The translations under genes and the position numbers were made by a program. 64,000 nt of DNA. It comes from Myxococcus stipitatus DSM 14675. Its GTDB lineage: Bacteria > Myxococcota > Myxococcia > Myxococcales > Myxococcaceae. Where the stretch lies: contig NC_020126.1 of the NCBI RefSeq assembly GCF_000331735.1, positions 186,001 to 250,000 of the forward strand. Direction: 5' to 3'. The notes below the pieces were generated by a model that did not search any database, was not told the origin of the DNA, and saw nothing but the letters and a program-made list of their open reading frames with translations. Positions 1 through 64,000 of the stretch are shown here, piece by piece; position 1 is the first letter of the stretch; the number at the start of each line of letters is the position of its first letter.

Positions 1-1408
1 CAATCTCGTGCATCACCACGAAGGTGACGTAGTGCTCGATGCTCTCCTTGGGAGAGACCGTGGCGCTCCTCGCGGTGGGCATGAACTCGGAGAAGCGTTC
101 GAGCAGCTCGGGCGGACGCAGGACGCAAAGGGGATGGTGGGCCATGCCGGCCCAGGACACGCTCGTCACCGAGGGGGTGGACGGCGCGCTGGGGGGCGCG
201 GCCACGGCCCCGGTGCCGAACACCGCTTCCCCGGAGTCAATCCAGCCCGCGTTCATGTAGATGCTGGCGCCCCGAATCTCGCCGGTGTTGGGATTGGTGC
301 GCCAGTTGGCGAAGGCCGCGGAGAAGGTGGGGTTCGTGTCGAAGATGACGACGTTCTTGTCGTCGTCGGCGAAGCCCAGGCTGCTGTCTCCCACGAAGGC
401 CTCGAACACCGTGAAGCCGAAGGCCTGGTTCCAGTTCTCGACGCCGCGCTTCACCGCGCCCACTAGGTCGTACTGCTGGTAGCGCGGGAGGGCCTGCACC
501 GTGAGGATGGACGGGGTGATGTGCCACGCGATGGGCTTCATGCCCGGGTGGATGTTCCACTTCGCGGCCGTGGACTCCACCACGGAGGTGTCGGGGATGA
601 GGCGAGATTCGGAGGAGAAGTAGTGGTCCCGGTCGGGCATCGGGGTGGGGGTGAAGCCCGGCCCTTCCTGATAGCGGCGCAGGGCCATGCCCAGGGTGCC
701 GGAGAGGCGGTAGCTGTTGGTCTGGAGCGGGCCGTCGGTGGTGGACAGGAGGACCTGGTTCGCGGTGCCCGTGAAGACCTTCTCGTAGGTGACGCCATCC
801 TCGATGCGGCGGAAGCGCTGGGCGAACGCGAGCTCCTCTTCGAAGAGGAAGGTCGACTCCCAGCCGTCCCAGCTGAGCGCGTCGGACACCGGCGTGATGC
901 GGCTGGTGCCCGCGGTGGGGTCGATGAGGAGATACAGGTCGGCGCCGGGCAGGCGGTTGAAGCGATTGAAGTCGAAGATGATGGGATAGGCATCGACGAG
1001 GACGGTGGGGTCGAAGACGTCGCTGTTCTTCTTCCGGTCGTCCGCGTCGAGGACGAAGAGCTTCCCGTTCTGCTCCTTGAAGGTCACCACCCGCGTCCCC
1101 AGGCTCGTGGCCGCGCCCTGCTCGAGCCCGCCGGGGAAGGCCTGCTTCCAATAGGCGGAGAAGAACCAGCGCTGGCCCAGCTCGCTCTTGCGGATGGCCA
1201 GGTAGAAGGAGGTGCCGGAGGTGTCCACGACGCCGGAGAGTGCTTGTCTGAGTTTCTGGTGCTGCCCCGAGGGGGACTCCCGGGGAATGGCGACGAACGC
1301 CGCATCCAGGGCGACGGAAGGGGAGCCTTCAGGCTCGTCACGAGAGCCGGACTCGCCGCAGCCGACGACAGCCAGCAGCAGCAGGAGAGGGAGATGCGGT
1401 TTGGGCAT
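1..1408 (-). CDS. Zinc-dependent metalloprotease lipoprotein (DUF5117/DUF4953-like), C-terminus cut by window edge
   Basis: About 469 residues are visible and the frame runs off the left edge. The ATG at 1408 follows a GGAGG Shine-Dalgarno. The N-terminus (MPKPHLPLLLLLAVVGCG) is a lipoprotein signal with the lipid-accepting cysteine in VGC. The body resembles the DUF5117/DUF4953 zinc metalloproteases: a segment near residues 330-350 reads like 'GVENWNQAFGF', and the last readable residues are HYVTFVVMHEI, the start of an HEIGH-type HEXXH site. The catalytic half therefore lies just outside the window. It is probably anchored to a membrane facing the periplasm or the outside. The family is assigned from motif order. 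Substrate is unknown. Confidence 0.7.
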   Translation of the reverse strand, partial: MPKPHLPLLLLLAVVGCGESGSRDEPEGSPSVALDAAFVAIPRESPSGQHQKLRQALSGVVDTSGTSFYLAIRKSELGQRWFFSAYWKQAFPGGLEQGAATSLGTRVVTFKEQNGKLFVLDADDRKKNSDVFDPTVLVDAYPIIFDFNRFNRLPGADLYLLIDPTAGTSRITPVSDALSWDGWESTFLFEEELAFAQRFRRIEDGVTYEKVFTGTANQVLLSTTDGPLQTNSYRLSGTLGMALRRYQEGPGFTPTPMPDRDHYFSSESRLIPDTSVVESTAAKWNIHPGMKPIAWHITPSILTVQALPRYQQYDLVGAVKRGVENWNQAFGFTVFEAFVGDSSLGFADDDKNVVIFDTNPTFSAAFANWRTNPNTGEIRGASIYMNAGWIDSGEAVFGTGAVAAPPSAPSTPSVTSVSWAGMAHHPLCVLRPPELLERFSEFMPTARSATVSPKESIEHYVTFVVMHEI

Positions 1409-1572
1409 ACATACCTCCAGGAGCGTCACGAAGGGCTCGTGAGGTCCAGTCGGGTTACGGCTCGAGCGGTGAAGGCAGTTACAGGCCGCCTGTCGGGATG
1501 CGAAGTGCTGCCCGGAATGACAGGACTTTTTGGGGGGAGAAGGCCTTTGGTGCCTTCCTGGAGGGTTGGCGC

Positions 1573-2298
1573 TCAGACGCCCGCGTACCACTCGTAGCCG
1601 CGCTCCTCCCAATAACCACTGGTGGGCTCGGTGAGGAAGTTCACCTCGGTGAGGTACTTCACCATCTTGTAACCCAGTTTCACCGCGGAGTAGAGGCGCA
1701 GCGGCGCGCCGTGCTCGGGCGGGAGCGGCTGTCCGTTCATTCCGTAGGCCAGGAGTGTCTGGGGGTGGAAGGCGCTGGGGCGGTCCCAGGAGGACCAGTA
1801 GCCCGAGTCGAAGGAGCGCAGCTCCACGTAGGAGGCCGCCGGGTCCGCGCCCACGTGCTCAGCGAGGTCTCGCAGGCGCACGCCGTGCCAGGACGCCACG
1901 GCGCTCCAGCCTTCCACGCAGTGGTGGCGGAGGCGGTACTGCGTGCCAGGCAGCCGCTGGAGCTCCGCCAGCGTCAACGTCGCGGGCCGGGCCACCAGGC
2001 CCCCCACCCGCAGCGTCCAACCCGGGGGCGCGCGCGGCACCGTGTCGGAGATGAAGTACTGAGGGAAGGCGCCCGGTGGCGTGGTCTCCTCCGGGGGCAG
2101 CTCGGGCGCGAGCTGGTTCTCGTCGAAGAGCGCGGCCTGGAGCCGGGCGTTGACGCGCTCCATGGCGCCCAGGAAGCCGGCGCGGGGGCGGGCGCTGTCG
2201 CACGCGGAGGTGAGCAGGGTCGTCCCGGCTCCGAGCAGGGCCGTGCGCCGGGTGAGCAGCCGAGGACGCGGTGCGGGGATGAGTCGTCTAGTGGACAT
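1573..2298 (-). CDS. Molybdopterin-dependent oxidoreductase, sulfite-oxidase/MsrP-like catalytic subunit
   Basis: This 241-residue protein has a twin-arginine-like N-terminus (LTRRTALLG) followed by a hydrophobic stretch and LTSAC, so it is probably exported folded by Tat and may be lipidated. The core matches the sulfite oxidase/MsrP fold: C127 in HHCVEGWSAVASWHG is the expected molybdenum-ligating cysteine, and GAPLRLYSAVKLGYKMVKYL is typical of the family's C-terminal half. It overlaps the cytochrome b gene upstream by 11 bp, so the two are probably translated together and work as a membrane-linked redox pair. Whether it reduces methionine sulfoxide or oxidises another substrate cannot be told from sequence. 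Confidence 0.85.
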   Translation of the reverse strand: MSTRRLIPAPRPRLLTRRTALLGAGTTLLTSACDSARPRAGFLGAMERVNARLQAALFDENQLAPELPPEETTPPGAFPQYFISDTVPRAPPGWTLRVGGLVARPATLTLAELQRLPGTQYRLRHHCVEGWSAVASWHGVRLRDLAEHVGADPAASYVELRSFDSGYWSSWDRPSAFHPQTLLAYGMNGQPLPPEHGAPLRLYSAVKLGYKMVKYLTEVNFLTEPTSGYWEERGYEWYAGV

Positions 2299-2968
2299 CG
2301 GGTCTCCTCCCGCCGGTCACCATCTCCCTCAGCGAGCGGGGATGCAGGAGCACCATGACGACGTGGCCCACCGTGAAGAGGCCCAGCAGCGCGAGCGTGA
2401 GCAGGTGGAGGGCCCGCGCGACGTCGTAGCCGCCGAGCACGGAGGTGAGCGCGCCGAGCTGCACGGGCTTGTAGAGCGCGAGGCCGGAGAGGACGGCGAG
2501 GATGCCCAGGAGCAGCGCGGTGGTGTACGCCAGCCGTTGCAGGCCGTTGTAGAGCTCCTGCGTGGGGGGCTGCTTTCGCAGGCGCAGGTAGAAGGCGAGG
2601 GTGCTCGCGGCGTTGCGCGTATCGCGGCGCGGGAAGAAGAGACGGCGGCGCCACTCACCGCTGAAGGCGAGGTAGAGCAGGTACGCGAGGCCGTTGAGCG
2701 CGAGGAAGCCGCCGAACGCGAAGTGCCATTGTCGCGCGCCCGCGAGCCAGTCCCCGAGCCGGGCCCATTCAGGGGGTATCCCTCCTTGAAAGGGATACGC
2801 GCCATAGGGACGGCCTTGCGGGCCGAGCATGGGATAGGCGGCGAGGATTTGCAGGCCGCTGCCCGCCATGATGACGAGCAGCGGCACGTTGACCCAGTGA
2901 GCCAAACGAATGGGCCAGGGCTGTGGGCGACGTGTTGGAGGGGCTCGCACGGCGCGGCAGGAGAGCAT
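2288..2968 (-). CDS. Cytochrome b561-type membrane subunit
   Basis: The protein has 226 residues and four hydrophobic segments. Histidines suited to haem ligation lie in RLAHW, QWHFAFGG, ARALHLL and TVGHVVMV. The ATG at 2968 was chosen because the open frame continues far upstream without homology and the membrane protein begins just after it. The family passes electrons between the quinone pool and a periplasmic partner. The stop overlaps the start of the molybdopterin subunit by 11 bp, so that enzyme is the likely partner. The gene diverges from the unknown gene at 3197. Confidence 0.8.
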   Translation of the reverse strand: MLSCRAVRAPPTRRPQPWPIRLAHWVNVPLLVIMAGSGLQILAAYPMLGPQGRPYGAYPFQGGIPPEWARLGDWLAGARQWHFAFGGFLALNGLAYLLYLAFSGEWRRRLFFPRRDTRNAASTLAFYLRLRKQPPTQELYNGLQRLAYTTALLLGILAVLSGLALYKPVQLGALTSVLGGYDVARALHLLTLALLGLFTVGHVVMVLLHPRSLREMVTGGRRPDVH

Positions 2969-3001
2969 CGCGGGGGCTCCCGAGGGGGACTCACTCGCGG
3001 G

Positions 3002-3050
3002 CCTGCACGATAGGTAACCGGTTCGCGAGGGGGTGTCGCCCGTTCGACGG
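3002..3050 (+). repeat. Dispersed 49-bp element, copy 1 (possible promoter)
   Basis: This segment matches 4316-4364 with no gaps. Shared blocks are GATAGG(T/C)AACC at 3009, TGTCG 25 bp later and TCGACG 35 bp after the first block; all offsets are identical in both copies. It lies about 190 bp before the ATG at 3197. AACC followed 14 bp later by TGTCG resembles an ECF-sigma -35/-10 pair. That reading is inference. Confidence 0.5.
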
Positions 3051-3196
3051 GGAAGTGGCGTTCCGGACGTACGAGGTTGCGTCCCCTGGGAACGCATCCG
3101 TTTCCGCTCCCACGACACGCCTCGGGAGGACACGGTCCGCGTCTGTCTTGGACCTCGCATTGCATTGCCCTCCTGCCCAGTCGGAGGGATGGCCCC

Positions 3197-4156
3197 ATGC
3201 ACGGACTCAACAAGAGGTTCAAGGCAGACCCGCTCGCCTTCTTGAATCGGCTCATCATGGTCACGCTGCCGGCCCAGCCCTGTCCGACGTGTCACTGCGT
3301 GATGGACCTGGGACAAGGGCGCTGGGCGGCCAGCAACCCCTATGCGCGCCCCGAGCCGATGGTGCTCAAGTTCGACCTCATCGCGGGCGCGTACGGCGGC
3401 AACATCCTGGCGGGACAGTCCTTCGACCAGGCCTTGGGCGCGGCGGCCCCCGCGGGGCTGGCCTTCGACAACCCCGCGGCGAACTACGCGGCGCTGCAGG
3501 TGCTGAAGGTCGGGCTCGCGCGCGTCGCGAATCCCGTGGGTCGGCTGACGAACGAGTACAGCGCGTACTGGCTTCCGTGGGCGACCGCTGGAGCGAACGA
3601 GCTCCACCTGAACGATGTGAACGTCCGCTTCTTCTTCACGGCGATGTTCAGCGGCTGCACGTTCAGCGTCGCCACGCCCGCGGGCGCCGCGGGGGCGGCC
3701 AACGTCTGGGTGACGCACATCGCCTGGGACCCTGGGCTCAACGCCCATGCGAACTGGGGCGGGGCTCCCCTCGCGGGCGCCTCCATCGACGCCCGGAGGC
3801 TCAGCGCGGAGCGCGCCTTCTATACGACGCGCATGGGGGCGGGCACGTTCGTGCGCTCGGTGGCGCTGCGGCCTGATCCACTGCCGGCCTTCGGTGGTGT
3901 GGTGGCCCCGGTCCCAGCGCCTCCCCTCACGGCGCTCGGCGGCCCGCTCCCCGTGGGGCACAGCCGGCTGAGCTACGGCGACAACCCGCTGCTCGCACCG
4001 AACCCAGGCATCGCCTTCATCGCGGGGTGGCGAGACAACCATCACAACTGGCACTTCGCGGTGCAGAAGCACCCCGGGGGATTCAACGCGCTGGGCGCGC
4101 CGCTCCAGCGCGGCCCGAACACCATCATGCCGCAGGGTGTGCAGCAGTTCGTTTGA
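3197..4156 (+). CDS. Hypothetical protein
   Basis: This 319-residue protein matches no family I recognise. The ATG at 3197 is preceded by GGAGGG with 8 bp spacing; the frame is open upstream but the extra residues look non-coding. There is no clear signal peptide or membrane helix. Visible features are a CPTCHC cluster near residue 30, a central stretch rich in Gly, Ala and Asn, and a C-terminal segment reading WRDNHHNWHFAVQKHPGGF. The paired cysteines and histidines could bind a metal, but nothing proves it. The same 49-bp element precedes this gene and the next plus-strand gene, which suggests shared control. Confidence 0.6.
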   Translation: MHGLNKRFKADPLAFLNRLIMVTLPAQPCPTCHCVMDLGQGRWAASNPYARPEPMVLKFDLIAGAYGGNILAGQSFDQALGAAAPAGLAFDNPAANYAALQVLKVGLARVANPVGRLTNEYSAYWLPWATAGANELHLNDVNVRFFFTAMFSGCTFSVATPAGAAGAANVWVTHIAWDPGLNAHANWGGAPLAGASIDARRLSAERAFYTTRMGAGTFVRSVALRPDPLPAFGGVVAPVPAPPLTALGGPLPVGHSRLSYGDNPLLAPNPGIAFIAGWRDNHHNWHFAVQKHPGGFNALGAPLQRGPNTIMPQGVQQFV

Positions 4157-4315
4157 GAGGGACGGTGCGGGAGCCCGAGCGCCGTGTGCCGACGCGCACC
4201 CTGGCGCCCAGGGGGCGACAGGCGGCGAGGATGTGCGGGAGCCTCGCGCGCGGCGGACACTCGATGGGACCTGGGTTGTGTGAGACGTGTCCCCGAGGCG
4301 CTCCTGGTGCGAGGC

Positions 4316-4364
4316 CCTGCTCGATAGGCAACCCCTTTGGAGGAGGGTGTCGTCCGCTCGACGC
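4316..4364 (+). repeat. Dispersed 49-bp element, copy 2
   Basis: This is the second copy of the element at 3002-3050, with the GATAGG(T/C)AACC, TGTCG and TCGACG blocks at identical offsets. It sits in the 326-bp gap 4157-4482, 160 bp before the lipoprotein ATG at 4483. I see no other gene or structured RNA in that gap. Confidence 0.5.
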
Positions 4365-4482
4365 GAAGAGTGTCGTCTGGGGAGAGCTGCCTCGTGGGGG
4401 GCCTGCCCCGTTGTTTGGGTGACGAGCCGGTTACCGCTATCGTTCAGGTTCTCCCCAGGGATATCGCCGAGAGGACGTCATC

Positions 4483-7098
4483 ATGAATCGAGCGAACGCG
4501 AGGTGTCTGGCCCTGTTCGCCAGCGCGCTCCTGCTGACCGCGGGGTGTGGGCTGCCAGACTCGCCGGATGTTCGCGCGGAGCCTGTCGGCTCGGCGCTCG
4601 TGGTGGCGGTGCTTCCGCGCTCGTTGCCTCCGGGCGAGGTGAAACGTGTGGAGGTCTCCGTCACGCCCGCACAGGGCGGGGCTGTCTCCGCGGATTTGTC
4701 GGCGGTGCCAGACCGAGACGCCTTGTGGCGCGGGCTGGTGGGTGGCGTCCACTCGGGGGCGTCGGCCCAGGTGGACTTGCGCATGCTGGGGGCGTCGGAT
4801 GCGGTGCTGGGGCAGGTGAGCGTCAAGGAGGTGGAACTGCTGAGGCACCAGCCCGCGTTCCTCGTGCTCGCGCCGCAGCTCTCCGGCACCTCGAGGGCCA
4901 ACACCGCGCCCATGATTGATGCCGTGGTGGGCGCTCAAGCGACGGTGGCGCCGCAGCGCAGGATGACGCTGCGCGCGCTGGCCCGCCCCTCCGAGCAGTC
5001 GGAGACGCTCACGTACGCGTGGCACGCGACGGGGGGCTTCTTTGAAAGGGAGACGTCGGCGGAAGCGGTGTGGACGTCCCCGGTCTCTCGGGGCTCGGTG
5101 CGGATGCGGGTGGATGTGACGGGGAGCCGTGGCGCGGTGGCCTCGCTCGAGTTCTTCGTGGAGGTGGGGCAGGGTGGGGAGCTGGGCCTGGAGCGGGAGG
5201 CCTCGCTCAACCGCACGCCCGTGTTGATGGAGCTGGCCGTCAACCCTGTCGCGGATGCCCGCGTCGGTGCTCCCGTTCAGCTCCAGGCCGCCGGGGTGGA
5301 TGACGACGGTGACGTGCTCACCTACGCGTGGTCTTCGACCTGCCAGGGGACGTTCCGGGATGCGAGCGCGGCGGTCACCCAGTTCACTCCGAGCGCCCTG
5401 CCCACGGGTGCCTGCAACAACTGCGAGCTCACCGTGAAGGTGAGTGATGGAAAGGGGCTGCCACGTGAGCGCAAGACGGGCTTGTGCGTGCGGAGTCCCT
5501 TGGCTCCCATCATCAGCTCCCTGACGCCGTCGGCGACGGATACGACGGCGGGCGTGCCGGTGTGGTTGGCGGCCACGGCGAGGGACCCGCAGGGCGAGCC
5601 ACTCACGTTCACCTGGTCCGCGAACACGGGCCTGTTGGGCCACGCGACGCGCGCGGGGGGCTCGGGTGAGGCGGACTGGGTGGCGCTGTCATGCCTCCCG
5701 GTGGATGCGGTGCCGACCATCTCGCTGACGGTGACGAACACCTCGGGGCTGTCCGCGTCGCGGACGGTCTCGGTGGATTGGACGGGGCCTCGGTGTGGCG
5801 AGTTCGCGCCGTGCGAAGCGACGCTGGGGGCGTCGGCGGTGTCGCTGACGAACGACTGCACCACGGAGCAGTCACTGTGGATTCCGGATGGGTACACGCT
5901 GGATGGCGCGAGGCATGTGCTCACGGCGGTGGACCCGCGCGGCGGCCGCTTCCTGGGGGCGGTGCTGCGCAATCGGGGCGCCACGGCGCACGTGCGCGAT
6001 GTGACGGTGACGGCGCGAGGGCTCTCGGAGCAGGTCTGTGACGACGTCACGACGCGGCTGCGTGGGGTCCTGTTCGACGGCGCGAGCGGCTCCATCGTCG
6101 ACAGCCGGGTGCTGGACCTGAGCCAGTTGGACGGTGAGGGCGCCTGTCAGGAGGGCGTGGGCATCGAGGTGCGCAACGCGCTGACCGCGACGTCGGAGAC
6201 GCACGTGGAGGTGCGTGGCAATCTCGTGGCGCGCTACCAGAAGGCGGGCATCGTCGGCTCGGGCCGGGTGAAGCTGAGCGTGGAGGACAACCGCGTGGAG
6301 GGAGGGGGGCCGGTGCCCTTCATCGCGCGCAATGGCATCCAGTTCAGCAATGGCGCCACGGGGCAGGCCACGAAGAACCGGGTGGAGGGCAATGCCTACT
6401 CGGGTGGGGGCACCACGGCCGCGGGCATCCTGGTGGCGGGCGGGGACTACTACCGGATGGCGCTGTGCGAGGACATCGACCTCTTCGAGAACACTCTGGT
6501 GAAGAACGACATCGGCATCAACGTGTCGCAGGCGGATGGAGATGGGAATGGCCCGCCCGTGCCGACGGGGCTGCGCATCCAGCGGAACATGGTGGAGCAC
6601 GCGGGGTGGCCGGAGCCGTACGCCGGCAAGCTCTTCGTGGGCATCTGGGACTTGGGCGGCGCGAACGTCATCAGCCAGAACCGCGTGAGTGGCGCCTGGT
6701 ATGAGCGCGCGACCAAGCCCGACGAAACGTTCGACATCATCGTGGAGGCGGGAGCGGCGTCCCAGATTGCGTTCCTCACGCCGGCGCGGACGGTGGGCGT
6801 GGGGCAGTGCTCGGAGTCGCTGGTGGTGCAGAGCCAGGACGCGAGGGGGAACCTGACCGCGCTGGGCGCGCCGTCGCTGGTGCTGGAGGTGGTCGGGAGC
6901 GCGGCGCCGGGCTCGGTGCTCTACGCGGATGCGGCCTGCACGCAGGAGCTGCCCCGGGCGGCGACCGGGTGGGAGCTGGTGCTGGAGAAGCCGCAGCAGG
7001 AGGCCGCGTACTACTTCAAGGCCCCGAGGACCGGAGAGCTGACCTTCAAGGCGAAGGGGGACGGACTCGAGGGGACGCAGGTCCACGTCGTGCGGTGA
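4483..7098 (+). CDS. Large lipoprotein with Ig-like domains and a right-handed beta-helix
   Basis: The 871-residue product starts with a lipoprotein signal (ALFASALLLTAGCG). A GAGAGGA Shine-Dalgarno precedes the ATG. Residues of roughly 130-440 form three Ig/PKD-like modules, each marked by 'LTYAW' or 'LTFTW' strands. After a cysteine-containing linker, about residues 470-760 contain NxV/ENRVEG-type parallel beta-helix coils (for example VEDNRVEGGG and IQRNMVEH). A last beta domain follows. This layout is typical of surface adhesins or polysaccharide-binding proteins, but no catalytic residues are evident. It ends 9 bp before the convergent methyltransferase gene. Confidence 0.75.
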   Translation: MNRANARCLALFASALLLTAGCGLPDSPDVRAEPVGSALVVAVLPRSLPPGEVKRVEVSVTPAQGGAVSADLSAVPDRDALWRGLVGGVHSGASAQVDLRMLGASDAVLGQVSVKEVELLRHQPAFLVLAPQLSGTSRANTAPMIDAVVGAQATVAPQRRMTLRALARPSEQSETLTYAWHATGGFFERETSAEAVWTSPVSRGSVRMRVDVTGSRGAVASLEFFVEVGQGGELGLEREASLNRTPVLMELAVNPVADARVGAPVQLQAAGVDDDGDVLTYAWSSTCQGTFRDASAAVTQFTPSALPTGACNNCELTVKVSDGKGLPRERKTGLCVRSPLAPIISSLTPSATDTTAGVPVWLAATARDPQGEPLTFTWSANTGLLGHATRAGGSGEADWVALSCLPVDAVPTISLTVTNTSGLSASRTVSVDWTGPRCGEFAPCEATLGASAVSLTNDCTTEQSLWIPDGYTLDGARHVLTAVDPRGGRFLGAVLRNRGATAHVRDVTVTARGLSEQVCDDVTTRLRGVLFDGASGSIVDSRVLDLSQLDGEGACQEGVGIEVRNALTATSETHVEVRGNLVARYQKAGIVGSGRVKLSVEDNRVEGGGPVPFIARNGIQFSNGATGQATKNRVEGNAYSGGGTTAAGILVAGGDYYRMALCEDIDLFENTLVKNDIGINVSQADGDGNGPPVPTGLRIQRNMVEHAGWPEPYAGKLFVGIWDLGGANVISQNRVSGAWYERATKPDETFDIIVEAGAASQIAFLTPARTVGVGQCSESLVVQSQDARGNLTALGAPSLVLEVVGSAAPGSVLYADAACTQELPRAATGWELVLEKPQQEAAYYFKAPRTGELTFKAKGDGLEGTQVHVVR

Positions 7099-7107
7099 CG
7101 CGCGGGC

Positions 7108-7935
7108 TCACGGACGGGTGGCGGTCACCTGGCGCATGCTCCAGCGGAAGGGGAGCGTGCCGTCCGCGAGCCGCAGCGGCTCCACGGCGCGAAGGAAGTC
7201 CGCCTCGAGCGCGTCGCGCGCCGACTCGGAGAGCCGGTCGGCGTCGTAGGTCCGCGTGAGGGAGTCCCACACGAGCTCCGGGGGGCCGTCGCCCTGGACC
7301 TCGAGGTTCTGGATGTGGAGCTCCGTGAAGTCGCGGAACAGCTCCGCCAGTCCCTCGGAGGTGCGGACGCGCGGGTCTCCCAGGGGGAGGGGCGCGTTCG
7401 GCGTCGTCGCGAGGACGGGCCTCAGCAGGCGCAGGTATTGGTCGAACGCCTCGTTCCGGAGGGGGCCTCCGCCGATGACCATGGACACGCGTCCGGTGGG
7501 CTTCAGCACGCGGCGAAGCTCGGAGAGCACGGTCTCCACGTCGTCCATCAGCATGAACGCGAGGTGGCTCAGCACGAGGTCGACGCTGGCCTCCGGGTAG
7601 GGGAGCGACTGGGCCCGGCCGTGCGTCAGCGTGGCGGCGTCCTTCAGCCGCGTCCGCGCCGCCGCCAGCTCGTGTTCGCTCAGGTCGATGCCCAACAGCG
7701 AGAGGCCGCGCTGGTGGCGTCGAGCGAGCAGCTCCAGGAGATGACCGTCGCCACAGGCGAGGTCGAGCACCACCAGGGGCGCTTCACCCCGAGGCACCTC
7801 TGACTCCAGGAGCGAGTAACTGGAGGGGTGTCCTTCGCCGTTCCTCCACACCGGGGCGCCGCCGAACTCGCGCGACGTGACTCCGGGGAGACGGCGGTGG
7901 AAGTCGCGCAGATAGGTTTCGGCGGGGGAGGACAT
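7108..7935 (-). CDS. Class I SAM-dependent methyltransferase
   Basis: This 275-residue protein has the class I methyltransferase signature. Motif I is VVLDLACGDGHLLELLA near residues 55-70, followed by an acidic residue after strand 2 in LLGIDLSEHELAAAR, motif II around SVDLVLSHLAFMLM, and 'LRRVLKPTGRVSMVIGGG' further on. It should bind S-adenosylmethionine and methylate a small molecule, since there is no RNA- or protein-binding extension. The substrate is unknown. The gene stands alone, convergent with the beta-helix lipoprotein gene and divergent from the TIGR02996 gene. Confidence 0.85.
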   Translation of the reverse strand: MSSPAETYLRDFHRRLPGVTSREFGGAPVWRNGEGHPSSYSLLESEVPRGEAPLVVLDLACGDGHLLELLARRHQRGLSLLGIDLSEHELAAARTRLKDAATLTHGRAQSLPYPEASVDLVLSHLAFMLMDDVETVLSELRRVLKPTGRVSMVIGGGPLRNEAFDQYLRLLRPVLATTPNAPLPLGDPRVRTSEGLAELFRDFTELHIQNLEVQGDGPPELVWDSLTRTYDADRLSESARDALEADFLRAVEPLRLADGTLPFRWSMRQVTATRP

Positions 7936-8095
7936 CCGGGAGTCACGCCTCGTTCCGTGCGGTCTCGCGCGGCTTCGCTGTCTGGAGTTGATTCGAGTGT
8001 TGGATTCATCCGCCGTTTTGTCAAGTCAGTAGTTGATTGATGAGTTGTTATTGAAGTCGGATTGCGACAGGGGAGGGCGCGGGTATGTTGGGGGG

Positions 8096-9640
8096 ATGGG
8101 TGACATCCTGGAGACACATCTGGAGCGCGCGGAGGATGCGCTGGCCCGGAATGATGGCGAGGGGGCGCTCGGCCATCTGCTGGAGGCGTGGAAGGAGTGT
8201 CGGGCGGCGCCCCTCATCGCGCTCATCCAGCGGCTCTCGGACCATCTGGTCGCGGACCTGACCCCGCTGAACGAGTCCATGGCGCTGTACTGGCACGCGC
8301 AGGGGCGCCATGTGATGGACCTGCCGCGAGTGCTGAAGACCTTGCTGTCGGCGGTGACGCGGCATCGCGCTCCTCTGCCGGGAGGGACGCTCGACTGGCT
8401 GCGACGACTGTTTCCCGCGGACCCTCGGATGGTTCCCGTGGTGCTGGCCTCCGCCCGGTTTCTCAAGGGCGAGCAGGAAGAGGCCCTGCGGATGCACAAC
8501 GCGGTGCTCATCTACGTGGAGCCTCCCTATGACGTGGAGCCGCTGCGCGAGCTGCGGGCACGCCTGCCTCGGAACCTGGGGAGGGAAGCCGAGCGGCTCG
8601 ACACGGTCATCCGCAGAGGGGAGGGCTGGGAGCCGCCCGTGTTGGGCGCGGGTGCCCAGGAGCGGTGTGAGGTGCTGGTGGCGGCGGTCGAGGCGCGCAT
8701 CGCCGTCAAGGCGCGTTCCTCGGTGACTCGCGAAGCGCTGCTCGCTCGAGTCTATGCGTCACCGGAGGATGACGCGGCGCGGAGGGTGTTGGCGGATGTC
8801 CTGCTCGAGGAGGGAGACCCTCTGGGGGAGTTCATCTCGCTCCAGCTCGCGAGTGAGCCGGACACGGAGCGGATGGAGCGTCTCCTCGAGTTGAACCGGG
8901 CGCGATGGGAGATGCCCCTGGGGCCGGGGCTCGACCCGAAAGGCACTCGCTTCGAGCGAGGCTTCCCTGTGTCGGTCCTGATGAATACCGCCGATATCCC
9001 CGAGCCACCGGCGGCCTGGGGCACGGTGGAGGAGGTCCGTTGGTCTTACTCCGGCGTCACGTCGGGGGGGCAGATGCTCAACTCGCCCGTGCTGCGCCAG
9101 GTCAAGTCGCTGCGAGGGGTGGGTGGAAACTCCGTGTGCGAATTGAAAGCGCCATCGGCGTCCGCCCTTCAGCGGCTGTCATTGGGGACCACGGAAGGGA
9201 AGGGGTTGGTGGAAGTCCTGGCGGCCCTGCCCCGATTGAGATGGCTGGATGTGAGCGGTGGAGAGCCGGAGTTTGTCGCCCGGTGTCTGGAGTCCTCCCT
9301 GGCTTCGACGCTGGAGTGCTTCGAGGCGCACGGTAGGGTGATGCACATTCATCCGCTCGCACTGGGGCCGGCGCAATCGAAGTGGAGCCTGTCGCTCGAG
9401 CGGGACGCGGAGGTCCCTGTCACGCTCGTCCTGGAAGACGTCCGTGACGTGGAGGCGTTGGTCCCGGTGCTGCGTGCCGCCAGGAGGTTCAGTTCCCAGG
9501 CGCTTCGGGTCCGCCTCTGCTTTGAATGGGGGCTGGGGCAGACCCACGATTCCGGGGCGGAGGTCTCCGCCCTGTTTGCCCGGGGCCGGGCCATGCTGGA
9601 GGCGGCGGCTTCCGCCTACTCGCGAGTCCTATGGGGCTAG
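8096..9640 (+). CDS. TIGR02996 domain protein, paralogue 1
   Basis: The protein has 514 residues from the ATG at 8096, chosen because its N-terminus (MGDILETHLERAEDALAR) aligns with that of the paralogue at 10574. The centre carries the myxobacterial TIGR02996 signature: REALLARVYASPEDDAARRVLADVLLEEGDPLGEFI. The C-terminal half resembles a leucine-rich solenoid. There is no signal peptide, so it is probably cytoplasmic. TIGR02996 proteins are numerous in myxobacteria and have no established function. Its last 4 bp overlap the end of the convergent lipoprotein gene. Confidence 0.75.
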   Translation: MGDILETHLERAEDALARNDGEGALGHLLEAWKECRAAPLIALIQRLSDHLVADLTPLNESMALYWHAQGRHVMDLPRVLKTLLSAVTRHRAPLPGGTLDWLRRLFPADPRMVPVVLASARFLKGEQEEALRMHNAVLIYVEPPYDVEPLRELRARLPRNLGREAERLDTVIRRGEGWEPPVLGAGAQERCEVLVAAVEARIAVKARSSVTREALLARVYASPEDDAARRVLADVLLEEGDPLGEFISLQLASEPDTERMERLLELNRARWEMPLGPGLDPKGTRFERGFPVSVLMNTADIPEPPAAWGTVEEVRWSYSGVTSGGQMLNSPVLRQVKSLRGVGGNSVCELKAPSASALQRLSLGTTEGKGLVEVLAALPRLRWLDVSGGEPEFVARCLESSLASTLECFEAHGRVMHIHPLALGPAQSKWSLSLERDAEVPVTLVLEDVRDVEALVPVLRAARRFSSQALRVRLCFEWGLGQTHDSGAEVSALFARGRAMLEAAASAYSRVLWG

Positions 9641-10407
9641 AGGTCCCGTGCTCGCTGGCGTCGCTGCGTGGTCATGTGCTCCGCCAGTTCCTCGCGAAGC
9701 CTGTCCGCGTGAATCGCGCTCTCGTAGTGGAGCGTCAGCAGGTTCTCGCGCTGCGTCGCGTAGCCGAAGAGGGTGACCTCCGTCGCGGGGGCATGCCAGC
9801 CGGCGATCACCACCTTGCCGTCTCGGGTGGTGCGGTCCCCGGACTCCGGCGCGTCGTCGGCTGGCGTGGGCTGCTCAGTCGAGGAGGTCTCCTTGACCTC
9901 GGGGGGCGCCTCCGGCGTGGCAGGGGGCTGGCTCACCAGGGACGCCGCGGACTTGATGAGCAACCCCGCCAGGTCGATGGACTCACGATACTTCTGCACG
10001 CGTCGTGTATCCCCTCGACGCCAGGGCTTTCCATACTTGGAGGTCAGCAGGTCCACCATCTCCGTGTGGTCCTCGGTGATGTCCTTGCTCTCCGTGAAGC
10101 GCACGAAGACAGCCCCCAGCTCTCCCTTCGCGAAGAGCAGGAACACCTGGGCGGGTTGCTCGGCGAGCACCGTGGAGAAGACCAGGTCTCCGCGAGGCGT
10201 CGCCTGTGCCTGGGGATACGAAATCAGGGCCTCTTCACGCGACATGCCCCAGCGCGTGGACTGGAAGCCCGCTCCACTGTGGTGGCCCGCCTCTTGATGT
10301 GCGGTGCGAATGGCGGCCCGCCGCTCCTGCGCCGTGGGCCCTTGCGAGCCAGCGGTACAACCCACCATCAGGAGCAGCACCCACGCATGACGATTCATCG
10401 AAGTCAT
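9637..10407 (-). CDS. Hypothetical lipoprotein
   Basis: This 256-residue protein begins MTSMNRHAWVLLLMVGCTAGS, a lipoprotein signal with cysteine after VG. A GGAGG sits 10 bp before the ATG at 10407; an in-frame ATG three codons later is an alternative. The middle (SREEALISYPQ, FLLFAKGELGAVFVRF) resembles small envelope proteins that carry one alpha/beta domain. A Pro/Thr/Glu-rich linker lies before the last strand region. It sits antisense between two TIGR02996 paralogues and may have been inserted after their duplication. No function can be assigned. Confidence 0.65.
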   Translation of the reverse strand: MTSMNRHAWVLLLMVGCTAGSQGPTAQERRAAIRTAHQEAGHHSGAGFQSTRWGMSREEALISYPQAQATPRGDLVFSTVLAEQPAQVFLLFAKGELGAVFVRFTESKDITEDHTEMVDLLTSKYGKPWRRGDTRRVQKYRESIDLAGLLIKSAASLVSQPPATPEAPPEVKETSSTEQPTPADDAPESGDRTTRDGKVVIAGWHAPATEVTLFGYATQRENLLTLHYESAIHADRLREELAEHMTTQRRQRARDL

Positions 10408-10573
10408 CTCTCCATTCCTCCGGAAGCACGGCGTCTGGCATTCAGCACGCGGAAGTCCCCCCGGAGAGTCCCTTGTCAACCACCTGCAATCCGGTGGCGG
10501 AGCGTATTCCAGCATGCGCCCCAGGGCCACGGTTCAATGTGTTGCGCATGCTGCCGCGTGCGATGGTCCTGCA

Positions 10574-12151
10574 ATGAGTGACACCCTGGAGCTGCATCTG
10601 GAGCGAGCGGAGGCGGCGCTGGCTCGGTGGGAGGGGGATGCGGCGCTCGGTCATCTGTTGGAGGCGTGGCAGGAGTGTCGGGCGGAACCCATCATCGCGC
10701 TCATCCATCGACTCTCGGAGTTCCTGTACGCGGGGCTGCCGCCGCTGGACTCCTTCGTGTTCGAGAAGTCGGAAGAGGGTGCTCGCCACCCCATGGACCT
10801 TCCACTTCTCCTGGAGGGCCTGCTGAGGAATGCGACGAGCGACGGCCTCTGTATTCGCCTGCGGGTACTCGACCTGCTGCGCCGACGCTTCCCCGCGGAC
10901 CCTCGGATGGTCCCCGTGGTGTTGGCCTCCACCCGTCTTCCCGATGCCGAGCATGTGGACAACTTGCGGATGCACAGCTCGATGCTCATGTACATCGGGC
11001 CCCCCTATGACGTGGAGCCGCTGCGCGAACTGAAGGCGCGCCTGCCTCGAGACATCGGGCGGGAGGCCGCGCGGCTCGACAAGGTCATCCGGATGGGGGA
11101 GCGCTGGGCGCCCCCCGTGTTGAGTGAGCCTGTCCAGTCGCGGTGCGAGGTGTTGCGGCAGGTCGTCGAGGCGCGCATCGACAGGGTGTCTCGTTCCGCT
11201 GCGACCCGCGACGCGCTGCTCGCGCGAATCCACGCGGCACCAGCGGACGACGAGCCGCGAAGGGTGTTGGCGGACCTCTTGCTGGGGCAAGGTGACCCGC
11301 TGGGCGAGCTCATCTCCCTCCAGTGCGAGAGTGAGCCGGACGAGGCGCGTATCATCCGGCTCCTCGAGGTGCATGGGGCGAGGTGGGAAGCCGCCCTGGG
11401 GCCGTATGTCGAACGGGGACACACCCGCTTCGAGAGAGGCTTCCCGGTGGCCGTCCAGGCCCGTCACCACCCGTTGGTAGGTTTCCCCCTGGAGTTCGTC
11501 GAGCCCGGGGCCGCCTGGAGCACGGTGGAGGAGATTCGCATGGGCATGAGCGGCCTCCACGAGGCCATGGTGTGGGGCCTGATGCTCCAGTCTCCGGCGC
11601 TGCGGCACGTGAAGGCGCTGGCGCGGTTTCCCGGAATGGCGGTCGAGGCCCTGACGGCGCCTGGCGAGTCCTCCCTGCGGCGCGTGGAGCTGACGAACAC
11701 GGAGGGGGTCGGGGTCGAGAAGCTGGCGGCGCTGCCTCGACTGGAGTGGTTGAAGGCCACCACGGACGGGCCGCGGTTCGTTGTCCAGTGTCTGGAGTCC
11801 TCCTTGGCTTCGAGGTTGGAGTACTTCGAGGCGAGCCGGCGGCCGGAGCCCTACGATGAACACAGGCGTGAGCCGGGCTCGGTGGCGTGGCGCATGGTGC
11901 TCGACAGGGGGGCGGAGGTCCCGGTCTCGGTCACTTTGGAGAACCCGGATGATGCGGAGGACCTTGTCGCCATCCTTCGTATCGCCACGCGCTTCAGCAC
12001 GCACGCGCTTCGGGTGTCCTTCCGCTTCGGTTGGATGCCCGCGCACGAGAACATCACGGCACCGGAACTCGCCCCCCTCATCGCCCAGAGCAGGGCGTTG
12101 CTGGAGGAGGCGGCTTCCGCCTACGCACACGTCATCTGGGACGTGGAGTAG
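10574..12151 (+). CDS. TIGR02996 domain protein, paralogue 2
   Basis: This 525-residue paralogue of the protein at 8096 matches it end to end: same N-terminus (MSDTLELHLERAEAALAR), the same 'RFPADPRMVPVVLAS' block, the TIGR02996 segment (RDALLARIHAAPADDEPRRVLADLLL) and the same C-terminal 'ASAYAHVIW'. Similarity is high by eye across the whole length, so the pair arose by tandem duplication. It is probably cytoplasmic and its function is unknown. A 13-bp-arm hairpin at 12210-12247 may terminate it. Confidence 0.75.
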   Translation: MSDTLELHLERAEAALARWEGDAALGHLLEAWQECRAEPIIALIHRLSEFLYAGLPPLDSFVFEKSEEGARHPMDLPLLLEGLLRNATSDGLCIRLRVLDLLRRRFPADPRMVPVVLASTRLPDAEHVDNLRMHSSMLMYIGPPYDVEPLRELKARLPRDIGREAARLDKVIRMGERWAPPVLSEPVQSRCEVLRQVVEARIDRVSRSAATRDALLARIHAAPADDEPRRVLADLLLGQGDPLGELISLQCESEPDEARIIRLLEVHGARWEAALGPYVERGHTRFERGFPVAVQARHHPLVGFPLEFVEPGAAWSTVEEIRMGMSGLHEAMVWGLMLQSPALRHVKALARFPGMAVEALTAPGESSLRRVELTNTEGVGVEKLAALPRLEWLKATTDGPRFVVQCLESSLASRLEYFEASRRPEPYDEHRREPGSVAWRMVLDRGAEVPVSVTLENPDDAEDLVAILRIATRFSTHALRVSFRFGWMPAHENITAPELAPLIAQSRALLEEAASAYAHVIWDVE

Positions 12152-12209
12152 GTCTTCCGGACTCCGGGACGCGAGGCCGTCGACAGTTCGTCTGTCCACC
12201 AGGGCCCCT

Positions 12210-12247
12210 CAACCTGCACGACGCTCGGGGCCTTGTCGTGCAGGTTG
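12210..12247. terminator. Perfect 13-bp-arm inverted repeat upstream of the Kdp operon
   Basis: The arms CAACCTGCACGAC and GTCGTGCAGGTTG flank a 12-nt loop without a mismatch. It lies 59 bp after the stop at 12151 and 100 bp before the porin ATG. Its size matches other hairpins that follow genes in this window, so terminator is the first reading. Its right arm overlaps a TGC-N5-GCA site, so a regulatory role is also possible. Confidence 0.5.
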
Positions 12248-12249
12248 CA
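12239..12249. promoter_or_regulatory. TGC-N5-GCA site upstream of the Kdp operon
   Basis: The sequence is TGCAGGTTGCA, followed by ATCC. It lies about 65 bp upstream of the sigma-54-like element at 12313. The same pattern recurs upstream of the response-regulator gene and other genes at 30699-34009. It overlaps a possible terminator, so it is the least certain site of the set. Confidence 0.4.
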
Positions 12250-12312
12250 ATCCCCCTTCGCCGCATCTGCGCGCAACCGCCTGGAATGCCTAGGGTTGTC
12301 GTGAGGGGGGAC

Positions 12313-12328
12313 TGGTACGAGCGGTGCT
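12313..12328 (+). promoter_or_regulatory. Sigma-54-type promoter of the porin-kdp operon
   Basis: TGGTACGAGCGGTGCT matches TGGCACG-N4-TTGC at 9 of 11 fixed positions, with exact GG-N10-GC spacing. The GC lies 20 bp before the ATG at 12347. Transcription would start about 8 bp before the ATG, within the GCGGGGGG run. Confidence 0.5.
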
Positions 12329-12346
12329 CAAGCGGGGGGCACGCTC

Positions 12347-13489
12347 ATGTGGCCCATCGACACAGCTCCGCTGCTCTTCTCCCTGCTGCTCCAGCAGGCC
12401 GACGTCTCTCCCTCGCACCTTCAGCAGGACCCGGACGCCCGGGCCACCGCTGAGGAGGAGGCCCCGAGCCTCCTCTCGCGCCTGAAGCCGGAGGGTGGCG
12501 TCGACGTGTACTACGCCCACAACTTCAACCAGCCCGCGCACTCGGCCAACTTCATCCCCGGCACGGGCACCAGCGCGAAGCGCGATGGCGAAATCGCCCT
12601 CAACCTCGCCTCGCTCGGCGTGAGCCTCGCCCCCGAGCCCGTGGGCTTCAAGGTGCTCCTCGGCTTCGGCACCGGCGCGGAGGTCGTCCACGCCGCCGAG
12701 CCCGAGGGCGTCTCCACCGGCCCCGACCTGTGGCGCTACATCCAACAGGCGTCACTGTCCTTCGCTCACGGCCCCGTCGTCCTCGAGGCCGGCATCTATC
12801 CCAGCCACATCGGCTTCGAGTCGTTCCAATCCCAGCTCAACTGGACCTACACCCGCTCGTGGATGGGCGAGCTGTCGCCCTACTACCAGACGGGCCTCAA
12901 GGGCACCTGGACGCTCGACCCGAAGTGGAGCGTGCAGCTCCACCTCCTCAATGGCTGGCAGACCATCGGCGACAACAACCACGGGCTCGCCGTGGGCACC
13001 CAGGTCGCCTACTCGGGCGACCGCTTCTCCGCGTCCTTCAACACCTTCATCGGCGAGGAGGGCACCGAAGGCAGCGATGGTCTGCGCCTCTTCGCGGACG
13101 TCGTGGCCACCTATCGCGTCACGGAGGTACTCCGGCTCGCGGCGACCGCGGACGTGGGCACGCAGCACATCCCCGGAGGCGAGCGCGCGGACTGGTACGC
13201 GGCTGGCGTCAACGCCCGCTACCAGCTCGCCGAGCCCGTTGCCCTCGTCGGCCGCGCCGAAGTCTATCGAGACGCCGACGGCCTCATGACCGGCACCGAG
13301 CAGACGCTGACCGCGGGCACCCTCACCCTCGAGGTGAAGCCCGCGACGCCGCTCGTCCTCAAGCTGGAGGCCCGCTACGACCACTCGACGCAAGACGTGT
13401 TCGCGGGCCGCGCCACCACCGATGAAGGCACGCCCGTGCCGAAGGACTCCGAGACGCTCGTCGTGCTCGGCGCCACCGCCTACTTCTGA
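12347..13489 (+). CDS. Outer-membrane beta-barrel porin (BBP2/OmpL-like) of the Kdp operon
   Basis: This 380-residue protein has a short hydrophobic N-terminus and then alternating strand patterns up to an aromatic C-terminus (VVLGATAYF), as expected for an outer-membrane barrel. The blocks VEAGIYPSHIGFES-like (LEAGIYPSHIGFES), NWTYTRSW and LHLLNGWQ match the putative beta-barrel porin 2 family (PF07642). It lies 24 bp before the small ORF that precedes kdpF, so it is likely the first gene of the operon and may let K+ or counter-ions cross the outer membrane. The signal peptide is weak, so the true start could differ. Confidence 0.75.
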   Translation: MWPIDTAPLLFSLLLQQADVSPSHLQQDPDARATAEEEAPSLLSRLKPEGGVDVYYAHNFNQPAHSANFIPGTGTSAKRDGEIALNLASLGVSLAPEPVGFKVLLGFGTGAEVVHAAEPEGVSTGPDLWRYIQQASLSFAHGPVVLEAGIYPSHIGFESFQSQLNWTYTRSWMGELSPYYQTGLKGTWTLDPKWSVQLHLLNGWQTIGDNNHGLAVGTQVAYSGDRFSASFNTFIGEEGTEGSDGLRLFADVVATYRVTEVLRLAATADVGTQHIPGGERADWYAAGVNARYQLAEPVALVGRAEVYRDADGLMTGTEQTLTAGTLTLEVKPATPLVLKLEARYDHSTQDVFAGRATTDEGTPVPKDSETLVVLGATAYF

Positions 13490-13512
13490 ACTCCCGAGCC
13501 TGGAGCTGCTCC

Positions 13513-13593
13513 ATGGATGTCGTCCTCTTCCTCGTCACCGTCGGTTTCTTCGCGCTCGCGTGGGCCTACACCCACGGCTGCGAGCACCTGTGA
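13513..13593 (+). CDS. 26-residue hydrophobic peptide upstream of kdpF
   Basis: The frame encodes MDVVLFLVTVGFFALAWAYTHGCEHL, one transmembrane helix with a His/Cys tail. It begins 24 bp after the porin stop and ends 10 bp before the kdpF ATG, and a GGAGC lies about 8 bp upstream. Similar short peptides precede kdp genes in other bacteria and are often left unannotated. A role in Kdp assembly or stability is inference from position. Confidence 0.6.
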   Translation: MDVVLFLVTVGFFALAWAYTHGCEHL

Positions 13594-13603
13594 GGTCCCC
13601 CCG

Positions 13604-13693
13604 ATGAACTTCGAATACGCCGCCGGCGCCGTGCTCGCCGTGTTCCTCACCGCCTACCTCGTCTACGCCCTGCTCCGCCCCGAGCGCTTCTAG
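13604..13693 (+). CDS. kdpF: KdpF, small subunit of the K+-transporting ATPase
   Basis: This 29-residue protein ([20 protein letters not shown], then YALLRPERF) is a single membrane helix ending in the RPERF motif typical of KdpF. KdpF stabilises the KdpABC complex in the inner membrane. It lies 10 bp upstream of kdpA. Confidence 0.9.
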
Positions 13694-13703
13694 GGGCCTC
13701 TCC

Positions 13704-15422
13704 ATGACAATCATTGGCTGGTTGCAAATCCTGTTGTTCTTCGCCCTGCTGCTCGTGCTGACGAAGCCGCTGGGTGTGTATCTCTTCCGCGTCTTCGAGT
13801 CGGACGCCCGCCCGCTGCCGAGAGTCCTGGGCCCCGTGGAGCGCGTGCTGCTCGAGCTGACGGGGGCCTCCGAGCGCCGCGAGCAGACGTGGGTGGAGTA
13901 CTGCGGCGCGCTCCTCGCCTTCAGCGCGGTGAGCCTGCTCATCCTCTACGCGCTCCAGCGCATGCAGCACGTGCTGCCGCTCAACCCGCAGGGCCTGGGC
14001 GCGGTGGGGCCGGAGCTCTCGTTCAACACGGCGGCGAGCTTCGTGGCGAACACCAACTGGCAGTCGTACGCCGGTGAGTCCACCCTGAGCTACCTCACGC
14101 AGATGGTGGGGCTGGCGTGGCAGAACTTCGTCTCGGCCGCCGCGGGCCTGGGTGTCGCGCTGGCGCTGGCGCGAGGCTTCACGCGCCGCCCGGGGCCGGA
14201 GGGCGCCAAGACGCTGGGCAACTTCTGGGTGGATGTGGTGCGCGGCACGCTCTACGTGCTCCTGCCCATCAGCTTCGTCGTGGCCCTGTTCTTCGTCTCG
14301 CAGGGCATGCTCCAGAACTTCTCGCCCTACCCGGAGCTGACCACGCTGGAGGGCGCGAAGCAGACGCTCGCCATGGGGCCGGTGGCTTCGCAAGAAGTCA
14401 TCAAGATGCTGGGCACCAACGGCGGCGGCTTCTTCAACGCCAACAGCGCGCACCCCTTCGAGAACCCGACGCCGCTCACCAACCTGGTGCAGATGCTCCT
14501 CATCTTCGCCATCCCCTCGGCGCTCACGTACACGTATGGGCGGATGACGGGGGACTCGAAGCAGGGCTGGGCCCTGTTCGCGGCGATGTCCGTCCTCTTC
14601 TTCGCGGGCGTCACCGCCGCGTACGCCGCCGAGTCCCAGCCCAACGCCGCCGTGGCGGCCTCGGGTGTGGCGCAGGGGGGCAACATGGAGGGCAAGGAGG
14701 TGCGCTACGGCATCACCGCCTCCGCGCTCTTCGCCACCGTCACCACCGACGCGTCGTGCGGCGCCGTCAACTCCATGCACGACAGCTACAACCCGCTGGG
14801 CGGTCTGGTGCCGCTGGTGAACATGCAGCTGGGCGAGGTCATCTTCGGCGGCGTGGGCGCGGGGCTCTACGGCATCCTCATCATGGTGGTGCTCTCCGTG
14901 TTCATCGCGGGGCTGATGGTGGGCCGCACGCCGGAGTACCTGGGCAAGAAGATTGAAGCGAAGGAGATGAAGCTCGCGATGCTCTACGTGCTCATCTTCC
15001 CGCTGTTCATCCTGGGCCTGTCCGCGGTGGCGGCGGTGATTCCGCAGGGTGTGTCCTCGCTCAACAACGCGGGGCCGCACGGCCTGACGGAGATGCTCTA
15101 CGCGTTCACCAGTGCCACGGCGAACAACGGCAGCGCGTTCGCGGGTCTCAACGCGAACACGCCCTTCTGGAACATCTCCCTGGGGATGGCGATGTTGGGC
15201 GGGCGCTTCCTGATGATCGTGCCCGCGCTGGCCATCGCCGGCTCCATGGTGGGCAAGAAGGTGGTGCCGACAGGTCCCGGCACCTTCCCGACGAACGGCG
15301 CCCTGTTCACCGGCCTGCTGGTGAGCGTGGTCCTCATCGTCGGCGCGCTCACCTTCTTCCCCGCGCTCTCCCTGAGCCCCATCGTCGAGCACTTCCTCGC
15401 CGGGGCCGGAAAGGTCTACTGA
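13704..15422 (+). CDS. kdpA: KdpA, K+-binding and translocating subunit
   Basis: At 572 residues the protein has the usual KdpA length and about ten membrane helices. The four selectivity-filter regions are visible: [10 protein letters not shown] near residue 115, [19 protein letters not shown] near 240, [21 protein letters not shown] near 350 and [21 protein letters not shown] near 475. It forms the K+ channel-like subunit of the high-affinity Kdp pump in the inner membrane. It is followed 3 bp later by kdpB. Confidence 0.97.
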
Positions 15423-15425
15423 GCC

Positions 15426-17486
15426 ATGAGCTCCCTCTCTTCGAAACCGGCGTCGCTCTTCGACGCGTCGCTCCTCAAGCCCGCGCTGGTGGAGAGCCTC
15501 AAGAAGCTCCACCCGCGCGACGTGGCTCGCAACCCCGTGATGTTCGTGGTGTGGGCGGGCAGCCTGCTCACCACCGTGCTGGTGGTGAAGGACCTGGTCT
15601 CGCCTCCGACGAGCGGCGCGCCCCTGTGGTTCACCGTGTCGGTGACGCTGTGGCTGTGGTTCACCGTGCTGTTCGCCAACTTCGCGGAGGCGGTGGCGGA
15701 GGGGCGCGGCAAGGCCCAGGCCGGTGCGCTGCGCAAGATGCGCAAGGACACCACCGCGCGCCGCCTCGTCGACGGACGCGAGGAGCGCGTCCCCGCGCCC
15801 GACCTGCGCAAGGACGACCTGGTGGTCTGCGAGGCCGGTGACCTCATCCCCGGCGACGGCGAGGTGGTGGAGGGCATCGCCAGCGTGGACGAGTCCGCGA
15901 TTACCGGCGAGTCCGCGCCCGTCATCCGCGAGTCGGGTGGAGACCGCTCGGCGGTGACGGGTGGCACCAAGGTCCTGTCGGACCGCATCGTGGTGCGCAT
16001 CGCCGTCAACCCGGGCGAGTCCTTCCTGGACCGGATGATTGGCCTGGTCGAGGGCGCCGCGCGGCAGAAGACGCCCAACGAGGTGGCGCTGCACATCCTG
16101 CTGGTGGGCCTGACGGTCGTCTTCCTGCTGGCGTGTGTGTCATTGGTGCCGCTGGCGCTCTACTCGGGCGTGGGGCTGTCGGGCACGGCGGTGGTGGCGC
16201 TGCTGGTGTGTCTCATCCCCACGACCATCGGCGGCCTGCTGAGCGCCATCGGCATCGCGGGCATGGACCGGCTCTTGCGCAAGAACGTGCTGGCGATGAG
16301 CGGCCGCGCCGTGGAGGCGGCGGGGGACGTGGACACGCTGCTGCTCGACAAGACGGGCACGATTACGTTGGGCAACCGCATGGCCACGGAGCTGTTGCCC
16401 ATGCCGGGCATCCGCATGGAGGACCTGGCGGAGGCGGCGCAGCTCGCCAGCATGGCGGACGAGACGCCCGAGGGCCGCTCCATCGTCACGCTGGTGAAGG
16501 ACACGTACAAGATGCGGCCTCGCGAGCTGCAGGCGCATCACGCGACGTTCGTCCCGTTCACCGCGCAGACGCGCATGAGCGGGTGTGACCTGGTCGACCC
16601 GAATCCACGGAGCATCCGCAAGGGCGCGGTGGACGCCATCATCCAGCACGTGCAGGCGCAGGGCGGCTCGGTGCCGTCGGAGCTGGCGGTGGCGGCGGGG
16701 CGGATTGGCGACGCGGGCGGGACGCCGCTGGCGGTCGCGGATGGCGCGCGGCTGCTGGGCATCGTCCACCTGAAGGACGTGGTGAAGGGCGGCATCAAGG
16801 AGCGCTTCGACCGCTTCCGGGCGATGGGCATCCGCACCGTGATGATTACGGGTGACAACCCGCGCACCGCGGCGGCGATCGCCCGCGAGGCCGGCGTGGA
16901 TGACTTCCTCGCCGAGGCCACCCCCGAGGCCAAGCTGGCCCTCATCCGCACCGAGCAGGGCAAGGGCAAGCTGGTGGCGATGACGGGCGACGGCACCAAC
17001 GACGCACCCGCGCTGGCGCAGGCCGACGTGGGCGTGGCGATGAACACCGGCACGCAGGCGGCGAAGGAGGCGGGGAACATGGTGGACCTCGACTCCAACC
17101 CGACGAAGCTGCTGGAGGTGGTGGAGGTGGGCAAGCAGTTGCTGATGACGCGAGGCACGCTCACCACGTTCTCCATCGCGAACGACGTGGCGAAGTACTT
17201 CGCCATCCTCCCGGCGCTCTTCATGGGGGTGTTCCCGCAGATTGCACCGCTCAACGTGATGGGCCTGACGTCGCCCTTCAGCGCGATTCTGGCGGCGGTC
17301 ATCTTCAACGCGCTCATCATCATCGCCCTCATCCCGCTGGCGCTGCGCGGCGTGCGTTATCGCCCGCTCGGCGCGGCGGCGCTCCTGCGGCGCAGCCTGC
17401 TCATCTACGGGCTGGGCGGCGTCATCGTTCCCTTCGTCGGCATCAAGGCGCTCGACGTGTTGCTCACCGCGGTGGGCCTGTCCTGA
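15426..17486 (+). CDS. kdpB: KdpB, P-type ATPase subunit
   Basis: This 686-residue P-type ATPase has the phosphorylation motif DKTGT ([16 protein letters not shown]), the actuator loop [15 protein letters not shown], and the hinge motif [41 protein letters not shown] is specific to KdpB. It hydrolyses ATP to drive K+ uptake with KdpA. Length and motif order are normal. It lies between kdpA and kdpC in one operon. Confidence 0.98.
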
Positions 17487-17509
17487 GGACAGTGAAAGGA
17501 CGTGTCATC

Positions 17510-18133
17510 ATGGTCTCCACTCTCGTTACCGCGCTGCGCGCCTGTGTCGTGACCCTGGTTCTCACCGGGGTGCTGTATCCGCTCGCCGTCACCGGCGTGG
17601 CCCAGCTCCTCTTTCCCTCCGAAGCCCAGGGCTCGCTGGTGAGGGATGAGAAGGGCCAGGTGGTGGGCAGCGCGCTGCTCGCCCAGGGCTTCACGCGCGG
17701 CGGCTACTTCCAGCCTCGTCCGTCCGCGGCGGGGGCGGGATATGACGCGGCGGCGTCCTCGGGCAGCAACCTGGGGCCGACGTCGCTGAAGCTGAAGGAC
17801 CGGGCCACCTCGGAGGCCGAGCGCCTGCGCCGGGAGAACCCCGAGGCTCCGGGCGCGGTGCCCGGTGAGCTGGTCACCGCGTCGGGCTCGGGCTTGGACC
17901 CGCACCTGTCTCCGGAGGCGGCGCGCTGGCAGGCGCCTCGCGTGGCGAAGGCGCGGGGCGTGGCTCCCGAGCGGGTGCTGGCGGTGGTGGCCTCTCACGT
18001 CGAGGGGCGGACGCTGGGTGTGTTGGGGGAGCCTCGCGTGAATGTATTGCTGCTGAACCTGGCGCTGGACCGGCAGTTCGGGCGGCTCGCGGCGGAGCCG
18101 GTGGCCCCCACGGGAGTCGCGGGGCCTCCGTGA
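17510..18133 (+). CDS. kdpC: KdpC, accessory subunit of the K+-transporting ATPase
   Basis: The 207-residue protein has one N-terminal membrane helix ([19 protein letters not shown]) and a periplasmic domain with the KdpC signature [14 protein letters not shown] and [23 protein letters not shown]. The ATG at 17510 was preferred because AAAGGA precedes it by 10 bp; a GTG six codons upstream is an alternative. KdpC stabilises the complex and enhances ATP binding. The gene ends 76 bp before the KdpD sensor gene. Confidence 0.95.
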
Positions 18134-18209
18134 CGCGGGTGATTCTCTTCATGCATTCACTGGGGGGCGCGGGCATTCTGGCTCGCGCCTCCGCCGTGGA
18201 GGTCCGAGG

Positions 18210-19382
18210 GTGACGATGACGACGCGACGCTCGCGCGCGGAGGACTTCCTGGAGCTGGTGGAGCGGGGGCGGCGCGGCCGGCTCAAGCTCTACATCGGCT
18301 TCGCGGCCGGCGTGGGGAAGACGTACCGCATGCTGGAGGAGGCCCACGCGCTCGAGCGCCGGGGCGTGGACGTGGTGCTGGGCTTCGTCGAGACGCACGG
18401 CCGACAGGAGACGGAGGCGCTCGTCGCGGGGCTGGAGGTGGTGCCTCGCGAGAAGCACACGTATCGCGACGTCACGGTGGAGGAGATGGACCTGGACGCG
18501 GTGCTGGCTCGCAAGCCGCAGGTCGTGGTGGTGGACGAGCTGGCCCACACCAACCTGCCCGTGTGCCGGCACCGCAAGCGCTACCAGGACGTGCAGGAGC
18601 TGCTGGACGCGGGCATCAACGTCATCGGGGCCTTCAACGTGCAGCACCTGGAGAGCCTCAATGACCTGGTGGAGCGCACCACCGGCGTCGTCGTCCGCGA
18701 GACGCTGCCGGACAGCTTCCTGAAGGGCGCGGACCAGGTGGTGAACCTGGACCTGGCGGTGGAGGACCTGCACGAGCGGCTTCGCGCGGGGAAGATCTAC
18801 GCGGAGGACAAGGTGCCTCGCGCGCTGGAGAGCTTCTTCAAGGGAGAGAACCTGTCCACGCTGCGCGAATTGGCGCTGCGGGAGGTGGCGGAGAGCCTGG
18901 ACCGGGCCACCGCCGGGCAGTCCTCTCGCCCAGGGGAGGAGGCACAGCAGAAGGGCGCGGAGTGGGGGCGGGTGCTGGTGGCGCTGTCCAGTCATCCTCC
19001 TCGCGCGGCGACGCTGCTGCGCCGAGGCTCTCGCCTGGCGGGCCGGCTGAACACGGACTGGTTCGTGGTGTACGTGGAGACGCCTCGCGAGGCGCCGCAC
19101 CTCATCGACTCGGAGGCGCAGCGGCACCTGCTGACGAACATCGAGAAGGCGAAGGAGCTGGGGGCGGAGGTGGTGCGGCTGCGCTCGAAGGACCCGGTGG
19201 AGGCGATCCTCGACTTCGCTCGCTCGCATGGGGTGGGGCACATCATCGTGGGCCGTTCGCATCAGCCCTGGTGGAAGCGGGCGGTGGGGCGCGCGGCGGA
19301 TGTGCGGCTGTTGCGCGAGGGCGAGGGCTTCGACATCCACGTCGTGGCCTTCCACGCTCCCGACGAGGAGAAGCGCCCATGA
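18210..19382 (+). CDS. kdpD: KdpD sensor half: KdpD domain plus universal-stress domain, no kinase
   Basis: The 390-residue protein contains only the N-terminal part of KdpD. Residues about 23-235 form the KdpD domain with Walker A GVGKT at 34-38 and VVVDELAHTNLP as the Walker B region. Residues about 250-380 form a universal-stress (Usp) domain with the nucleotide loop HIIVGRSHQPWWKR. The membrane helices, GAF domain and histidine kinase of full KdpD (about 890 residues) are absent. The GTG start has GGAGG 7 bp upstream; an ATG two codons later is possible. It overlaps the kinase gene by ATGA, so the halves are translationally coupled. In E. coli this region senses K+, ATP, c-di-AMP or IIA(Ntr). 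Confidence 0.9.
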   Translation: MTMTTRRSRAEDFLELVERGRRGRLKLYIGFAAGVGKTYRMLEEAHALERRGVDVVLGFVETHGRQETEALVAGLEVVPREKHTYRDVTVEEMDLDAVLARKPQVVVVDELAHTNLPVCRHRKRYQDVQELLDAGINVIGAFNVQHLESLNDLVERTTGVVVRETLPDSFLKGADQVVNLDLAVEDLHERLRAGKIYAEDKVPRALESFFKGENLSTLRELALREVAESLDRATAGQSSRPGEEAQQKGAEWGRVLVALSSHPPRAATLLRRGSRLAGRLNTDWFVVYVETPREAPHLIDSEAQRHLLTNIEKAKELGAEVVRLRSKDPVEAILDFARSHGVGHIIVGRSHQPWWKRAVGRAADVRLLREGEGFDIHVVAFHAPDEEKRP

Positions 19383-21223
19383 CGCTGCGGCAGAGGTTGC
19401 TGCTGGCCCAGGCGCCGCTGGCGCTCGCGCTGGTGTTGGTGGGTGTGGTGGCGGTCGTCACGCTGGCCCGGCTGGGACGATCGGGGCAGCGCATCCTCCA
19501 GGACAACTACCGCAGCGTGCTGGCGACGCAGCGGATGAGCGAGCAGCTGGAGCGGATGGACAGCGCGGCGCTCTTCGTGGTCGCGGGGGAGTACGAGCGC
19601 GGGCTCGCGCAGCAGGCCGGACAGCGTCAGGGGTTCGAGTCCGAGCTGCACTTGCAGGAGGGCAATGTCACCGAGCCCGGGGAGGAGGAGTCCACGCGCG
19701 GGCTTCGCGCGGGTTGGGAGCGCTACCTGGTGGCGTATGACGCGTTCCTGGCGATGCCCACGCAGGAGGAGCGCAAGGCGGCGTACTTCCATGGCGTGGA
19801 GCCGCTGTTCCTGGAGGTGAAGGACGCGGCGTCGGCGATTCTCGCGCTCAACCAGGACGCGATGGTGCACAAGAGCGAGGAGCTGCGCCGGCAGAGCGAC
19901 CGGGTGAACACGCTGATGGTGCTCGCGGTGCTGGCGGCGTTCGGCGTGGGCTTGTTCGCGTCCACGTCGCTGACGCATCGGGCGCTGCGGCCGGTGTCGG
20001 TGCTGTCGCAGGCGGTGCGGCGACTGGGGAAGGGCGACTACTCGGCGCGCGCGGTGGTGGAGGGGCAGGATGAAATCGCGCAGCTGGGCCAGGACTTCAA
20101 CTCGATGGCGGAGGCGCTTCAGCAGTATCGACGGAGCAGCCTCGGGGAGCTGCTCCAGGCGCAGTCCGCGTCACAGGCGGCCATCGACAGTCTTCCGGAC
20201 CCGGTGGTGGTGTTCGGCTCGGATGGGGCGCTGCTCAATGTCAACCGCTCGGCGGAGGACGTGCTGAAGCTGTCGCTCGAGGGCGGCGGGGATGTGCTGG
20301 GGCGGGTGCTGCCGGAGGCTCGCGAGGTGCTGGAGCGGGTGCGCGGCCATGTGTTGGGAGGGAAGGGGGCGTATCAGCCTCGTGGGTACGAGGAGGCGGT
20401 GCGGGTGACGTTGGCGGATGGGGACCGGTGGCTCTTGCCTCGGGGGAGTCCCGTGTATGGCGAGACGGGGGAGGTGGTGGGGGCGACGGTGATTCTCCAG
20501 GACGTGACGCGGCTGCGGCGGTTCGATGAGCTGAAGAACGACCTGGTGGCCACGGTGGCGCATGAGTTCCGCACGCCGCTGACGTCGCTGCGGATGGCGG
20601 TGCACCTGGTGGCGGAGGGCGTGGTGGGGCCGGTGACGGAGAAGCAGGCGGACCTGCTGTTCGCGGCGCGCGAGGACTGTGAGCGATTGCAGGGCATCGT
20701 GGATGACTTGTTGGATTTGTCTCGCATCCAGGCGGGGCAGTTGCAGCTCGAGGTCCGGCGGGTGTCCACGGAGGAGCTGGTGGAGTCGGTGTTGGACTCG
20801 CAGCGCTCGTCGGCGGAGGAGCGTGGGGTGCGGCTGTCCCGGCGGGTGGAGCTGGATGCGGAGTCAGTGGACGTGGACCCGGACCGGCTGGGGTTGGTGT
20901 TGGGGAACCTGGTGGGGAACGGCGTGAAGCACACGCCCGCGGGAGGCGAGGTGGAGGTGCGGGTGGCGCGAGAGGGGACTCGGGTGCGCTTCGAGGTGCG
21001 TGACTCAGGCGAGGGCATCGCGCTGGAGCAGCAGGCGCGCATCTTCGAGAAGTTCTATCGCGCGCCGGGCGCGCCGGTGGGCGGCGCGGGGCTGGGGCTC
21101 TCGATCGCGAAGGAGATTGTCCAGGCGCACGGGGGCGAGCTGGGCGTGGTGAGCACGCCGGGGCGGGGGAGCACGTTCTGGTTCACCCTGCCTCAGCAGG
21201 CGACGCTCGTGGAGGGGGCGTAG
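19379..21223 (+). CDS. KinB-like membrane sensor histidine kinase of the Kdp operon
   Basis: This 614-residue kinase has a membrane helix at about 8-31, a periplasmic four-helix segment to about 178, a second helix at about 180-200 and HAMP to about 250. A PAS domain spans roughly 265-385. The H box follows with H395 in TVAHEFRTPLTSLRMAV, then the N box (GNLVGNGVKHTP), the D box (DSGEGI) and the G box (GAGLGLSIAKEIVQAHGG). The domain order is that of KinB, not of the C-terminal half of KdpD. It overlaps the KdpD sensor half by 4 bp. No kdpE follows; the AlgB-like regulator at 29278 is the best candidate partner. Confidence 0.9.
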   Translation: MTLRQRLLLAQAPLALALVLVGVVAVVTLARLGRSGQRILQDNYRSVLATQRMSEQLERMDSAALFVVAGEYERGLAQQAGQRQGFESELHLQEGNVTEPGEEESTRGLRAGWERYLVAYDAFLAMPTQEERKAAYFHGVEPLFLEVKDAASAILALNQDAMVHKSEELRRQSDRVNTLMVLAVLAAFGVGLFASTSLTHRALRPVSVLSQAVRRLGKGDYSARAVVEGQDEIAQLGQDFNSMAEALQQYRRSSLGELLQAQSASQAAIDSLPDPVVVFGSDGALLNVNRSAEDVLKLSLEGGGDVLGRVLPEAREVLERVRGHVLGGKGAYQPRGYEEAVRVTLADGDRWLLPRGSPVYGETGEVVGATVILQDVTRLRRFDELKNDLVATVAHEFRTPLTSLRMAVHLVAEGVVGPVTEKQADLLFAAREDCERLQGIVDDLLDLSRIQAGQLQLEVRRVSTEELVESVLDSQRSSAEERGVRLSRRVELDAESVDVDPDRLGLVLGNLVGNGVKHTPAGGEVEVRVAREGTRVRFEVRDSGEGIALEQQARIFEKFYRAPGAPVGGAGLGLSIAKEIVQAHGGELGVVSTPGRGSTFWFTLPQQATLVEGA

Positions 21224-21246
21224 GCGGGCTGGGTGCGGCAGTGAAG

Positions 21247-21417
21247 TTACGGAAAGACAGCACTGACGAAGAAGGGATCGTTCGGGGCGTTGTCGTACGC
21301 ATCGCCGAATGTCACGCTGGCTTCTGCCTGAAGCGCGGTGAGGTGGGCTGACCCCGACATCCCGGGGTTGTCGTTGGGTGGCTGCCATGTCCAGTGCGGC
21401 TCGGGTGTTCGATTTTG
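21247..21417 (-). pseudogene. C-terminal remnant of an unknown protein
   Basis: On the minus strand a frame with protein-like composition encodes about 56 residues ending in TFGDAYDNAPNDPFFVSAVFP before a stop; upstream it reads TPEPHWTWQPPNDNPG. It opens at an in-frame stop (21418-21420) instead of a start. The only internal ATG (21360) would leave 37 residues. This looks like the tail of a longer gene whose body is gone. It sits in the 341-bp gap between the kinase and the lower-GC unknown gene, which may mark an insertion or deletion boundary. I see nothing else in that gap. Confidence 0.4.
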
Positions 21418-21564
21418 TCAATACGTCCGAGGGGCACCATCCGGGGTGCGAGAGCGCCACTGATTTGCTCAAGGCCACTGCGAGAGTCGCCTGGAGTGTC
21501 AGATGGACGCGTCAATGTTCTATCCAGGTCTTTCGCTCACCCCGTGGGCCTCTATCGTTGTGAA

Positions 21565-22506
21565 ATGCCTATCTATGAGGACAACTGGAACTTCTGTGGG
21601 CTGTCGATTCCTAAGCCAGACCGGCTCCAGGAGCGCAGTCTTGCTGTTGTCACGATTGAATCGGATGGCGTGCAAGAGGAGCTCCGCAGAGCATTTGGAC
21701 GAATCAATGCCATCGTAGGGGATGGCTTTCCGAGTGCTGACGAGTGGCGCAACGCTCTGAGCACGCAGGGTCGGTACGGCTATGCCTATACCGGGTACAA
21801 CTTCTGGCTCATCGAAGGCAACTTCCGGCGTCGGACAGTACTCGAAGGGATAGAGAAGATTCGAGCCAAGCTGGGAGTCGAGAATGTCGTGCACAACGAG
21901 AAGCTGTACATGGACATTGTTGGTGTCTTCGTGGGGGCTTCGCGCTTGCTCAAGCGGCGTCTCGCGGAACTGAGGGAGCGCGTCGTTGCCAATCCCCCTC
22001 AGGGGCAAGAGGGAGGGCTGGTTCAAGAGGAACCGCCAGACGAAGTGGAGATGCCTCAGAACAATACTCTTGAAGCGGTGGGAGTAAGAAATCGGATTGA
22101 GAATCCGGCGAACCGATTGAGGAAATGGCTGCCTCGCCAGAGAGGAAGGAATGTTGTCTACTATCCGGACACCACGGTGAATGAGCGATTTCTCTCGGTG
22201 AATGGGCCATCCGCGACAACGCTCGACATGTTGAACTTCGCGTGCGTCATTGGATGCCCTGCCAGGGAGTTACGAGCGTTGGCTTGGGGCTTGTTTGCCT
22301 GGTGGCGACTGCATAATCGTCCGAAGGCCTATCATACGTTCAATGAGGCGATGTATGTCTTGAATGACTTCGTCGGTGATCTGCAGTTCATGAGTCTCCC
22401 ACGTGCGCCCGACCTTGATGGAAACGTGGCCCGACGGCCACCCATGGTGCCTCCGCTGCCCAACAGTCTCGTCTGGCGAGGGCCAGCTCAGAATCATGGG
22501 CAGTGA
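21565..22506 (+). CDS. Hypothetical protein with lower GC than its surroundings
   Basis: The 313-residue product starts MPIYEDNWNFCGLSIPKPD. I do not recognise its family. Residues 1-165 look like a soluble alpha/beta domain (including RYGYAYTGYNFWLIEGNFRR and KLYMDIVGVFVGASRLLKRR). A polar linker follows, and then a helical domain (MLNFACVIGCPARELRALAWGLFAWWRLHNRPKA-like, given in parts). Codon third positions use many A and T, unlike neighbouring genes, which suggests horizontal transfer. It lies alone between the Kdp operon and the tandem kinases. There is no signal peptide. The ATG at 21565 lies inside a longer open frame and was chosen where protein-like composition begins. Confidence 0.6.
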   Translation: MPIYEDNWNFCGLSIPKPDRLQERSLAVVTIESDGVQEELRRAFGRINAIVGDGFPSADEWRNALSTQGRYGYAYTGYNFWLIEGNFRRRTVLEGIEKIRAKLGVENVVHNEKLYMDIVGVFVGASRLLKRRLAELRERVVANPPQGQEGGLVQEEPPDEVEMPQNNTLEAVGVRNRIENPANRLRKWLPRQRGRNVVYYPDTTVNERFLSVNGPSATTLDMLNFACVIGCPARELRALAWGLFAWWRLHNRPKAYHTFNEAMYVLNDFVGDLQFMSLPRAPDLDGNVARRPPMVPPLPNSLVWRGPAQNHGQ

Positions 22507-22703
22507 CAGTGTCAGCCAGGAGGTTTGCGAGTTTTCGGAACGCCCCCCATCGATTGATCATCCGAACAGGATGACGTTGGCTGCAGAAGGCCGTCACGAT
22601 GCTCGGGTCCTGGTTTGGATTTACTCCTGTGACCCACCAGGGGCGCGACAGGAGGCCAGGGCTGCACTGCTTGCTCAACCCCTGGCACCTGATTGGCGCC
22701 CGC

Positions 22704-25700
22704 TCAGCGCCCCGCCTCACGCGTCTGCCAGGCTTCGACCTCCTTGAGCTCCGCCTGGGCCCTGACGCCCACGGAGGCCAGCAGGCTCCGCGCTTCCTCC
22801 GCCATCGCGAGCGCCTTCGCGTGGGCCGATGAGGTCTTCACCTCCAGATAGGCACGGGCCAACAGGAAGGTGGCCTTGCCCGCGACCTTGGGGTCCATGG
22901 GCTCGCCCCATTTCAGGTAGAGGCTTCGCGCACGCTCGAGCAGCGGGAGTGCCTCTGCCGCGGTTCCCATCGCCAGGTGCACCTCTCCCATGCAGGACAG
23001 GGCATCTCCCATCTCGAGCGACTCTTTTCCCTGGGTCGTCTCCGCGATGTGTCGCACCCGCCTGCAGTAGTCCAGTGCCTCCTGGGGCGATTGCGTCGCT
23101 AGCGCCACCCGGGCCAGTGACACCAGCACCGGGGCGACTTGCTTGCCCTGCGGACCATGTCCCTTCTCCTCTCGCGCCAGGGCATCCCGCAGCTCGTGTC
23201 GGGCCGCCGGGTAGCGTCCCGCCTTCAGGTGGACCAGACCCCGGATGGTCAGCGGAAGGACCGCGCCCGGGGTGTCCGGACCCTGTCCGTTCTCGATGCG
23301 CTTCACGGCTTCGGACACCAGTGCGAGGGCCTCACCGTCTTGGCCCTGCTCATGCGCCAGGATGGCTTTTTCGGAGAGGACGTTGACGACGCTGATGTGA
23401 TTGGGCCCCCGAGTCCGCTCGGAGACTTGTTGAGCCCGCTCATATTGCCGTCGAGCCTCTTCGGTCCGGCCCTCGATGCGGGAGATTCTTCCCAGGTTCA
23501 ACATCGTCGTCCCCATGGGACTTGTCTCCGGAGCAGAGGAGGCGTCCAGGAGGGCTTGGGCCCTGCTCAAGGCGCGGCTCGCCACGGCTCGCTGTCCTAT
23601 TGCGAGCGACGCACTGGCAATCCGGTTGTAGGAGGTTGCGAGGGCCGGGTTGTCGGAGCCCAGCACCCGCTCGCGCAGGTCCAACGCCTCTTGTTGGACC
23701 TTCAGGGCTTTTTCGTAGAGGCCCCTGGCGGAGTAGATCTGCCCCAGCTCGTTCATGAGGTTGATGGGGTGGAGATTGTCAGCGGGGTTGTGCTGACGCG
23801 AGAACTCCAACCCCAAGAGCGCCTCCTGCTCCGCCTCGTCGAGCTGGTTCAGACTCCGCCGCAGTACCGCGAGCCGTGTATGGAGGTCGGTCGTGAGGTC
23901 TGGAATCCGTTCTCGTCCCAGTCGTTCGACCGCGGTGCGTGCGTGCTGGACGAGCCTCTCCGTGTCCTCGGGACGGGAGAGCAGCGTGTCTCCCTCCGCA
24001 TCGATGAGCTCTATCCAGGCTCGTGCCGAGAACTCGTTGTCGTGTGCGGCCTCCGCGGCCCACAGGGCCCGGTAGAGGACTGGCACCGCCTCCTTCTTCT
24101 TCCCGATGAAGACGAGGAGGCTGCCGTGCGCCAGGAGGACCTCCGCCTCCAGTGGTTTGTAGCCAATGCTCTTCTGTTCCTCGACGAGCGCCGTCGACAG
24201 CGCGAGGCCCTCCTTGAGTCGATGCGCCAGGTGGTGGGCCCGGACCTTCTCGAGCTTGCTTCGGACCGCATCCACCTGGGGGCGAAGCCCATCCGGAGGC
24301 TGGGGACGGCTGGAGAAGGTATGGGGATCTCTGCAGCGGCCGAGGCCCTCGAGCGACGAGGTTATCTGGCGAGTGTTCTGCACGGTCGTCGCGTCCGCCT
24401 TCGTCAAGACCTCCGTGGTGGCGGTGAGCTGCCAGAGCTGCGCATCGAGGCAGGTGGACGTCCGCTGCGCCTGGAGTGCGCCTTCCCCTTTCGCGGCCAC
24501 ACAGGCCTCCGTGCGAAGCGCTCTCCATTGCGCGGTGTAGGCATCCAGGAACATGGAGAGCTCGGACCAGGCTCGCGGGGCATAGAACACGCCGGTGGCG
24601 AGGAAGGCCGCGTGCACCTGCTCGCGTCTCTCGGGGCCCCACGCGACCAGCGACTTCTCCGCCTCCCTCACGCAGGTTGTCTGGCGTTGATGCTCCGTCA
24701 CGCCATAGGTCGCGATGGCGCCCAGCACTCCCGCCAGGAGCAGCGTGCCGAGAATCCGCGCGTGCTTCCGGCGCGGCGGAGGCGCGAGCGCCGCGAGCAA
24801 GGCCCGCATGCTGGGGAAGCGGTCCTCGGGCCTGGCGCTGAGCCCCTGGCGGATGGCGCGCAGGACATGGGGCGGAACGTCTCCCCGGTTCTTCGGCGGG
24901 CTCACCTTCCCCTGTCGCGCGGCCTCGGCCAGCTCCTGGAGCGTGCTCCCCCGGAATGGACGCTCTCCGAAGAGTGCTTCGTGGAGCGCGACGCAGAAGC
25001 TGAACTCGTCGGAGCGGGCATCTCCTCGCTGTCCCTGGAGCAGCTCCGGCGCGAGGTAGGCGGGCGTGCCCATGACCTGTCCCGTCAGCGTGAGCGGGTC
25101 GGTGGGTTGGACCTTCAGCTCGAGGGAGCCCGAGCTCTCGGAGTCCTCTTCCGAGTTCTGGTCGAGGGAACGGGCGATGCCGAAGTCCGTCACGAAGACG
25201 CGCCCGTCGTTTCCCATCAGGATGTTGGCGGGCTTGAAGTCGCGGTGCACCAGACCCGCGGAGTGCGCGGCCTCCAATCCCTTGCCCGCGTGGATGAAGA
25301 CCTGGAGCACCTCCTCCCAAGGGTGGCGCCGGCGCATCCACTCCCCCAGGGTGATGCCTTCGATGAGCTCCATCGCCAGGAAGATGGCGTCACCGTGCGT
25401 GCCCACGTCGAAGAGGGTGACGACGTTGGGATGCGAGAGCCTGGCGAGTGCCTGGGCCTCCCGCAGCAAGCGCTGCTGCAACTTCGCCTTGTGGCCGCCT
25501 TCGGGACGCAGCATCTTGAGCGCGACGCGGCGGCCCAGCTCCGGGTCCTCCGCCGCGTACACCACGCCCATGGCCCCCGCTCCCAGCTTCTCCTGCACGA
25601 CGTAGCGGGAGATTCGGGTGCCGGGGGTGAGGGATTGGAGGGGGCTCGCCCTCTCCAGGATGGGTGAACCCGTGACCTGTGTCGCGGTCCCCCCTCTTGC

Positions 25701-25826
25701 GGCCAGGGTCCATCGACAGGACTCACACGACTCGGCGTGAGTGATGATTCGGACGCGCTGATCCTCGGCCAGTACGCCGGAGAGGAGGTCCGCCAGAGTC
25801 GATTCATGAGGGCACTGCTGCATCAT
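22704..25826 (-). CDS. Ser/Thr protein kinase with N-terminal zinc finger and TPR sensor region, paralogue 1
   Basis: This protein has 1040 residues. Residues 1-40 carry an anti-sigma-type zinc finger (C5, H30, C34, C37 in HAESCESC). The kinase domain spans about 75-345: glycine loop LGAGAMGVVY at 81-90, lysine K104, HRD at 194-196 and DFG at 214-216. A single membrane helix follows (ILGTLLLAGVLGAIATYGV, about residues 355-375). The remaining 650 residues form tetratricopeptide repeats such as GLYEKALKVQQEALDLRERVLG. It is probably an inner-membrane kinase whose TPR domain binds a partner or ligand outside the cytoplasm. Its stop lies 197 bp from the convergent unknown gene. It is a close tandem copy of the next gene. 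Confidence 0.93.
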   Translation of the reverse strand: MMQQCPHESTLADLLSGVLAEDQRVRIITHAESCESCRWTLAARGGTATQVTGSPILERASPLQSLTPGTRISRYVVQEKLGAGAMGVVYAAEDPELGRRVALKMLRPEGGHKAKLQQRLLREAQALARLSHPNVVTLFDVGTHGDAIFLAMELIEGITLGEWMRRRHPWEEVLQVFIHAGKGLEAAHSAGLVHRDFKPANILMGNDGRVFVTDFGIARSLDQNSEEDSESSGSLELKVQPTDPLTLTGQVMGTPAYLAPELLQGQRGDARSDEFSFCVALHEALFGERPFRGSTLQELAEAARQGKVSPPKNRGDVPPHVLRAIRQGLSARPEDRFPSMRALLAALAPPPRRKHARILGTLLLAGVLGAIATYGVTEHQRQTTCVREAEKSLVAWGPERREQVHAAFLATGVFYAPRAWSELSMFLDAYTAQWRALRTEACVAAKGEGALQAQRTSTCLDAQLWQLTATTEVLTKADATTVQNTRQITSSLEGLGRCRDPHTFSSRPQPPDGLRPQVDAVRSKLEKVRAHHLAHRLKEGLALSTALVEEQKSIGYKPLEAEVLLAHGSLLVFIGKKKEAVPVLYRALWAAEAAHDNEFSARAWIELIDAEGDTLLSRPEDTERLVQHARTAVERLGRERIPDLTTDLHTRLAVLRRSLNQLDEAEQEALLGLEFSRQHNPADNLHPINLMNELGQIYSARGLYEKALKVQQEALDLRERVLGSDNPALATSYNRIASASLAIGQRAVASRALSRAQALLDASSAPETSPMGTTMLNLGRISRIEGRTEEARRQYERAQQVSERTRGPNHISVVNVLSEKAILAHEQGQDGEALALVSEAVKRIENGQGPDTPGAVLPLTIRGLVHLKAGRYPAARHELRDALAREEKGHGPQGKQVAPVLVSLARVALATQSPQEALDYCRRVRHIAETTQGKESLEMGDALSCMGEVHLAMGTAAEALPLLERARSLYLKWGEPMDPKVAGKATFLLARAYLEVKTSSAHAKALAMAEEARSLLASVGVRAQAELKEVEAWQTREAGR

Positions 25827-25974
25827 CGGTGGGCACTCCCCCCACGAAGAACGATCAAGCCATCAACGGTGTCGCATTCAGCCCTGCGATGCGCGCGGCG
25901 ATGAGGGCGACCCAGCTCACCGCGCCGTTCTCTCGGCGGGTGTCGGCGCAAGAGTGCCACGAGCGAGCTCCTGG

Positions 25975-28900
25975 TCATGGCCTGTTCTCCGCCAGCAAGG
26001 TCTCTCGCCGCTGCCAGGCCTCCACCTTCCGGAGCGCCTCCTGGCCTCGGTTGCCGACCGAGGCCAGCCGTCCCCGCGCCTCCTCGGCCATCGCGAGTGC
26101 TTTCTCCCGCTCGGGTGCAGTCGGGGTTTCGGTGTACGCCCGAGCCAACAGGAACGCCGTCGAGCCCGCGACCAGTGGGTCCCTGACCTCACCCCACTGG
26201 GTCTGGATGCGCCGTGCACGCTCGAGCAGCGGATGGGCCTGGGCGGCAGCCCCCATCGTGAGATGCGCCTCTCCCGCGCAGGAGAGGGCGCTCGCTGCTT
26301 CCATGGAGTCCCTGCCTTGAGTCTTCTCGGCGACTCGGAGTGCTCGTTCGCAGTAGGCCAGCGAGGCTCGTGGCGACTTCGTCGCCAGGGCGAGTTCGGC
26401 CAGGGGCAACAACACCTCCACCATCCGCCGGCCTTCGGGGCCATGCCCCTTCTCCTCTCGAGCCAGTGCGGCCAGCAGGTCGCGACGGGCCTCTGAGTAG
26501 CGACGCGCCTTCGTGTGAATCTGGCCTCGGACGGCCTGCGGAAAGACGGAGTGAGGCGTCTCTGGACCCAGTGAGCGTTGGACGCGAGTGAGGGCCTCGG
26601 TGGCCACGGAAAGGGCTTGGGTGTCCTGCCCCATTTCATTGAAGAGGACGGCCTGCAGTGTGAGGACTTGAATCACGGACAGGTGGTTGGGACCCCGTGC
26701 GGACTCGAAGAGGCCGAGGGCCCGTTCGAACAGACGTCGTGCCTCTTCGGGCTGTCCGTCGATGCGCGCGACCTGCGCGATGTTCATCAGGGTCGTACCG
26801 AGGGGGGATGTCTCCGGAGTGGGGGTGGCTTCTTGAAGGGCGAGGGCCTTGGTCCACGCTCGGATTGCCTGGGTTCTCCGACCCACCGACATCGATGCCG
26901 TGGCAACCCGATTGTAGGAGGTGACGAGTGACGGGTGATCGGGGCCCATCAGGAACTCGAGCAACTCCAGTGCTTTGCCGTGGTAGGCCAAGGATTCGTG
27001 ATAGCGCCCCTGGGCGGAGTAGGTCTGTCCCAGTGCATGATAGAGATTGGGGAGCCGATAGGCGAAGCCCGCGTGTCGGCGTGTGAACTCCAGCCCCTGG
27101 AGTGCCTCCTCCTCCGCTTCGGCGAACTGGCCGTGCATCTGCCGCAGCGAAGCGGAGTGGGAATACAGGTCCGTTGTGATGTCTGGGAACCGCTCGCGTC
27201 CCAGCCGTCCGACGGCGGCTCTCGCGTGCTGGATGACCTTCTCCGCTTCGGCGAGGCTGATCTGCTTCTCCTTGCCTTCCAGCCAGAGGATCTCCAGCCA
27301 GACTCGCGCCACCGTCTCATCGTCGCGCGCGGACTCTGCCGTCCAGAGGGACTGGTAGAGAAACGTCTCCGCTTCCTTGGTCTTGCCGAGGTGGCCGAGC
27401 AGCGTGCCGTGAGCCAGGAGCACCTCCGCCTCTAGCGGCTTGTAGCCAATGGTCTTCTGGTCTTCGATGAGCGCTGACGACAGCGCAAGGCCATCAGGGA
27501 ACCGACGCGCGAGTTGATGGGCCTGGATTTGCGCCAGCTTGTTTCGCGCCAAATCCACCTGGGGACGAAGACTGTCCGATGGTTGCGGACGGTTGGAGGC
27601 TCCCTGGAGATCACGGCAGCTACTGAGCCCCTCGAGCGACGAGGTGAACTGACGAGTGTTCTGCACAGTCGTTGCGTCTGCTTTCTGCAACACCTCCGTG
27701 ATGGCGGCGAGCTGCCAGAGTCGCGCATCGAGGCACGCGGAAGTCTGCTGGGCCTTGAGGGCCTCGCTCCCTTTCGTGGCTACACAGGCCTCCGTGCGAA
27801 GGGCTCGCCACTGCGCGGTATACGCATCCAGGGACGTGGCGAGCTCTGACCAGGCTCGCGGGGCATAGCTCGTCCCTGTGGCGAAGAATGCTGAGCGCAC
27901 CTGCTCACGCCTCGCGGGGCCCCACGCGACCATGGACTTCTCCGCTTCCAGCGCACAGGTTGCCTGGCGTCGCTCCTCCGTCACAAAGAAGGTCGCGATG
28001 GCTCCGATGACTCCGGCGAGGAGCATGGTGCCGAGTATCCGCGCGTGCTTCTTGCTCGGTGGTGGCGCGAGGGCCGGGAGCAATGCGCGCATGCTCGGGA
28101 AGCGGTCCTCGGGTCGTGCGCTGAGCCCTTGTCGGAGGGCACGCAGGACATGGGGCGGAACAGGGCCCCGGTCCTTGGGCGGGTTCACCTGTCCTCGCCC
28201 TGCGGCCTCGGCCAACTCCTGCAGCGTGTGGCCATGGAACGGGCGCTCGCCGAAGAGGGCCTCGTAGAGGGTGACACAGTAGCTGAACTCGTCGGAGCGG
28301 GCGTCTCCTCGCTGACCGTGGACCAGCTCTGGCGCCAGGTACGCGGGCGTGCCCAGAATCTGCCCCGTCTGAGTCAGGGGGGCCGTGGGGGGATGCTTTA
28401 ACTCGACGGAGTTCGAGCTCTCGGAGTCCTCCTCCGAGTCCTGGTCGAGGGAGCGGGCGATGCCGAAGTCCGTCACGAAGACGCGCCCGTCGTTCCTCAT
28501 CAAGACGTTCGCGGGCTTGAAGTCGCGGTGCACCAGTCCCGCCGAGTGCGCAGCCTCCAGCCCCTGGCCCGCGTCGAGGAAGACACGGAGGACCTCCTCC
28601 CAGGGGTGACGGCGCTGCATCCACTCCTTCAGGGTGATGCCCTCGATGAGCTCCATCGCCAGGAAGATGGCGTCACCGTGCGTGCCCACATCGAAGAGGG
28701 TGACGACGTTGGGATGCGAGAGCCTGGCGAGCGACTGGGCCTCTCGCAGCAAGCGCTGCTGCAACTTGGCCTTGTGGCTGCCTTCGGGGCGCAACATCTT
28801 GAGCGCGATGCGGCGCCCCAGTTCCGGGTCGTCCGCCGCGTACACCACCCCCATCGCCCCAGTCCCTAACTTCTCCCGCACGATGTAGCGGGAGATGCGC

Positions 28901-29106
28901 GTGCCAGATGCCAGGGATTGGAAGGGGCTCTCTCCGACCGAAGCGGGCGCGTCCGTTACTTGCACCTCGCCCTCTCCACCCGCGGCGAGGACCCATCGAC
29001 AGTCAGAACAAGTCTCGGCGTGGGCCAGGACTTGAATGCGTTGCTCTCCCGCCAGCAGGCCGGAGAGAAGGTCTGTCAGAGTCGATTCCTGCGGGCACAG
29101 CTGCAT
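25975..29106 (-). CDS. Ser/Thr protein kinase with N-terminal zinc finger and TPR sensor region, paralogue 2
   Basis: This 1043-residue paralogue has the same layout: zinc finger C4/H29/C33/C36, glycine loop LGTGAMGVVY, HRD 193-195, DFG 213-215, membrane helix (ILGTMLLAGVIGAIATFFV) and C-terminal TPRs. The kinase domains are nearly identical by eye, while the TPR halves diverge more, which fits one signalling output with different inputs. It is upstream of paralogue 1 by 148 bp on the same strand. The upstream region is unusually AT-rich (AACCCTATTTAATTG at about 29161) and holds GAATTC-N4-GAATTC at 29179-29194. Confidence 0.93.
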   Translation of the reverse strand: MQLCPQESTLTDLLSGLLAGEQRIQVLAHAETCSDCRWVLAAGGEGEVQVTDAPASVGESPFQSLASGTRISRYIVREKLGTGAMGVVYAADDPELGRRIALKMLRPEGSHKAKLQQRLLREAQSLARLSHPNVVTLFDVGTHGDAIFLAMELIEGITLKEWMQRRHPWEEVLRVFLDAGQGLEAAHSAGLVHRDFKPANVLMRNDGRVFVTDFGIARSLDQDSEEDSESSNSVELKHPPTAPLTQTGQILGTPAYLAPELVHGQRGDARSDEFSYCVTLYEALFGERPFHGHTLQELAEAAGRGQVNPPKDRGPVPPHVLRALRQGLSARPEDRFPSMRALLPALAPPPSKKHARILGTMLLAGVIGAIATFFVTEERRQATCALEAEKSMVAWGPARREQVRSAFFATGTSYAPRAWSELATSLDAYTAQWRALRTEACVATKGSEALKAQQTSACLDARLWQLAAITEVLQKADATTVQNTRQFTSSLEGLSSCRDLQGASNRPQPSDSLRPQVDLARNKLAQIQAHQLARRFPDGLALSSALIEDQKTIGYKPLEAEVLLAHGTLLGHLGKTKEAETFLYQSLWTAESARDDETVARVWLEILWLEGKEKQISLAEAEKVIQHARAAVGRLGRERFPDITTDLYSHSASLRQMHGQFAEAEEEALQGLEFTRRHAGFAYRLPNLYHALGQTYSAQGRYHESLAYHGKALELLEFLMGPDHPSLVTSYNRVATASMSVGRRTQAIRAWTKALALQEATPTPETSPLGTTLMNIAQVARIDGQPEEARRLFERALGLFESARGPNHLSVIQVLTLQAVLFNEMGQDTQALSVATEALTRVQRSLGPETPHSVFPQAVRGQIHTKARRYSEARRDLLAALAREEKGHGPEGRRMVEVLLPLAELALATKSPRASLAYCERALRVAEKTQGRDSMEAASALSCAGEAHLTMGAAAQAHPLLERARRIQTQWGEVRDPLVAGSTAFLLARAYTETPTAPEREKALAMAEEARGRLASVGNRGQEALRKVEAWQRRETLLAENRP

Positions 29107-29277
29107 GGGCGGGCACCCCCCGGGCTCAGAACGCTCGGGCCAACGAACGCTCTAGTCCTCAACCCTATTTAATTGCTGGAATTCCACCGAATTCTTGAGG
29201 TGTACGCTCGGGGTGCGGGTCCGCTTTCACGAGCGCGTGCGAGTGATTCCTGAATCAGCGCGGGTTCCCCGCAGGGC

Positions 29278-30618
<1,341 letters not shown>

Positions 30619-30677
30619 GGGGCGCTCCCCCGAGACAGGGCCCGCTTCCGTCCGTGCTTCCATGGCTTGATTCTAAG

Positions 30678-30693
30678 TGCAGCCCGCGCGCCG
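30678..30693 (-). promoter_or_regulatory. Sigma-54-type promoter of the response-regulator gene
   Basis: Read on the minus strand the sequence is CGGCGCGCGGGCTGCA, 8 of 11 matches to TGGCACG-N4-TTGC with GG-N10-GC spacing. It lies 60 bp upstream of the chosen ATG and 15 bp from the alternative one. Three TGC-N5-GCA sites lie just upstream, as expected for an autoregulated sigma-54 activator. Confidence 0.45.
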
Positions 30694-30698
30694 GGCCG

Positions 30699-30709
30699 TG
30701 CGACTTGCA
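30699..30709. promoter_or_regulatory. TGC-N5-GCA site 3 of the regulator intergenic region
   Basis: The plus strand reads TGCGACTTGCA, followed by TGACC. It is adjacent to the -24 box of the minus-strand sigma-54 element and 61 bp from site 2. Confidence 0.4.
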
Positions 30710-30759
30710 TGACCCGAGTCCTCATGGGGACTTCCACGCCCACCCCTCGAAGTCCGCCG

Positions 30760-30770
30760 TGCGGTCCGCA
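30760..30770. promoter_or_regulatory. TGC-N5-GCA site 2, perfect palindrome
   Basis: TGCGGTCCGCA is a perfect palindrome around its central base and is followed by ACCCGGGCCC. The 17 bp GTCCGCAACCCGGGCCC recur, inverted, upstream of the gene at 34138. It is 31 bp from site 1. Confidence 0.55.
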
Positions 30771-30790
30771 ACCCGGGCCCGGCCCTTTCG

Positions 30791-30801
30791 TGCAGCCTGC
30801 A
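30791..30801. promoter_or_regulatory. TGC-N5-GCA site 1, perfect palindrome
   Basis: TGCAGCCTGCA is palindromic around its central base and is followed by ACCC, like site 2. It lies about 55 bp upstream of the weak sigma-54 element at 30854 and about 100 bp from that of the divergent regulator gene. Confidence 0.55.
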
Positions 30802-30853
30802 ACCCACCCGGGGGTGACGCTTCCTTCACACCGGCGACAAGGAATGCTGGTGT

Positions 30854-30868
30854 TGCTCCGCGGATTGC
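30854..30868 (+). promoter_or_regulatory. Weak sigma-54-like element before the first four-cysteine gene
   Basis: TGCTCCGCGGATTGC matches 8 of 11 positions, with a perfect TTGC but only one G of the -24 GG. It ends 18 bp before the ATG at 30886, a spacing similar to that of the better elements at 12313 and 31387. Confidence 0.3.
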
Positions 30869-30885
30869 GGTGGAACGGGGGCTCT

Positions 30886-31251
30886 ATGGGTTTGAACGGG
30901 AACGAGGAGGGGGAAGAGGCGAACATCTTCACCCGCGACCGGGCGCCGACTCGCAACCAGAAGCGCGTCCGGCAGGCGGTGGTCCTGGGCATCGTGTTGG
31001 TCGTGCTCGCGCTGGTGTGGGGCTATCTCCAGGGCGGAGAGAACCGCGCGCTCAACGCGCTGTCCCCCGCGCAGCGCGAGGCCCTCTTCATGGAGACGTT
31101 CGACAGCTTCCGCCTCATGTGTCTGGCCGACGCGGGCCCGAAGCTGCTCATGCGCTGCCAGAAGCAGGCGGAGTTCCTCATGCGCTTCTCCGAGTGCGAC
31201 GAGGCCTGCCGCCAGGAGCTGGCCCCCGCGCTGCGCAACGCCGTGCGCTGA
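30886..31251 (+). CDS. Small membrane-anchored protein with four-cysteine domain, copy 1
   Basis: The 121-residue protein has a charged N-terminus, one membrane helix at about 31-47 (AVVLGIVLVVLALVWGYLQ) and a C-terminal domain outside the cytoplasm. That domain has the pattern FxxMC-x12-RCQKQAEFLMRFSECDEACRQEL (LMC, RC, EC and AC cysteines). The protein at 31416 shares all four cysteines and the same layout. The family is unknown to me. The gene diverges from the sigma-54 regulator and shares its palindromic sites, so it is probably a target of that regulator. A GGGG run before the ATG could be the ribosome site. Confidence 0.7.
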   Translation: MGLNGNEEGEEANIFTRDRAPTRNQKRVRQAVVLGIVLVVLALVWGYLQGGENRALNALSPAQREALFMETFDSFRLMCLADAGPKLLMRCQKQAEFLMRFSECDEACRQELAPALRNAVR

Positions 31252-31289
31252 CGCCTCGAGTCACCCGCGAGGCTCGACAGCGAAGGTCT

Positions 31290-31300
31290 TGCGCGATGCA
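31290..31300. promoter_or_regulatory. TGC-N5-GCA site upstream of second four-cysteine gene
   Basis: The sequence is TGCGCGATGCA, preceded by CT and followed by TGG. It is about 87 bp upstream of the sigma-54 promoter at 31387. Confidence 0.45.
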
Positions 31301-31321
31301 TGGCGCCCCTGGGGCGGTGCT

Positions 31322-31332
31322 TGCCAGATGCA
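31322..31332. promoter_or_regulatory. TGC-N5-GCA site upstream of second four-cysteine gene
   Basis: TGCCAGATGCA lies within the longer palindrome CTTGC-N5-GCAAG, 32 bp after the preceding site and about 55 bp upstream of the sigma-54 promoter. The 32-bp spacing resembles the 31 bp between sites 1 and 2 at 30760-30801. Confidence 0.5.
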
Positions 31333-31386
31333 AGGCTCCCTGGGGCCCGGGGTCGCCCGTCCCCTGGGAGGATGCGTCCCTCCGCG

Positions 31387-31401
31387 CGGCACGGGGATTG
31401 C
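31387..31401 (+). promoter_or_regulatory. Sigma-54 promoter of the second four-cysteine gene
   Basis: CGGCACGGGGATTGC matches the -24/-12 consensus at 10 of 11 positions, with GG-N10-GC spacing. It ends 15 bp before the ATG at 31416, so the transcript would have almost no leader. Confidence 0.7.
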
Positions 31402-31415
31402 CCTTGCTGTCGCGC

Positions 31416-31784
31416 ATGCGTCCCAAGCCGCACCTGTCCGCTGTTCCCCCTCCGCCCCTCGACGACGCGACGCCCCCGGAGCCGACCTCCCTGGCGAGCC
31501 CTTGGTGGAAGGACCTGGTGCGCGTCTTCCTCCTGGGAGGCGCGATGGCGGCGGTGGTGGGGTGGTTGGCCTCGGAGCGCCGCGCGGTCCTCTCGCTGGA
31601 GCCCGAGGCGCGCGCCGCCGCGTTCCAGGAGGAGTGGGCGGGCTTCCAGCGCCTGTGCGCCGGGCCCACCCATCAAGGGTTCGTTCCTCGCTGCCGTGAG
31701 CAGGCCCGCTTCCTCCTGAACTTCCCGGAGTGTCAGGGGGACTGCCAGGAGCTGGCCCGGCTCCACGGCCGCGCGCTGCGCTGA
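31416..31784 (+). CDS. Small membrane-anchored protein with four-cysteine domain, copy 2
   Basis: This 122-residue paralogue of the protein at 30886 has a Pro-rich N-terminus, a membrane helix (VFLLGGAMAAVVGWLA, about 37-52) and the same cysteine frame: LC, RC, EC and DC in RCREQARFLLNFPECQGDCQEL. The ATG at 31416 was chosen because the sigma-54 promoter ends 15 bp before it; upstream ATGs in frame would lie inside or before the promoter. Two disulfides in the periplasm are plausible. Function is unknown, but its own sigma-54 promoter and two palindromes tie it to the same regulon as its paralogue. Confidence 0.7.
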   Translation: MRPKPHLSAVPPPPLDDATPPEPTSLASPWWKDLVRVFLLGGAMAAVVGWLASERRAVLSLEPEARAAAFQEEWAGFQRLCAGPTHQGFVPRCREQARFLLNFPECQGDCQELARLHGRALR

Positions 31785-31806
31785 GCGGCCGGGAGTCGAG
31801 TCCTCG

Positions 31807-32991
31807 TCAGTGGAAGCTCACCGTCGTGCGCGCCAACGCCATCCACGACGTGCGGCGGTCCGGCTCCTCCAGCGGCGCGGCGTCGTAGCGCTGGAGGTAT
31901 CCCGCCAGGCCCACGCCCAGGAACGACGTGGCCCACCAGCGCACGGCGAGGGCGCCACTGACGGAGCCTCCGGAGGTGACATCGGCGGCGCCTCGGCCCA
32001 GCCACAGCCGCTCGACGCGGCCGGCGACCTCCAGCGCGCCGTGGGGGAGTTGTCCCTCGCGCAGGGCCTGGAGGGCCTCGACGGAGCCCTCGCCCGCCTG
32101 GGGCCAGAGAGGTGAGTCGGTGCGAGGCTTGCCCCAGATGACCCACGACACCTCCAGCGTGGCGCCCTGGCTCTGGAGCTCCGGCAGGGACTCGCGAGGG
32201 GTGTCGGGGTTGCCGTCGGTGTCTCGCGAGCGGCGCTCCCACGCGGCGGCGGCTTCGGCGACGACTCGCACCGGGCCGACGTCCACGCGGGCATGCGCCT
32301 CCGTCACCGTGCGCGGGCCGCTCACGGGCGGAGGCCGGTAGTAGACGAAGCCCTGAGGGCCGATGCCGCCGATGCCCGCCCGGTCATAGGCGCTCTCCAC
32401 ATGCGTGCCCGCGCCCACGCGGACGCCCCAGAAGGACTCCGCCCGGCCCGTGGCCCGGCCCCAGCGGCCATCCACCCGGACATCCAGCGCGGGGAGCTGG
32501 TTGTCATTGCCCAAGGGACTGCGCGAGCCATTGCCCACGCGCACCCACGTCTCCAGCGGCAGCGAGGACGGCGTCCAGCGCGCCTCGAGTCCCAGGTCCC
32601 GGCGCGGCCAGAACGCTTGCGTCAGTCCGGTCAGCTCGGGAATGGCGCGGGCCTCCAGGTGCTCGTCGTACGCGCTGGCGAACAGCGGCGTCTTCATGAA
32701 GCCCAGGGACAGGCGCAGGTCCTTCACCAGCCGCACCGCGACGAAGGCATCCACGAGCGCGGGCTTCTCCTGCGCCCACTCCGCGACACCTCGCGCGACC
32801 AGCCAGGGAAGGGGACGCGCCTCCGCGCCGACGCGCAGCCGCGCGAGGGTGAAGCCGCTGAAGCCCTCCACGTCCGAGGCGTGCTGCCGGTAGTCCAGCT
32901 CACCCACCAGCGTGGGGTGCAGCCACGCCTCCTCCGCGAGCGCCGGCGTGGAGGCCAGCGCGCAGAGCAACATCCACGGAGCCTGTCGCAT
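31807..32991 (-). CDS. Outer-membrane porin-like beta-barrel protein
   Basis: The 394-residue protein has a cleavable signal peptide (MLLCALASTPALAEEA) and a beta-strand-rich body ending in aromatic residue patterns (ARTTVSFH). The blocks LRLSLGFMKTPLFASAYDEHLEARAIPELT and WPRRDLGLEARW, seen in parts, resemble phosphate-selective porin O/P family proteins. It should form a channel in the outer membrane; the solute is unknown. Its start overlaps the stop of the upstream lipoprotein gene by 1 bp (TGATG), so the two are translationally coupled. Its stop faces that of the four-cysteine gene 22 bp away. Confidence 0.7.
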   Translation of the reverse strand: MRQAPWMLLCALASTPALAEEAWLHPTLVGELDYRQHASDVEGFSGFTLARLRVGAEARPLPWLVARGVAEWAQEKPALVDAFVAVRLVKDLRLSLGFMKTPLFASAYDEHLEARAIPELTGLTQAFWPRRDLGLEARWTPSSLPLETWVRVGNGSRSPLGNDNQLPALDVRVDGRWGRATGRAESFWGVRVGAGTHVESAYDRAGIGGIGPQGFVYYRPPPVSGPRTVTEAHARVDVGPVRVVAEAAAAWERRSRDTDGNPDTPRESLPELQSQGATLEVSWVIWGKPRTDSPLWPQAGEGSVEALQALREGQLPHGALEVAGRVERLWLGRGAADVTSGGSVSGALAVRWWATSFLGVGLAGYLQRYDAAPLEEPDRRTSWMALARTTVSFH

Positions 32992-33884
32992 CAGTCGACC
33001 GGGATGATTTGGAGGAAGTGCGTGGTGCCGTTGCTCTCGTCGCGGTCATGGTCCGCGGCGAAGAGGCGCCGGTTGGCCGCGTCGTAGGCGAGGCCGCGCA
33101 CCTGCTGGAAGCCCGTGGCCAGCGCGGACGTGGTGCCGTCGGTGGTGGAGATGCGCAGCACGGTGCCCTGCCGCGTGCCGGTGAGCAGCGCGCCGCCGGG
33201 CCCCAGCGCGAGCAGGTCGGGCTCCGTGATGGTGGCCAGCGTGCTGAGCGCGGAGGGGTTGGACAGCGGCGAGCGGTACACCTTCCCGGCAATCTGGTCC
33301 GCGATGTAGAGCGTGTCCTCCACGGCCAGCACGCCCACCGGCTTCTGGAGCGCGCCGACGAGCTCCGTCTCCGTGCCGTCGAGCGAGACCTGCGCCACGG
33401 AGCCGACGTTCACGTTGTTGTTGCGCACGAAGTAGCTGTCCAGCAGCCGCCCGTCCTTCGTCACCGTGAGGCCGATGCGGCGGCGGTTCATGGGCAGGCC
33501 CGGCACGGTGCCCGGCGTGCCATCCGGACGGACGAACAGCACCGCGCCCGCGGTGCCGAAGCCGAAGCGCACGGTGACGAGGGTGCCGTCCTGGAGGCGG
33601 ACGACCTCGCCCAGGTTGGTGCTGTCTGCGGGCGCGTCCGGCAGCGTGGCCGCGACGGAGACACCCTCCCCATCGCGGTACTTGAGGAGGCGGTGGTTCT
33701 GGTCATCCGCGATGTAGAGCGTCGCGGAGGCGGCGTCCCAGAACAGGCCGTTCGGGTCGCCTTCGAGGGGTATCGCGCGGGGGCCGCGCTCCACCTGCGT
33801 GCCCGGCTTCGAGGGGCCGGGGTTGGAGTCGCCGCACGCGCAGAGCAGCAGGCAGGAGAGGAGGGTCGAGGAGAGGCGCTTCAT
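32991..33884 (-). CDS. Beta-propeller (NHL/SMP-30-like) lipoprotein
   Basis: The 297-residue protein has a lipoprotein signal (STLLSCLLLCACGDS) and repeated propeller blades with motifs such as GLFWDAASATLYIADDQNHR, VGVLAVEDTLYIADQIAGKV and GLAYDAANRRLFAADHD. Six or so blades would make one NHL/SMP-30-like propeller. It probably sits in the periplasm or on the outer membrane as a binding protein for the porin encoded downstream, with which it overlaps. No catalytic metal site is obvious. Confidence 0.75.
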   Translation of the reverse strand: MKRLSSTLLSCLLLCACGDSNPGPSKPGTQVERGPRAIPLEGDPNGLFWDAASATLYIADDQNHRLLKYRDGEGVSVAATLPDAPADSTNLGEVVRLQDGTLVTVRFGFGTAGAVLFVRPDGTPGTVPGLPMNRRRIGLTVTKDGRLLDSYFVRNNNVNVGSVAQVSLDGTETELVGALQKPVGVLAVEDTLYIADQIAGKVYRSPLSNPSALSTLATITEPDLLALGPGGALLTGTRQGTVLRISTTDGTTSALATGFQQVRGLAYDAANRRLFAADHDRDESNGTTHFLQIIPVD

Positions 33885-33998
33885 GGGGCGCGCATGATAG
33901 GGGCCCGTGGGCCGCAGTACAGGCGTGCGAGCGGGGCCTCGGGCAGGAGCCTGGGTGGACTCGGCTCGCGAGGTGCCATGCGCCGCGAGGGCCCGGGT

Positions 33999-34009
33999 TG
34001 CGGACTGCA
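33999..34009. promoter_or_regulatory. TGC-N5-GCA site upstream of the CXXC/IIA operon
   Basis: The plus strand reads TGCGGACTGCA inside GGGTTGCGGACTGCAAGG. Its reverse complement shares GTCCGCAACCCGGGCCC with site 2 at 30760. It lies about 65 bp upstream of the sigma-54-like element at 34073. Confidence 0.5.
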
Positions 34010-34072
34010 AGGTGGCCGCGAACCCCGTCGCGGAAATGTGCCCGGATTCCGCGCACCTGGCGCGGCCCCTGG

Positions 34073-34087
34073 TGGCATGGCGGATGC
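34073..34087 (+). promoter_or_regulatory. Sigma-54-type promoter of the CXXC/IIA operon
   Basis: TGGCATGGCGGATGC matches 9 of 11 consensus positions with exact GG-N10-GC spacing. It ends 51 bp before the ATG at 34138, leaving a leader with a GGAGG ribosome site. Confidence 0.6.
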
Positions 34088-34137
34088 GATGGGAGGGACG
34101 TGTCCGGGGCTCGCTGGGCCCGGCGCGGAGGACTCTC

Positions 34138-34494
34138 ATGTGGCTGTCCCGATTCGTGAAGTCGCTGCCCCTGTTCCACCCGCTGGCGCCTGGGGAGGCC
34201 GCCCCGCCGCTGTGTGAGGCGCCACTCAAGGCGGTGCGGATGTTGGGCGTGGAGCGACTGGCCGACGCGCGGACGCGTGCGGAACATGCGCTGGATGGCG
34301 CTCGGCGGTGCTCCTGCTGCCGAGGTTTGCTGGCGCATCTGTATGACCGGCTGGGCTCCACGCTGTTCCTGGATGACGACCCGGAGGCGCTCGCGCGCGC
34401 GTTCGAGGACGACGAGCGAGACCGCTTCACCCCGCGCGTGCTGGCCGCGTGCATCGTCCTGGCGGGACGCGCGCGGGTGGTCCCCGCCGGCTGA
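34138..34494 (+). CDS. Small CXXC-motif protein of unknown function
   Basis: The 118-residue protein starts MWLSRFVKSLPLFHPL; GGAGG lies 6 bp before the ATG. It is mostly helical and acidic towards the end (FLDDDPEALARAFEDDERDR). RRCSCCRGLL near residue 60 is a short cysteine cluster that could bind a metal or take part in thiol chemistry. There is no signal peptide. It lies 61 bp upstream of the first IIA(Ntr)-like gene and probably shares its sigma-54 promoter. I do not recognise the family. Confidence 0.6.
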   Translation: MWLSRFVKSLPLFHPLAPGEAAPPLCEAPLKAVRMLGVERLADARTRAEHALDGARRCSCCRGLLAHLYDRLGSTLFLDDDPEALARAFEDDERDRFTPRVLAACIVLAGRARVVPAG

Positions 34495-34555
34495 CGCGCC
34501 CCTCGCGCGCGGGCACACCGAGCGGGCGGCGACCGGGCCGCCCTGGGAGGAAGGC

Positions 34556-35050
34556 ATGTGGAGGTGGACCGATTTCCTGGACGTGGACGCCATCCGCCCC
34601 TCGCTGGAGTCGAGAGCCCCGACGGAGGTGCTGTATGAGCTCGCGGGGTTGATGGCGCCCGCGGCCGGCGTGTCCCAGCGGGAACTGGCGCTGGACCTGA
34701 GGGCGCGCGAGCACCTGGGCTCCACGGCGATGGAGGGCGGCGTGGCGGTGCCTCACTGCCGGCTTGCTCGCGCGGAGCGCATCGTCACCTGTCTGGGCAT
34801 CCACCGCGGCGGCCTGGCGTTCGGCGCGGCCGAGGATGGACTGGTGCGCATCTTCGTGGGCCTCGTCTCACCGCTCGACACCGCGGGGCTCCACCTCAAC
34901 GTGCTCGCGCGCATCGCCACGCTGTTGCATGAGCCCGTGCTCCGCGCGGACCTGCTGGCGGCGTCATCGCCCGTGGTGATTCGCGCGCTGCTCGTGCAGG
35001 CGGAGGAGGCGCATCTGTCGCCTCGTCATGACGTGGCCCTGGGGCACTGA
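34556..35050 (+). CDS. PTS EIIA(Ntr)-like phosphocarrier, copy 1
   Basis: This 164-residue protein matches the PtsN family across the whole domain: REHLGSTAMEGGVAVPHCRL holds the phosphorylatable histidine (PH), and 'FVGLVSPLDTAGLHLNVLARIATLL' is the family's C-terminal block. In E. coli, EIIA(Ntr) binds KdpD and TrkA and so adjusts K+ uptake. Here the gene shares a regulon signature with the kdp operon. The residue after PH is Cys (PHCR); the more usual form is PHGK or PHAR. No PTS transporter or HPr is nearby. The ATG follows GGGAGGAAGG. Confidence 0.85.
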   Translation: MWRWTDFLDVDAIRPSLESRAPTEVLYELAGLMAPAAGVSQRELALDLRAREHLGSTAMEGGVAVPHCRLARAERIVTCLGIHRGGLAFGAAEDGLVRIFVGLVSPLDTAGLHLNVLARIATLLHEPVLRADLLAASSPVVIRALLVQAEEAHLSPRHDVALGH

Positions 35051-35246
35051 CGTCCTCGAGAGGGAGCGGGCAGGCGCTCGGAATCGGAGAATGAGAAGCC
35101 AAGAGGGATGCGGGGCGGTCCTGACCAGCCCGGAAGTGTGTGGTGGCCCTCGGGAAAACAACAGGGAGGGGGTACGCAATCGCGCCGGGGGGACACATCT
35201 CTGCGCCGACTCGGGATGCGGCCGCTGCACCGAGGAGGTGACCGGT

Positions 35247-35747
35247 ATGTTGCGATGGACTGACTACCTGGATGCCGAAGGCGTCCGCCTGTCGATGGTG
35301 GCGAAGGACCGGATGGGCGTGGTGCAGGAGCTGGCCGGATTGATGGCGGCTCGGGCGCACGTCTCTCCTCGGGAGCTGGCGACGCACCTGTTGGCGCGCG
35401 AGCAGCTCGGCTCCACGGCGACGATGGGTGGTGTGGCGGTGCCGCACTGCCGGGTGGCCGGGGTGCCTCGCATCGTCACGTGCGTGGGGCTCCATCGTCA
35501 GGGCGTCGACTTCGGAGACGCGGACCAGGGCCGGGTGCACATCTTCGTGGGCATGGTGTCGCCTCCCGACACGGCGGGCCTGCACCTCAACGTGCTCGCG
35601 AGGATTGGCGCGCTCCTGCGCAACGCCAGGCTTCGTGAGGCGCTGCTCACCGCGCCCTCGACGGCGGCGCTGCGCGCGTTGCTCCTCTGCGTCGAGGAGA
35701 CACACGTGAGCCAGGGCTCCGAGCCTGTCCAGGCTCGCGGCGTGTAA
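35247..35747 (+). CDS. PTS EIIA(Ntr)-like phosphocarrier, copy 2
   Basis: This 166-residue paralogue of the preceding protein has the same start (MLRWTDYLDAEGVRL against MWRWTDFLDVDAIRP), active site (GSTATMGGVAVPHCRV) and C-terminal block (MVSPPDTAGLHLNVLARIGALL). It also has PHCR. GGAGG lies 8 bp before the ATG. The 196-bp gap from copy 1 could hold its own promoter, but I see no clear sigma-54 element or TGC-N5-GCA site in it. It probably acts as a regulator by binding partners instead of as a sugar carrier. Confidence 0.85.
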   Translation: MLRWTDYLDAEGVRLSMVAKDRMGVVQELAGLMAARAHVSPRELATHLLAREQLGSTATMGGVAVPHCRVAGVPRIVTCVGLHRQGVDFGDADQGRVHIFVGMVSPPDTAGLHLNVLARIGALLRNARLREALLTAPSTAALRALLLCVEETHVSQGSEPVQARGV

Positions 35748-35837
35748 AATTTCCACGAGGTCCAACGTCGGACAGAAGAGGGGCCGCGGCCTCACGTGTC
35801 CCATGTGAGGGCGGGTCCGCCTGTTAGCGTCGCGGGT

Positions 35838-36914
35838 GTGACGACCACCTCATCCATCACGCCTCGTTGGTTGTTGTACGGAGCCTCGGGTTACACCGGC
35901 CGCCTCATCGCGGAGGAAGCGGTGCGCCGCGGCCACCGTCCCGTGTTGTCCGGCCGTTCGCTGGAGAAGCTGACGCCGTTGGCGGAGGCCCTGGGGTTGG
36001 AGGTCCGCCCCGCCGCGCTGGAGGACCCGCGCCAGCTGTCCGCCGCGCTGAAGGACCTGCCGCTGGTGCTCCACGCCGCGGGCCCCTTCGTGCGCACCGC
36101 GGAGCCCATGCGCCAGGCGTGCCTCGCGCAAGGCGTGCACTATCAAGACATCACCGGGGAGATTCCCGTCTTCGAGGGCTCGTTCCGCCTGGACGCGGAG
36201 GCCAAGGCCCGAGGTGTCTCGCTGATGTCCGGCGTGGGCTTCGACGTGGTACCCACGGACTGTCTGGCTCGGTACGTCGCGGACCTGGTGCCCGGGGCCA
36301 CCGAGCTGGAGATCGCCATCTCCGGCGGCTCGCAGGCCAGCGCCGGCACCGCCAAGTCCGTGGTGCTCCAGCTCCCCGAGGGCGGCAAGGCCCGGCGCGG
36401 CGGAGTCCTGGTGTCCTATCCCCTGGGCCAGGGCATCCGCCGCCTGCGCTTCGATGACAAGGAGCGCACGGTGATGCCCATCCCCTGGGGGGACTTGTCC
36501 ACCGCGTACCGCACCACCGGCATCGAGAACATCACCACCCTGATGGCCGTGCGCTCCACCTCGGCTCAGGTCCTGCGCTGGACGGCCCCCGTGCTGCGCG
36601 AGGCCCTGAAGGTCGGACTGGTGCGAGACAGGGTGCTGCGCCTCATCGACTCCCGCGTCCACGGCCCCACCGCGGAGACTCGCGAGAAGGTCCGCTCTCA
36701 CATCTGGGCCCAGGCGCGCGCGCCGGATGGACGCTCCTCCCAGGCCTGGCTCCAGGTGCCGGAGGGCTACCTGTTCACCGCGCGTGCGGCGGTCCTCGCC
36801 GTGGAGGAGCTGCTCGCCCAGCCCACCCCGGGCGCGCTCACCCCCGCGGGGGCCTTCGGCGCCGACTTCGTCCTCCGGGTGGAGGGCTGTCGCCGCCTGG
36901 ACACCCCGGGGTGA
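35838..36914 (+). CDS. Saccharopine dehydrogenase-like / trans-acting enoyl reductase family oxidoreductase
   Basis: The 358-residue protein begins with a Rossmann fold (WLLYGASGYTGRLIAEEA) for NAD(P) and contains LVLHAAGPFVRTAEPMRQACLAQGVHYQDITGE, a hallmark of this family, seen in parts. The GTG at 35838 was chosen; TGTTAGCGT just upstream looks like a promoter -10 region, implying a near-leaderless mRNA. A GTG at 35796 would add 14 residues. The family reduces or isomerises small carbonyl or acyl compounds; the substrate is unknown. The gene stands alone. Confidence 0.8.
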   Translation: MTTTSSITPRWLLYGASGYTGRLIAEEAVRRGHRPVLSGRSLEKLTPLAEALGLEVRPAALEDPRQLSAALKDLPLVLHAAGPFVRTAEPMRQACLAQGVHYQDITGEIPVFEGSFRLDAEAKARGVSLMSGVGFDVVPTDCLARYVADLVPGATELEIAISGGSQASAGTAKSVVLQLPEGGKARRGGVLVSYPLGQGIRRLRFDDKERTVMPIPWGDLSTAYRTTGIENITTLMAVRSTSAQVLRWTAPVLREALKVGLVRDRVLRLIDSRVHGPTAETREKVRSHIWAQARAPDGRSSQAWLQVPEGYLFTARAAVLAVEELLAQPTPGALTPAGAFGADFVLRVEGCRRLDTPG

Positions 36915-37143
36915 TCCTCCCAGGACTCCTCGGGTTCGAGGGGTCCATTCCACCCCAGGACTGGCCGAGACTTAGCAGCGGGGGCTCAGTTCGCTATCCT
37001 GCACTTCGGCGGATCACAGGTCCGTCCAAGCTTCAGGGAGTCTCCGCGACCCCACGGAAGGATGCCGACATGCGCTGGTGCAGCTGGCTCTGGAGGGAGC
37101 CGCGCCTCAACCGCCGAAGCTTGGATGGGGTGGAGGGGGCTCG

Positions 37144-38304
37144 GTGCGTTTGAAGCTGAAGCAGAAGGTCATGCTGTCGCCGGCGGTCGCGGCGGTGTTC
37201 CTGACGGTGCTCTTCGCGGTGGTGCTGGCGGAGGGGCCTTCCTGGCTGGTGGGCGCGCTGGCCCTGTCGTGTCTGGGGGTGATGGTGGCCCTGGCGGTGT
37301 GGCTGCACCGCGAGGTGGCGGAGCCCATGGGCCGGCTGGCGGCGGTGGCCCGGCGCATCGCGCAGGAGGGCGACCTGTCGCAGCCCATCGAGGCGGTGGG
37401 CCAGGACGAGGTGGGGGAGCTGGGGCGCAGCCTCCAGGTCATGGTGGCCCGGCTTCGGGAGGTGCCCTCCACGTTGCAGTCGGTGGTGACGGAGCTGTCC
37501 TCGGCGGCGTCGCGGCTGACGCAGGCGAGCCAGGACCAGGTGAACTTCCTCACCAACCAGTCGCGCAGCCTCACCGAGGCGAGCACCACCATCGCCGAAA
37601 TCGCGCAGACCTCCAGCATGGCGGCCAGCCGCGCGGAGATGGTGCTGAAGGTGGCGGCGCAGGCGGACGCGTTCAGCGCGTCGGGCCAGCAGTCCATCGA
37701 GCAGAGCGCGGAGGGCATGCAGCAGATTCGCGAGCGGGTGAGCGCGCTGGTGAGCAGCATCGCGCACCTGAGCGAGCAGGCCGTGCACGCCGGCGAAATC
37801 ATCAGCAGCGTGAAGGACCTGGCGGACCAGTCCAACGTGCTGGCGCTCAACGCGGCCATCGAGGCGGCGCGCGCGGGCGAGGGCGGCCGAGGCTTCGCGG
37901 TGGTGGCGCGGGAGATGCGCGCGCTCAGCGGCCAGTCGCTCCAGAGCACCCAGCGCATCGGGAAGATTCTCCTCGAAATCAACCAGGCCATCCGCCAGAC
38001 GACCTCCATCGCCGAGGAGGACAGCGAGAAGATGGAGCAGAACATCGAGCAGGTGCTGGCCTCCGCCAGCTCGCTGTCGGGAATCACCACGGTGGTGCAG
38101 GAGAGCAGTCAGGCGGCGCGGCAGATTGTCGCGTCCGTCACCCAGCAGAACGCGGGCATCGCGCAGATGACCGACGTGATGACGCACCTCTCCTCGATGA
38201 TGGCGGACGTCGTGACGTCCACCCTGACGGCCGAGGAGGCCGTGGCTCAAATCAACGCCACGCTGGGCCGCCTCCAGACGCTGTCCACCGCGTTCCGCGT
38301 GTAG
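37144..38304 (+). CDS. Methyl-accepting chemotaxis-type signal protein without a periplasmic domain
   Basis: The 386-residue protein has two closely spaced membrane helices (about residues 8-58), a HAMP domain ([18 protein letters not shown]) and a signalling coiled coil. The tip reads [30 protein letters not shown], the invariant hairpin that contacts CheA and CheW. With no periplasmic sensor it may detect an internal or membrane signal. The GTG start follows GGAGGGGG with 6 bp spacing. There are no che genes nearby, so it would feed a system encoded elsewhere. Confidence 0.88.
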
Positions 38305-38313
38305 CGTGTTCCA

Positions 38314-38338
38314 GGGCGGCCCCGCTCGAGGGCCGCCC
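38314..38338. terminator. Hairpin between convergent MCP and fhs genes
   Basis: GGGCGGCCC and GGGCCGCCC pair perfectly over a 7-nt loop. It lies 10 bp after the MCP stop and 18 bp from the fhs stop, and could end both transcripts. No T-run follows. Confidence 0.6.
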
Positions 38339-38355
38339 GCTCCGCGCTCGCGGGC

Positions 38356-40011
38356 CTACTCGCCCTGCATCAGTCCGGTGATGCGCCCGTCCTCGTGGAC
38401 GGTGATGCGGCGGGCCGCGGGCTCCTTGGGCAGGCCCGGCATGGTGAGGATGTCTCCGGTGAGCGCCACCATGAAGCCCGCGCCCGCGGACAGGCGCACC
38501 TCGCGCACGGTGAGCGTGAAGCCTCGCGGGCGGCCCTGCTTCGTCGGGTCATCGGAGAGCGACAGGTGCGTCTTCGCCATGCACACGGGCAGCTCCGCGC
38601 CGCCCAGCTCGCGCACCATCTCCAGGTCCTTGCGCGCGGAGGCGGTGAAGGCCACGTCGTCCGCGCCGTACACGGTGCGGGCGATGGCGCGCACCTTCTC
38701 CTCGGGGGACTGCTTCACGTCGTAGAGGAAGCGCGGCTGGGGCGGGGCGGCGTCCGTCGCGTCGAGCATGGCGAGCACCCGGTCGGCCAGCTCGAGCGAG
38801 CCCTCGCCGCCGCGGGTGAAGCCCTCGCACACGGCGGTCTCCACGCCGCGCTCCTTCCCGAAGGCGCGCAGCGCGTCGAGCTCCGACTCCGTGTCCTGCG
38901 GGAAGCGGTTGACGCACAGCACGGCGGGCAGGCCGAAGGCGCGCACGGATTCCAGGTGCTTCTCCAGGTGGTCGAAGCCTCGCGCCAGCGCGTCCGCGTC
39001 CGGGTCCGCCACGCGGGCGAGGGGCGCGCCGCCCTGGTACTTCAGCGCGCGCAGGGTGACGACGAGCACGACGCCTCGGGGCCACAGGCCGGTGCTCCGG
39101 CACTTGATGTCGAGGAACTTCTCCGCGCCCAGGTCGAAGCCGAAGCCCGCCTCGGTGACGACCTCGTCCGCGTAGGCCAGGCCCATGCGCGTGCCCACCA
39201 CGGAGCTGCACCCGTGCGCGATGTTGCCGAAGGGGCCGGCGTGCACGAGCGCGGGGCCGCCCTCGCGCGTCTGCACGAGGTTGGGCATCAGCGCGTCCTT
39301 GAGCAGGGCGACCATGGCCGCCGCCGCGTCTACGTCTCGGGCGCGCACGGGCTTGCCGTCGGGCGAGTGGCCCACGACGACGCGGCCGAGGCGCGCCTCC
39401 AGGTCCTTGAGATTCTCCGACAGGGCGAGGATGGCCATCACCTCGCTGGCGGCGGTGATGTCGAAGGCGCCCTCGCGCGGGACGCCGTGCGCCTTGCCGC
39501 CCAGGCCGACGATGACGTTGCGCAGGAACCGGTCGTTCATGTCCAGGGCGCGCCGCCAGCGCACGCGCGTGGAGTCGATGGCCACGGGGTGGCCGTAATA
39601 CACGGCGTTGTCCACGAGCGCGGCCAGCAGGTTGTTGGCGCTGGTGATGGCGTGCAAGTCACCGGTGAAGTGCAGGTTGATGTCCGCCGCGGGCTCCAGG
39701 CTCGCCTGTCCGCCGCCGGTGCCTCCGCCCTTCACGCCGAACACGGGCCCGAGCGACGGCTCTCGCAGCGCGGCCACGACCTTGCGCCCCCGGCGCCGCA
39801 GGCCCATGGCCAGCGCCACGGACATGGTGGTCTTCCCCTCGCCCGGCGGCGTGGGGTTGATGGCGGAGACGAGGACGAGGCGTCCCTGTCGGCCGCCCTG
39901 CTTCGCGAGTGCTCCCAGGGACACCTTGGCGCGGTGGGTTCCCCACGGGTGCACGTCGTCGGGGGACAGGCCCAGCTCGGCGCCTACGTCTGCGATGGGT
40001 CTCAGCGTCAT
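38356..40011 (-). CDS. fhs: Formate--tetrahydrofolate ligase
   Basis: The 551-residue protein has the full length of the family. It shows the ATP-binding loop TPPGEGKTTMSVALAMGL near residue 65, then GGGTGGGQASLEPAADINLHFTGD (in parts), and ALVDNAVYYGHPVAIDSTRV. It makes 10-formyltetrahydrofolate from formate, tetrahydrofolate and ATP in the cytoplasm for one-carbon metabolism. It is transcribed alone; a hairpin follows its stop. Confidence 0.97.
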   Translation of the reverse strand: MTLRPIADVGAELGLSPDDVHPWGTHRAKVSLGALAKQGGRQGRLVLVSAINPTPPGEGKTTMSVALAMGLRRRGRKVVAALREPSLGPVFGVKGGGTGGGQASLEPAADINLHFTGDLHAITSANNLLAALVDNAVYYGHPVAIDSTRVRWRRALDMNDRFLRNVIVGLGGKAHGVPREGAFDITAASEVMAILALSENLKDLEARLGRVVVGHSPDGKPVRARDVDAAAAMVALLKDALMPNLVQTREGGPALVHAGPFGNIAHGCSSVVGTRMGLAYADEVVTEAGFGFDLGAEKFLDIKCRSTGLWPRGVVLVVTLRALKYQGGAPLARVADPDADALARGFDHLEKHLESVRAFGLPAVLCVNRFPQDTESELDALRAFGKERGVETAVCEGFTRGGEGSLELADRVLAMLDATDAAPPQPRFLYDVKQSPEEKVRAIARTVYGADDVAFTASARKDLEMVRELGGAELPVCMAKTHLSLSDDPTKQGRPRGFTLTVREVRLSAGAGFMVALTGDILTMPGLPKEPAARRITVHEDGRITGLMQGE

Positions 40012-40078
40012 GCGAGGACTCTCGATGCGCCCGTGTCGCGGGTCAACGGAGGAAGTGCCAGGGACGCCGTGGCCTCCA

Positions 40079-40109
40079 CACTGTGCTGGTGACGCGGGCC
40101 AGCACAGTG
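40079..40109. terminator. Hairpin after the TauE gene
   Basis: The arms CACTGTGCTGG and CCAGCACAGTG are perfectly complementary over a 9-nt loop. It lies 14 bp downstream of the TauE stop on the minus strand and 68 bp upstream of the fhs ATG. Confidence 0.6.
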
Positions 40110-40122
40110 GGACGGGGGCGTG

Positions 40123-41025
40123 TCAGCCCTCCTTCGGCGTGCGCTCACGGCTGGACAACAGGCGCCACAAGACGACGGGAAGTCCGAGCAGCGTGGCCAC
40201 CGCCACCCAGGGCCATGCCCCCACGTTCGAGAGCACCTGCGCCACGCGCTCCTTCGCTCCGGCGGGGAGCTGCGCGAGCAGGAGGAACGCCGCGGTGGCG
40301 AGGACGAAGACGGCGAAGCCCTTGCGCAGCAGGCCGGGGGCCACGCGTCCCGCGAGCCTGCCTCCGACGAAGCTCCCCACCAGCGCCACCGCGATGACCT
40401 GCGCGGTGAGCAGCCACGGCAGGTCCAGGTGTCCCAGGTGTCCCACGAGGCCCGCCGCGCACTGGAGCGCGATGACCACCAGCGACGTCGCCGTGGCCAC
40501 GGGCGTGGGCAGGCCCACCATCGCGAGCGCGGGGACGATGAGGAAGCCGCCCCCCGCTCCCACGAGCCCCGACAGGATGCCCACCCCCACGCCTTGCAGC
40601 AGCACCCGGCCGATGCGGCGCGAGGACACCTCCGGCGCCGCCGTGCTCGAGGGCACCGCCGCGGGCGCATCCGAGCGCAGCAGCATGGCGACCGACGCGG
40701 CCACCATGACACAGGCGAAGAACACCATCAGCGCGGTGGGCGACAGGAGCGGGTTGAGCTTCCCGCCCAGGAACGCGCCCACCATGCCCCCCGTGCCGAA
40801 CACGAAGGCGGTGCGCCACCGCACACGCCCGGCTCGCGCGTGCAGCCAGGCGCCGTTGGCGCTGGTGACACCCACGACGACGAGCGACATGGCGATGGCC
40901 GTGCGCGGCTCCACGCCGAGCACGTAGACGAGCAGCGGCACCGTGAGGATGGAGCCCCCGCCACCCAACAACCCCAGCAACACGCCCACGAGCAGTGCGC
41001 CCGCGAGCCCCACGAACCACATCAT
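40123..41025 (-). CDS. TauE/SafE-family sulfite or organosulfonate exporter
   Basis: The 300-residue membrane protein has two similar halves of about four helices each, with the family's paired motifs GVLLGLLGGGGSILTVPLLVY and GILSGLVGAGGGFLIVPALAM, one in each half. TauE/SafE proteins export sulfite, sulfonates or related anions. Its ATG overlaps the stop of the rhodanese gene (ATGA), so the two are coupled. In this sulfide-oxidation cluster its job is probably to expel sulfite or thiosulfate made from persulfide. Confidence 0.9.
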   Translation of the reverse strand: MMWFVGLAGALLVGVLLGLLGGGGSILTVPLLVYVLGVEPRTAIAMSLVVVGVTSANGAWLHARAGRVRWRTAFVFGTGGMVGAFLGGKLNPLLSPTALMVFFACVMVAASVAMLLRSDAPAAVPSSTAAPEVSSRRIGRVLLQGVGVGILSGLVGAGGGFLIVPALAMVGLPTPVATATSLVVIALQCAAGLVGHLGHLDLPWLLTAQVIAVALVGSFVGGRLAGRVAPGLLRKGFAVFVLATAAFLLLAQLPAGAKERVAQVLSNVGAWPWVAVATLLGLPVVLWRLLSSRERTPKEG

Positions 41026-41666
41026 CTCCGGCTGCCTCCCTCGCTCGCGACGGCGAGCAGGTCGCGGACCTCGCGCAGGGTCCGCTCGAAGGCCGCCGTG
41101 TCGTCGACGCCCTGGGGCGGTGCGTCCCGCAGCGCGTCCAGCACCGCGCCCAGCTCCGCTCGCGACGGCGCGGAGGGCAGCGCGTCCACGCGCGCAATCC
41201 GGAGGCCGAGGAGTCGGGAGCGCAGCGTGTCGCGCACCTGGGCGAGCGTGGGGCGCACGTCGGACTTCAGGCGCACCACGGGCAGCGCCTCCTCGTTCCA
41301 CGCGAGCATCCCGCCGCGGAGGTTCATCACCCGCGAGAAGCCCAGCTCCACCAGCTGCCGGGCCGCCCGCGCGGACCTGGCGCCCGAGCGGCAGATGAGC
41401 ACGACCTCCGTGTCCTTGGGCCACAGCGCGGCGGCCTCGCGCACCGTGGCGAGCGGCGCCGGACGGATTCCCTCCAGGCGGCCGAGCACTCCATCCAGCT
41501 CCACGGGCTCGCGGACGTCCACCAGGTGAGGGCCCGGAGCGCCCTCCGCCGCGAGCTGTCGCACGTCCACGTCTCGATAGCCGCCGGGTTGGGGAAGAGC
41601 GTTGTCGTACAGGGGACTCAAGTCAGTGCTTCCTTCCTCGCGTCCAGCACGGGCGCGCAAGGCCAT
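41022..41666 (-). CDS. Rhodanese-domain sulfurtransferase with C-terminal extension
   Basis: The 214-residue protein has a rhodanese domain at about 30-140, with LVDVREPVELDGVLGRLEGIRPAPL and the active-site loop LICRSGARSARAA, where Cys is the persulfide carrier. About 75 further residues form a helical C-terminal extension. A TTG codon at 41621 with AGGAAGGAAG upstream is a credible alternative start, which would remove 15 residues. It should transfer sulfane sulfur from persulfide to an acceptor such as sulfite, giving thiosulfate. It is coupled to the TauE gene and follows the persulfide dioxygenase gene. Confidence 0.85.
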   Translation of the reverse strand: MALRARAGREEGSTDLSPLYDNALPQPGGYRDVDVRQLAAEGAPGPHLVDVREPVELDGVLGRLEGIRPAPLATVREAAALWPKDTEVVLICRSGARSARAARQLVELGFSRVMNLRGGMLAWNEEALPVVRLKSDVRPTLAQVRDTLRSRLLGLRIARVDALPSAPSRAELGAVLDALRDAPPQGVDDTAAFERTLREVRDLLAVASEGGSRR

Positions 41667-41739
41667 GAGAATGTGTTCGCCGCTTCGTGGGGAAGCGGGC
41701 GGAAGGTCGAGGACAGTGTCGTGAAGTCACGTCACCGCG

Positions 41740-42444
41740 TCAGGCGGGGTGCGGCGACGAGGGCTCGGAGAGTCCACACGCGCGGTTGGCGGGGACGGCC
41801 ACGTCCAGCTTGCGCGGCGGGGGAATCTGGCGGGCCTTCATGAAGGCGACGAAGTCCTCGCGAGACTTGCCCGCCAGCCGAGGGTTGTGCCGCTTCTCCT
41901 CGCCCACCGACGTCATGGTGAACCCCGCATAGTCGTGCGCGGGATACACCTCCGTCGCGTCGGGCAGGGAGAAGAGCTCGCGGGTGATGGAGTCGTAGAG
42001 CTGCCCCGGGTCGCCGTTCTGGAAGTCGGTGCGGCCGGTGCCTCGGACGAGCAGCGCGTCGCCGGAGAACAGCCGCCCGTCGCAGAGGAAGCTCAGGCTG
42101 TCGTCGGTGTGGCCGGGCGTCTCCAGCACGCGCACCTCGATTCCGCCCACGCGGACCACGTCGCCCTGGGAGAGCTGCCGGTCCACGCAGGGCGCGCCGC
42201 GTGCGGAGGCGAACACTCGAGCGCCCGTGCGCTCGCGCAGGAGGCCCGCCGCGGTGATGTGGTCGGCGTGGACGTGGGTCTCCAGGACGACCTGGAGCTT
42301 CAGCCCCAGCTCCTGGACCAGCCGCACGTCTCGCTCCACCTGCTCCAGCACGGGGTCGATGAGCACGGCCTCTCGCGTGGCCAGGTCCGCCAGCAGGTAT
42401 GTGTAGGTCGAGGACTCCGCATCGAAGAGCTGCCGGAAGAGCAT
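41740..42444 (-). CDS. ETHE1-type persulfide dioxygenase (MBL fold)
   Basis: The 234-residue protein has the metallo-beta-lactamase iron site of ETHE1: H57, H59, D61 and H62 in THVHADH, then PGHTDDS and PAHDYAG for the remaining ligands. The segments GRTDFQNGDPGQLYDSI and MTSVGEEKRHNPRL are specific to ETHE1-like persulfide dioxygenases. It oxidises glutathione persulfide to sulfite in the cytoplasm. GGGGGAAAG precedes the ATG, and a near-consensus sigma-54 promoter lies upstream. It starts the operon with rhodanese and TauE. Confidence 0.93.
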   Translation of the reverse strand: MLFRQLFDAESSTYTYLLADLATREAVLIDPVLEQVERDVRLVQELGLKLQVVLETHVHADHITAAGLLRERTGARVFASARGAPCVDRQLSQGDVVRVGGIEVRVLETPGHTDDSLSFLCDGRLFSGDALLVRGTGRTDFQNGDPGQLYDSITRELFSLPDATEVYPAHDYAGFTMTSVGEEKRHNPRLAGKSREDFVAFMKARQIPPPRKLDVAVPANRACGLSEPSSPHPA

Positions 42445-42491
42445 GTCCGCTTTCCCCCTGGTTGGATGGAGTGGGTGTGGTGGAGGAGCAT

Positions 42492-42507
42492 TGCCAGCCC
42501 CGTGCCA
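42492..42507 (-). promoter_or_regulatory. Sigma-54 promoter of the persulfide dioxygenase operon
   Basis: Read on the minus strand, TGGCACGGGGCTGGCA matches 10 of 11 consensus positions with GG-N10-GC spacing. It lies 48 bp upstream of the ATG at 42444. Clustered TGAAACA repeats lie about 45-80 bp further upstream. Confidence 0.8.
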
Positions 42508-42550
42508 GGGGGGCTTCTCCGAGGGGAGGGGGGCGTCGGGGGCGAGGCGG

Positions 42551-42587
42551 TGTTTCGGGTGAAACAGTTGAAACACCGGATGAAACA
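42551..42587. promoter_or_regulatory. TGAAACA repeat cluster (upstream activator sites) of the persulfide dioxygenase promoter
   Basis: On the plus strand TGAAACA occurs at 42560, 42569 and 42581, and an inverted copy (TGTTTCG) at 42551. The same heptamer forms the cluster at 45301 upstream of sqr. Position relative to the sigma-54 promoter fits binding by the activator encoded between them. Confidence 0.7.
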
Positions 42588-42602
42588 CGGGCGGGGAAGC
42601 GC

Positions 42603-43889
<1,287 letters not shown>

Positions 43890-43924
43890 AGCCCGGCGGG
43901 TGCCGGGGCGGACAGGGGCGGGCT

Positions 43925-45199
<1,275 letters not shown>

Positions 45200-45240
45200 G
45201 CTTGCTCCTGGCCAGTCGTGAAACGTTGGCGGTGAGCATT

Positions 45241-45256
45241 AGCAGGGCGCGTGCCA
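45241..45256 (-). promoter_or_regulatory. Sigma-54 promoter of sqr
   Basis: Read on the minus strand, TGGCACGCGCCCTGCT matches 10 of 11 consensus positions with GG-N10-GC spacing, 42 bp upstream of the sqr ATG. Confidence 0.82.
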
Positions 45257-45300
45257 CCCTCCGTCCCGACGGCGGTGCTCGGGGGTGTGGGGACGCGGAC

Positions 45301-45327
45301 TGTTTCAGGGTGTTTCAGGGCGTTTCA
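45301..45327. promoter_or_regulatory. Three tandem TGTTTCA repeats upstream of sqr
   Basis: TGTTTCA at 45301 and 45311 and CGTTTCA at 45321 repeat with an exact 10-bp period, one helical turn, each followed by GG. They lie 45-71 bp upstream of the sqr sigma-54 promoter. The reverse complement, TGAAACA, is the heptamer found at 42560-42587. Confidence 0.75.
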
Positions 45328-45354
45328 GGTGAGCGGAGGAGGTGTGCGGGGTGG

Positions 45355-45825
45355 TCAGGCGGGGTCGTCGGGGAGGAGGGTGCGGAGCAGGGCGTCTTCG
45401 GAGGTGAGGGGGCGCCAGCCTGGTGGGGGAGGGTTGGCCATGAGCGCGTCGCTGGCTCGGTCGACCTGCTCTTTGTGGGTCTCAGGGGTGTAGGCGAACC
45501 ACTGGCCCAGGGTCTTGGCGACCTTGAATCGGTTGGCGTCATCGAGTGTCTCTGGCCAGCCCTGGGGGAGGTTCTGGGAGAGGAGTCGCACGAGGACGTC
45601 GCGCACGAACCGGGAGACCTGATGACTCGCTTCTGCCTCCACGCGCAGACCGGTGAGAACCTGCACTCCGGCGACGTCGTCCTCTCCAAGTTCTTGGGCC
45701 AAGGCAAACAGGGGAATCGTTGGATGTGCCGCGGCGAAGGCTGTCAGTGAGGTGTAGCCCTGTGCACGAACGCGCTCATGGAGGCGGACCCTCCAGTCTC
45801 CTCTCCATGCTTGTCCGTCGGTCAT
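45355..45825 (-). CDS. Putative SitI-type immunity protein, copy 3
   Basis: The 156-residue protein is the third of three tandem paralogues of identical length. It starts MTDGQAWRGDWRVRLHERV and ends SEDALLRTLLPDDPA. The conserved core includes QELGEDDVAGVQV and GQWFAYTPETHKEQVDRASDALM. It is soluble and acidic. The ATG was chosen by alignment to copy 1; a GTG 12 codons upstream is possible. Homologues beside TIGR02269 toxins are sometimes labelled Nudix hydrolases, but I see no Nudix box. It is the most diverged copy. Confidence 0.6.
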   Translation of the reverse strand: MTDGQAWRGDWRVRLHERVRAQGYTSLTAFAAAHPTIPLFALAQELGEDDVAGVQVLTGLRVEAEASHQVSRFVRDVLVRLLSQNLPQGWPETLDDANRFKVAKTLGQWFAYTPETHKEQVDRASDALMANPPPPGWRPLTSEDALLRTLLPDDPA

Positions 45826-45870
45826 TGGCGGTCCGAATGGTGCCCCGTTGTGGAAGGGCACCGCTTTTCG

Positions 45871-46341
45871 TCAGGCTTCGTCGTCGGGGAGGAGGGTGCG
45901 GAGCAACTCGTCTTCGGAGTTGAGCGGGCGCCATCCTGGAGGTGGAGGGTTGGCCATGAGCGCGTCGCTGACTCGGTCGACCTGCTCTTGGTGAGTATCA
46001 GGGGTGAAGGAGTACCAACCGGCAAGTGACCGTGCGACCTTGAAACGGTCATCGCCTACCAGCTCGGTGGGCCAACCGTCCGGAAGATACGAGTGCAGCT
46101 CGCGCACCAGTTGTGCTCGGACCAATCGAGTGAGCCGATGGCTTCGCTCCGCTTCCGCAACCAGTCCGCTGAACACCTGCACGCCCGCGACGTCGTCAGG
46201 GCCAAGCTCTTCGGCCAGCGACACCATCGATGCGGTGGGTCGGGCCTCGGCGAATGCCGTCAGTGAGCTGTAGCCGCGCTCATGAACACGTTCATAGAGG
46301 CGGACCTTCCAGTTCCCTCTCCACGCATGTCCATCGGTCAT
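45871..46341 (-). CDS. Putative SitI-type immunity protein, copy 2
   Basis: The 156-residue paralogue (MTDGHAWRGNWKVRLYERV, ending SEDELLRTLLPDDEA) is closest to copy 1 in its middle section (GPDDVAGVQVFSGLVAEAERS). An ATG at 46386 would add 15 residues and abut copy 1. The 20 bp before its MTDG start are nearly the same as those before copy 3 (GGGGC, CCATTCGG, CCGCCA), so the duplication unit included the leader and is about 516 bp long. Confidence 0.6.
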   Translation of the reverse strand: MTDGHAWRGNWKVRLYERVHERGYSSLTAFAEARPTASMVSLAEELGPDDVAGVQVFSGLVAEAERSHRLTRLVRAQLVRELHSYLPDGWPTELVGDDRFKVARSLAGWYSFTPDTHQEQVDRVSDALMANPPPPGWRPLNSEDELLRTLLPDDEA

Positions 46342-46388
46342 TGGCGGCCCGAATGGCGCCCCCATTGCGGAGGGGGCGCCGCTCATCG

Positions 46389-46859
46389 TCAGACTTCGTT
46401 GTCGGGAAGGAGCGTGCGGAGTAGCTCGTCTTCGGAGCTGAGCGGACGCCAGCCGGCGGGAGGCGGATGGGCAAGGAGTGCATCACTCGCTCGGTCGACA
46501 CGCTCTTTGTGGGTCTCGGGCGTGTAGGCGAACCATTGGCCAAGGGCGATGGCGACTTCAAGACGGAGTTCAGCCGTCAGCACACCCGGCCAGCCCTGTG
46601 GAAGGTATGCGGACAGCTCGCGCACGAGTTGTCCTCGCACCAGTCTGGTGAGCCGCTTGCTTCGCTCCGCTTCGGCGACCAACCCGCTGAAGATCTGAAC
46701 GCCAGCGACGTCGTCCGGGCCCAACTCTTGAGCCAGCGCGACCAGTGAGGTCGTCGGACGAGCTTCGGCGAAAGCAGTCAATGAGTCATAACCATGCTCA
46801 CGGACCCGTGCGTAGAGGCGAGTCTTCCAGTCTCCCTGCCAGGCGCGTCCTTCAGTCAT
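46389..46859 (-). CDS. Putative SitI-type immunity protein, copy 1 (cognate position)
   Basis: The 156-residue protein starts MTEGRAWQGDWKTRLYARV. Its ATG overlaps the toxin stop as ATGA, so it is translationally coupled to the toxin and is the likely cognate immunity protein. No signal peptide or membrane helix is visible, which suits protection in the cytoplasm against a nuclease. Two paralogues follow it on the same strand. Confidence 0.7.
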   Translation of the reverse strand: MTEGRAWQGDWKTRLYARVREHGYDSLTAFAEARPTTSLVALAQELGPDDVAGVQIFSGLVAEAERSKRLTRLVRGQLVRELSAYLPQGWPGVLTAELRLEVAIALGQWFAYTPETHKERVDRASDALLAHPPPAGWRPLSSEDELLRTLLPDNEV

Positions 46860-48331
46860 CGCCGCTTCCCCGGGATGAAGTTCATCGGGATGTTGTAGCT
46901 GTTCATATTCTCTCCGACGATTCGAAGGATTGAATCTCGCGACAACGGCACACCGGCCCTGGCCTCGGCCTTGAGCAGTGCATCCATGATGAGGCGGTTC
47001 CACTCGCCGGGCCACAGTCGTCCGAGTTGCCAGTTTCCGCCACCGTGAATCGCTTCATGGTTCGACCTTTCCATCCTCACGCAGAACTGGTCGATGCTCA
47101 TCTCCCCTGTGAAGCCTCGCTGCTCGAACCACTCGCGGTGCTCCTGCGGCAGGATGTGATGCTTCGGCGGCTCCGACATCCCCGCTCCTGCCTTGCCGGT
47201 GACGTGCATGCCCCGCACCTCGGGGCTGTCACCCAGCGCCTCCCTCACTCCCTTGGGCAAGTCCTGATGCGCTTGCGCCATCAGGACCTGTCCCCCGTGG
47301 ATGCGGACCGCCGCGCTGATTGCGGGCACGGAGATGACGCCCGCCTGCACGAGCCTTCGCATCATCTCCACCCACTCCGCGGAGACGACGATTCGCGAGC
47401 CCACCATCACTCCGCTCGAGCTCATCACGAGCCCCACGCCGAGTGTCGCGGGCGCAGCCGGTGGCAGTCGTGGCAGCGACATCTTCAGCGTGGAAATCAT
47501 CGTGAGCATCTCCAACACCTGTGCCGCCGCGATGACCTTCTCACCGAACTTCATGCTCGCACGCGCATCCGCCTGAATCGCGTCGAACTCCCGAGTCAGC
47601 CTCCCCATCAACTCGGGCATCGCGGTCGCCGCCTTCTCGACTCGCTCCGGGTCCAGTGACGCGAGCTCCGTCAGCGTGGGACTCATCAACCCCTGCACCC
47701 GATGCAGGTCCACGAACACCTTCTCCACACTGCACATCGGGCACTGTCGAAGCACCGCATCCGAGAGCTGCAGGAAGTCGACCCACGTCTCCAACAACAG
47801 CGTGCTGAACAGCGCCGCCTGGAGCCTCGGCCCCGTCATCCGCAGGACCCCCAGCTCCATGTGCGAATCCGAGAGCTCCGAGGCCACCTCGGCCAGTCGC
47901 GTGGTCCCCTCCAGCGCATCCCGAATCCACGGCAACTGTTCCCGCCCATGGTCCAGATAACGGCTGAAGACCCCATTCATCCCCCAACCCCCCAGCGTGG
48001 GCGGTAGCGCCTCGATTCGAGCGAGCGCTGCATCCACCCCGCTCAACGAGGTCGTCACCTCCGCGACCGCATCGGTGACCGCGAGTCGCGTGGCTTCATG
48101 CCCTCGTGCCTCGCCCGCGGCGTCCGGCACGGACCGCGTCGAGTGGTCCAGTGGTCGTTGGCGACGTGTGAGCCGCGCCGAGTCCCCAGGCCCCGATGAA
48201 CCGGCGTCCCGCTCGACGACCGGTCGCTGCCGCACCGGAGGCCCCGAGTCCATCCACAAGGGCCGCTCCCGAACCGTCGCGCAGCCCATGCTCAGCAACG
48301 CCACACTCAACCAGAGGGCCTCAGCGCGCAT
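46856..48331 (-). CDS. SitA-type lipoprotein toxin (TIGR02269/DUF2380) with C-terminal His-rich nuclease-like domain
   Basis: The 491-residue protein has a lipoprotein signal (LWLSVALLSMGCATV), a helical middle section and a Gly/Val-rich stretch at about 310-360. The C-terminal ~100 residues carry H391-H392 in HHILPQEH, N424-H425 in RSNHEAIHGGGNW and a following WN, the DUF2380 pattern that resembles HNH/endonuclease VII-like folds. SitA lipoproteins of Myxococcus xanthus pass between cells by outer-membrane exchange and kill non-kin. Its start overlaps the B-like gene by 11 bp and its stop overlaps immunity copy 1 by 4 bp. Confidence 0.75.
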   Translation of the reverse strand: MRAEALWLSVALLSMGCATVRERPLWMDSGPPVRQRPVVERDAGSSGPGDSARLTRRQRPLDHSTRSVPDAAGEARGHEATRLAVTDAVAEVTTSLSGVDAALARIEALPPTLGGWGMNGVFSRYLDHGREQLPWIRDALEGTTRLAEVASELSDSHMELGVLRMTGPRLQAALFSTLLLETWVDFLQLSDAVLRQCPMCSVEKVFVDLHRVQGLMSPTLTELASLDPERVEKAATAMPELMGRLTREFDAIQADARASMKFGEKVIAAAQVLEMLTMISTLKMSLPRLPPAAPATLGVGLVMSSSGVMVGSRIVVSAEWVEMMRRLVQAGVISVPAISAAVRIHGGQVLMAQAHQDLPKGVREALGDSPEVRGMHVTGKAGAGMSEPPKHHILPQEHREWFEQRGFTGEMSIDQFCVRMERSNHEAIHGGGNWQLGRLWPGEWNRLIMDALLKAEARAGVPLSRDSILRIVGENMNSYNIPMNFIPGKRR

Positions 48332-49613
48332 GGTCCACCCCCAGCCCCACGGAGGCGAAGGCCCGTGGACCCAGTCCTCCCTCGGGATTGGGAAACAGTC
48401 GCGAACCACCCGTGCCCAGCACGTAGACGCCCCCACCCAGGAACCGCCACCGCACCTCCGCCCCTCCCTGATAGCGAGCACCTGGCTGCCCCAGCCCCAT
48501 CGAGAGGCACCTCAAGGCGACCTCCAGTCCCCGCTCGAAGAGCTGCACCGAGAGGCGCCCATCCACATCGACGCGCCCCCACGAGAAGCCCTCGACACCC
48601 AACGAGAGCTCCAGGTGCCGATGTGTGCCGCCATAGCTCTCGGCGTCCCAGCCGACCTCCACCTCTCCGAACGCGGAGTAGCCCTGCGGCAACGTCACCT
48701 CCGCGAGAGGCCGACCCTCCGGCCCCGGCGCCTGGAGCCGTGCCAGCTCGTAGTCCGGTCCGAAGAAGCCCTGCCGGAAGTCACCCACCTGTCGACGCAG
48801 CTCCAGTCGCAGCTTCGCGTCCAGCCTCGACGTCAGCGCATCCGCGCCCACCCCCACCACCGCGCCCCAGGCACCTCGCGCCCCCGGACGCCAGCCCCAG
48901 CCCGCGAGCACATGCGCCTCGAACCCAGGCCGGACGACCACCACCGCCGTGGCATCGACATGCCCCAGCGTCACCGACGCCGCACGGTCCCAGTCGTGCA
49001 CCACGGACAGCGCCAACGTGTAGCGCCCCGGCTCACGAGGCCGTCCCCAGAAGACGTGCGCCACATCGAGCGCGACCTCCGCTCCCATGAGTCGCGCACT
49101 CAACACATCCGAGGTGAAGGCCTGCGTGTAGAGCGGCCCCAACGTCCCCGCGAGGAAGCCGCCCGCCGGGTGCTCGTCCGGGTGCGCCCGGTTGGAGTAC
49201 CGCCGCACCAGGTGCCCGGACAGCAGCGTGAAGCCGTCGAACCCGCCGAGCCACACACGAAGCGGCGCCCTGTCGGAGCCGAACTTCAACCCACGAACAA
49301 GTTGTCCCCAGTCAGAGAGGCTGTCCCAGTCCTCACGTCGCAGGAGGCTTGAGTCCTCCCGCCCACGCTGGACCCGGAACCGCACCGGAGCCCCCACACT
49401 CACGCCGAACTCGGAGCCTCCGTCGATGATGAGGGTGGGCTCCACTTGCGCGAAGCCCTCGGCCTCCTCCTCGCCCGTGCGGGGCCACAGCGTGAGCGCC
49501 GTCGCCTCCAGCCGTGCCAGGGAATGCCAGGTCCTCTCAGGCGGCTCCAACGCCTGTCCCGTCATGGGCCATAGCAGCACCATCGCGGCCCACCCGCTTC
49601 GCCTCTTGTTCAT
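48321..49613 (-). CDS. SitB-like accessory protein, predicted outer-membrane beta-barrel
   Basis: The 430-residue protein has a signal peptide (MVLLWPMTGQALEPP) and many alternating strands (EAHVLAGWGWRPGARGAWG, FGEVEVGWDAE, GGAEVRWRFLGGGVYVLG) with the look of a barrel. GGGGGGAA lies before the ATG. It overlaps the toxin gene, so both belong to one transcript. Sit loci are described with a B-A-I order; its assignment as B rests on position. It may help load or move the toxin in the outer membrane. Confidence 0.55.
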   Translation of the reverse strand: MNKRRSGWAAMVLLWPMTGQALEPPERTWHSLARLEATALTLWPRTGEEEAEGFAQVEPTLIIDGGSEFGVSVGAPVRFRVQRGREDSSLLRREDWDSLSDWGQLVRGLKFGSDRAPLRVWLGGFDGFTLLSGHLVRRYSNRAHPDEHPAGGFLAGTLGPLYTQAFTSDVLSARLMGAEVALDVAHVFWGRPREPGRYTLALSVVHDWDRAASVTLGHVDATAVVVVRPGFEAHVLAGWGWRPGARGAWGAVVGVGADALTSRLDAKLRLELRRQVGDFRQGFFGPDYELARLQAPGPEGRPLAEVTLPQGYSAFGEVEVGWDAESYGGTHRHLELSLGVEGFSWGRVDVDGRLSVQLFERGLEVALRCLSMGLGQPGARYQGGAEVRWRFLGGGVYVLGTGGSRLFPNPEGGLGPRAFASVGLGVDHAR

Positions 49614-49749
49614 GTTCCCCCCAGCGCGTGCCTCGGGAAGAGGCACGAAAGACACACGTCTCCCGTCAGCCAGGTGGTGTCCGCCTGTCCGCGAGCGCGT
49701 CTGCGATGGGGGAAGACCGGGGGCCGCGCGTCACTCCACGCGGCTCGGA

Positions 49750-49780
49750 CCACCCCATCGCGCTACAACCGATGGGGTGG
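49750..49780. terminator. Hairpin after the AsmA gene
   Basis: CCACCCCATCG and CGATGGGGTGG pair perfectly around a 9-nt loop, 49 bp downstream of the minus-strand stop at 49830. It lies in the 216-bp gap before the SitB-like ATG. Confidence 0.55.
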
Positions 49781-49829
49781 GAATCCTATGAAATGACTTC
49801 CCAGGTTGGAAGTCTTTCCATTCGGGAGA

Positions 49830-52556
49830 CTACTTGCCGAAGAGGCCGCGCAGCCGCTTCTTGGCCTCGTCCTCGGCGCGCTTCTTCGCCTCGGCCTCCA
49901 GCCGCGCCTTCTCCTCGGCGGCCTTGGCCTCCAGCTCCTTGCGCTTCGCCTCGGCCTCGGCGCGCAGCTTCTCCTCGCCGCCTTCGATGACCTGCTGCAC
50001 CTGCTGGCCCCGCTCACCCCCGATGAGGTTGCCCGCCAGCGACGAGGCCGCCAGCTTCACGAGCGTCGTCACCGCCGGCTTCACGTCCACGCCCGTCACC
50101 TCCGGCTTCCACGCCGGCCCCGTCACCTTCAGCCCCACGGGAATCGCATCCGGCGGCGTCACCTTGCCCATCGTCAGCGTCTTCACCGTCGACGGCGTCA
50201 GCGCCACCGAGCCCGTCAAATCCAGCGTGCCGTCCAACCGGATGCCCCCCGCGAAGTTCATGGCCGCCTCGGGCCGCGTCCACGTGATGGGCTTCTCCAG
50301 CTGCGCCACGCCGTTCTTGATCTGCACCCCGAACGGCAGGTTCTCGCTCAAGGACGTCCCCTGGCCGGGCTTCAGCGACTTGGACGCGAAGGGCAGCGCC
50401 TTGGCGAGCGGCTCCGACACGGAGGCCACCAAATCGCTCCCCAGCAGCGTGCCCCCCAGGATGTTGCCGTTGATGGCGCCCAGCAGCGTCTCCTGCAGCT
50501 TGTCCGGCGTGTAGCCCACGCCCTTCACGTCCACGTTCCCGTTGAACGTGCCCGTCATCACCTTCTTCGGCGTGGCCTGCGCGAGCGCATCCGCCACCTG
50601 GATGCCCTCCACCTTCACCTTCGCCTCGAACGGGCGCTTCGCCGCGGCGGGCCCCAGCCGCACCGTCGTCCCGTCCGCCACCACCTTGCCGCCGAAGACA
50701 CCCGACGAGAACTTCTCCACCGAGATGAGGTCGTCCGTCATCTTCACCACGCCGGTGACCTGGCTCATGTCCATCTGGTTGTAGCGAAGCGTCCCCACCG
50801 CGAACCGGATGTCACCTCGGTACCCGTTGAACCGCGCGGGGTCCTCCGGAGGCGCCTCCGCCGTGGAGGGCCCTGGCGCCGGAACCGTGCCGCCGTTGCG
50901 CGCCGCCAGCTCCTTCTCGTCGAAGAGCAGCGCGTCCGCGTCCAGCTTCGCGCTCTTCACGTCCGCGGAGAACGTCGTCGTCTTCTTCTTGCCCTGTCCC
51001 GCCGTCGCGAACGCCGCGCTGCCCGTCATCGCGTCGTCCAGGATGTGCGCGGACATCTTGGGCACGTCCACCTTCATGCCGCCGTCCGTCTTGCCCGGCG
51101 CGTAGGTGCCAGCCGCCGCGAACTCCATCTTCTGCCCGGGCGCCTTGTCCACCAGCAGGCCCGGCCGCAGGTCCACGCCCGTCAGGTCCGCCTTCGCGTC
51201 GAACTTCAGGGCCCCGCCGCTCGCCGCCGCGCCGGAGACGCGCGCGGTGAGCTTCATCGCGCCGCCCGCGTCCTTCGTCAGCTGCGCGGGAACCCGCAGC
51301 CGCACCGGCGTCAGGTCCACGTCCACCGCGAGCACTTGCGCGTCCTGCGTGCCGCTGCCGCGCACCTCCAGCCCGATGGGACCGGCAATCATCCCCTGCA
51401 GCTGCTTCTTCAGCGGCGGGTAGTACTCGGCCAGCACCGCGGGGTCCAGGTTGCGCCCCACCAGCTCGAAGCCCTGCACCGACGGCTTCTCCGACAGCAG
51501 GCCCTTCACCTGGCCCTTGCCGGTGATGCTCGCGGGGCCCAGGTCCAGCTTCAGCTTGTCGAGCGACAGGTCACCCGTGGCCACATCGCCCGCGACGTCC
51601 GTGTCCAGCACCACGTCCAGCGCCTTGCCGCCCTCGGAGCCCGCGAAGCTCAGGCCCAGCGCGGAGATGGCGCCCACCAGCCGCGTGGCGCCCTTGCCAC
51701 CCGGCACCGCGCCGCCCAGCTCCGCCTTCCAGTCCGCGTTCACCGTGCCCGACTTGAGCCCGACGTCGGGAGGCAGGAAGGGCCCCAGCGGCGCCAGGTC
51801 GATCTTCTCCGCCTTGAGCGTCACGCGCTCCGGCGTGGGAATCAGCGTGGGCGGCAGCGGCGCGGCGCTCAGCGACAGGTGGAGGTTCTGCTTCTCCGCC
51901 AGCACCGCCGCGGCCAGGTCCACCACCAGCGGCTTGCCCGCGCGCAGGTCCTTCACCTCGATGTCCAGGTCCTTCACCGCCAGCTCGCGCGCGGACTGTC
52001 CCCCGGCGCGGTCCACGAAGCGGATGGTGCCGTCGGTGAGCGCGGCGCGCTCCACGTGGACGCCGGAGAGGTCCGTGGGCTTCGACGGCTCCTCCTCGGG
52101 CTTGGGCTCCTCGGGGGCCTTCTGCTCGTCCAGCTTCTGGAGCAGGCGCTGCACGTTGGTGGTGCCGTCGGCCAGGCGCACCACGTTGACGGTGAGGCCG
52201 GACACCTCGGCGTTCTTCACCTGGATGTCCTTGCCGCTGGAGGACAGCAGCGGGCCCACCGCGACGCTGACGTCCAGCGAGGCCAGCTCCACCAGCGGGA
52301 GGTCCTCGCCGTCGGCCGCGCCGATGGAGACCTTCTCCACCTCCACGCCCACGTGCGGGAAGAGCTGGGTGGAGATGTCGCCGATTTCAATCGGGCGGCC
52401 CAGCTTCTGGGAATAGGTGGCGGCCTGCTCGCGGGCCGTCTTCAGCAGGATGGCGTCGAGCCGCCAGAGGACCCCCAGCACGGCGACGACGAGGAGCAGG
52501 ACGACTCCCCCGAGCACGTAGGGCCAGCGGCGCTTCTTCTTCACGACGTCGGACAT
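49830..52556 (-). CDS. AsmA-family envelope protein
   Basis: The 908-residue protein has a basic N-terminus and one membrane helix (WPYVLGGVVLLLVVAVLGVLW, in parts; about residues 11-31). The AsmA N-domain follows (YSQKLGRPIEIGDISTQLFP, VSIGAADGEDLPLVELASLDV), then long repeated strands typical of bridge-like lipid-transport proteins. The C-terminal 60 residues are an Ala/Glu/Lys/Arg-rich coiled coil ending in LRGLFGK. AsmA-like proteins span the periplasm and move phospholipid to the outer membrane. GGAGGAA precedes the ATG. It stands alone, divergent from the DUF885 gene. Confidence 0.85.
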   Translation of the reverse strand: MSDVVKKKRRWPYVLGGVVLLLVVAVLGVLWRLDAILLKTAREQAATYSQKLGRPIEIGDISTQLFPHVGVEVEKVSIGAADGEDLPLVELASLDVSVAVGPLLSSSGKDIQVKNAEVSGLTVNVVRLADGTTNVQRLLQKLDEQKAPEEPKPEEEPSKPTDLSGVHVERAALTDGTIRFVDRAGGQSARELAVKDLDIEVKDLRAGKPLVVDLAAAVLAEKQNLHLSLSAAPLPPTLIPTPERVTLKAEKIDLAPLGPFLPPDVGLKSGTVNADWKAELGGAVPGGKGATRLVGAISALGLSFAGSEGGKALDVVLDTDVAGDVATGDLSLDKLKLDLGPASITGKGQVKGLLSEKPSVQGFELVGRNLDPAVLAEYYPPLKKQLQGMIAGPIGLEVRGSGTQDAQVLAVDVDLTPVRLRVPAQLTKDAGGAMKLTARVSGAAASGGALKFDAKADLTGVDLRPGLLVDKAPGQKMEFAAAGTYAPGKTDGGMKVDVPKMSAHILDDAMTGSAAFATAGQGKKKTTTFSADVKSAKLDADALLFDEKELAARNGGTVPAPGPSTAEAPPEDPARFNGYRGDIRFAVGTLRYNQMDMSQVTGVVKMTDDLISVEKFSSGVFGGKVVADGTTVRLGPAAAKRPFEAKVKVEGIQVADALAQATPKKVMTGTFNGNVDVKGVGYTPDKLQETLLGAINGNILGGTLLGSDLVASVSEPLAKALPFASKSLKPGQGTSLSENLPFGVQIKNGVAQLEKPITWTRPEAAMNFAGGIRLDGTLDLTGSVALTPSTVKTLTMGKVTPPDAIPVGLKVTGPAWKPEVTGVDVKPAVTTLVKLAASSLAGNLIGGERGQQVQQVIEGGEEKLRAEAEAKRKELEAKAAEEKARLEAEAKKRAEDEAKKRLRGLFGK

Positions 52557-53148
52557 CGCTTGATTCCTCCTCCAGCGAACAGGACCCGGGCCTCGGCCGG
52601 GCGCGGGGCCCATGCTGCGCGAGCACACGCTTAGCTCAGCCAGGACCTTGCCGCACGCGTCCGGCGAGGGAACCCCGGGCGTCGGCGTGGGCGCGAAAGG
52701 GCCTCATGGCATTCCCCGACGCAACCCGGGGCGGGAAATGCACGGCCTCGCGAGGACCGGGGCCGTCCGGTCGGCGCCCATCCATCCCTCCAGGTGCGCA
52801 TGCGGCAGGCGAGAGGGAAGGGGCTCTCGCGGAGGCACGCCCTCGCGCTGCTCGGCTGCCCAGCGGCCTCGAGTCCTCAGAAGCGGAGCACGCGACGGGT
52901 CGCCACCGACCACCCGGTCAGCTCAGGGATTCCCGAAGTCCCAGTCCCGTGGCGCGCGTGCCCCTGAGCGTTGGACGCTGGACGCCGGTCCTCGAGACGG
53001 TGCGTCATCACACGTCCAGGGGACCCGGAGGGCGACGCGGTGGGTTGAGCGCTCGACGGCATCCCACGTATGCCCTTGTTTCCGCCTACCCGTCCGAGGG
53101 GAGCATGCCGAGACTGGGGGCTCGTTCACCTCGTCGTTGAGAGCCTTC
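52557..53148. other. 592-bp intergenic region, no gene supported
   Basis: This divergent region separates the AsmA and DUF885 genes and should hold both promoters. Open frames here have no protein-like composition. I see no convincing sigma-54, BlaI-type or repeat element in it. Confidence 0.5.
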
Positions 53149-54924
53149 ATGCGCATTCGTGTCGCTGTTCTGTTGCTGGCCAGTCTCTCCGCGTGTGCCT
53201 CACGCTCGAAGGACGGGTCCCAGTCCTCTTCCTCCCTGCCCACGCCGGCGCGCTCGGCGACCCGGGCCTATTCCAACTTCATTGGCGAGTACATGGACTG
53301 GCTCGCCGCGGCGAACCCCGTGCGCGCCACGCAGCTCGGGTTCCACGAGCACGACGCGCACCTCCAGGACGTCTCGCCCATCGCCCTGAAACGGCGGGCG
53401 GAGGCGCTGCGCGGCTGGCTCACCCGGCTGGAGCAGGTGAACTGCCCCAACCTCTCCGGGGACGAGTCGCTGGACGCGGAGATGCTGCGCAACGCCATCC
53501 AGGCGGAGCTGCTCACGCTCTCCGAGGAGCGCGTCTGGGAGCGCAACCCCAGCGCCTACGTGGGCATCATCTCCGGCGGCCTGTCCTCGCTGTCCTCGCG
53601 CGACTTCTCGCCCCTGGCCGAGCGGATGCGCGACATGCGCTCGCGAATGGCCCGCATCCCCAGCGTGCTGGAGGCGGCGAAGGCGAACCTGAAGGACGTG
53701 CCCCGGCTGTGGGCGCAGCAGGCCATCCGCGATGCGCGCGGCACGCAGGTCTTCCTGCGCGTGGACCTGCCGCGCGCGCTCCAGGCGCAGGGCGTGGACA
53801 AGGTGCCCGCGACGGAGGTGGACGCCTTCAACGTCGCGCGCGAGGAGGCGCTGGTGCAGCTGCAGGGCTTCACCGCCTGGCTGGAGAAGGACCTCCTGCC
53901 GCGCGCCGACGGCGACTTCCGCCTGGGCCGCGCGCTGTTCGAGAAGAAGCTCGCGCTGGAGGAGCACATCTCGCTCGACGCGGACCAGCTGCGCGACATC
54001 AACGAGCGGGCCATTGCCCGGTACAAGGCCTGGGTGGCGCGCGAGACGGCGAAGGTGGACCCGACGCAGAGCCCCGAGGTGGTGATGGCCCTGCTCGCGA
54101 AGGACCACCCCGCGGCCGAGGAGCTGATTCCCCTGGCGCGCACGCAGCTCGCGGAGCTCCAGCGCTTCGTGCGCGAGAAGGACATCCTCACGCTGCCCAC
54201 GGACGCGCTGCCGTCGGTGCGCGAGACGCCGCCGTATGAGCGGCTGGGCTTCGCGTCCATGGACACGCCGGGCCCCTTCGAGGGCAAGGCGAAGGAGGCC
54301 TACTTCAACATCACCAACGTGGAGCCGGACTGGACGCCGGAGGAGAAGGCGCAGCACCTGACGTACTTCAACCGCGCGGGCCTGCTGGGCATCACCGTGC
54401 ACGAGGCCATGCCCGGCCACTACGTGCAGCTGCTCTACGGGGCGCGGATTCCCACCGACGTGCGCCGCGTCTACGCGCCGGCCTCCGTCGTGGAGGGCTG
54501 GGCCCACTACGCCGAGCAGATGATGGTGGACGAGGGCCTGGGGCAGGGGGACCCGGCGGTGCGCCTGGGCCAGCTGCGCCGCGCGCTCCAGCGTCACGCG
54601 CGCTGGTACGCGGCGCTGGCGCTGCATGTCTACAACGAGCCGGTGGAGGCGGTGGCGAAGCGCTTCGCGGAGATTGCCTACTTCGAGCCCTTCCCCGCGC
54701 TGCGCGAGGTGGAGCGCGGCACGTCCAACCCCACGTACCTGTATTACGCGCTGGGGCGCATGCAGATCCTGAAGCTGCGCGAGGACTACCGGAAGTCGCT
54801 GGAGGCGAAGGGGCAGAAGTTCGTGCTGAAGGACTTCCACGACCGCTTCCTGCAGCTGGGCCTGCCGGTGTCGCTCGCGCGCAAGGTGCTCATCCCCGGC
54901 GACGAGGCGCCGTCGCTGGAGTGA
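53149..54924 (+). CDS. DUF885 zinc peptidase-like lipoprotein
   Basis: The 591-residue protein has a lipoprotein signal (AVLLLASLSACAS) and is mostly helical. HEAMPGHYVQ near residue 420 is the HExxPGH metal motif of DUF885 proteins, followed by WAHYAEQMM, a conserved companion segment. The family is related to M32-like metallopeptidases and probably cleaves peptides in the periplasm or at the surface. The ATG at 53149 was chosen because the signal starts there. It ends 3 bp before a convergent gene. Confidence 0.85.
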   Translation: MRIRVAVLLLASLSACASRSKDGSQSSSSLPTPARSATRAYSNFIGEYMDWLAAANPVRATQLGFHEHDAHLQDVSPIALKRRAEALRGWLTRLEQVNCPNLSGDESLDAEMLRNAIQAELLTLSEERVWERNPSAYVGIISGGLSSLSSRDFSPLAERMRDMRSRMARIPSVLEAAKANLKDVPRLWAQQAIRDARGTQVFLRVDLPRALQAQGVDKVPATEVDAFNVAREEALVQLQGFTAWLEKDLLPRADGDFRLGRALFEKKLALEEHISLDADQLRDINERAIARYKAWVARETAKVDPTQSPEVVMALLAKDHPAAEELIPLARTQLAELQRFVREKDILTLPTDALPSVRETPPYERLGFASMDTPGPFEGKAKEAYFNITNVEPDWTPEEKAQHLTYFNRAGLLGITVHEAMPGHYVQLLYGARIPTDVRRVYAPASVVEGWAHYAEQMMVDEGLGQGDPAVRLGQLRRALQRHARWYAALALHVYNEPVEAVAKRFAEIAYFEPFPALREVERGTSNPTYLYYALGRMQILKLREDYRKSLEAKGQKFVLKDFHDRFLQLGLPVSLARKVLIPGDEAPSLE

Positions 54925-54927
54925 GCC

Positions 54928-55404
54928 CTACAGCTCGATGACCCCGGGCGGCGCGGGCTGCTCGGGGGGCGGCTCGCGAGAGGTGAGCCCCTCGATGGTG
55001 AAGCCGTGGGGCGCGCGGATGGCGGCCCCATGGTTCGGGTCGATGAAGAGGCGCACCGGGAGGTTGAGCCCTTCGTAGCTCACCTCGTACACCTCCAGGC
55101 CCGAGCGCTCCGGCGTGGCCGTGTTGTCGCAACACGGCCCCATCCGCTTCCAGGCGACGCGCTGGCCCTGGGGGCCTCGGAGCAGCTCGAAGAAGGCCAT
55201 CACCCCCGGGTTGCCCCAGCCCACGCGCACCGGGTCCTCCGCGCGATAGCCATAGGTGCTGTCGGGGCCGGGCGCCTTCACCGCCGAGGAGGCCGACGAG
55301 GTCGTGGCCTCCCGAGGCTTGCGCCCCCTGGCCGCATGGGTCGATGAGGCACACGCCGACAGCAGCAGCACTCCGAGACAGGCGATTCGCAGCGAGACGA
55401 CCAT
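54928..55404 (-). CDS. Hypothetical lipoprotein
   Basis: The 158-residue protein has a lipoprotein signal (LRIACLGVLLLSACASS) after GGAGG and its ATG. A Ser/Ala-rich linker leads to a compact beta domain: VRVGWGNPGVMAFFELLRG, CCDN near the middle, and VYEVSYEGLNLPVRLFIDPNHG. The paired cysteines could form a disulfide or bind metal. The family is not known to me. It converges on the DUF885 gene with a 3-bp gap. Confidence 0.65.
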   Translation of the reverse strand: MVVSLRIACLGVLLLSACASSTHAARGRKPREATTSSASSAVKAPGPDSTYGYRAEDPVRVGWGNPGVMAFFELLRGPQGQRVAWKRMGPCCDNTATPERSGLEVYEVSYEGLNLPVRLFIDPNHGAAIRAPHGFTIEGLTSREPPPEQPAPPGVIEL

Positions 55405-55678
55405 GACATCCCTCCTCCACGCCACCCGAGGAGAAGGTGGCCATGGCCTCCGCGCGTGCACGGGCGAGTCGTCCTCCAGCCAACGCCGATGCGCCCTGGT
55501 GACGGGCCCTCGCCCGCATGAGCGCCCGCGACCCGCGCCCTGTCTTCCTTCCAGAATCCCGCACTCGTCGGCGAGGACGCTCCGCGAGCCCCCGCGCCGC
55601 GCCGTCAGGGCTTTCCGACGTGCGACATCCCCCCTGGCGGGAATTGACAGACATGAGGGGCGTGGCGAGCGTGAGCGG

Positions 55679-56146
55679 GTGCATCCCCGTCCACCGCTCG
55701 TCAGGCAGCAGCGTCGCGTCCTCGCGTGGGGACTGGCGGCGTGGCTGGTGGGGCTGGCCGCGTGCCGCTCCCACAAGGCGGAGGTGTGTCCCTCCGTGCA
55801 GGCGCTGGTGATGGAGGAGCTGCGGATGACGGATGCCTTCCGGGACAAGATTCGCGACCCGCACTCGATGAACCGGGCCGCGGCGCGGCTGACGGTGCTC
55901 TCCGCGAAGCTGAGGTCGCTGGCCATCCGCGACGCCGAGCTGCAGCGCGCCGTGCTTCTCTATGGGACGCACCTGGGCGTCCTGGCGGAGGCGTACGTGC
56001 GCGCGGCCCGGACGCAGGAGCACCCGGAGCAGTCGTGGTCGGAGGAGGATGACGGGCACGTGGGCCCCGGAATCCCCCTGTCGCTCTACGAGCGCGACGT
56101 GAACCAGGCGCGCTCCGCCGTCACGCGCCAGTGCTCCTCGCCGTGA
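55679..56146 (+). CDS. Small hypothetical lipoprotein
   Basis: The 155-residue product begins at a GTG (MHPRPPLVRQQRRVLAWGLA). Its lipoprotein signal has basic residues, then a hydrophobic core ending in LAAC. The mature part is helical and includes RDPHSMNRAAARLTVLSAKLRSLAIRD, seen in parts, and a final cysteine. No Shine-Dalgarno is clear, so the start is uncertain. It ends 18 bp from the convergent DUF5916 gene. The family is unknown. Confidence 0.5.
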   Translation: MHPRPPLVRQQRRVLAWGLAAWLVGLAACRSHKAEVCPSVQALVMEELRMTDAFRDKIRDPHSMNRAAARLTVLSAKLRSLAIRDAELQRAVLLYGTHLGVLAEAYVRAARTQEHPEQSWSEEDDGHVGPGIPLSLYERDVNQARSAVTRQCSSP

Positions 56147-56164
56147 GCACGGGCGCGTGTCTCC

Positions 56165-58741
56165 TCACGCGTCCCAGTAGTAGCTCCACTTGAGCATCAG
56201 CGCGTCGGTGGCCGGGCCGGCCGCGAGCCTTCGGGGGCGCAGCGTGGCGTGGGGCCGCTCGCGCTCCGCGGTGGGCAGGCCCTGCTGCGTGCGCGAGTAG
56301 ACGACGAAGAACGTGGAGCCGAGCTGGTACTCCCACCGCGCGACGACGTTCACGTTGAGGGCCGTGTCGTAGAAGCTGCTGTCGTCCGCGTGCTCGACGG
56401 GCACCAGCGAGTCCAGCCGGATGCGCGTGCGGCGCTCATCGGACGTCGCGGTGAAGAAGGGGCCGTAGGTGCCGTGCGCGGTGAAGAGCTGCGCGTAGCC
56501 CTGCAGCGTGAGCCGGGGCGTCAGCACCCACTGCTGCCGCAGCGTGAGCGACAGGTATTGCGACTCCAGCTCGCCCAGGAGGAAGTCGCCCGTGCTCCGC
56601 GTCTCCACGTAGCGCGGCCCATGGTCCGTCAGGTCATTGCTCACGGAGAGCTCCGTCTCCAGCGAGGGGTGCGGCCGCACCGACACCGAGGCGCCCGCGT
56701 ACCAGCCCCACGCCGAGGCGCTGGGGCCGCCCTTGAAGCGGTGCCCCACGGAGAGCGTGGCATCCACCGCGACGAGGCGCTTGGGGTTGGACTCCACGTA
56801 CATGCTCACGAAGGCGCGGTCATTGCGCTCGAAGGGCACGCCCGTGCGAGTCAGCTCCCGCACGTCGAAGCTGTTCAGGTTCGTGCCCGTCTCGAAGCCC
56901 AGCAGGTCGAAGCTGGGCAGCGTGGCCTCCGCGTTGACGTTGAGCAGGGTGACGACGTGCTCGCGGCGCGCATCCGCCGTCCACCGGGAGATGGCCATGG
57001 CGTGGGCGTAGAACTCACGGAAGGGGCCCATGCCGTTGGGCTTCGAGTAGCGCAGCACGGCCCGAGGCGTGACTTCGTTCTGCGCGCGCTGGAAGCCCGC
57101 GGCCGACAGCGACAGCGTGGGCGACGCCACGTCCACGCCCACCTCCGGGCGCAGGCCCTCTCCACCGAAGCGGCCCGCGCGCAGGTAGCCTCCCGCGCCC
57201 GAGTCCCCGTCATGCAGCCGCGTGCCGTCCTCCAGCGTCCGCGAGGGAAGGCCGCCATCCACGCGCGACGCGACCATCATCCCGAACACGCCCCACTGGC
57301 CGTCCTGCGTCTTCAGGTCGAAGTCGAGCGAGCCCGCGTATCCCCCGCGAGCACGGCACGCCGCCGGACGCAGGTCCTCCTCGAGCCCCGCGTCCTCCAC
57401 GGTGCAGGGGCCCGACAGCGGGTTGGCCAGCGTCACCGCGCCGCCGACGACGGAGCCTTCGCCCACGCGCCCGCGCGCCACCGCCGCCAGGAAGTGCAGG
57501 GTGGGGGAGGGCCGGTCCGGCAACTCCAGCCCCGGACCCACGTGCATCGGACGGCGCCAGTCCAGGCGCAGGTCGTGGTCCGGGGTCGCCTCGTCCTGGT
57601 GCTGCCAGGGGCCGGTGACGAACGCATCCAGCACACCTACTTGCACGTCGCCCACCGAGCCCGTCACCTTCACCGCGCCCAGGAGGGGCGTCGTCAGGCC
57701 GATGCGCCGCGAGTAGAAGAGCGCCAGCGGAGAGTCCCCCGTGTCCATGCCCACCGGCTGGAACAGCTCCATGCCTTGGGTGAAGAAGGGGCGTCGCTCC
57801 GGGAAGTACGCCTCGAAGGTGCTCAGGTTGAGCAGCAGCTCGTCCGCTTCCACCTCGCCGAAGTCCGGGTTGAAGGTGGCCGCCAGCGACAGCTCGCTGG
57901 TGAGCGCGGCGCGCACGTCCAGCCCCACGTCCATGGAGGGACTGAACAGCCGGGGCGTGGGCCGGGACGCGTCGGAGAACTGGGGCCGCGCGAGGCCCCG
58001 CGCGGCCAGGTACGGCATCAGCTCCAGGCGCTTGCGAGGCCGCAGGTCCTCCATGCCCGTCAGGTGGCCCAGCCGCGACACATTGGCGTTGTGGTTGCGC
58101 GGGTTGTCGACGGACTCCAGCTCCTCGTTCTTGCGCGCGATGTCTCGCCGCACCGAGAAGCCCCACGTCTGCATGGAGGTGTCCGGGAAGCGCAGCAGGG
58201 AGAGGGGGATGGCGAACTCCGCCACCCAGCCGTCCTCCACGCTGCCCGCGGCGCCCGCCCAGATGCCGCTCCAGTCCTCCGTGTAGTAGCGGTCGTCGTA
58301 GTAGAGCCCGTCGCTCTGCACCCCGCCCGCGGTGATGGAGAACTGGTACGCCGTGCGGTGGCCGTGCGTCGAGTCGACCAGGACATGGAGGGTGTCGGAG
58401 AAGGGCGCGCTGTCGCGCCGCCCCAGTCGCCGGTCGATGCGCGCGGGCTCCGAGTCTCGCGCCACCACGCCCACGTACAGCATGTCCTCGTCGTAGAGGA
58501 TGCGCAGCTCCGTCTTCTCCGACGGAGTCTTGCCCGCCGTGGGGAAGCGCTCCACGAAGGCGTCGAAGACGGGCGCTCGAGCCCAGTCCGCCTCATCCAA
58601 CCGGCCGTCCACGTCCACCCGTCCCTGCGCCCGCGCCGCCCGGAGGAATTGCTCCTTCCCGGGCCCCTCCACCGCCGCGCTCGCCGCCAGACACCACAGC
58701 GACACACCGAGCGCGACGGCCCCTCTGACCTCGAATGCCAT
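56165..58741 (-). CDS. DUF5916 outer-membrane protein with N-terminal CBM9-like domain
   Basis: The 858-residue protein has a signal peptide (ALGVSLWCLAASAAVEG). Residues about 35-250 resemble a family 9 carbohydrate-binding domain (VDGRLDEADWARAPVFDAFVERFP, in parts; LYDEDMLYVGVVARDSEP). The rest is a DUF5916 beta-barrel with PEFAIPLSLLRFP-like and FFTQGMELFQPVGM segments. The last strand ends in LMLKWSYYWDA. It probably sits in the outer membrane. The substrate is unknown. An upstream frame extension is present, but the signal peptide fixes the start at 58741. Confidence 0.85.
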   Translation of the reverse strand: MAFEVRGAVALGVSLWCLAASAAVEGPGKEQFLRAARAQGRVDVDGRLDEADWARAPVFDAFVERFPTAGKTPSEKTELRILYDEDMLYVGVVARDSEPARIDRRLGRRDSAPFSDTLHVLVDSTHGHRTAYQFSITAGGVQSDGLYYDDRYYTEDWSGIWAGAAGSVEDGWVAEFAIPLSLLRFPDTSMQTWGFSVRRDIARKNEELESVDNPRNHNANVSRLGHLTGMEDLRPRKRLELMPYLAARGLARPQFSDASRPTPRLFSPSMDVGLDVRAALTSELSLAATFNPDFGEVEADELLLNLSTFEAYFPERRPFFTQGMELFQPVGMDTGDSPLALFYSRRIGLTTPLLGAVKVTGSVGDVQVGVLDAFVTGPWQHQDEATPDHDLRLDWRRPMHVGPGLELPDRPSPTLHFLAAVARGRVGEGSVVGGAVTLANPLSGPCTVEDAGLEEDLRPAACRARGGYAGSLDFDLKTQDGQWGVFGMMVASRVDGGLPSRTLEDGTRLHDGDSGAGGYLRAGRFGGEGLRPEVGVDVASPTLSLSAAGFQRAQNEVTPRAVLRYSKPNGMGPFREFYAHAMAISRWTADARREHVVTLLNVNAEATLPSFDLLGFETGTNLNSFDVRELTRTGVPFERNDRAFVSMYVESNPKRLVAVDATLSVGHRFKGGPSASAWGWYAGASVSVRPHPSLETELSVSNDLTDHGPRYVETRSTGDFLLGELESQYLSLTLRQQWVLTPRLTLQGYAQLFTAHGTYGPFFTATSDERRTRIRLDSLVPVEHADDSSFYDTALNVNVVARWEYQLGSTFFVVYSRTQQGLPTAERERPHATLRPRRLAAGPATDALMLKWSYYWDA

Positions 58742-58832
58742 GCCGCCTTTCCTCGTGCCCCATGGGCGGGGGACACCGGGTTTCTCCAGTAAGAACGTGA
58801 ATGGCCGGGGATGCTTGCACCACCCCGGAGTG

Positions 58833-59999
58833 CTACTTGCCCGGGCTCTTGCTCTCGCCTCGAGACATGGAACGCATGAACGTCTCATCGATTCCGTGAA
58901 TGCGCAGGCGCACCAGCTCCTCGGGGGTGATTTTTGTATAGCCCGCGTCGCGCAGCTTCTTCACGAAGTCGGACGTGACGCCGTGGATGCGGAACGAGAC
59001 CAGCTCTTCGTGAGTGATTTCCTTGAAGCCCAGGTCTCGCATCTCCTTCACGAAGGCCGAGGTGACGCCGTGGATGCGCAGAGCGGTGAAGTCTTCGGCC
59101 TCCAGGTCCTTGAAGCCCATGCCGCGCATCTCCTTCACGAAGGCGGTGGAGACGCCGTGGATGCGCAGGGCGGTGAGGTCCTCGGCGGACAAAGCCTTGA
59201 AGCCCAGCCCGCGCATCTCCTTGGCGTACTCCAGGGTGATGCCGTGGATGCGCAGGGCGACAATCTGGTCCGCGTCCGTGTGGGCGTAGCCCATGGAGCG
59301 CACCTCGCGGACGTACTCGGGCGTGACGCCGTGGATGGCCATGGCCACCACGTCCTCCCACGCGAGGTTCGGGTAGCCCGCGGTGGCCATGTCCTTCACC
59401 CGCTGCGGCGTGACGTTGTGGATGCGGCCCTGCACCAGCTCGTCGATGCTCAGCTTGTCGTAGCCCGCCTTCGCCATCTCCCGCACGTACTCGGGGGAGA
59501 CGTTGAAGATGCCCACCATGAACAGCTTCTCCAGCGGCAGGTCCTTGTGGCCTAGCGCCGCCAGGTCCTTCACCCGCTGCGGGGTGACATTCGTGGTCGC
59601 GAGCTGGAAGTGGTGGAAGGCGGAGAGCTTCGGGTAGCCCAGCGCGGCCATGTCCTTCGCGTAGCGCTCGCTGGGGGCGAAGCGGTAGTGGCCCGCGCCG
59701 GCGCCGTCCTGGAAGGCGCCCGTGAAGGAGAACAGGCCCGCCTCGCGCTGGAGGCTGAAGGTGGCGGGGCCGTCCGCCGTGGGCAGGCCCTGGAAGGCGG
59801 CGCGGGACTCCGAGAAGCCCATCTGCCCGCGGTCGTCGTCATCCTCGCCCGTGTGGGAGAGGTTGAGGTGCAGCGTGTCGGGCGCCTTCTCCCGGCGGGA
59901 GGACGTCCACGGGCCACTCACCTCCGACGAGGCCGCGGAGGCGCTGGTGGCCACCAGCAACAGGACACAGCAGGACACGAGGGACGGCAGGCGACGCAT
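58833..59999 (-). CDS. Secreted protein with eight 29-residue repeats, linked to BlaR1
   Basis: The 388-residue protein has a signal peptide (CCVLLLVATSASAAS), an N-terminal domain of about 120 residues and then eight full 29-residue repeats plus a partial one. A typical unit begins GVTPEYVREVRSMGY and ends IVALRIH. The same repeat makes up the C-terminus of BlaR1 encoded 155 bp upstream. It is likely exported to the periplasm, where it could bind BlaR1 or the same ligand. The 60-bp leader holds an imperfect hairpin around CGCGTCC-AAG-GGACGCG. No enzyme motif is seen. Confidence 0.75.
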   Translation of the reverse strand: MRRLPSLVSCCVLLLVATSASAASSEVSGPWTSSRREKAPDTLHLNLSHTGEDDDDRGQMGFSESRAAFQGLPTADGPATFSLQREAGLFSFTGAFQDGAGAGHYRFAPSERYAKDMAALGYPKLSAFHHFQLATTNVTPQRVKDLAALGHKDLPLEKLFMVGIFNVSPEYVREMAKAGYDKLSIDELVQGRIHNVTPQRVKDMATAGYPNLAWEDVVAMAIHGVTPEYVREVRSMGYAHTDADQIVALRIHGITLEYAKEMRGLGFKALSAEDLTALRIHGVSTAFVKEMRGMGFKDLEAEDFTALRIHGVTSAFVKEMRDLGFKEITHEELVSFRIHGVTSDFVKKLRDAGYTKITPEELVRLRIHGIDETFMRSMSRGESKSPGK

Positions 60000-60094
60000 G
60001 GCGAGGCTCCTTGGAAGACACGTCTCCCGTCCGGCGCGCGTCCAAGGGACGCGTCCGGGAGGGAGCGGGATGAGAGGGGGAGAGAGGGGCCACG

Positions 60095-60121
60095 GACACG
60101 GGAGCGCGAGGCTCCCGTGTC
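60095..60121. terminator. Hairpin after blaR1
   Basis: GACACGGGAGC and GCTCCCGTGTC pair perfectly over a 5-nt loop, 34 bp downstream of the BlaR1 stop. It may partly separate the BlaI-BlaR1 transcript from the repeat-protein gene. Confidence 0.6.
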
Positions 60122-60154
60122 ACTCGTGACGGTGATACGGGTGTATCAGGGCTG

Positions 60155-62161
60155 CTATTGCTTCTTGGTGGCGCGCATCCGCCGGATGAACTCGGCGTCC
60201 ACTCCACCGGAGCGCAGGCGCACCAGCTCGCGAGAGGAGAGGTTCTTCAGGCCCGCGTCGCTCAGCTCGCGGATGAACTCCGGGCTGACGTTCAGGGCGC
60301 GCAGCTCGACGAGCTCGTCCGGGTCCTTCATCTCCAGGCCCGCCGCGCGCATCCGCGACAGCCACTCCGGAGTCACGCCCACCGCGCGCAGGTGCTGCAG
60401 GTTCTTCGAGCTGAGCTTGGGCAGCCCCATCCGGGACATGCCGCGGATGAACTCCGGGTCCACGCCCACCGCGCGCAGGTGGGAGAGGTCTTCCAGCGAG
60501 AGGTTCGAGTAGCCCGCCGCACCCAGCTCGCGCACGTACTGCTCGCTGACGCCCACCGCGCGGGCCTCCACCACCTCATCCGGGTCCTTCGTCGCGAAGC
60601 CCGACTCCCTGAGCGCGCGGACGTACTCCGGGGTGACGCCCACCGCGTGCAGCTCCACCAGCGTGTCCGTGGAGAGCTTGCGGTCGAACGCCGCGTTCAT
60701 CTGCTTGAGGTACTCGAGGGTGACGCCCATGTGGCCCATCTCCACCACGTCGGAGACGGTGGCCTCGTAGCCCAGCGATTCCAGCTCCCGCACCTTCTCC
60801 GGCGTCACGCCCGCGAGCTTCAGCTCGACGAGCTGGTCGACCGTCAGCGGCTGGCCGCTTCCCACGCGCGTCTTGTCCTCACGGTCTTCATCCGGGCCCC
60901 GCATGGCCAGCTTCACCTGGGGACGGGGCGCCGCGGCCTCGCGGAAGCCAGGGGGCGGCGTCAGGGGCCGGGGCACGGCGACGGGCGCCGGAGGGGCCGC
61001 GAAGGCGGGGGGCTCGGGGGGCTCGACAGGTGAAGGCGCGGCCACGGTGGGCGCGGGGCCCTGGCCCAGCACCAGCGACGTCAGGGGCGCGGCGAGGGCC
61101 AGGCTGCTGACCAGCGTCAGCACGGAGGCCCCCGCCACCCAGCGGGACGAGCAGCGCGACGCGGGAGGCATCACGAGCCGCCGCACGCGGTCCGGCAGCG
61201 AGCCGCCCAGCGCGGACATGGCGTGGAGCAGCTCGGGCTGCACGCGCAGCGTCTCCAGCGCGGTGAGGGCCCGGGCGTAGGAGACGGAGTTGCCGCTGGC
61301 GCCCACCGCCACGTCGTCGCAGCAGTGCTCGCGCTCCACGCGGATGATGTCGGACATCCAGTGCACCGCCGGGTGGTAGAAGAAGAGGGTCTCCACCACC
61401 ACCTGCGCCAGGTTCACCGCGAAGTCGTGCCGGCGGATGTGGGCCAGCTCATGCGCCAGCACCATCTCCAGCTGGCGCGTGGGGAGCCCGGACAGCGCGG
61501 ACACGGGCAGCAGCACCACCGGCGACAGCCAGCCCACCGTGGAGGGCACGTCCACCTCGGTCGTCTGGAGCAGCCGCACCGCGTGCTTCAGGCCCAGCCG
61601 CTGGGAGAGCGCGTCCAGCCGCTCCTGCCACTCCTGCGGCGCGGGCAGGGCGCGGCGCGCGAGCTGGCGCAACTGCACCCACTGCGCCGTCAGCCGGCCG
61701 GACGTCAGTCCCACGCCCGCCACCCACGCGATGACCAGCCACCGCAGCAGCCCGGAGAGCGACGCGCGCACCCACTCCACCATCGGCGCCCACGCGCCCT
61801 GGGCCTCGCGCTCCACCTGCTCGAGCAGGGCGGCCGGGCGGCCCTCCGCGCGAGTCGTGAAGGGGAAGGTCTCGGGCGTGGCCCGGCGAGCGAAGCCCTC
61901 CGGCGTCGAGCGGAGCCCGGGCAGGAGCGAGGCCTGCTCCTGGCGCCGCTCCGCGCGGGCCTGCGTCGCGTGCCGGACACCCGTGGCGACCGGCATCACC
62001 ACGGCCAGCACCAGCGCGCCACACGCCAGCGCATAGCGGGCGTTGGCCGCGCGCGCGCCCACCATCAACAGCGCCGCCGCCAGGCCCAGCGCCACCAGCG
62101 TGCCCTGCCAGAGCGAGTGCAGCAGCGCCCACCCCAGGGACTCCATCACCAGGCCGCTCAT
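60155..62161 (-). CDS. BlaR1-type M56 sensor peptidase with C-terminal 29-residue repeats
   Basis: The 668-residue protein has membrane helices at about 8-38, 42-62 and 140-155 and a cytoplasmic zinc peptidase loop with H237-E238-x-x-H241 (AHELAHIRRHD) and E268 (REHCCDD). A further helix follows near 350. Beyond it lies a Pro-rich linker and about seven 29-residue repeats (for example GVSEQYVRELGAAGY). Classical BlaR1 has a penicillin-binding domain in that place. It should sense an external signal and cleave BlaI. Its ATG overlaps the BlaI stop (ATGA). Confidence 0.9.
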   Translation of the reverse strand: MSGLVMESLGWALLHSLWQGTLVALGLAAALLMVGARAANARYALACGALVLAVVMPVATGVRHATQARAERRQEQASLLPGLRSTPEGFARRATPETFPFTTRAEGRPAALLEQVEREAQGAWAPMVEWVRASLSGLLRWLVIAWVAGVGLTSGRLTAQWVQLRQLARRALPAPQEWQERLDALSQRLGLKHAVRLLQTTEVDVPSTVGWLSPVVLLPVSALSGLPTRQLEMVLAHELAHIRRHDFAVNLAQVVVETLFFYHPAVHWMSDIIRVEREHCCDDVAVGASGNSVSYARALTALETLRVQPELLHAMSALGGSLPDRVRRLVMPPASRCSSRWVAGASVLTLVSSLALAAPLTSLVLGQGPAPTVAAPSPVEPPEPPAFAAPPAPVAVPRPLTPPPGFREAAAPRPQVKLAMRGPDEDREDKTRVGSGQPLTVDQLVELKLAGVTPEKVRELESLGYEATVSDVVEMGHMGVTLEYLKQMNAAFDRKLSTDTLVELHAVGVTPEYVRALRESGFATKDPDEVVEARAVGVSEQYVRELGAAGYSNLSLEDLSHLRAVGVDPEFIRGMSRMGLPKLSSKNLQHLRAVGVTPEWLSRMRAAGLEMKDPDELVELRALNVSPEFIRELSDAGLKNLSSRELVRLRSGGVDAEFIRRMRATKKQ

Positions 62162-62556
62162 TCGTCCGCTCCTTCCAGGGAATCCAGCAGCTGACGCAGC
62201 TCCGCCAGCTCCTCGGGGCTCGTCTTGCGAGAGGACAGCGCCTGCATCGCCAGCCGCGCGGGAGAGCCACCGAAGGCGCGCTCCACCAGGTCCGTCACCA
62301 GCTGCCGCTGCGTGCGCTGCTCCGTCGCCCGAGCCCGGTACACGTGCGCGCGCTGCGACTCGTCGCGCTCCACCAGGCCCTTGTCCGTCATGATCTGCAT
62401 CAGCTTGAGCACCGTCGTGTAGCCCGTGCCTTCCTCGGGCTCCTTCCGGTTCAGCGACTCGTGGACCTCTCGCACCGTGCTGTCCCCGCGCGCCCAGAGC
62501 ACCCGCAGGATGGCCAGCTCGCCGTCCGTCGGACGCGGCAGCTTCGATTCACTCAT
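62158..62556 (-). CDS. BlaI/MecI/CopY-family repressor
   Basis: The 132-residue protein has the winged-helix domain of BlaI: LPRPTDGELAILRVLWARGDSTVREVHE and TGYTTVLKLMQIMTDKGLVERD, both seen in parts, followed by a helical dimerisation tail. It represses its own operon until BlaR1 cleaves it. Two perfect operators overlap its promoter (62588-62624). GAGAGGAAG precedes the ATG. It is coupled to blaR1 by a 4-bp overlap. Confidence 0.93.
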   Translation of the reverse strand: MSESKLPRPTDGELAILRVLWARGDSTVREVHESLNRKEPEEGTGYTTVLKLMQIMTDKGLVERDESQRAHVYRARATEQRTQRQLVTDLVERAFGGSPARLAMQALSSRKTSPEELAELRQLLDSLEGADE

Positions 62557-62583
62557 GGCTTCCTCTCGACAATCCACGACGTC

Positions 62584-62611
62584 ATCATACGAATGGGTTC
62601 GTAGATGTCAA
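62584..62611 (-). promoter_or_regulatory. Housekeeping promoter of the blaI-blaR1 operon
   Basis: On the minus strand, TTGACA (62611-62606) and TATGAT (62589-62584) lie 16 bp apart, 28 bp upstream of the blaI ATG. Both boxes are near consensus, which is uncommon in this GC-rich DNA. Confidence 0.8.
62588..62603. promoter_or_regulatory. BlaI operator 1
   Basis: TACGAATGGGTTCGTA is a palindrome with perfect 6-bp arms and a 4-bp centre. It overlaps the spacer and the -10 box of the blaI promoter. Confidence 0.75.
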
Positions 62612-62624
62612 CGAAGGGCTTCGT
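62611..62624. promoter_or_regulatory. BlaI operator 2
   Basis: ACGAAGGGCTTCGT has perfect 5-bp arms and a 4-bp centre; its first base is the first T of the -35 box. It starts 22 bp from the corresponding base of operator 1, about two helical turns. Both are followed by AGATG. Confidence 0.75.
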
Positions 62625-62955
62625 AGATGCGTCGGGTGGGGTGGTCTTCGCTCGGTGAGTGTGGGTTTTTCGCGAGCCTGGGGCCCGCATTGCTCATCGC
62701 GGCGCCTGCCTGCTCCAGGGATTTTCCCACGCGGAGAAGCGGGGAGCCTCGCGGGTGGGAAGGCCGTTGCCCACGGAGGGGAACGCAGGTTCCTCACAAG
62801 CACCCCCGCGGTCTTGCCCGCTCCTCCCCCGGGGTGGTGGGTCCGTCGCCGTGGAAGCGGCCGGGCAGGCGCTCCTGCTGGCACAAAGGGTGAAAAAGCC
62901 CTCCTCGCGACGGGCCATCGGGGCTCGAGAAGAACACGCAAGACGAGGCAGACAC

Positions 62956-63876
62956 ATGAAGGTGCGGAGCAGTTGGTTGGGGGCGGCTTGTGCCGCAGTG
63001 GTGAGTGTCGCGGGTGTCGCGGACGCGCATGATTTGACGTGCACGAAGCTGGTGAACGGGCAGGCGTCGGTGGAGGCGACGGCGTTCCCCTTCACGGCGA
63101 ACTACAGCTTCGAGGTCACGAACGTGCACCCGACGTTGCCGTCCATCCTGTTGACGGCGCTGGACCCGTTGCTGGTGACGCGAGGCTTCGTCTTCACGCC
63201 GCCGCCGCCGTTCCCGATTGCCGTGGGTGCGTCGGTGACGTCGAACTTCGCGTTGACCATCGCCAGCCTCGAGGATTGCCAGGCGCTGGCGAACCTGGAC
63301 GGCACGCCGGACAACAACATCGACAACCAGTTCACCGCGGGCTTCGACCTGGGCTCGGGTCTGTGCACGGCGCGCGTCACCTGCGGGCCGCCGACCGCCT
63401 GCGCCAACGCGACGCGTGGGCTGGACTTCTGGCGCAACCACATCCCGGCGGTGACGCAGTGCCTGGCCGGTGGGCCCATCCCGGTGGCCAGCCTGGGCAT
63501 CGTCGTCGCGCTGCCTGACGCGGAGGGCCTGCTCTGGGGCAACCCGAACAACTACCCCATCACCAACCTGCCGCGCAGCGAGCTGGACCGCATCCGCTTC
63601 CTGGCCGCGCGCGCCATGCTGGTGGCCACCTGCAACCAGCGCGTCTTCGGCGGCCTGACGGTTCCGCCCAACCTGCTGGCGCTCATCCTGACCGCGCTCG
63701 GCACGGTGGACTGCGACACGCTCACCACGCTCACCGGGCAGCTGGATACCTACAACGCGTCCTGTGAGACGGCGCCGTTCCCCGCGGGCTTCGACCCGGG
63801 CCCCTCGACGCCCGAGGCCGCTCAAGCGCTGGGCATCGACTTCACCCTTCCCACGCTCCTGCCCTGCCTGCCCTGA
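62956..63876 (+). CDS. Secreted cysteine-rich hypothetical protein
   Basis: The 306-residue protein has a signal peptide (WLGAACAAVVSVAGVADAHD). The first domain (about 25-125) is beta-rich (TANYSFEVTNVHP, SVTSNFALTIASLEDC). The second is helical and contains GLDFWRNH, which also occurs in other exported proteins. About nine cysteines after the signal suggest disulfides. No known family. It lies 54 bp upstream of a second exported-protein gene. The rest of the 399-bp gap 62557-62955, beyond the BlaI control region, shows nothing I can support. Confidence 0.65.
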   Translation: MKVRSSWLGAACAAVVSVAGVADAHDLTCTKLVNGQASVEATAFPFTANYSFEVTNVHPTLPSILLTALDPLLVTRGFVFTPPPPFPIAVGASVTSNFALTIASLEDCQALANLDGTPDNNIDNQFTAGFDLGSGLCTARVTCGPPTACANATRGLDFWRNHIPAVTQCLAGGPIPVASLGIVVALPDAEGLLWGNPNNYPITNLPRSELDRIRFLAARAMLVATCNQRVFGGLTVPPNLLALILTALGTVDCDTLTTLTGQLDTYNASCETAPFPAGFDPGPSTPEAAQALGIDFTLPTLLPCLP

Positions 63877-63930
63877 GCGTCAAACCCTTCCAAGACATCG
63901 CAACACACAAAGACTTTGAGGAGATTCGTC

Positions 63931-64000
63931 ATGAAGAAGTTCCTGTTGTCCGCCCTGGGGGCCTCGGTCCTCGCGCTCTCCGCCTGCAGTGGCGCTGATG
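63931..64000 (+). CDS. Lipoprotein, N-terminal 23 residues only (cut by window edge)
   Basis: The frame starts MKKFLLSALGASVLALSACS, a lipoprotein signal with the acceptor cysteine in SAC. GAGGAG lies 8 bp before the ATG. It is 54 bp downstream of the secreted-protein gene, so the two may form an operon. The mature part is outside the window. Confidence 0.7.
   Translation, partial: MKKFLLSALGASVLALSACSGAD

Follow-up and report, generated by a model that had tools for sequence, protein, structure and literature searches.

The blaI locus of Myxococcus stipitatus DSM 14675 seems, by a slight preference on our part, to encode a split BlaR1-type receptor, in which a detached solenoid would be both a regulated product and a co-sensor, likely of an envelope or peptidoglycan signal. 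The locus lies in a 64,000-nt stretch of the 10.35-Mb genome (NC_020126.1, 186,001–250,000), called the window below.

Results

Organization of the locus and its operators

Four genes on the minus strand, in the order blaI, M56 receptor, secreted partner and DUF5916 gene, are predicted to form an operon behind a single promoter and would be co-transcribed. The blaI gene (62158–62556) encodes a BlaI-type repressor (Penicillinase_R, PF03965, E 4.8e-26), whose start, the ATG of MSESK, was chosen by eye in a frame open from 62577. Its stop is overlapped by the start of the adjoining gene for the 668-aa BlaR1-type M56 receptor (60155–62161; PF05569, E 5.9e-28, residues 138–308). The 388-aa secreted partner, recognized by its repeats and one N-terminal hydrophobic segment, is encoded at 58833–59999; both genes are on the minus strand, at the coordinates of the original prediction. 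The last gene of the predicted operon, 92 bp downstream of the partner gene (56165–58741, start chosen by eye), encodes a DUF5916/CBM9-like protein (PF19313, E 9.9e-35), in which a PF06452 match of 23.0 bits falls slightly below the cut-off of 23.4. The position of the DUF5916 gene is conserved elsewhere, where operators are also present, and such a gene is frequently a further target. No beta-lactamase gene is found among the four genes, the downstream products being the partner and the DUF5916 protein. PADLOC, applied to the four proteins, gave a single weak match, of Csa3 to the repressor (E 3.4e-4), and a plasmid search with the partner as the query gave zero matches.

The promoter scan placed a −35 hexamer, TTGACA, at 62606–62611 and a −10 hexamer, TATGAT, at 62584–62589 of the minus strand. 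This promoter matches the consensus at 11 of 12 positions and is the sole promoter-like site within 58600–62700. Over it, on the same strand, lie two copies of the palindrome TACGAA-N4-TTCGT(T/A), the predicted operators O1 (TACGAAGCCCTTCGTT, 62610–62625), which overlaps the −35 box, and O2 (TACGAACCCATTCGTA, 62588–62603), which overlaps the −10 box. BlaI would be expected to bind O1 and O2 and to be cleaved by the receptor. The operator pair is present in the M. stipitatus genome only at the blaI promoter. Three single operator-like sites with one mismatch also exist in this genome and were rejected as targets: one is, by eye, beside a TetR-type gene, and the other two, 2 kb apart in similar contexts, resemble paralogous coding sequence.

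Two operator sites (with at most one mismatch) were found in 53 of the 56 Myxococcaceae cassettes that were read and a single site in three. Single sites in G004 and G007, which by eye lie within a kinase-like frame, were disregarded. The double operator precedes the partner gene in all five relatives in which that gene is unlinked (G032, G033, G034, G036 and G038), and a second partner gene, in G111, is likewise preceded by it. The receptor repeats of G111, a genome with two partners, score just 2.2 bits on the partner-repeat profile. Among the sites read, a gene of the PF00144 serine beta-lactamase family stands behind the operator in G006 and G007 only, and G009 combines the same operator with a relative of BlaI and an M56 protein that has C-terminal SLT and M23 domains.

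A repeat family shared by the receptor and the partner

It had been predicted that the receptor ends in 29-residue repeats in place of a penicillin-binding domain and that the exported protein downstream consists mostly of repeats of the same family. Both statements stand, while the counts were corrected from about seven to eight in the receptor and from eight to nine in the partner. The receptor repeats (60170–60859, minus strand; residues 435–664), delimited by motif count and structure model, form a predicted alpha-solenoid with pLDDT of 88–96 in 10-residue blocks over residues 431–660. In the partner, whose only hydrophobic segment is at residues 4–22, a six-stranded beta-domain (59673–59921, minus strand; residues 27–109; mean pLDDT 91.9 in the AlphaFold2 model) is followed by the repeats (58860–59642, minus strand; residues 120–380), which have two helices each according to the motif count and the same model. 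The repeat step is 29 residues, the sole exception being one of 28 in the receptor array (motif starts 451, 479, 508 and onward).

A profile built from the partner repeats alone gave the receptor ectodomain 118.3 bits in eight domains, compared with 6.7 bits for the best of 1000 shuffles, 473 of which gave a score. When the 10.35-Mb genome was searched with the partner, the three rows at E ≤ 1 all fell within the receptor and partner genes, the receptor matching with 38% identity over 166 residues (E 6.8e-31). Because of the profile score and the genome-search match, the two arrays are regarded as one family. An Ile–His difference that sets the partner repeats apart from those of the receptor is clear in Myxococcaceae and mixed elsewhere (receptors, Ile 33% and His 50%). 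Charge complementarity between the two proteins was considered and dropped, the pI of the receptor repeats being mostly 4.7–6.4, yet 8.8–9.7 in eight loci. Neither the repeats nor the beta-domain of the window proteins matched a Pfam or NCBIfam family above the cut-off. Short Pfam matches inside the repeats were judged to be chance, though some exceed the cut-off in relatives, including LYTB and DUF732 (L109, 5788–6825) and UBA_3 (L119); the L240 fusion protein likewise matches UBA_3, two MerR models and Decapeptide (PF25296, E 4.4e-19).

The HExxH motif is present in all 38 aligned sequences, in which H237, E238, H241 and the downstream Glu, E278, are invariant. Hydropathy gave five segments, one of which (205–223) is inside the protease domain; around the last one (residues 342–360; 61082–61138, minus strand), the structure model has a helix at 339–364 with pLDDT of only ∼54–58. 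Four Lys/Arg residues are found in the 15 residues preceding this segment and none in the 15 following it, and the C-terminal repeats are therefore predicted to lie outside, as an ectodomain after the last membrane segment. No penicillin-binding or transpeptidase domain was detected in the M56 protein in Pfam or NCBIfam up to E 1. The NCBIfam BlaR1 match is confined to residues 134–286, and the equivalog cut-offs were missed (blaR1_generic, 73.8 versus 400 bits; MecR1, 31.4 versus 1200 bits). As the original prediction had it, the receptor has no beta-lactam-binding domain that these databases recognize.

Of the five rows from a PDB sequence search, one was a TALE chain (E 1.1e-4) and the remaining four had E ≥ 0.65; Foldseek gave one designed protein at E 1.1e-4, all others having E > 0.2. 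The best rows of the structure comparison were TALE, BurrH and a TOD6-DNA complex (Z 8.5–8.7), with mTERF4 at Z 6.3–6.6; the top four rows had rmsd values of 10.5–13.7 Å over 263–274 residues, and the Z scores are of a size described by the tool as common among repeats. This resemblance was not accepted as homology to TALE or mTERF. TALE-like and mTERF solenoids consist of two-helix repeats, as do the window proteins, but the TALE repeat is 33–35 residues long, compared with 29 in the window proteins, whose repeats show no sign of nucleic-acid binding and are predicted to lie outside the inner membrane.

Linkage, loss and fusion of the partner in relatives

The partner gene is adjacent in 49 of the 56 Myxococcaceae cassettes, unlinked in five and not found in two. 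Whether the pair always co-occurs had been raised as a check, and it does so in 54 of the 56. The two relatives in which the partner was not found (G037 and G039) keep BlaI, the operators and M56. The mean score of their receptor repeats is 9.6 and 8.3 bits, respectively, as against 16.9–39.5 bits in the other 54 cassettes and 19.6 and 21.8 bits in the genus mates G036 and G038. G037 and G039 share one genus and may represent a single loss event, and the decay of their repeats may have come from relaxation rather than from lost contact.

Frames in which M56, beta-domain and repeats are fused were found in 10 genomes of Bacteroidota and Acidobacteriota, eight of which also show a BlaI frame, and Pfam confirmed M56 in all four fused proteins scanned (L124, L219, L240 and L241). 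Every match reported in these genomes at E ≤ 1e-8 falls inside the fused frame, with no separate partner reported; this absence is weak evidence because scoring was limited to the best 2–6 first-look candidates of each genome, which made up the complete set in G671 and G723 alone. Outside Myxococcaceae, the all-genome scan gave cassettes at 12 of 31 loci, and 20 further loci fetched from matches contained 17 split cassettes and one fused receptor accompanied by two partners of separate genes. Cassettes of the blaI–M56–partner type thus far read come repeatedly from Acidobacteriota, Alphaproteobacteria and Bacteroidota.

The original prediction would have been refuted by wide occurrence of the repeats in unlinked cytoplasmic proteins, and this is partly what was found. 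Four Caldilineaceae (Chloroflexota) and two archaeal MAGs encode proteins with the same repeats and no signal peptide or membrane segment, which are probably cytoplasmic. The Caldilineaceae SHOCT-like_DUF2089-C proteins (L118, L120, L122 and L123; PF22746 over the cut-off in L122 and L123 and under it in L118 and L120) share the repeats of the window proteins but have no beta-domain. Membrane-anchored repeat proteins of ∼235 aa occur in Bacteroidota with no M56 in view, and solo partner-type proteins are common in Acidobacteriota. Among 20 acidobacterial loci chosen for lacking a visible adjacent same-strand M56, none had a repeat-bearing M56 and 19 had neither M56 nor BlaI (E ≤ 1e-5), some of the stretches being short. 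A hidden M56 domain was sought in the 855-aa frame of L262, and none was found. The repeat is a helical module of general use, and its sharing alone is insufficient; the functional link between receptor and secreted protein that the original prediction implies draws its support from the operator shared even by unlinked partners, the decay of receptor repeats without a partner and the natural fusions.

Discussion

From features read in the sequences, i.e., the domains, the gene order, the operators including those of unlinked partners, the fusions and the repeat decay without a partner, the following mechanism can be proposed. A BlaI-type repressor on two operators over one promoter would hold the four-gene operon low. 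The receptor ectodomain would be a solenoid of two-helix repeats replacing the penicillin-binding domain, and the partner a detached sensor module, composed of the beta-domain and a solenoid of the same kind, that acts together with the receptor beyond the inner membrane, presumably by contact. The receptor–partner state would change in response to a signal, which is most likely a product of the envelope or of peptidoglycan; the M56 protease would then remove BlaI, and the operon would replenish the partner. As for the sign of this feedback, free partner would most likely quiet the receptor, and its loss to ligand or damage would release the protease. A hint of a peptidoglycan signal comes from one relative, G009, which has a different ectodomain.

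The receptor and the partner might instead share a ligand without mutual contact, the secreted protein removing or processing the molecule sensed, as beta-lactamases do in Bla systems. That the partner is an operator-controlled product agrees with this idea, which we consider rather unlikely, as do the PF00144 genes of G006 and G007 and the parallel with the S. aureus BlaR1 sensor domain, which PMC9834060 relates to class D beta-lactamases; the fusions, too, would fit a sensor that simply has the partner architecture. A shared ligand alone, however, does not predict that receptor repeats decay without a partner while BlaI, the operators and M56 persist, and the partner has no enzyme family match above the Pfam/NCBIfam cut-off.

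The repeats of Caldilineaceae, archaeal MAGs, the ∼235-aa Bacteroidota proteins and the solo acidobacterial proteins, which occur without a visible M56, would suit a generic helical scaffold serving unrelated roles, in which case the M56 membrane part would sense and the repeat sharing would be uninformative. This seems improbable when only the receptor and partner match in the window genome, the operators travel with the relocated partner, and fusions and co-decay are seen. Least credible of all is a true beta-lactam-inducible system, with the signal coming from a product of peptidoglycan turnover or from a penicillin-binding protein other than the receptor: PMC3305447 describes BlaI/MecI as able to respond to a dipeptide of peptidoglycan, and a PF00144 gene is downstream of the operator in two genomes, but the receptor has no penicillin-binding domain in Pfam or NCBIfam, the four genes include no beta-lactamase, and the operator pair occurs only here in its own genome.

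If the receptor is indeed split as we propose, it might, though we hold this only tentatively, exemplify a widespread BlaR1 class in at least four phyla, with a free secreted solenoid as the sensing half and the halves either separate or fused. The most conserved product of the repressor, besides itself and the receptor, would then be the sensing half, and the system would be a closed-loop sensor of envelope state, not of an antibiotic. BlaR1 is known chiefly as a beta-lactam sensor, and the titles and abstract openings listed from the open-licence PMC literature contained no description of the receptor–partner cassette. Across Myxococcota, Acidobacteriota, Alphaproteobacteria and Bacteroidota, the same repressor–protease core is joined to a very different ectodomain and accompanied by a secreted partner. 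The system offers a testable view of non-antibiotic signals for M56 receptors; its repeat and beta-domain are unnamed in these proteins by Pfam and NCBIfam, and its operator could be used as a reporter.

The window system resembles BlaR1–BlaI and MecR1–MecI of S. aureus and B. licheniformis in its BlaI-type repressor and HExxH M56 protease, the joint placement of their genes, the predicted C-terminal ectodomain past the last membrane segment, the palindromes over the promoter, and a product with a domain of the same family as the sensor's. It differs in that the ectodomain consists of helical repeats with no penicillin-binding (class D beta-lactamase-like) domain, and in that the operon products are a DUF5916 protein and a secreted protein made of repeats, not a beta-lactamase or PBP2a. 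The proposed logic is also that of CpxP and RseB feedback, in which the regulon produces a periplasmic protein that tunes the regulon's own membrane sensor, CpxA or RseA, respectively. The proteins of the CpxP–CpxA and RseB–RseA pairs are unrelated to those of the window, and only in the window do the sensor and its proposed modulator share a repeat family.

Gene set and operators

The BlaI-type repressor gene (62158-62556) heads a minus-strand set in which the start of the M56 receptor gene (60155-62161) overlaps the repressor stop, followed 155 bp on by the secreted partner gene (58833-59999) and, after about 92 bp, by a DUF5916 protein gene (56165-58741). Across 58600-62700, the terminator scan made no call for the minus strand (a perfect 11-bp hairpin at 60095-60121 went unreported), and the sole promoter-like site, TTGACA/TATGAT, is overlapped by two operators before blaI, O1 (TACGAA-N4-TTCGTT) and, 22 bp on, O2 (TACGAA-N4-TTCGTA). 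The palindrome occurs at ≤1 mismatch in five places of this genome: the pair before blaI and three single sites, which were rejected as targets. Of 56 Myxococcaceae genomes (a subset of 62 with matches, leaving out relatives' genomes G019, G024, G026, G027, G066, and G074), 53 have two operator sites at ≤1 mismatch and 3 have one; at relatives' loci L069 and L071 the second operator is discernible at two mismatches. The TACGAA type also occurs at acidobacterial loci L109, L111, L129, L289, L297, and L298, while a GCTACA-type palindrome precedes blaI in alphaproteobacterial cassettes (L126, L127, and L132) and an ACTAAT-type one in two Bacteroidota (L124 and L282). A simple test found no palindrome in 8 of 18 BlaI upstream stretches from further loci fetched from hits.

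Repeats and predicted structures

The original prediction of repeats in both proteins held, with its counts raised from about seven to eight in the receptor and from eight to nine in the partner. A profile built from partner repeats only gave the receptor ectodomain 118.3 bits, versus 6.7 bits for the top shuffle (1000 made, 473 of which returned a score), and no further repeat protein was found at E ≤ 1 in the 10.35 Mb genome. The receptor, which indeed lacks a recognizable beta-lactam-binding domain, carries its repeats C-terminal of the last hydrophobic segment, whose flanking charges (four K/R before, none after) predict that they lie outside; the partner has a single hydrophobic segment, at its N-terminus.

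The AlphaFold2 model of the partner (46 partner sequences; mean pLDDT 91.9) predicts a six-stranded beta-domain at 27-109 and then a run of two-helix repeats. That of the receptor (38 sequences; mean pLDDT 82.7) predicts the repeats confidently and the preceding linker with low confidence. Foldseek found no close solved structure, and the top rows of a second structural comparison (Z 8.5-8.7, rmsd 10.5-13.7 Å) are at a level the tool rates common for repeats. In the window proteins, neither the repeats nor the beta-domain reach the cut-off of any Pfam or NCBIfam family; in some relatives, short Pfam models do so inside the repeats. The repeat region of one fused M56 protein (L240:43-3330, G776) exceeds the cut-off of PF25296 (Decapeptide repeat region), possibly linking repeat families.

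An Ile-His pair marks partner repeats (Ile 90% and His 74% in Myxococcaceae, 82% and 88% elsewhere; all such percentages were computed with redundant records kept), and 27 repeats from fused and unassigned proteins are similar (74% and 85%). Receptors outside Myxococcaceae are mixed (33% and 50%). Myxococcaceae receptor repeats mostly have Ala at the Ile position, and His is not in the top five residues at the position that follows; these repeats presumably represent a diverged docking half.

Distribution

Matches were found in 63 of 195 genomes of the window's phylum at E ≤ 1e-6, one of them outside Myxococcaceae, and at E ≤ 1e-8 in 46 of 297 Acidobacteriota and 50 of 345 Bacteroidota genomes. 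The all-genome scan yielded 31 loci: 17 blaI-M56-partner cassettes (12 outside Myxococcaceae; in L129 the partner is split over two frames), one fusion, one blaI-M56 locus with repeats and no partner seen, six loci showing a partner or a fragment of one but no M56, and six repeat proteins without the beta-domain. Twenty further loci from hits comprised 17 split cassettes, one fused receptor with two separate partners, one solo partner, and one fragment.

Another 20 acidobacterial loci, selected for showing no M56 next to the partner on the same strand, contained no repeat-bearing M56, and 19 had neither M56 nor BlaI (E ≤ 1e-5); solo partners are therefore real and common. One conserved neighborhood recurs among these loci; 8 of 17 compared solo-partner loci share a secreted-looking neighbor directly upstream, with no M56 or BlaI, and the repeats of solo partners at L270-L280 are weak. 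The best Bacteroidota match is a frame under 300 aa in 37 of 50 genomes, and 16 of 17 such frames read have a single hydrophobic segment near the N-terminus (the exception, L255, has 144 aa). A conserved protein of ~235 aa at L245-L261, loci from the Bacteroidota scan, with one N-terminal hydrophobic segment, four to five repeats, and no M56 in view, is possibly a second, membrane-anchored use of the repeats. Multiple copies of this repeat are also found in proteins encoded on contigs titled Heimdallarchaeota and Kariarchaeota MAGs (L119:2014-3399 and L121:2226-3482), where a binning error is possible; in L119 a small-GTPase-like gene, recognized by eye, adjoins.

Linkage of receptor and partner

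Sharing the repeat is by itself no proof of a receptor-partner link, given its use in further contexts. The link originally predicted is nevertheless right, as fusions, co-decay, and operators at unlinked partners indicate, and we regard it as well supported. M56, beta-domain, and repeats occupy one open frame in 10 genomes, eight from the Bacteroidota scan (G196, G671, G679, G623, G715, G723, G776, and G784) and two from the Acidobacteriota scan (G264 and G330). BlaI is visible beside the frame in eight, the other two loci ending close to it, and among the best 2-6 candidates per genome every match at E ≤ 1e-8 falls in the fused frame. G600 has a fusion plus two additional separate partners.

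Two Myxococcaceae genomes, G037 and G039, keep BlaI, M56, and both operators, though no partner was found in them. Under the window-repeat profile the mean score of their receptor repeats is 9.6 and 8.3 bits, respectively, as against 16.9-39.5 bits in 54 partner-bearing genomes and 19.6 and 21.8 bits in genus mates G036 and G038; the two losses may be a single event. A low score does not by itself signify partner loss, because G111, outside Myxococcaceae, has partners, yet its receptor repeats average 2.2 bits. The G111 receptor (L103:6139-8337), beside a normal partner, has ectodomain repeats so diverged as to resemble another helical repeat.

The partner gene does not adjoin the receptor gene in 5 of 56 Myxococcaceae genomes, and all five unlinked genes (L064, L066, L068, L070, and L155) have a double operator at their own promoter, as does a second partner of G111 (L102; spacing 21 bp). 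An O1 scan of 96 genomes matched 67 at ≤1 mismatch. Among the matches listed, which run up to G073, at least 64 are exact; at least 10 of these lie off the blaI-M56 locus (five precede a partner, three a DUF5916 gene, and two a PF00144 gene), two belong to repeat-less M56 genes (G009 and G012), two are on contigs outside those read (G019 and G066), and the other 50 are at the cassette or, by coordinates, just upstream. Judged by these operators, the partner is a predicted target of the system in trans.

Other operator-linked genes

The DUF5916 gene is a frequent, not universal, member: 17 of its 29 Myxococcaceae matches at E = 0 lie directly 3′ of the partner, 3 elsewhere have their own double operator (G014 C39, G015, and G059), and 9 elsewhere, among the matches listed in the O1 scan, have none. 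In G014 and G015, two species, a double operator also directly precedes a frame that begins with a signal-peptide-like stretch and runs into a DEAD-box helicase (L143:3543-5896 and L151:5816-8199). In G006 (L145:6309-7808) and G007 (L146:4891-6390), away from the cassette, a double operator lies ~90 bp before the likely start of a gene of the PF00144 serine beta-lactamase family, which includes many enzymes other than beta-lactamases.

Discussion

We infer contact between receptor and partner, and a ligand. Our preferred reading is a split receptor in which the partner would act as a feedback element as well as a co-sensor, since this accounts best for fusions and co-decay in combination. As to the signal, the best hint that it concerns peptidoglycan comes from G009: the operator of the repeat receptors also lies there ahead of a BlaI relative and of an M56 protein (L149:3437-5786) whose ectodomain consists of SLT lytic transglycosylase and M23 peptidase domains, possibly a peptidoglycan-reading BlaR1 variant. 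The main rival to the split receptor is that receptor and partner have a common ligand and make no contact. It has a parallel in BlaR1 and beta-lactamase: the Staphylococcus aureus BlaR1 sensor domain is described as a relative of the class D beta-lactamases (PMC9834060), and BlaI can be acted on by peptidoglycan fragments (PMC3305447).
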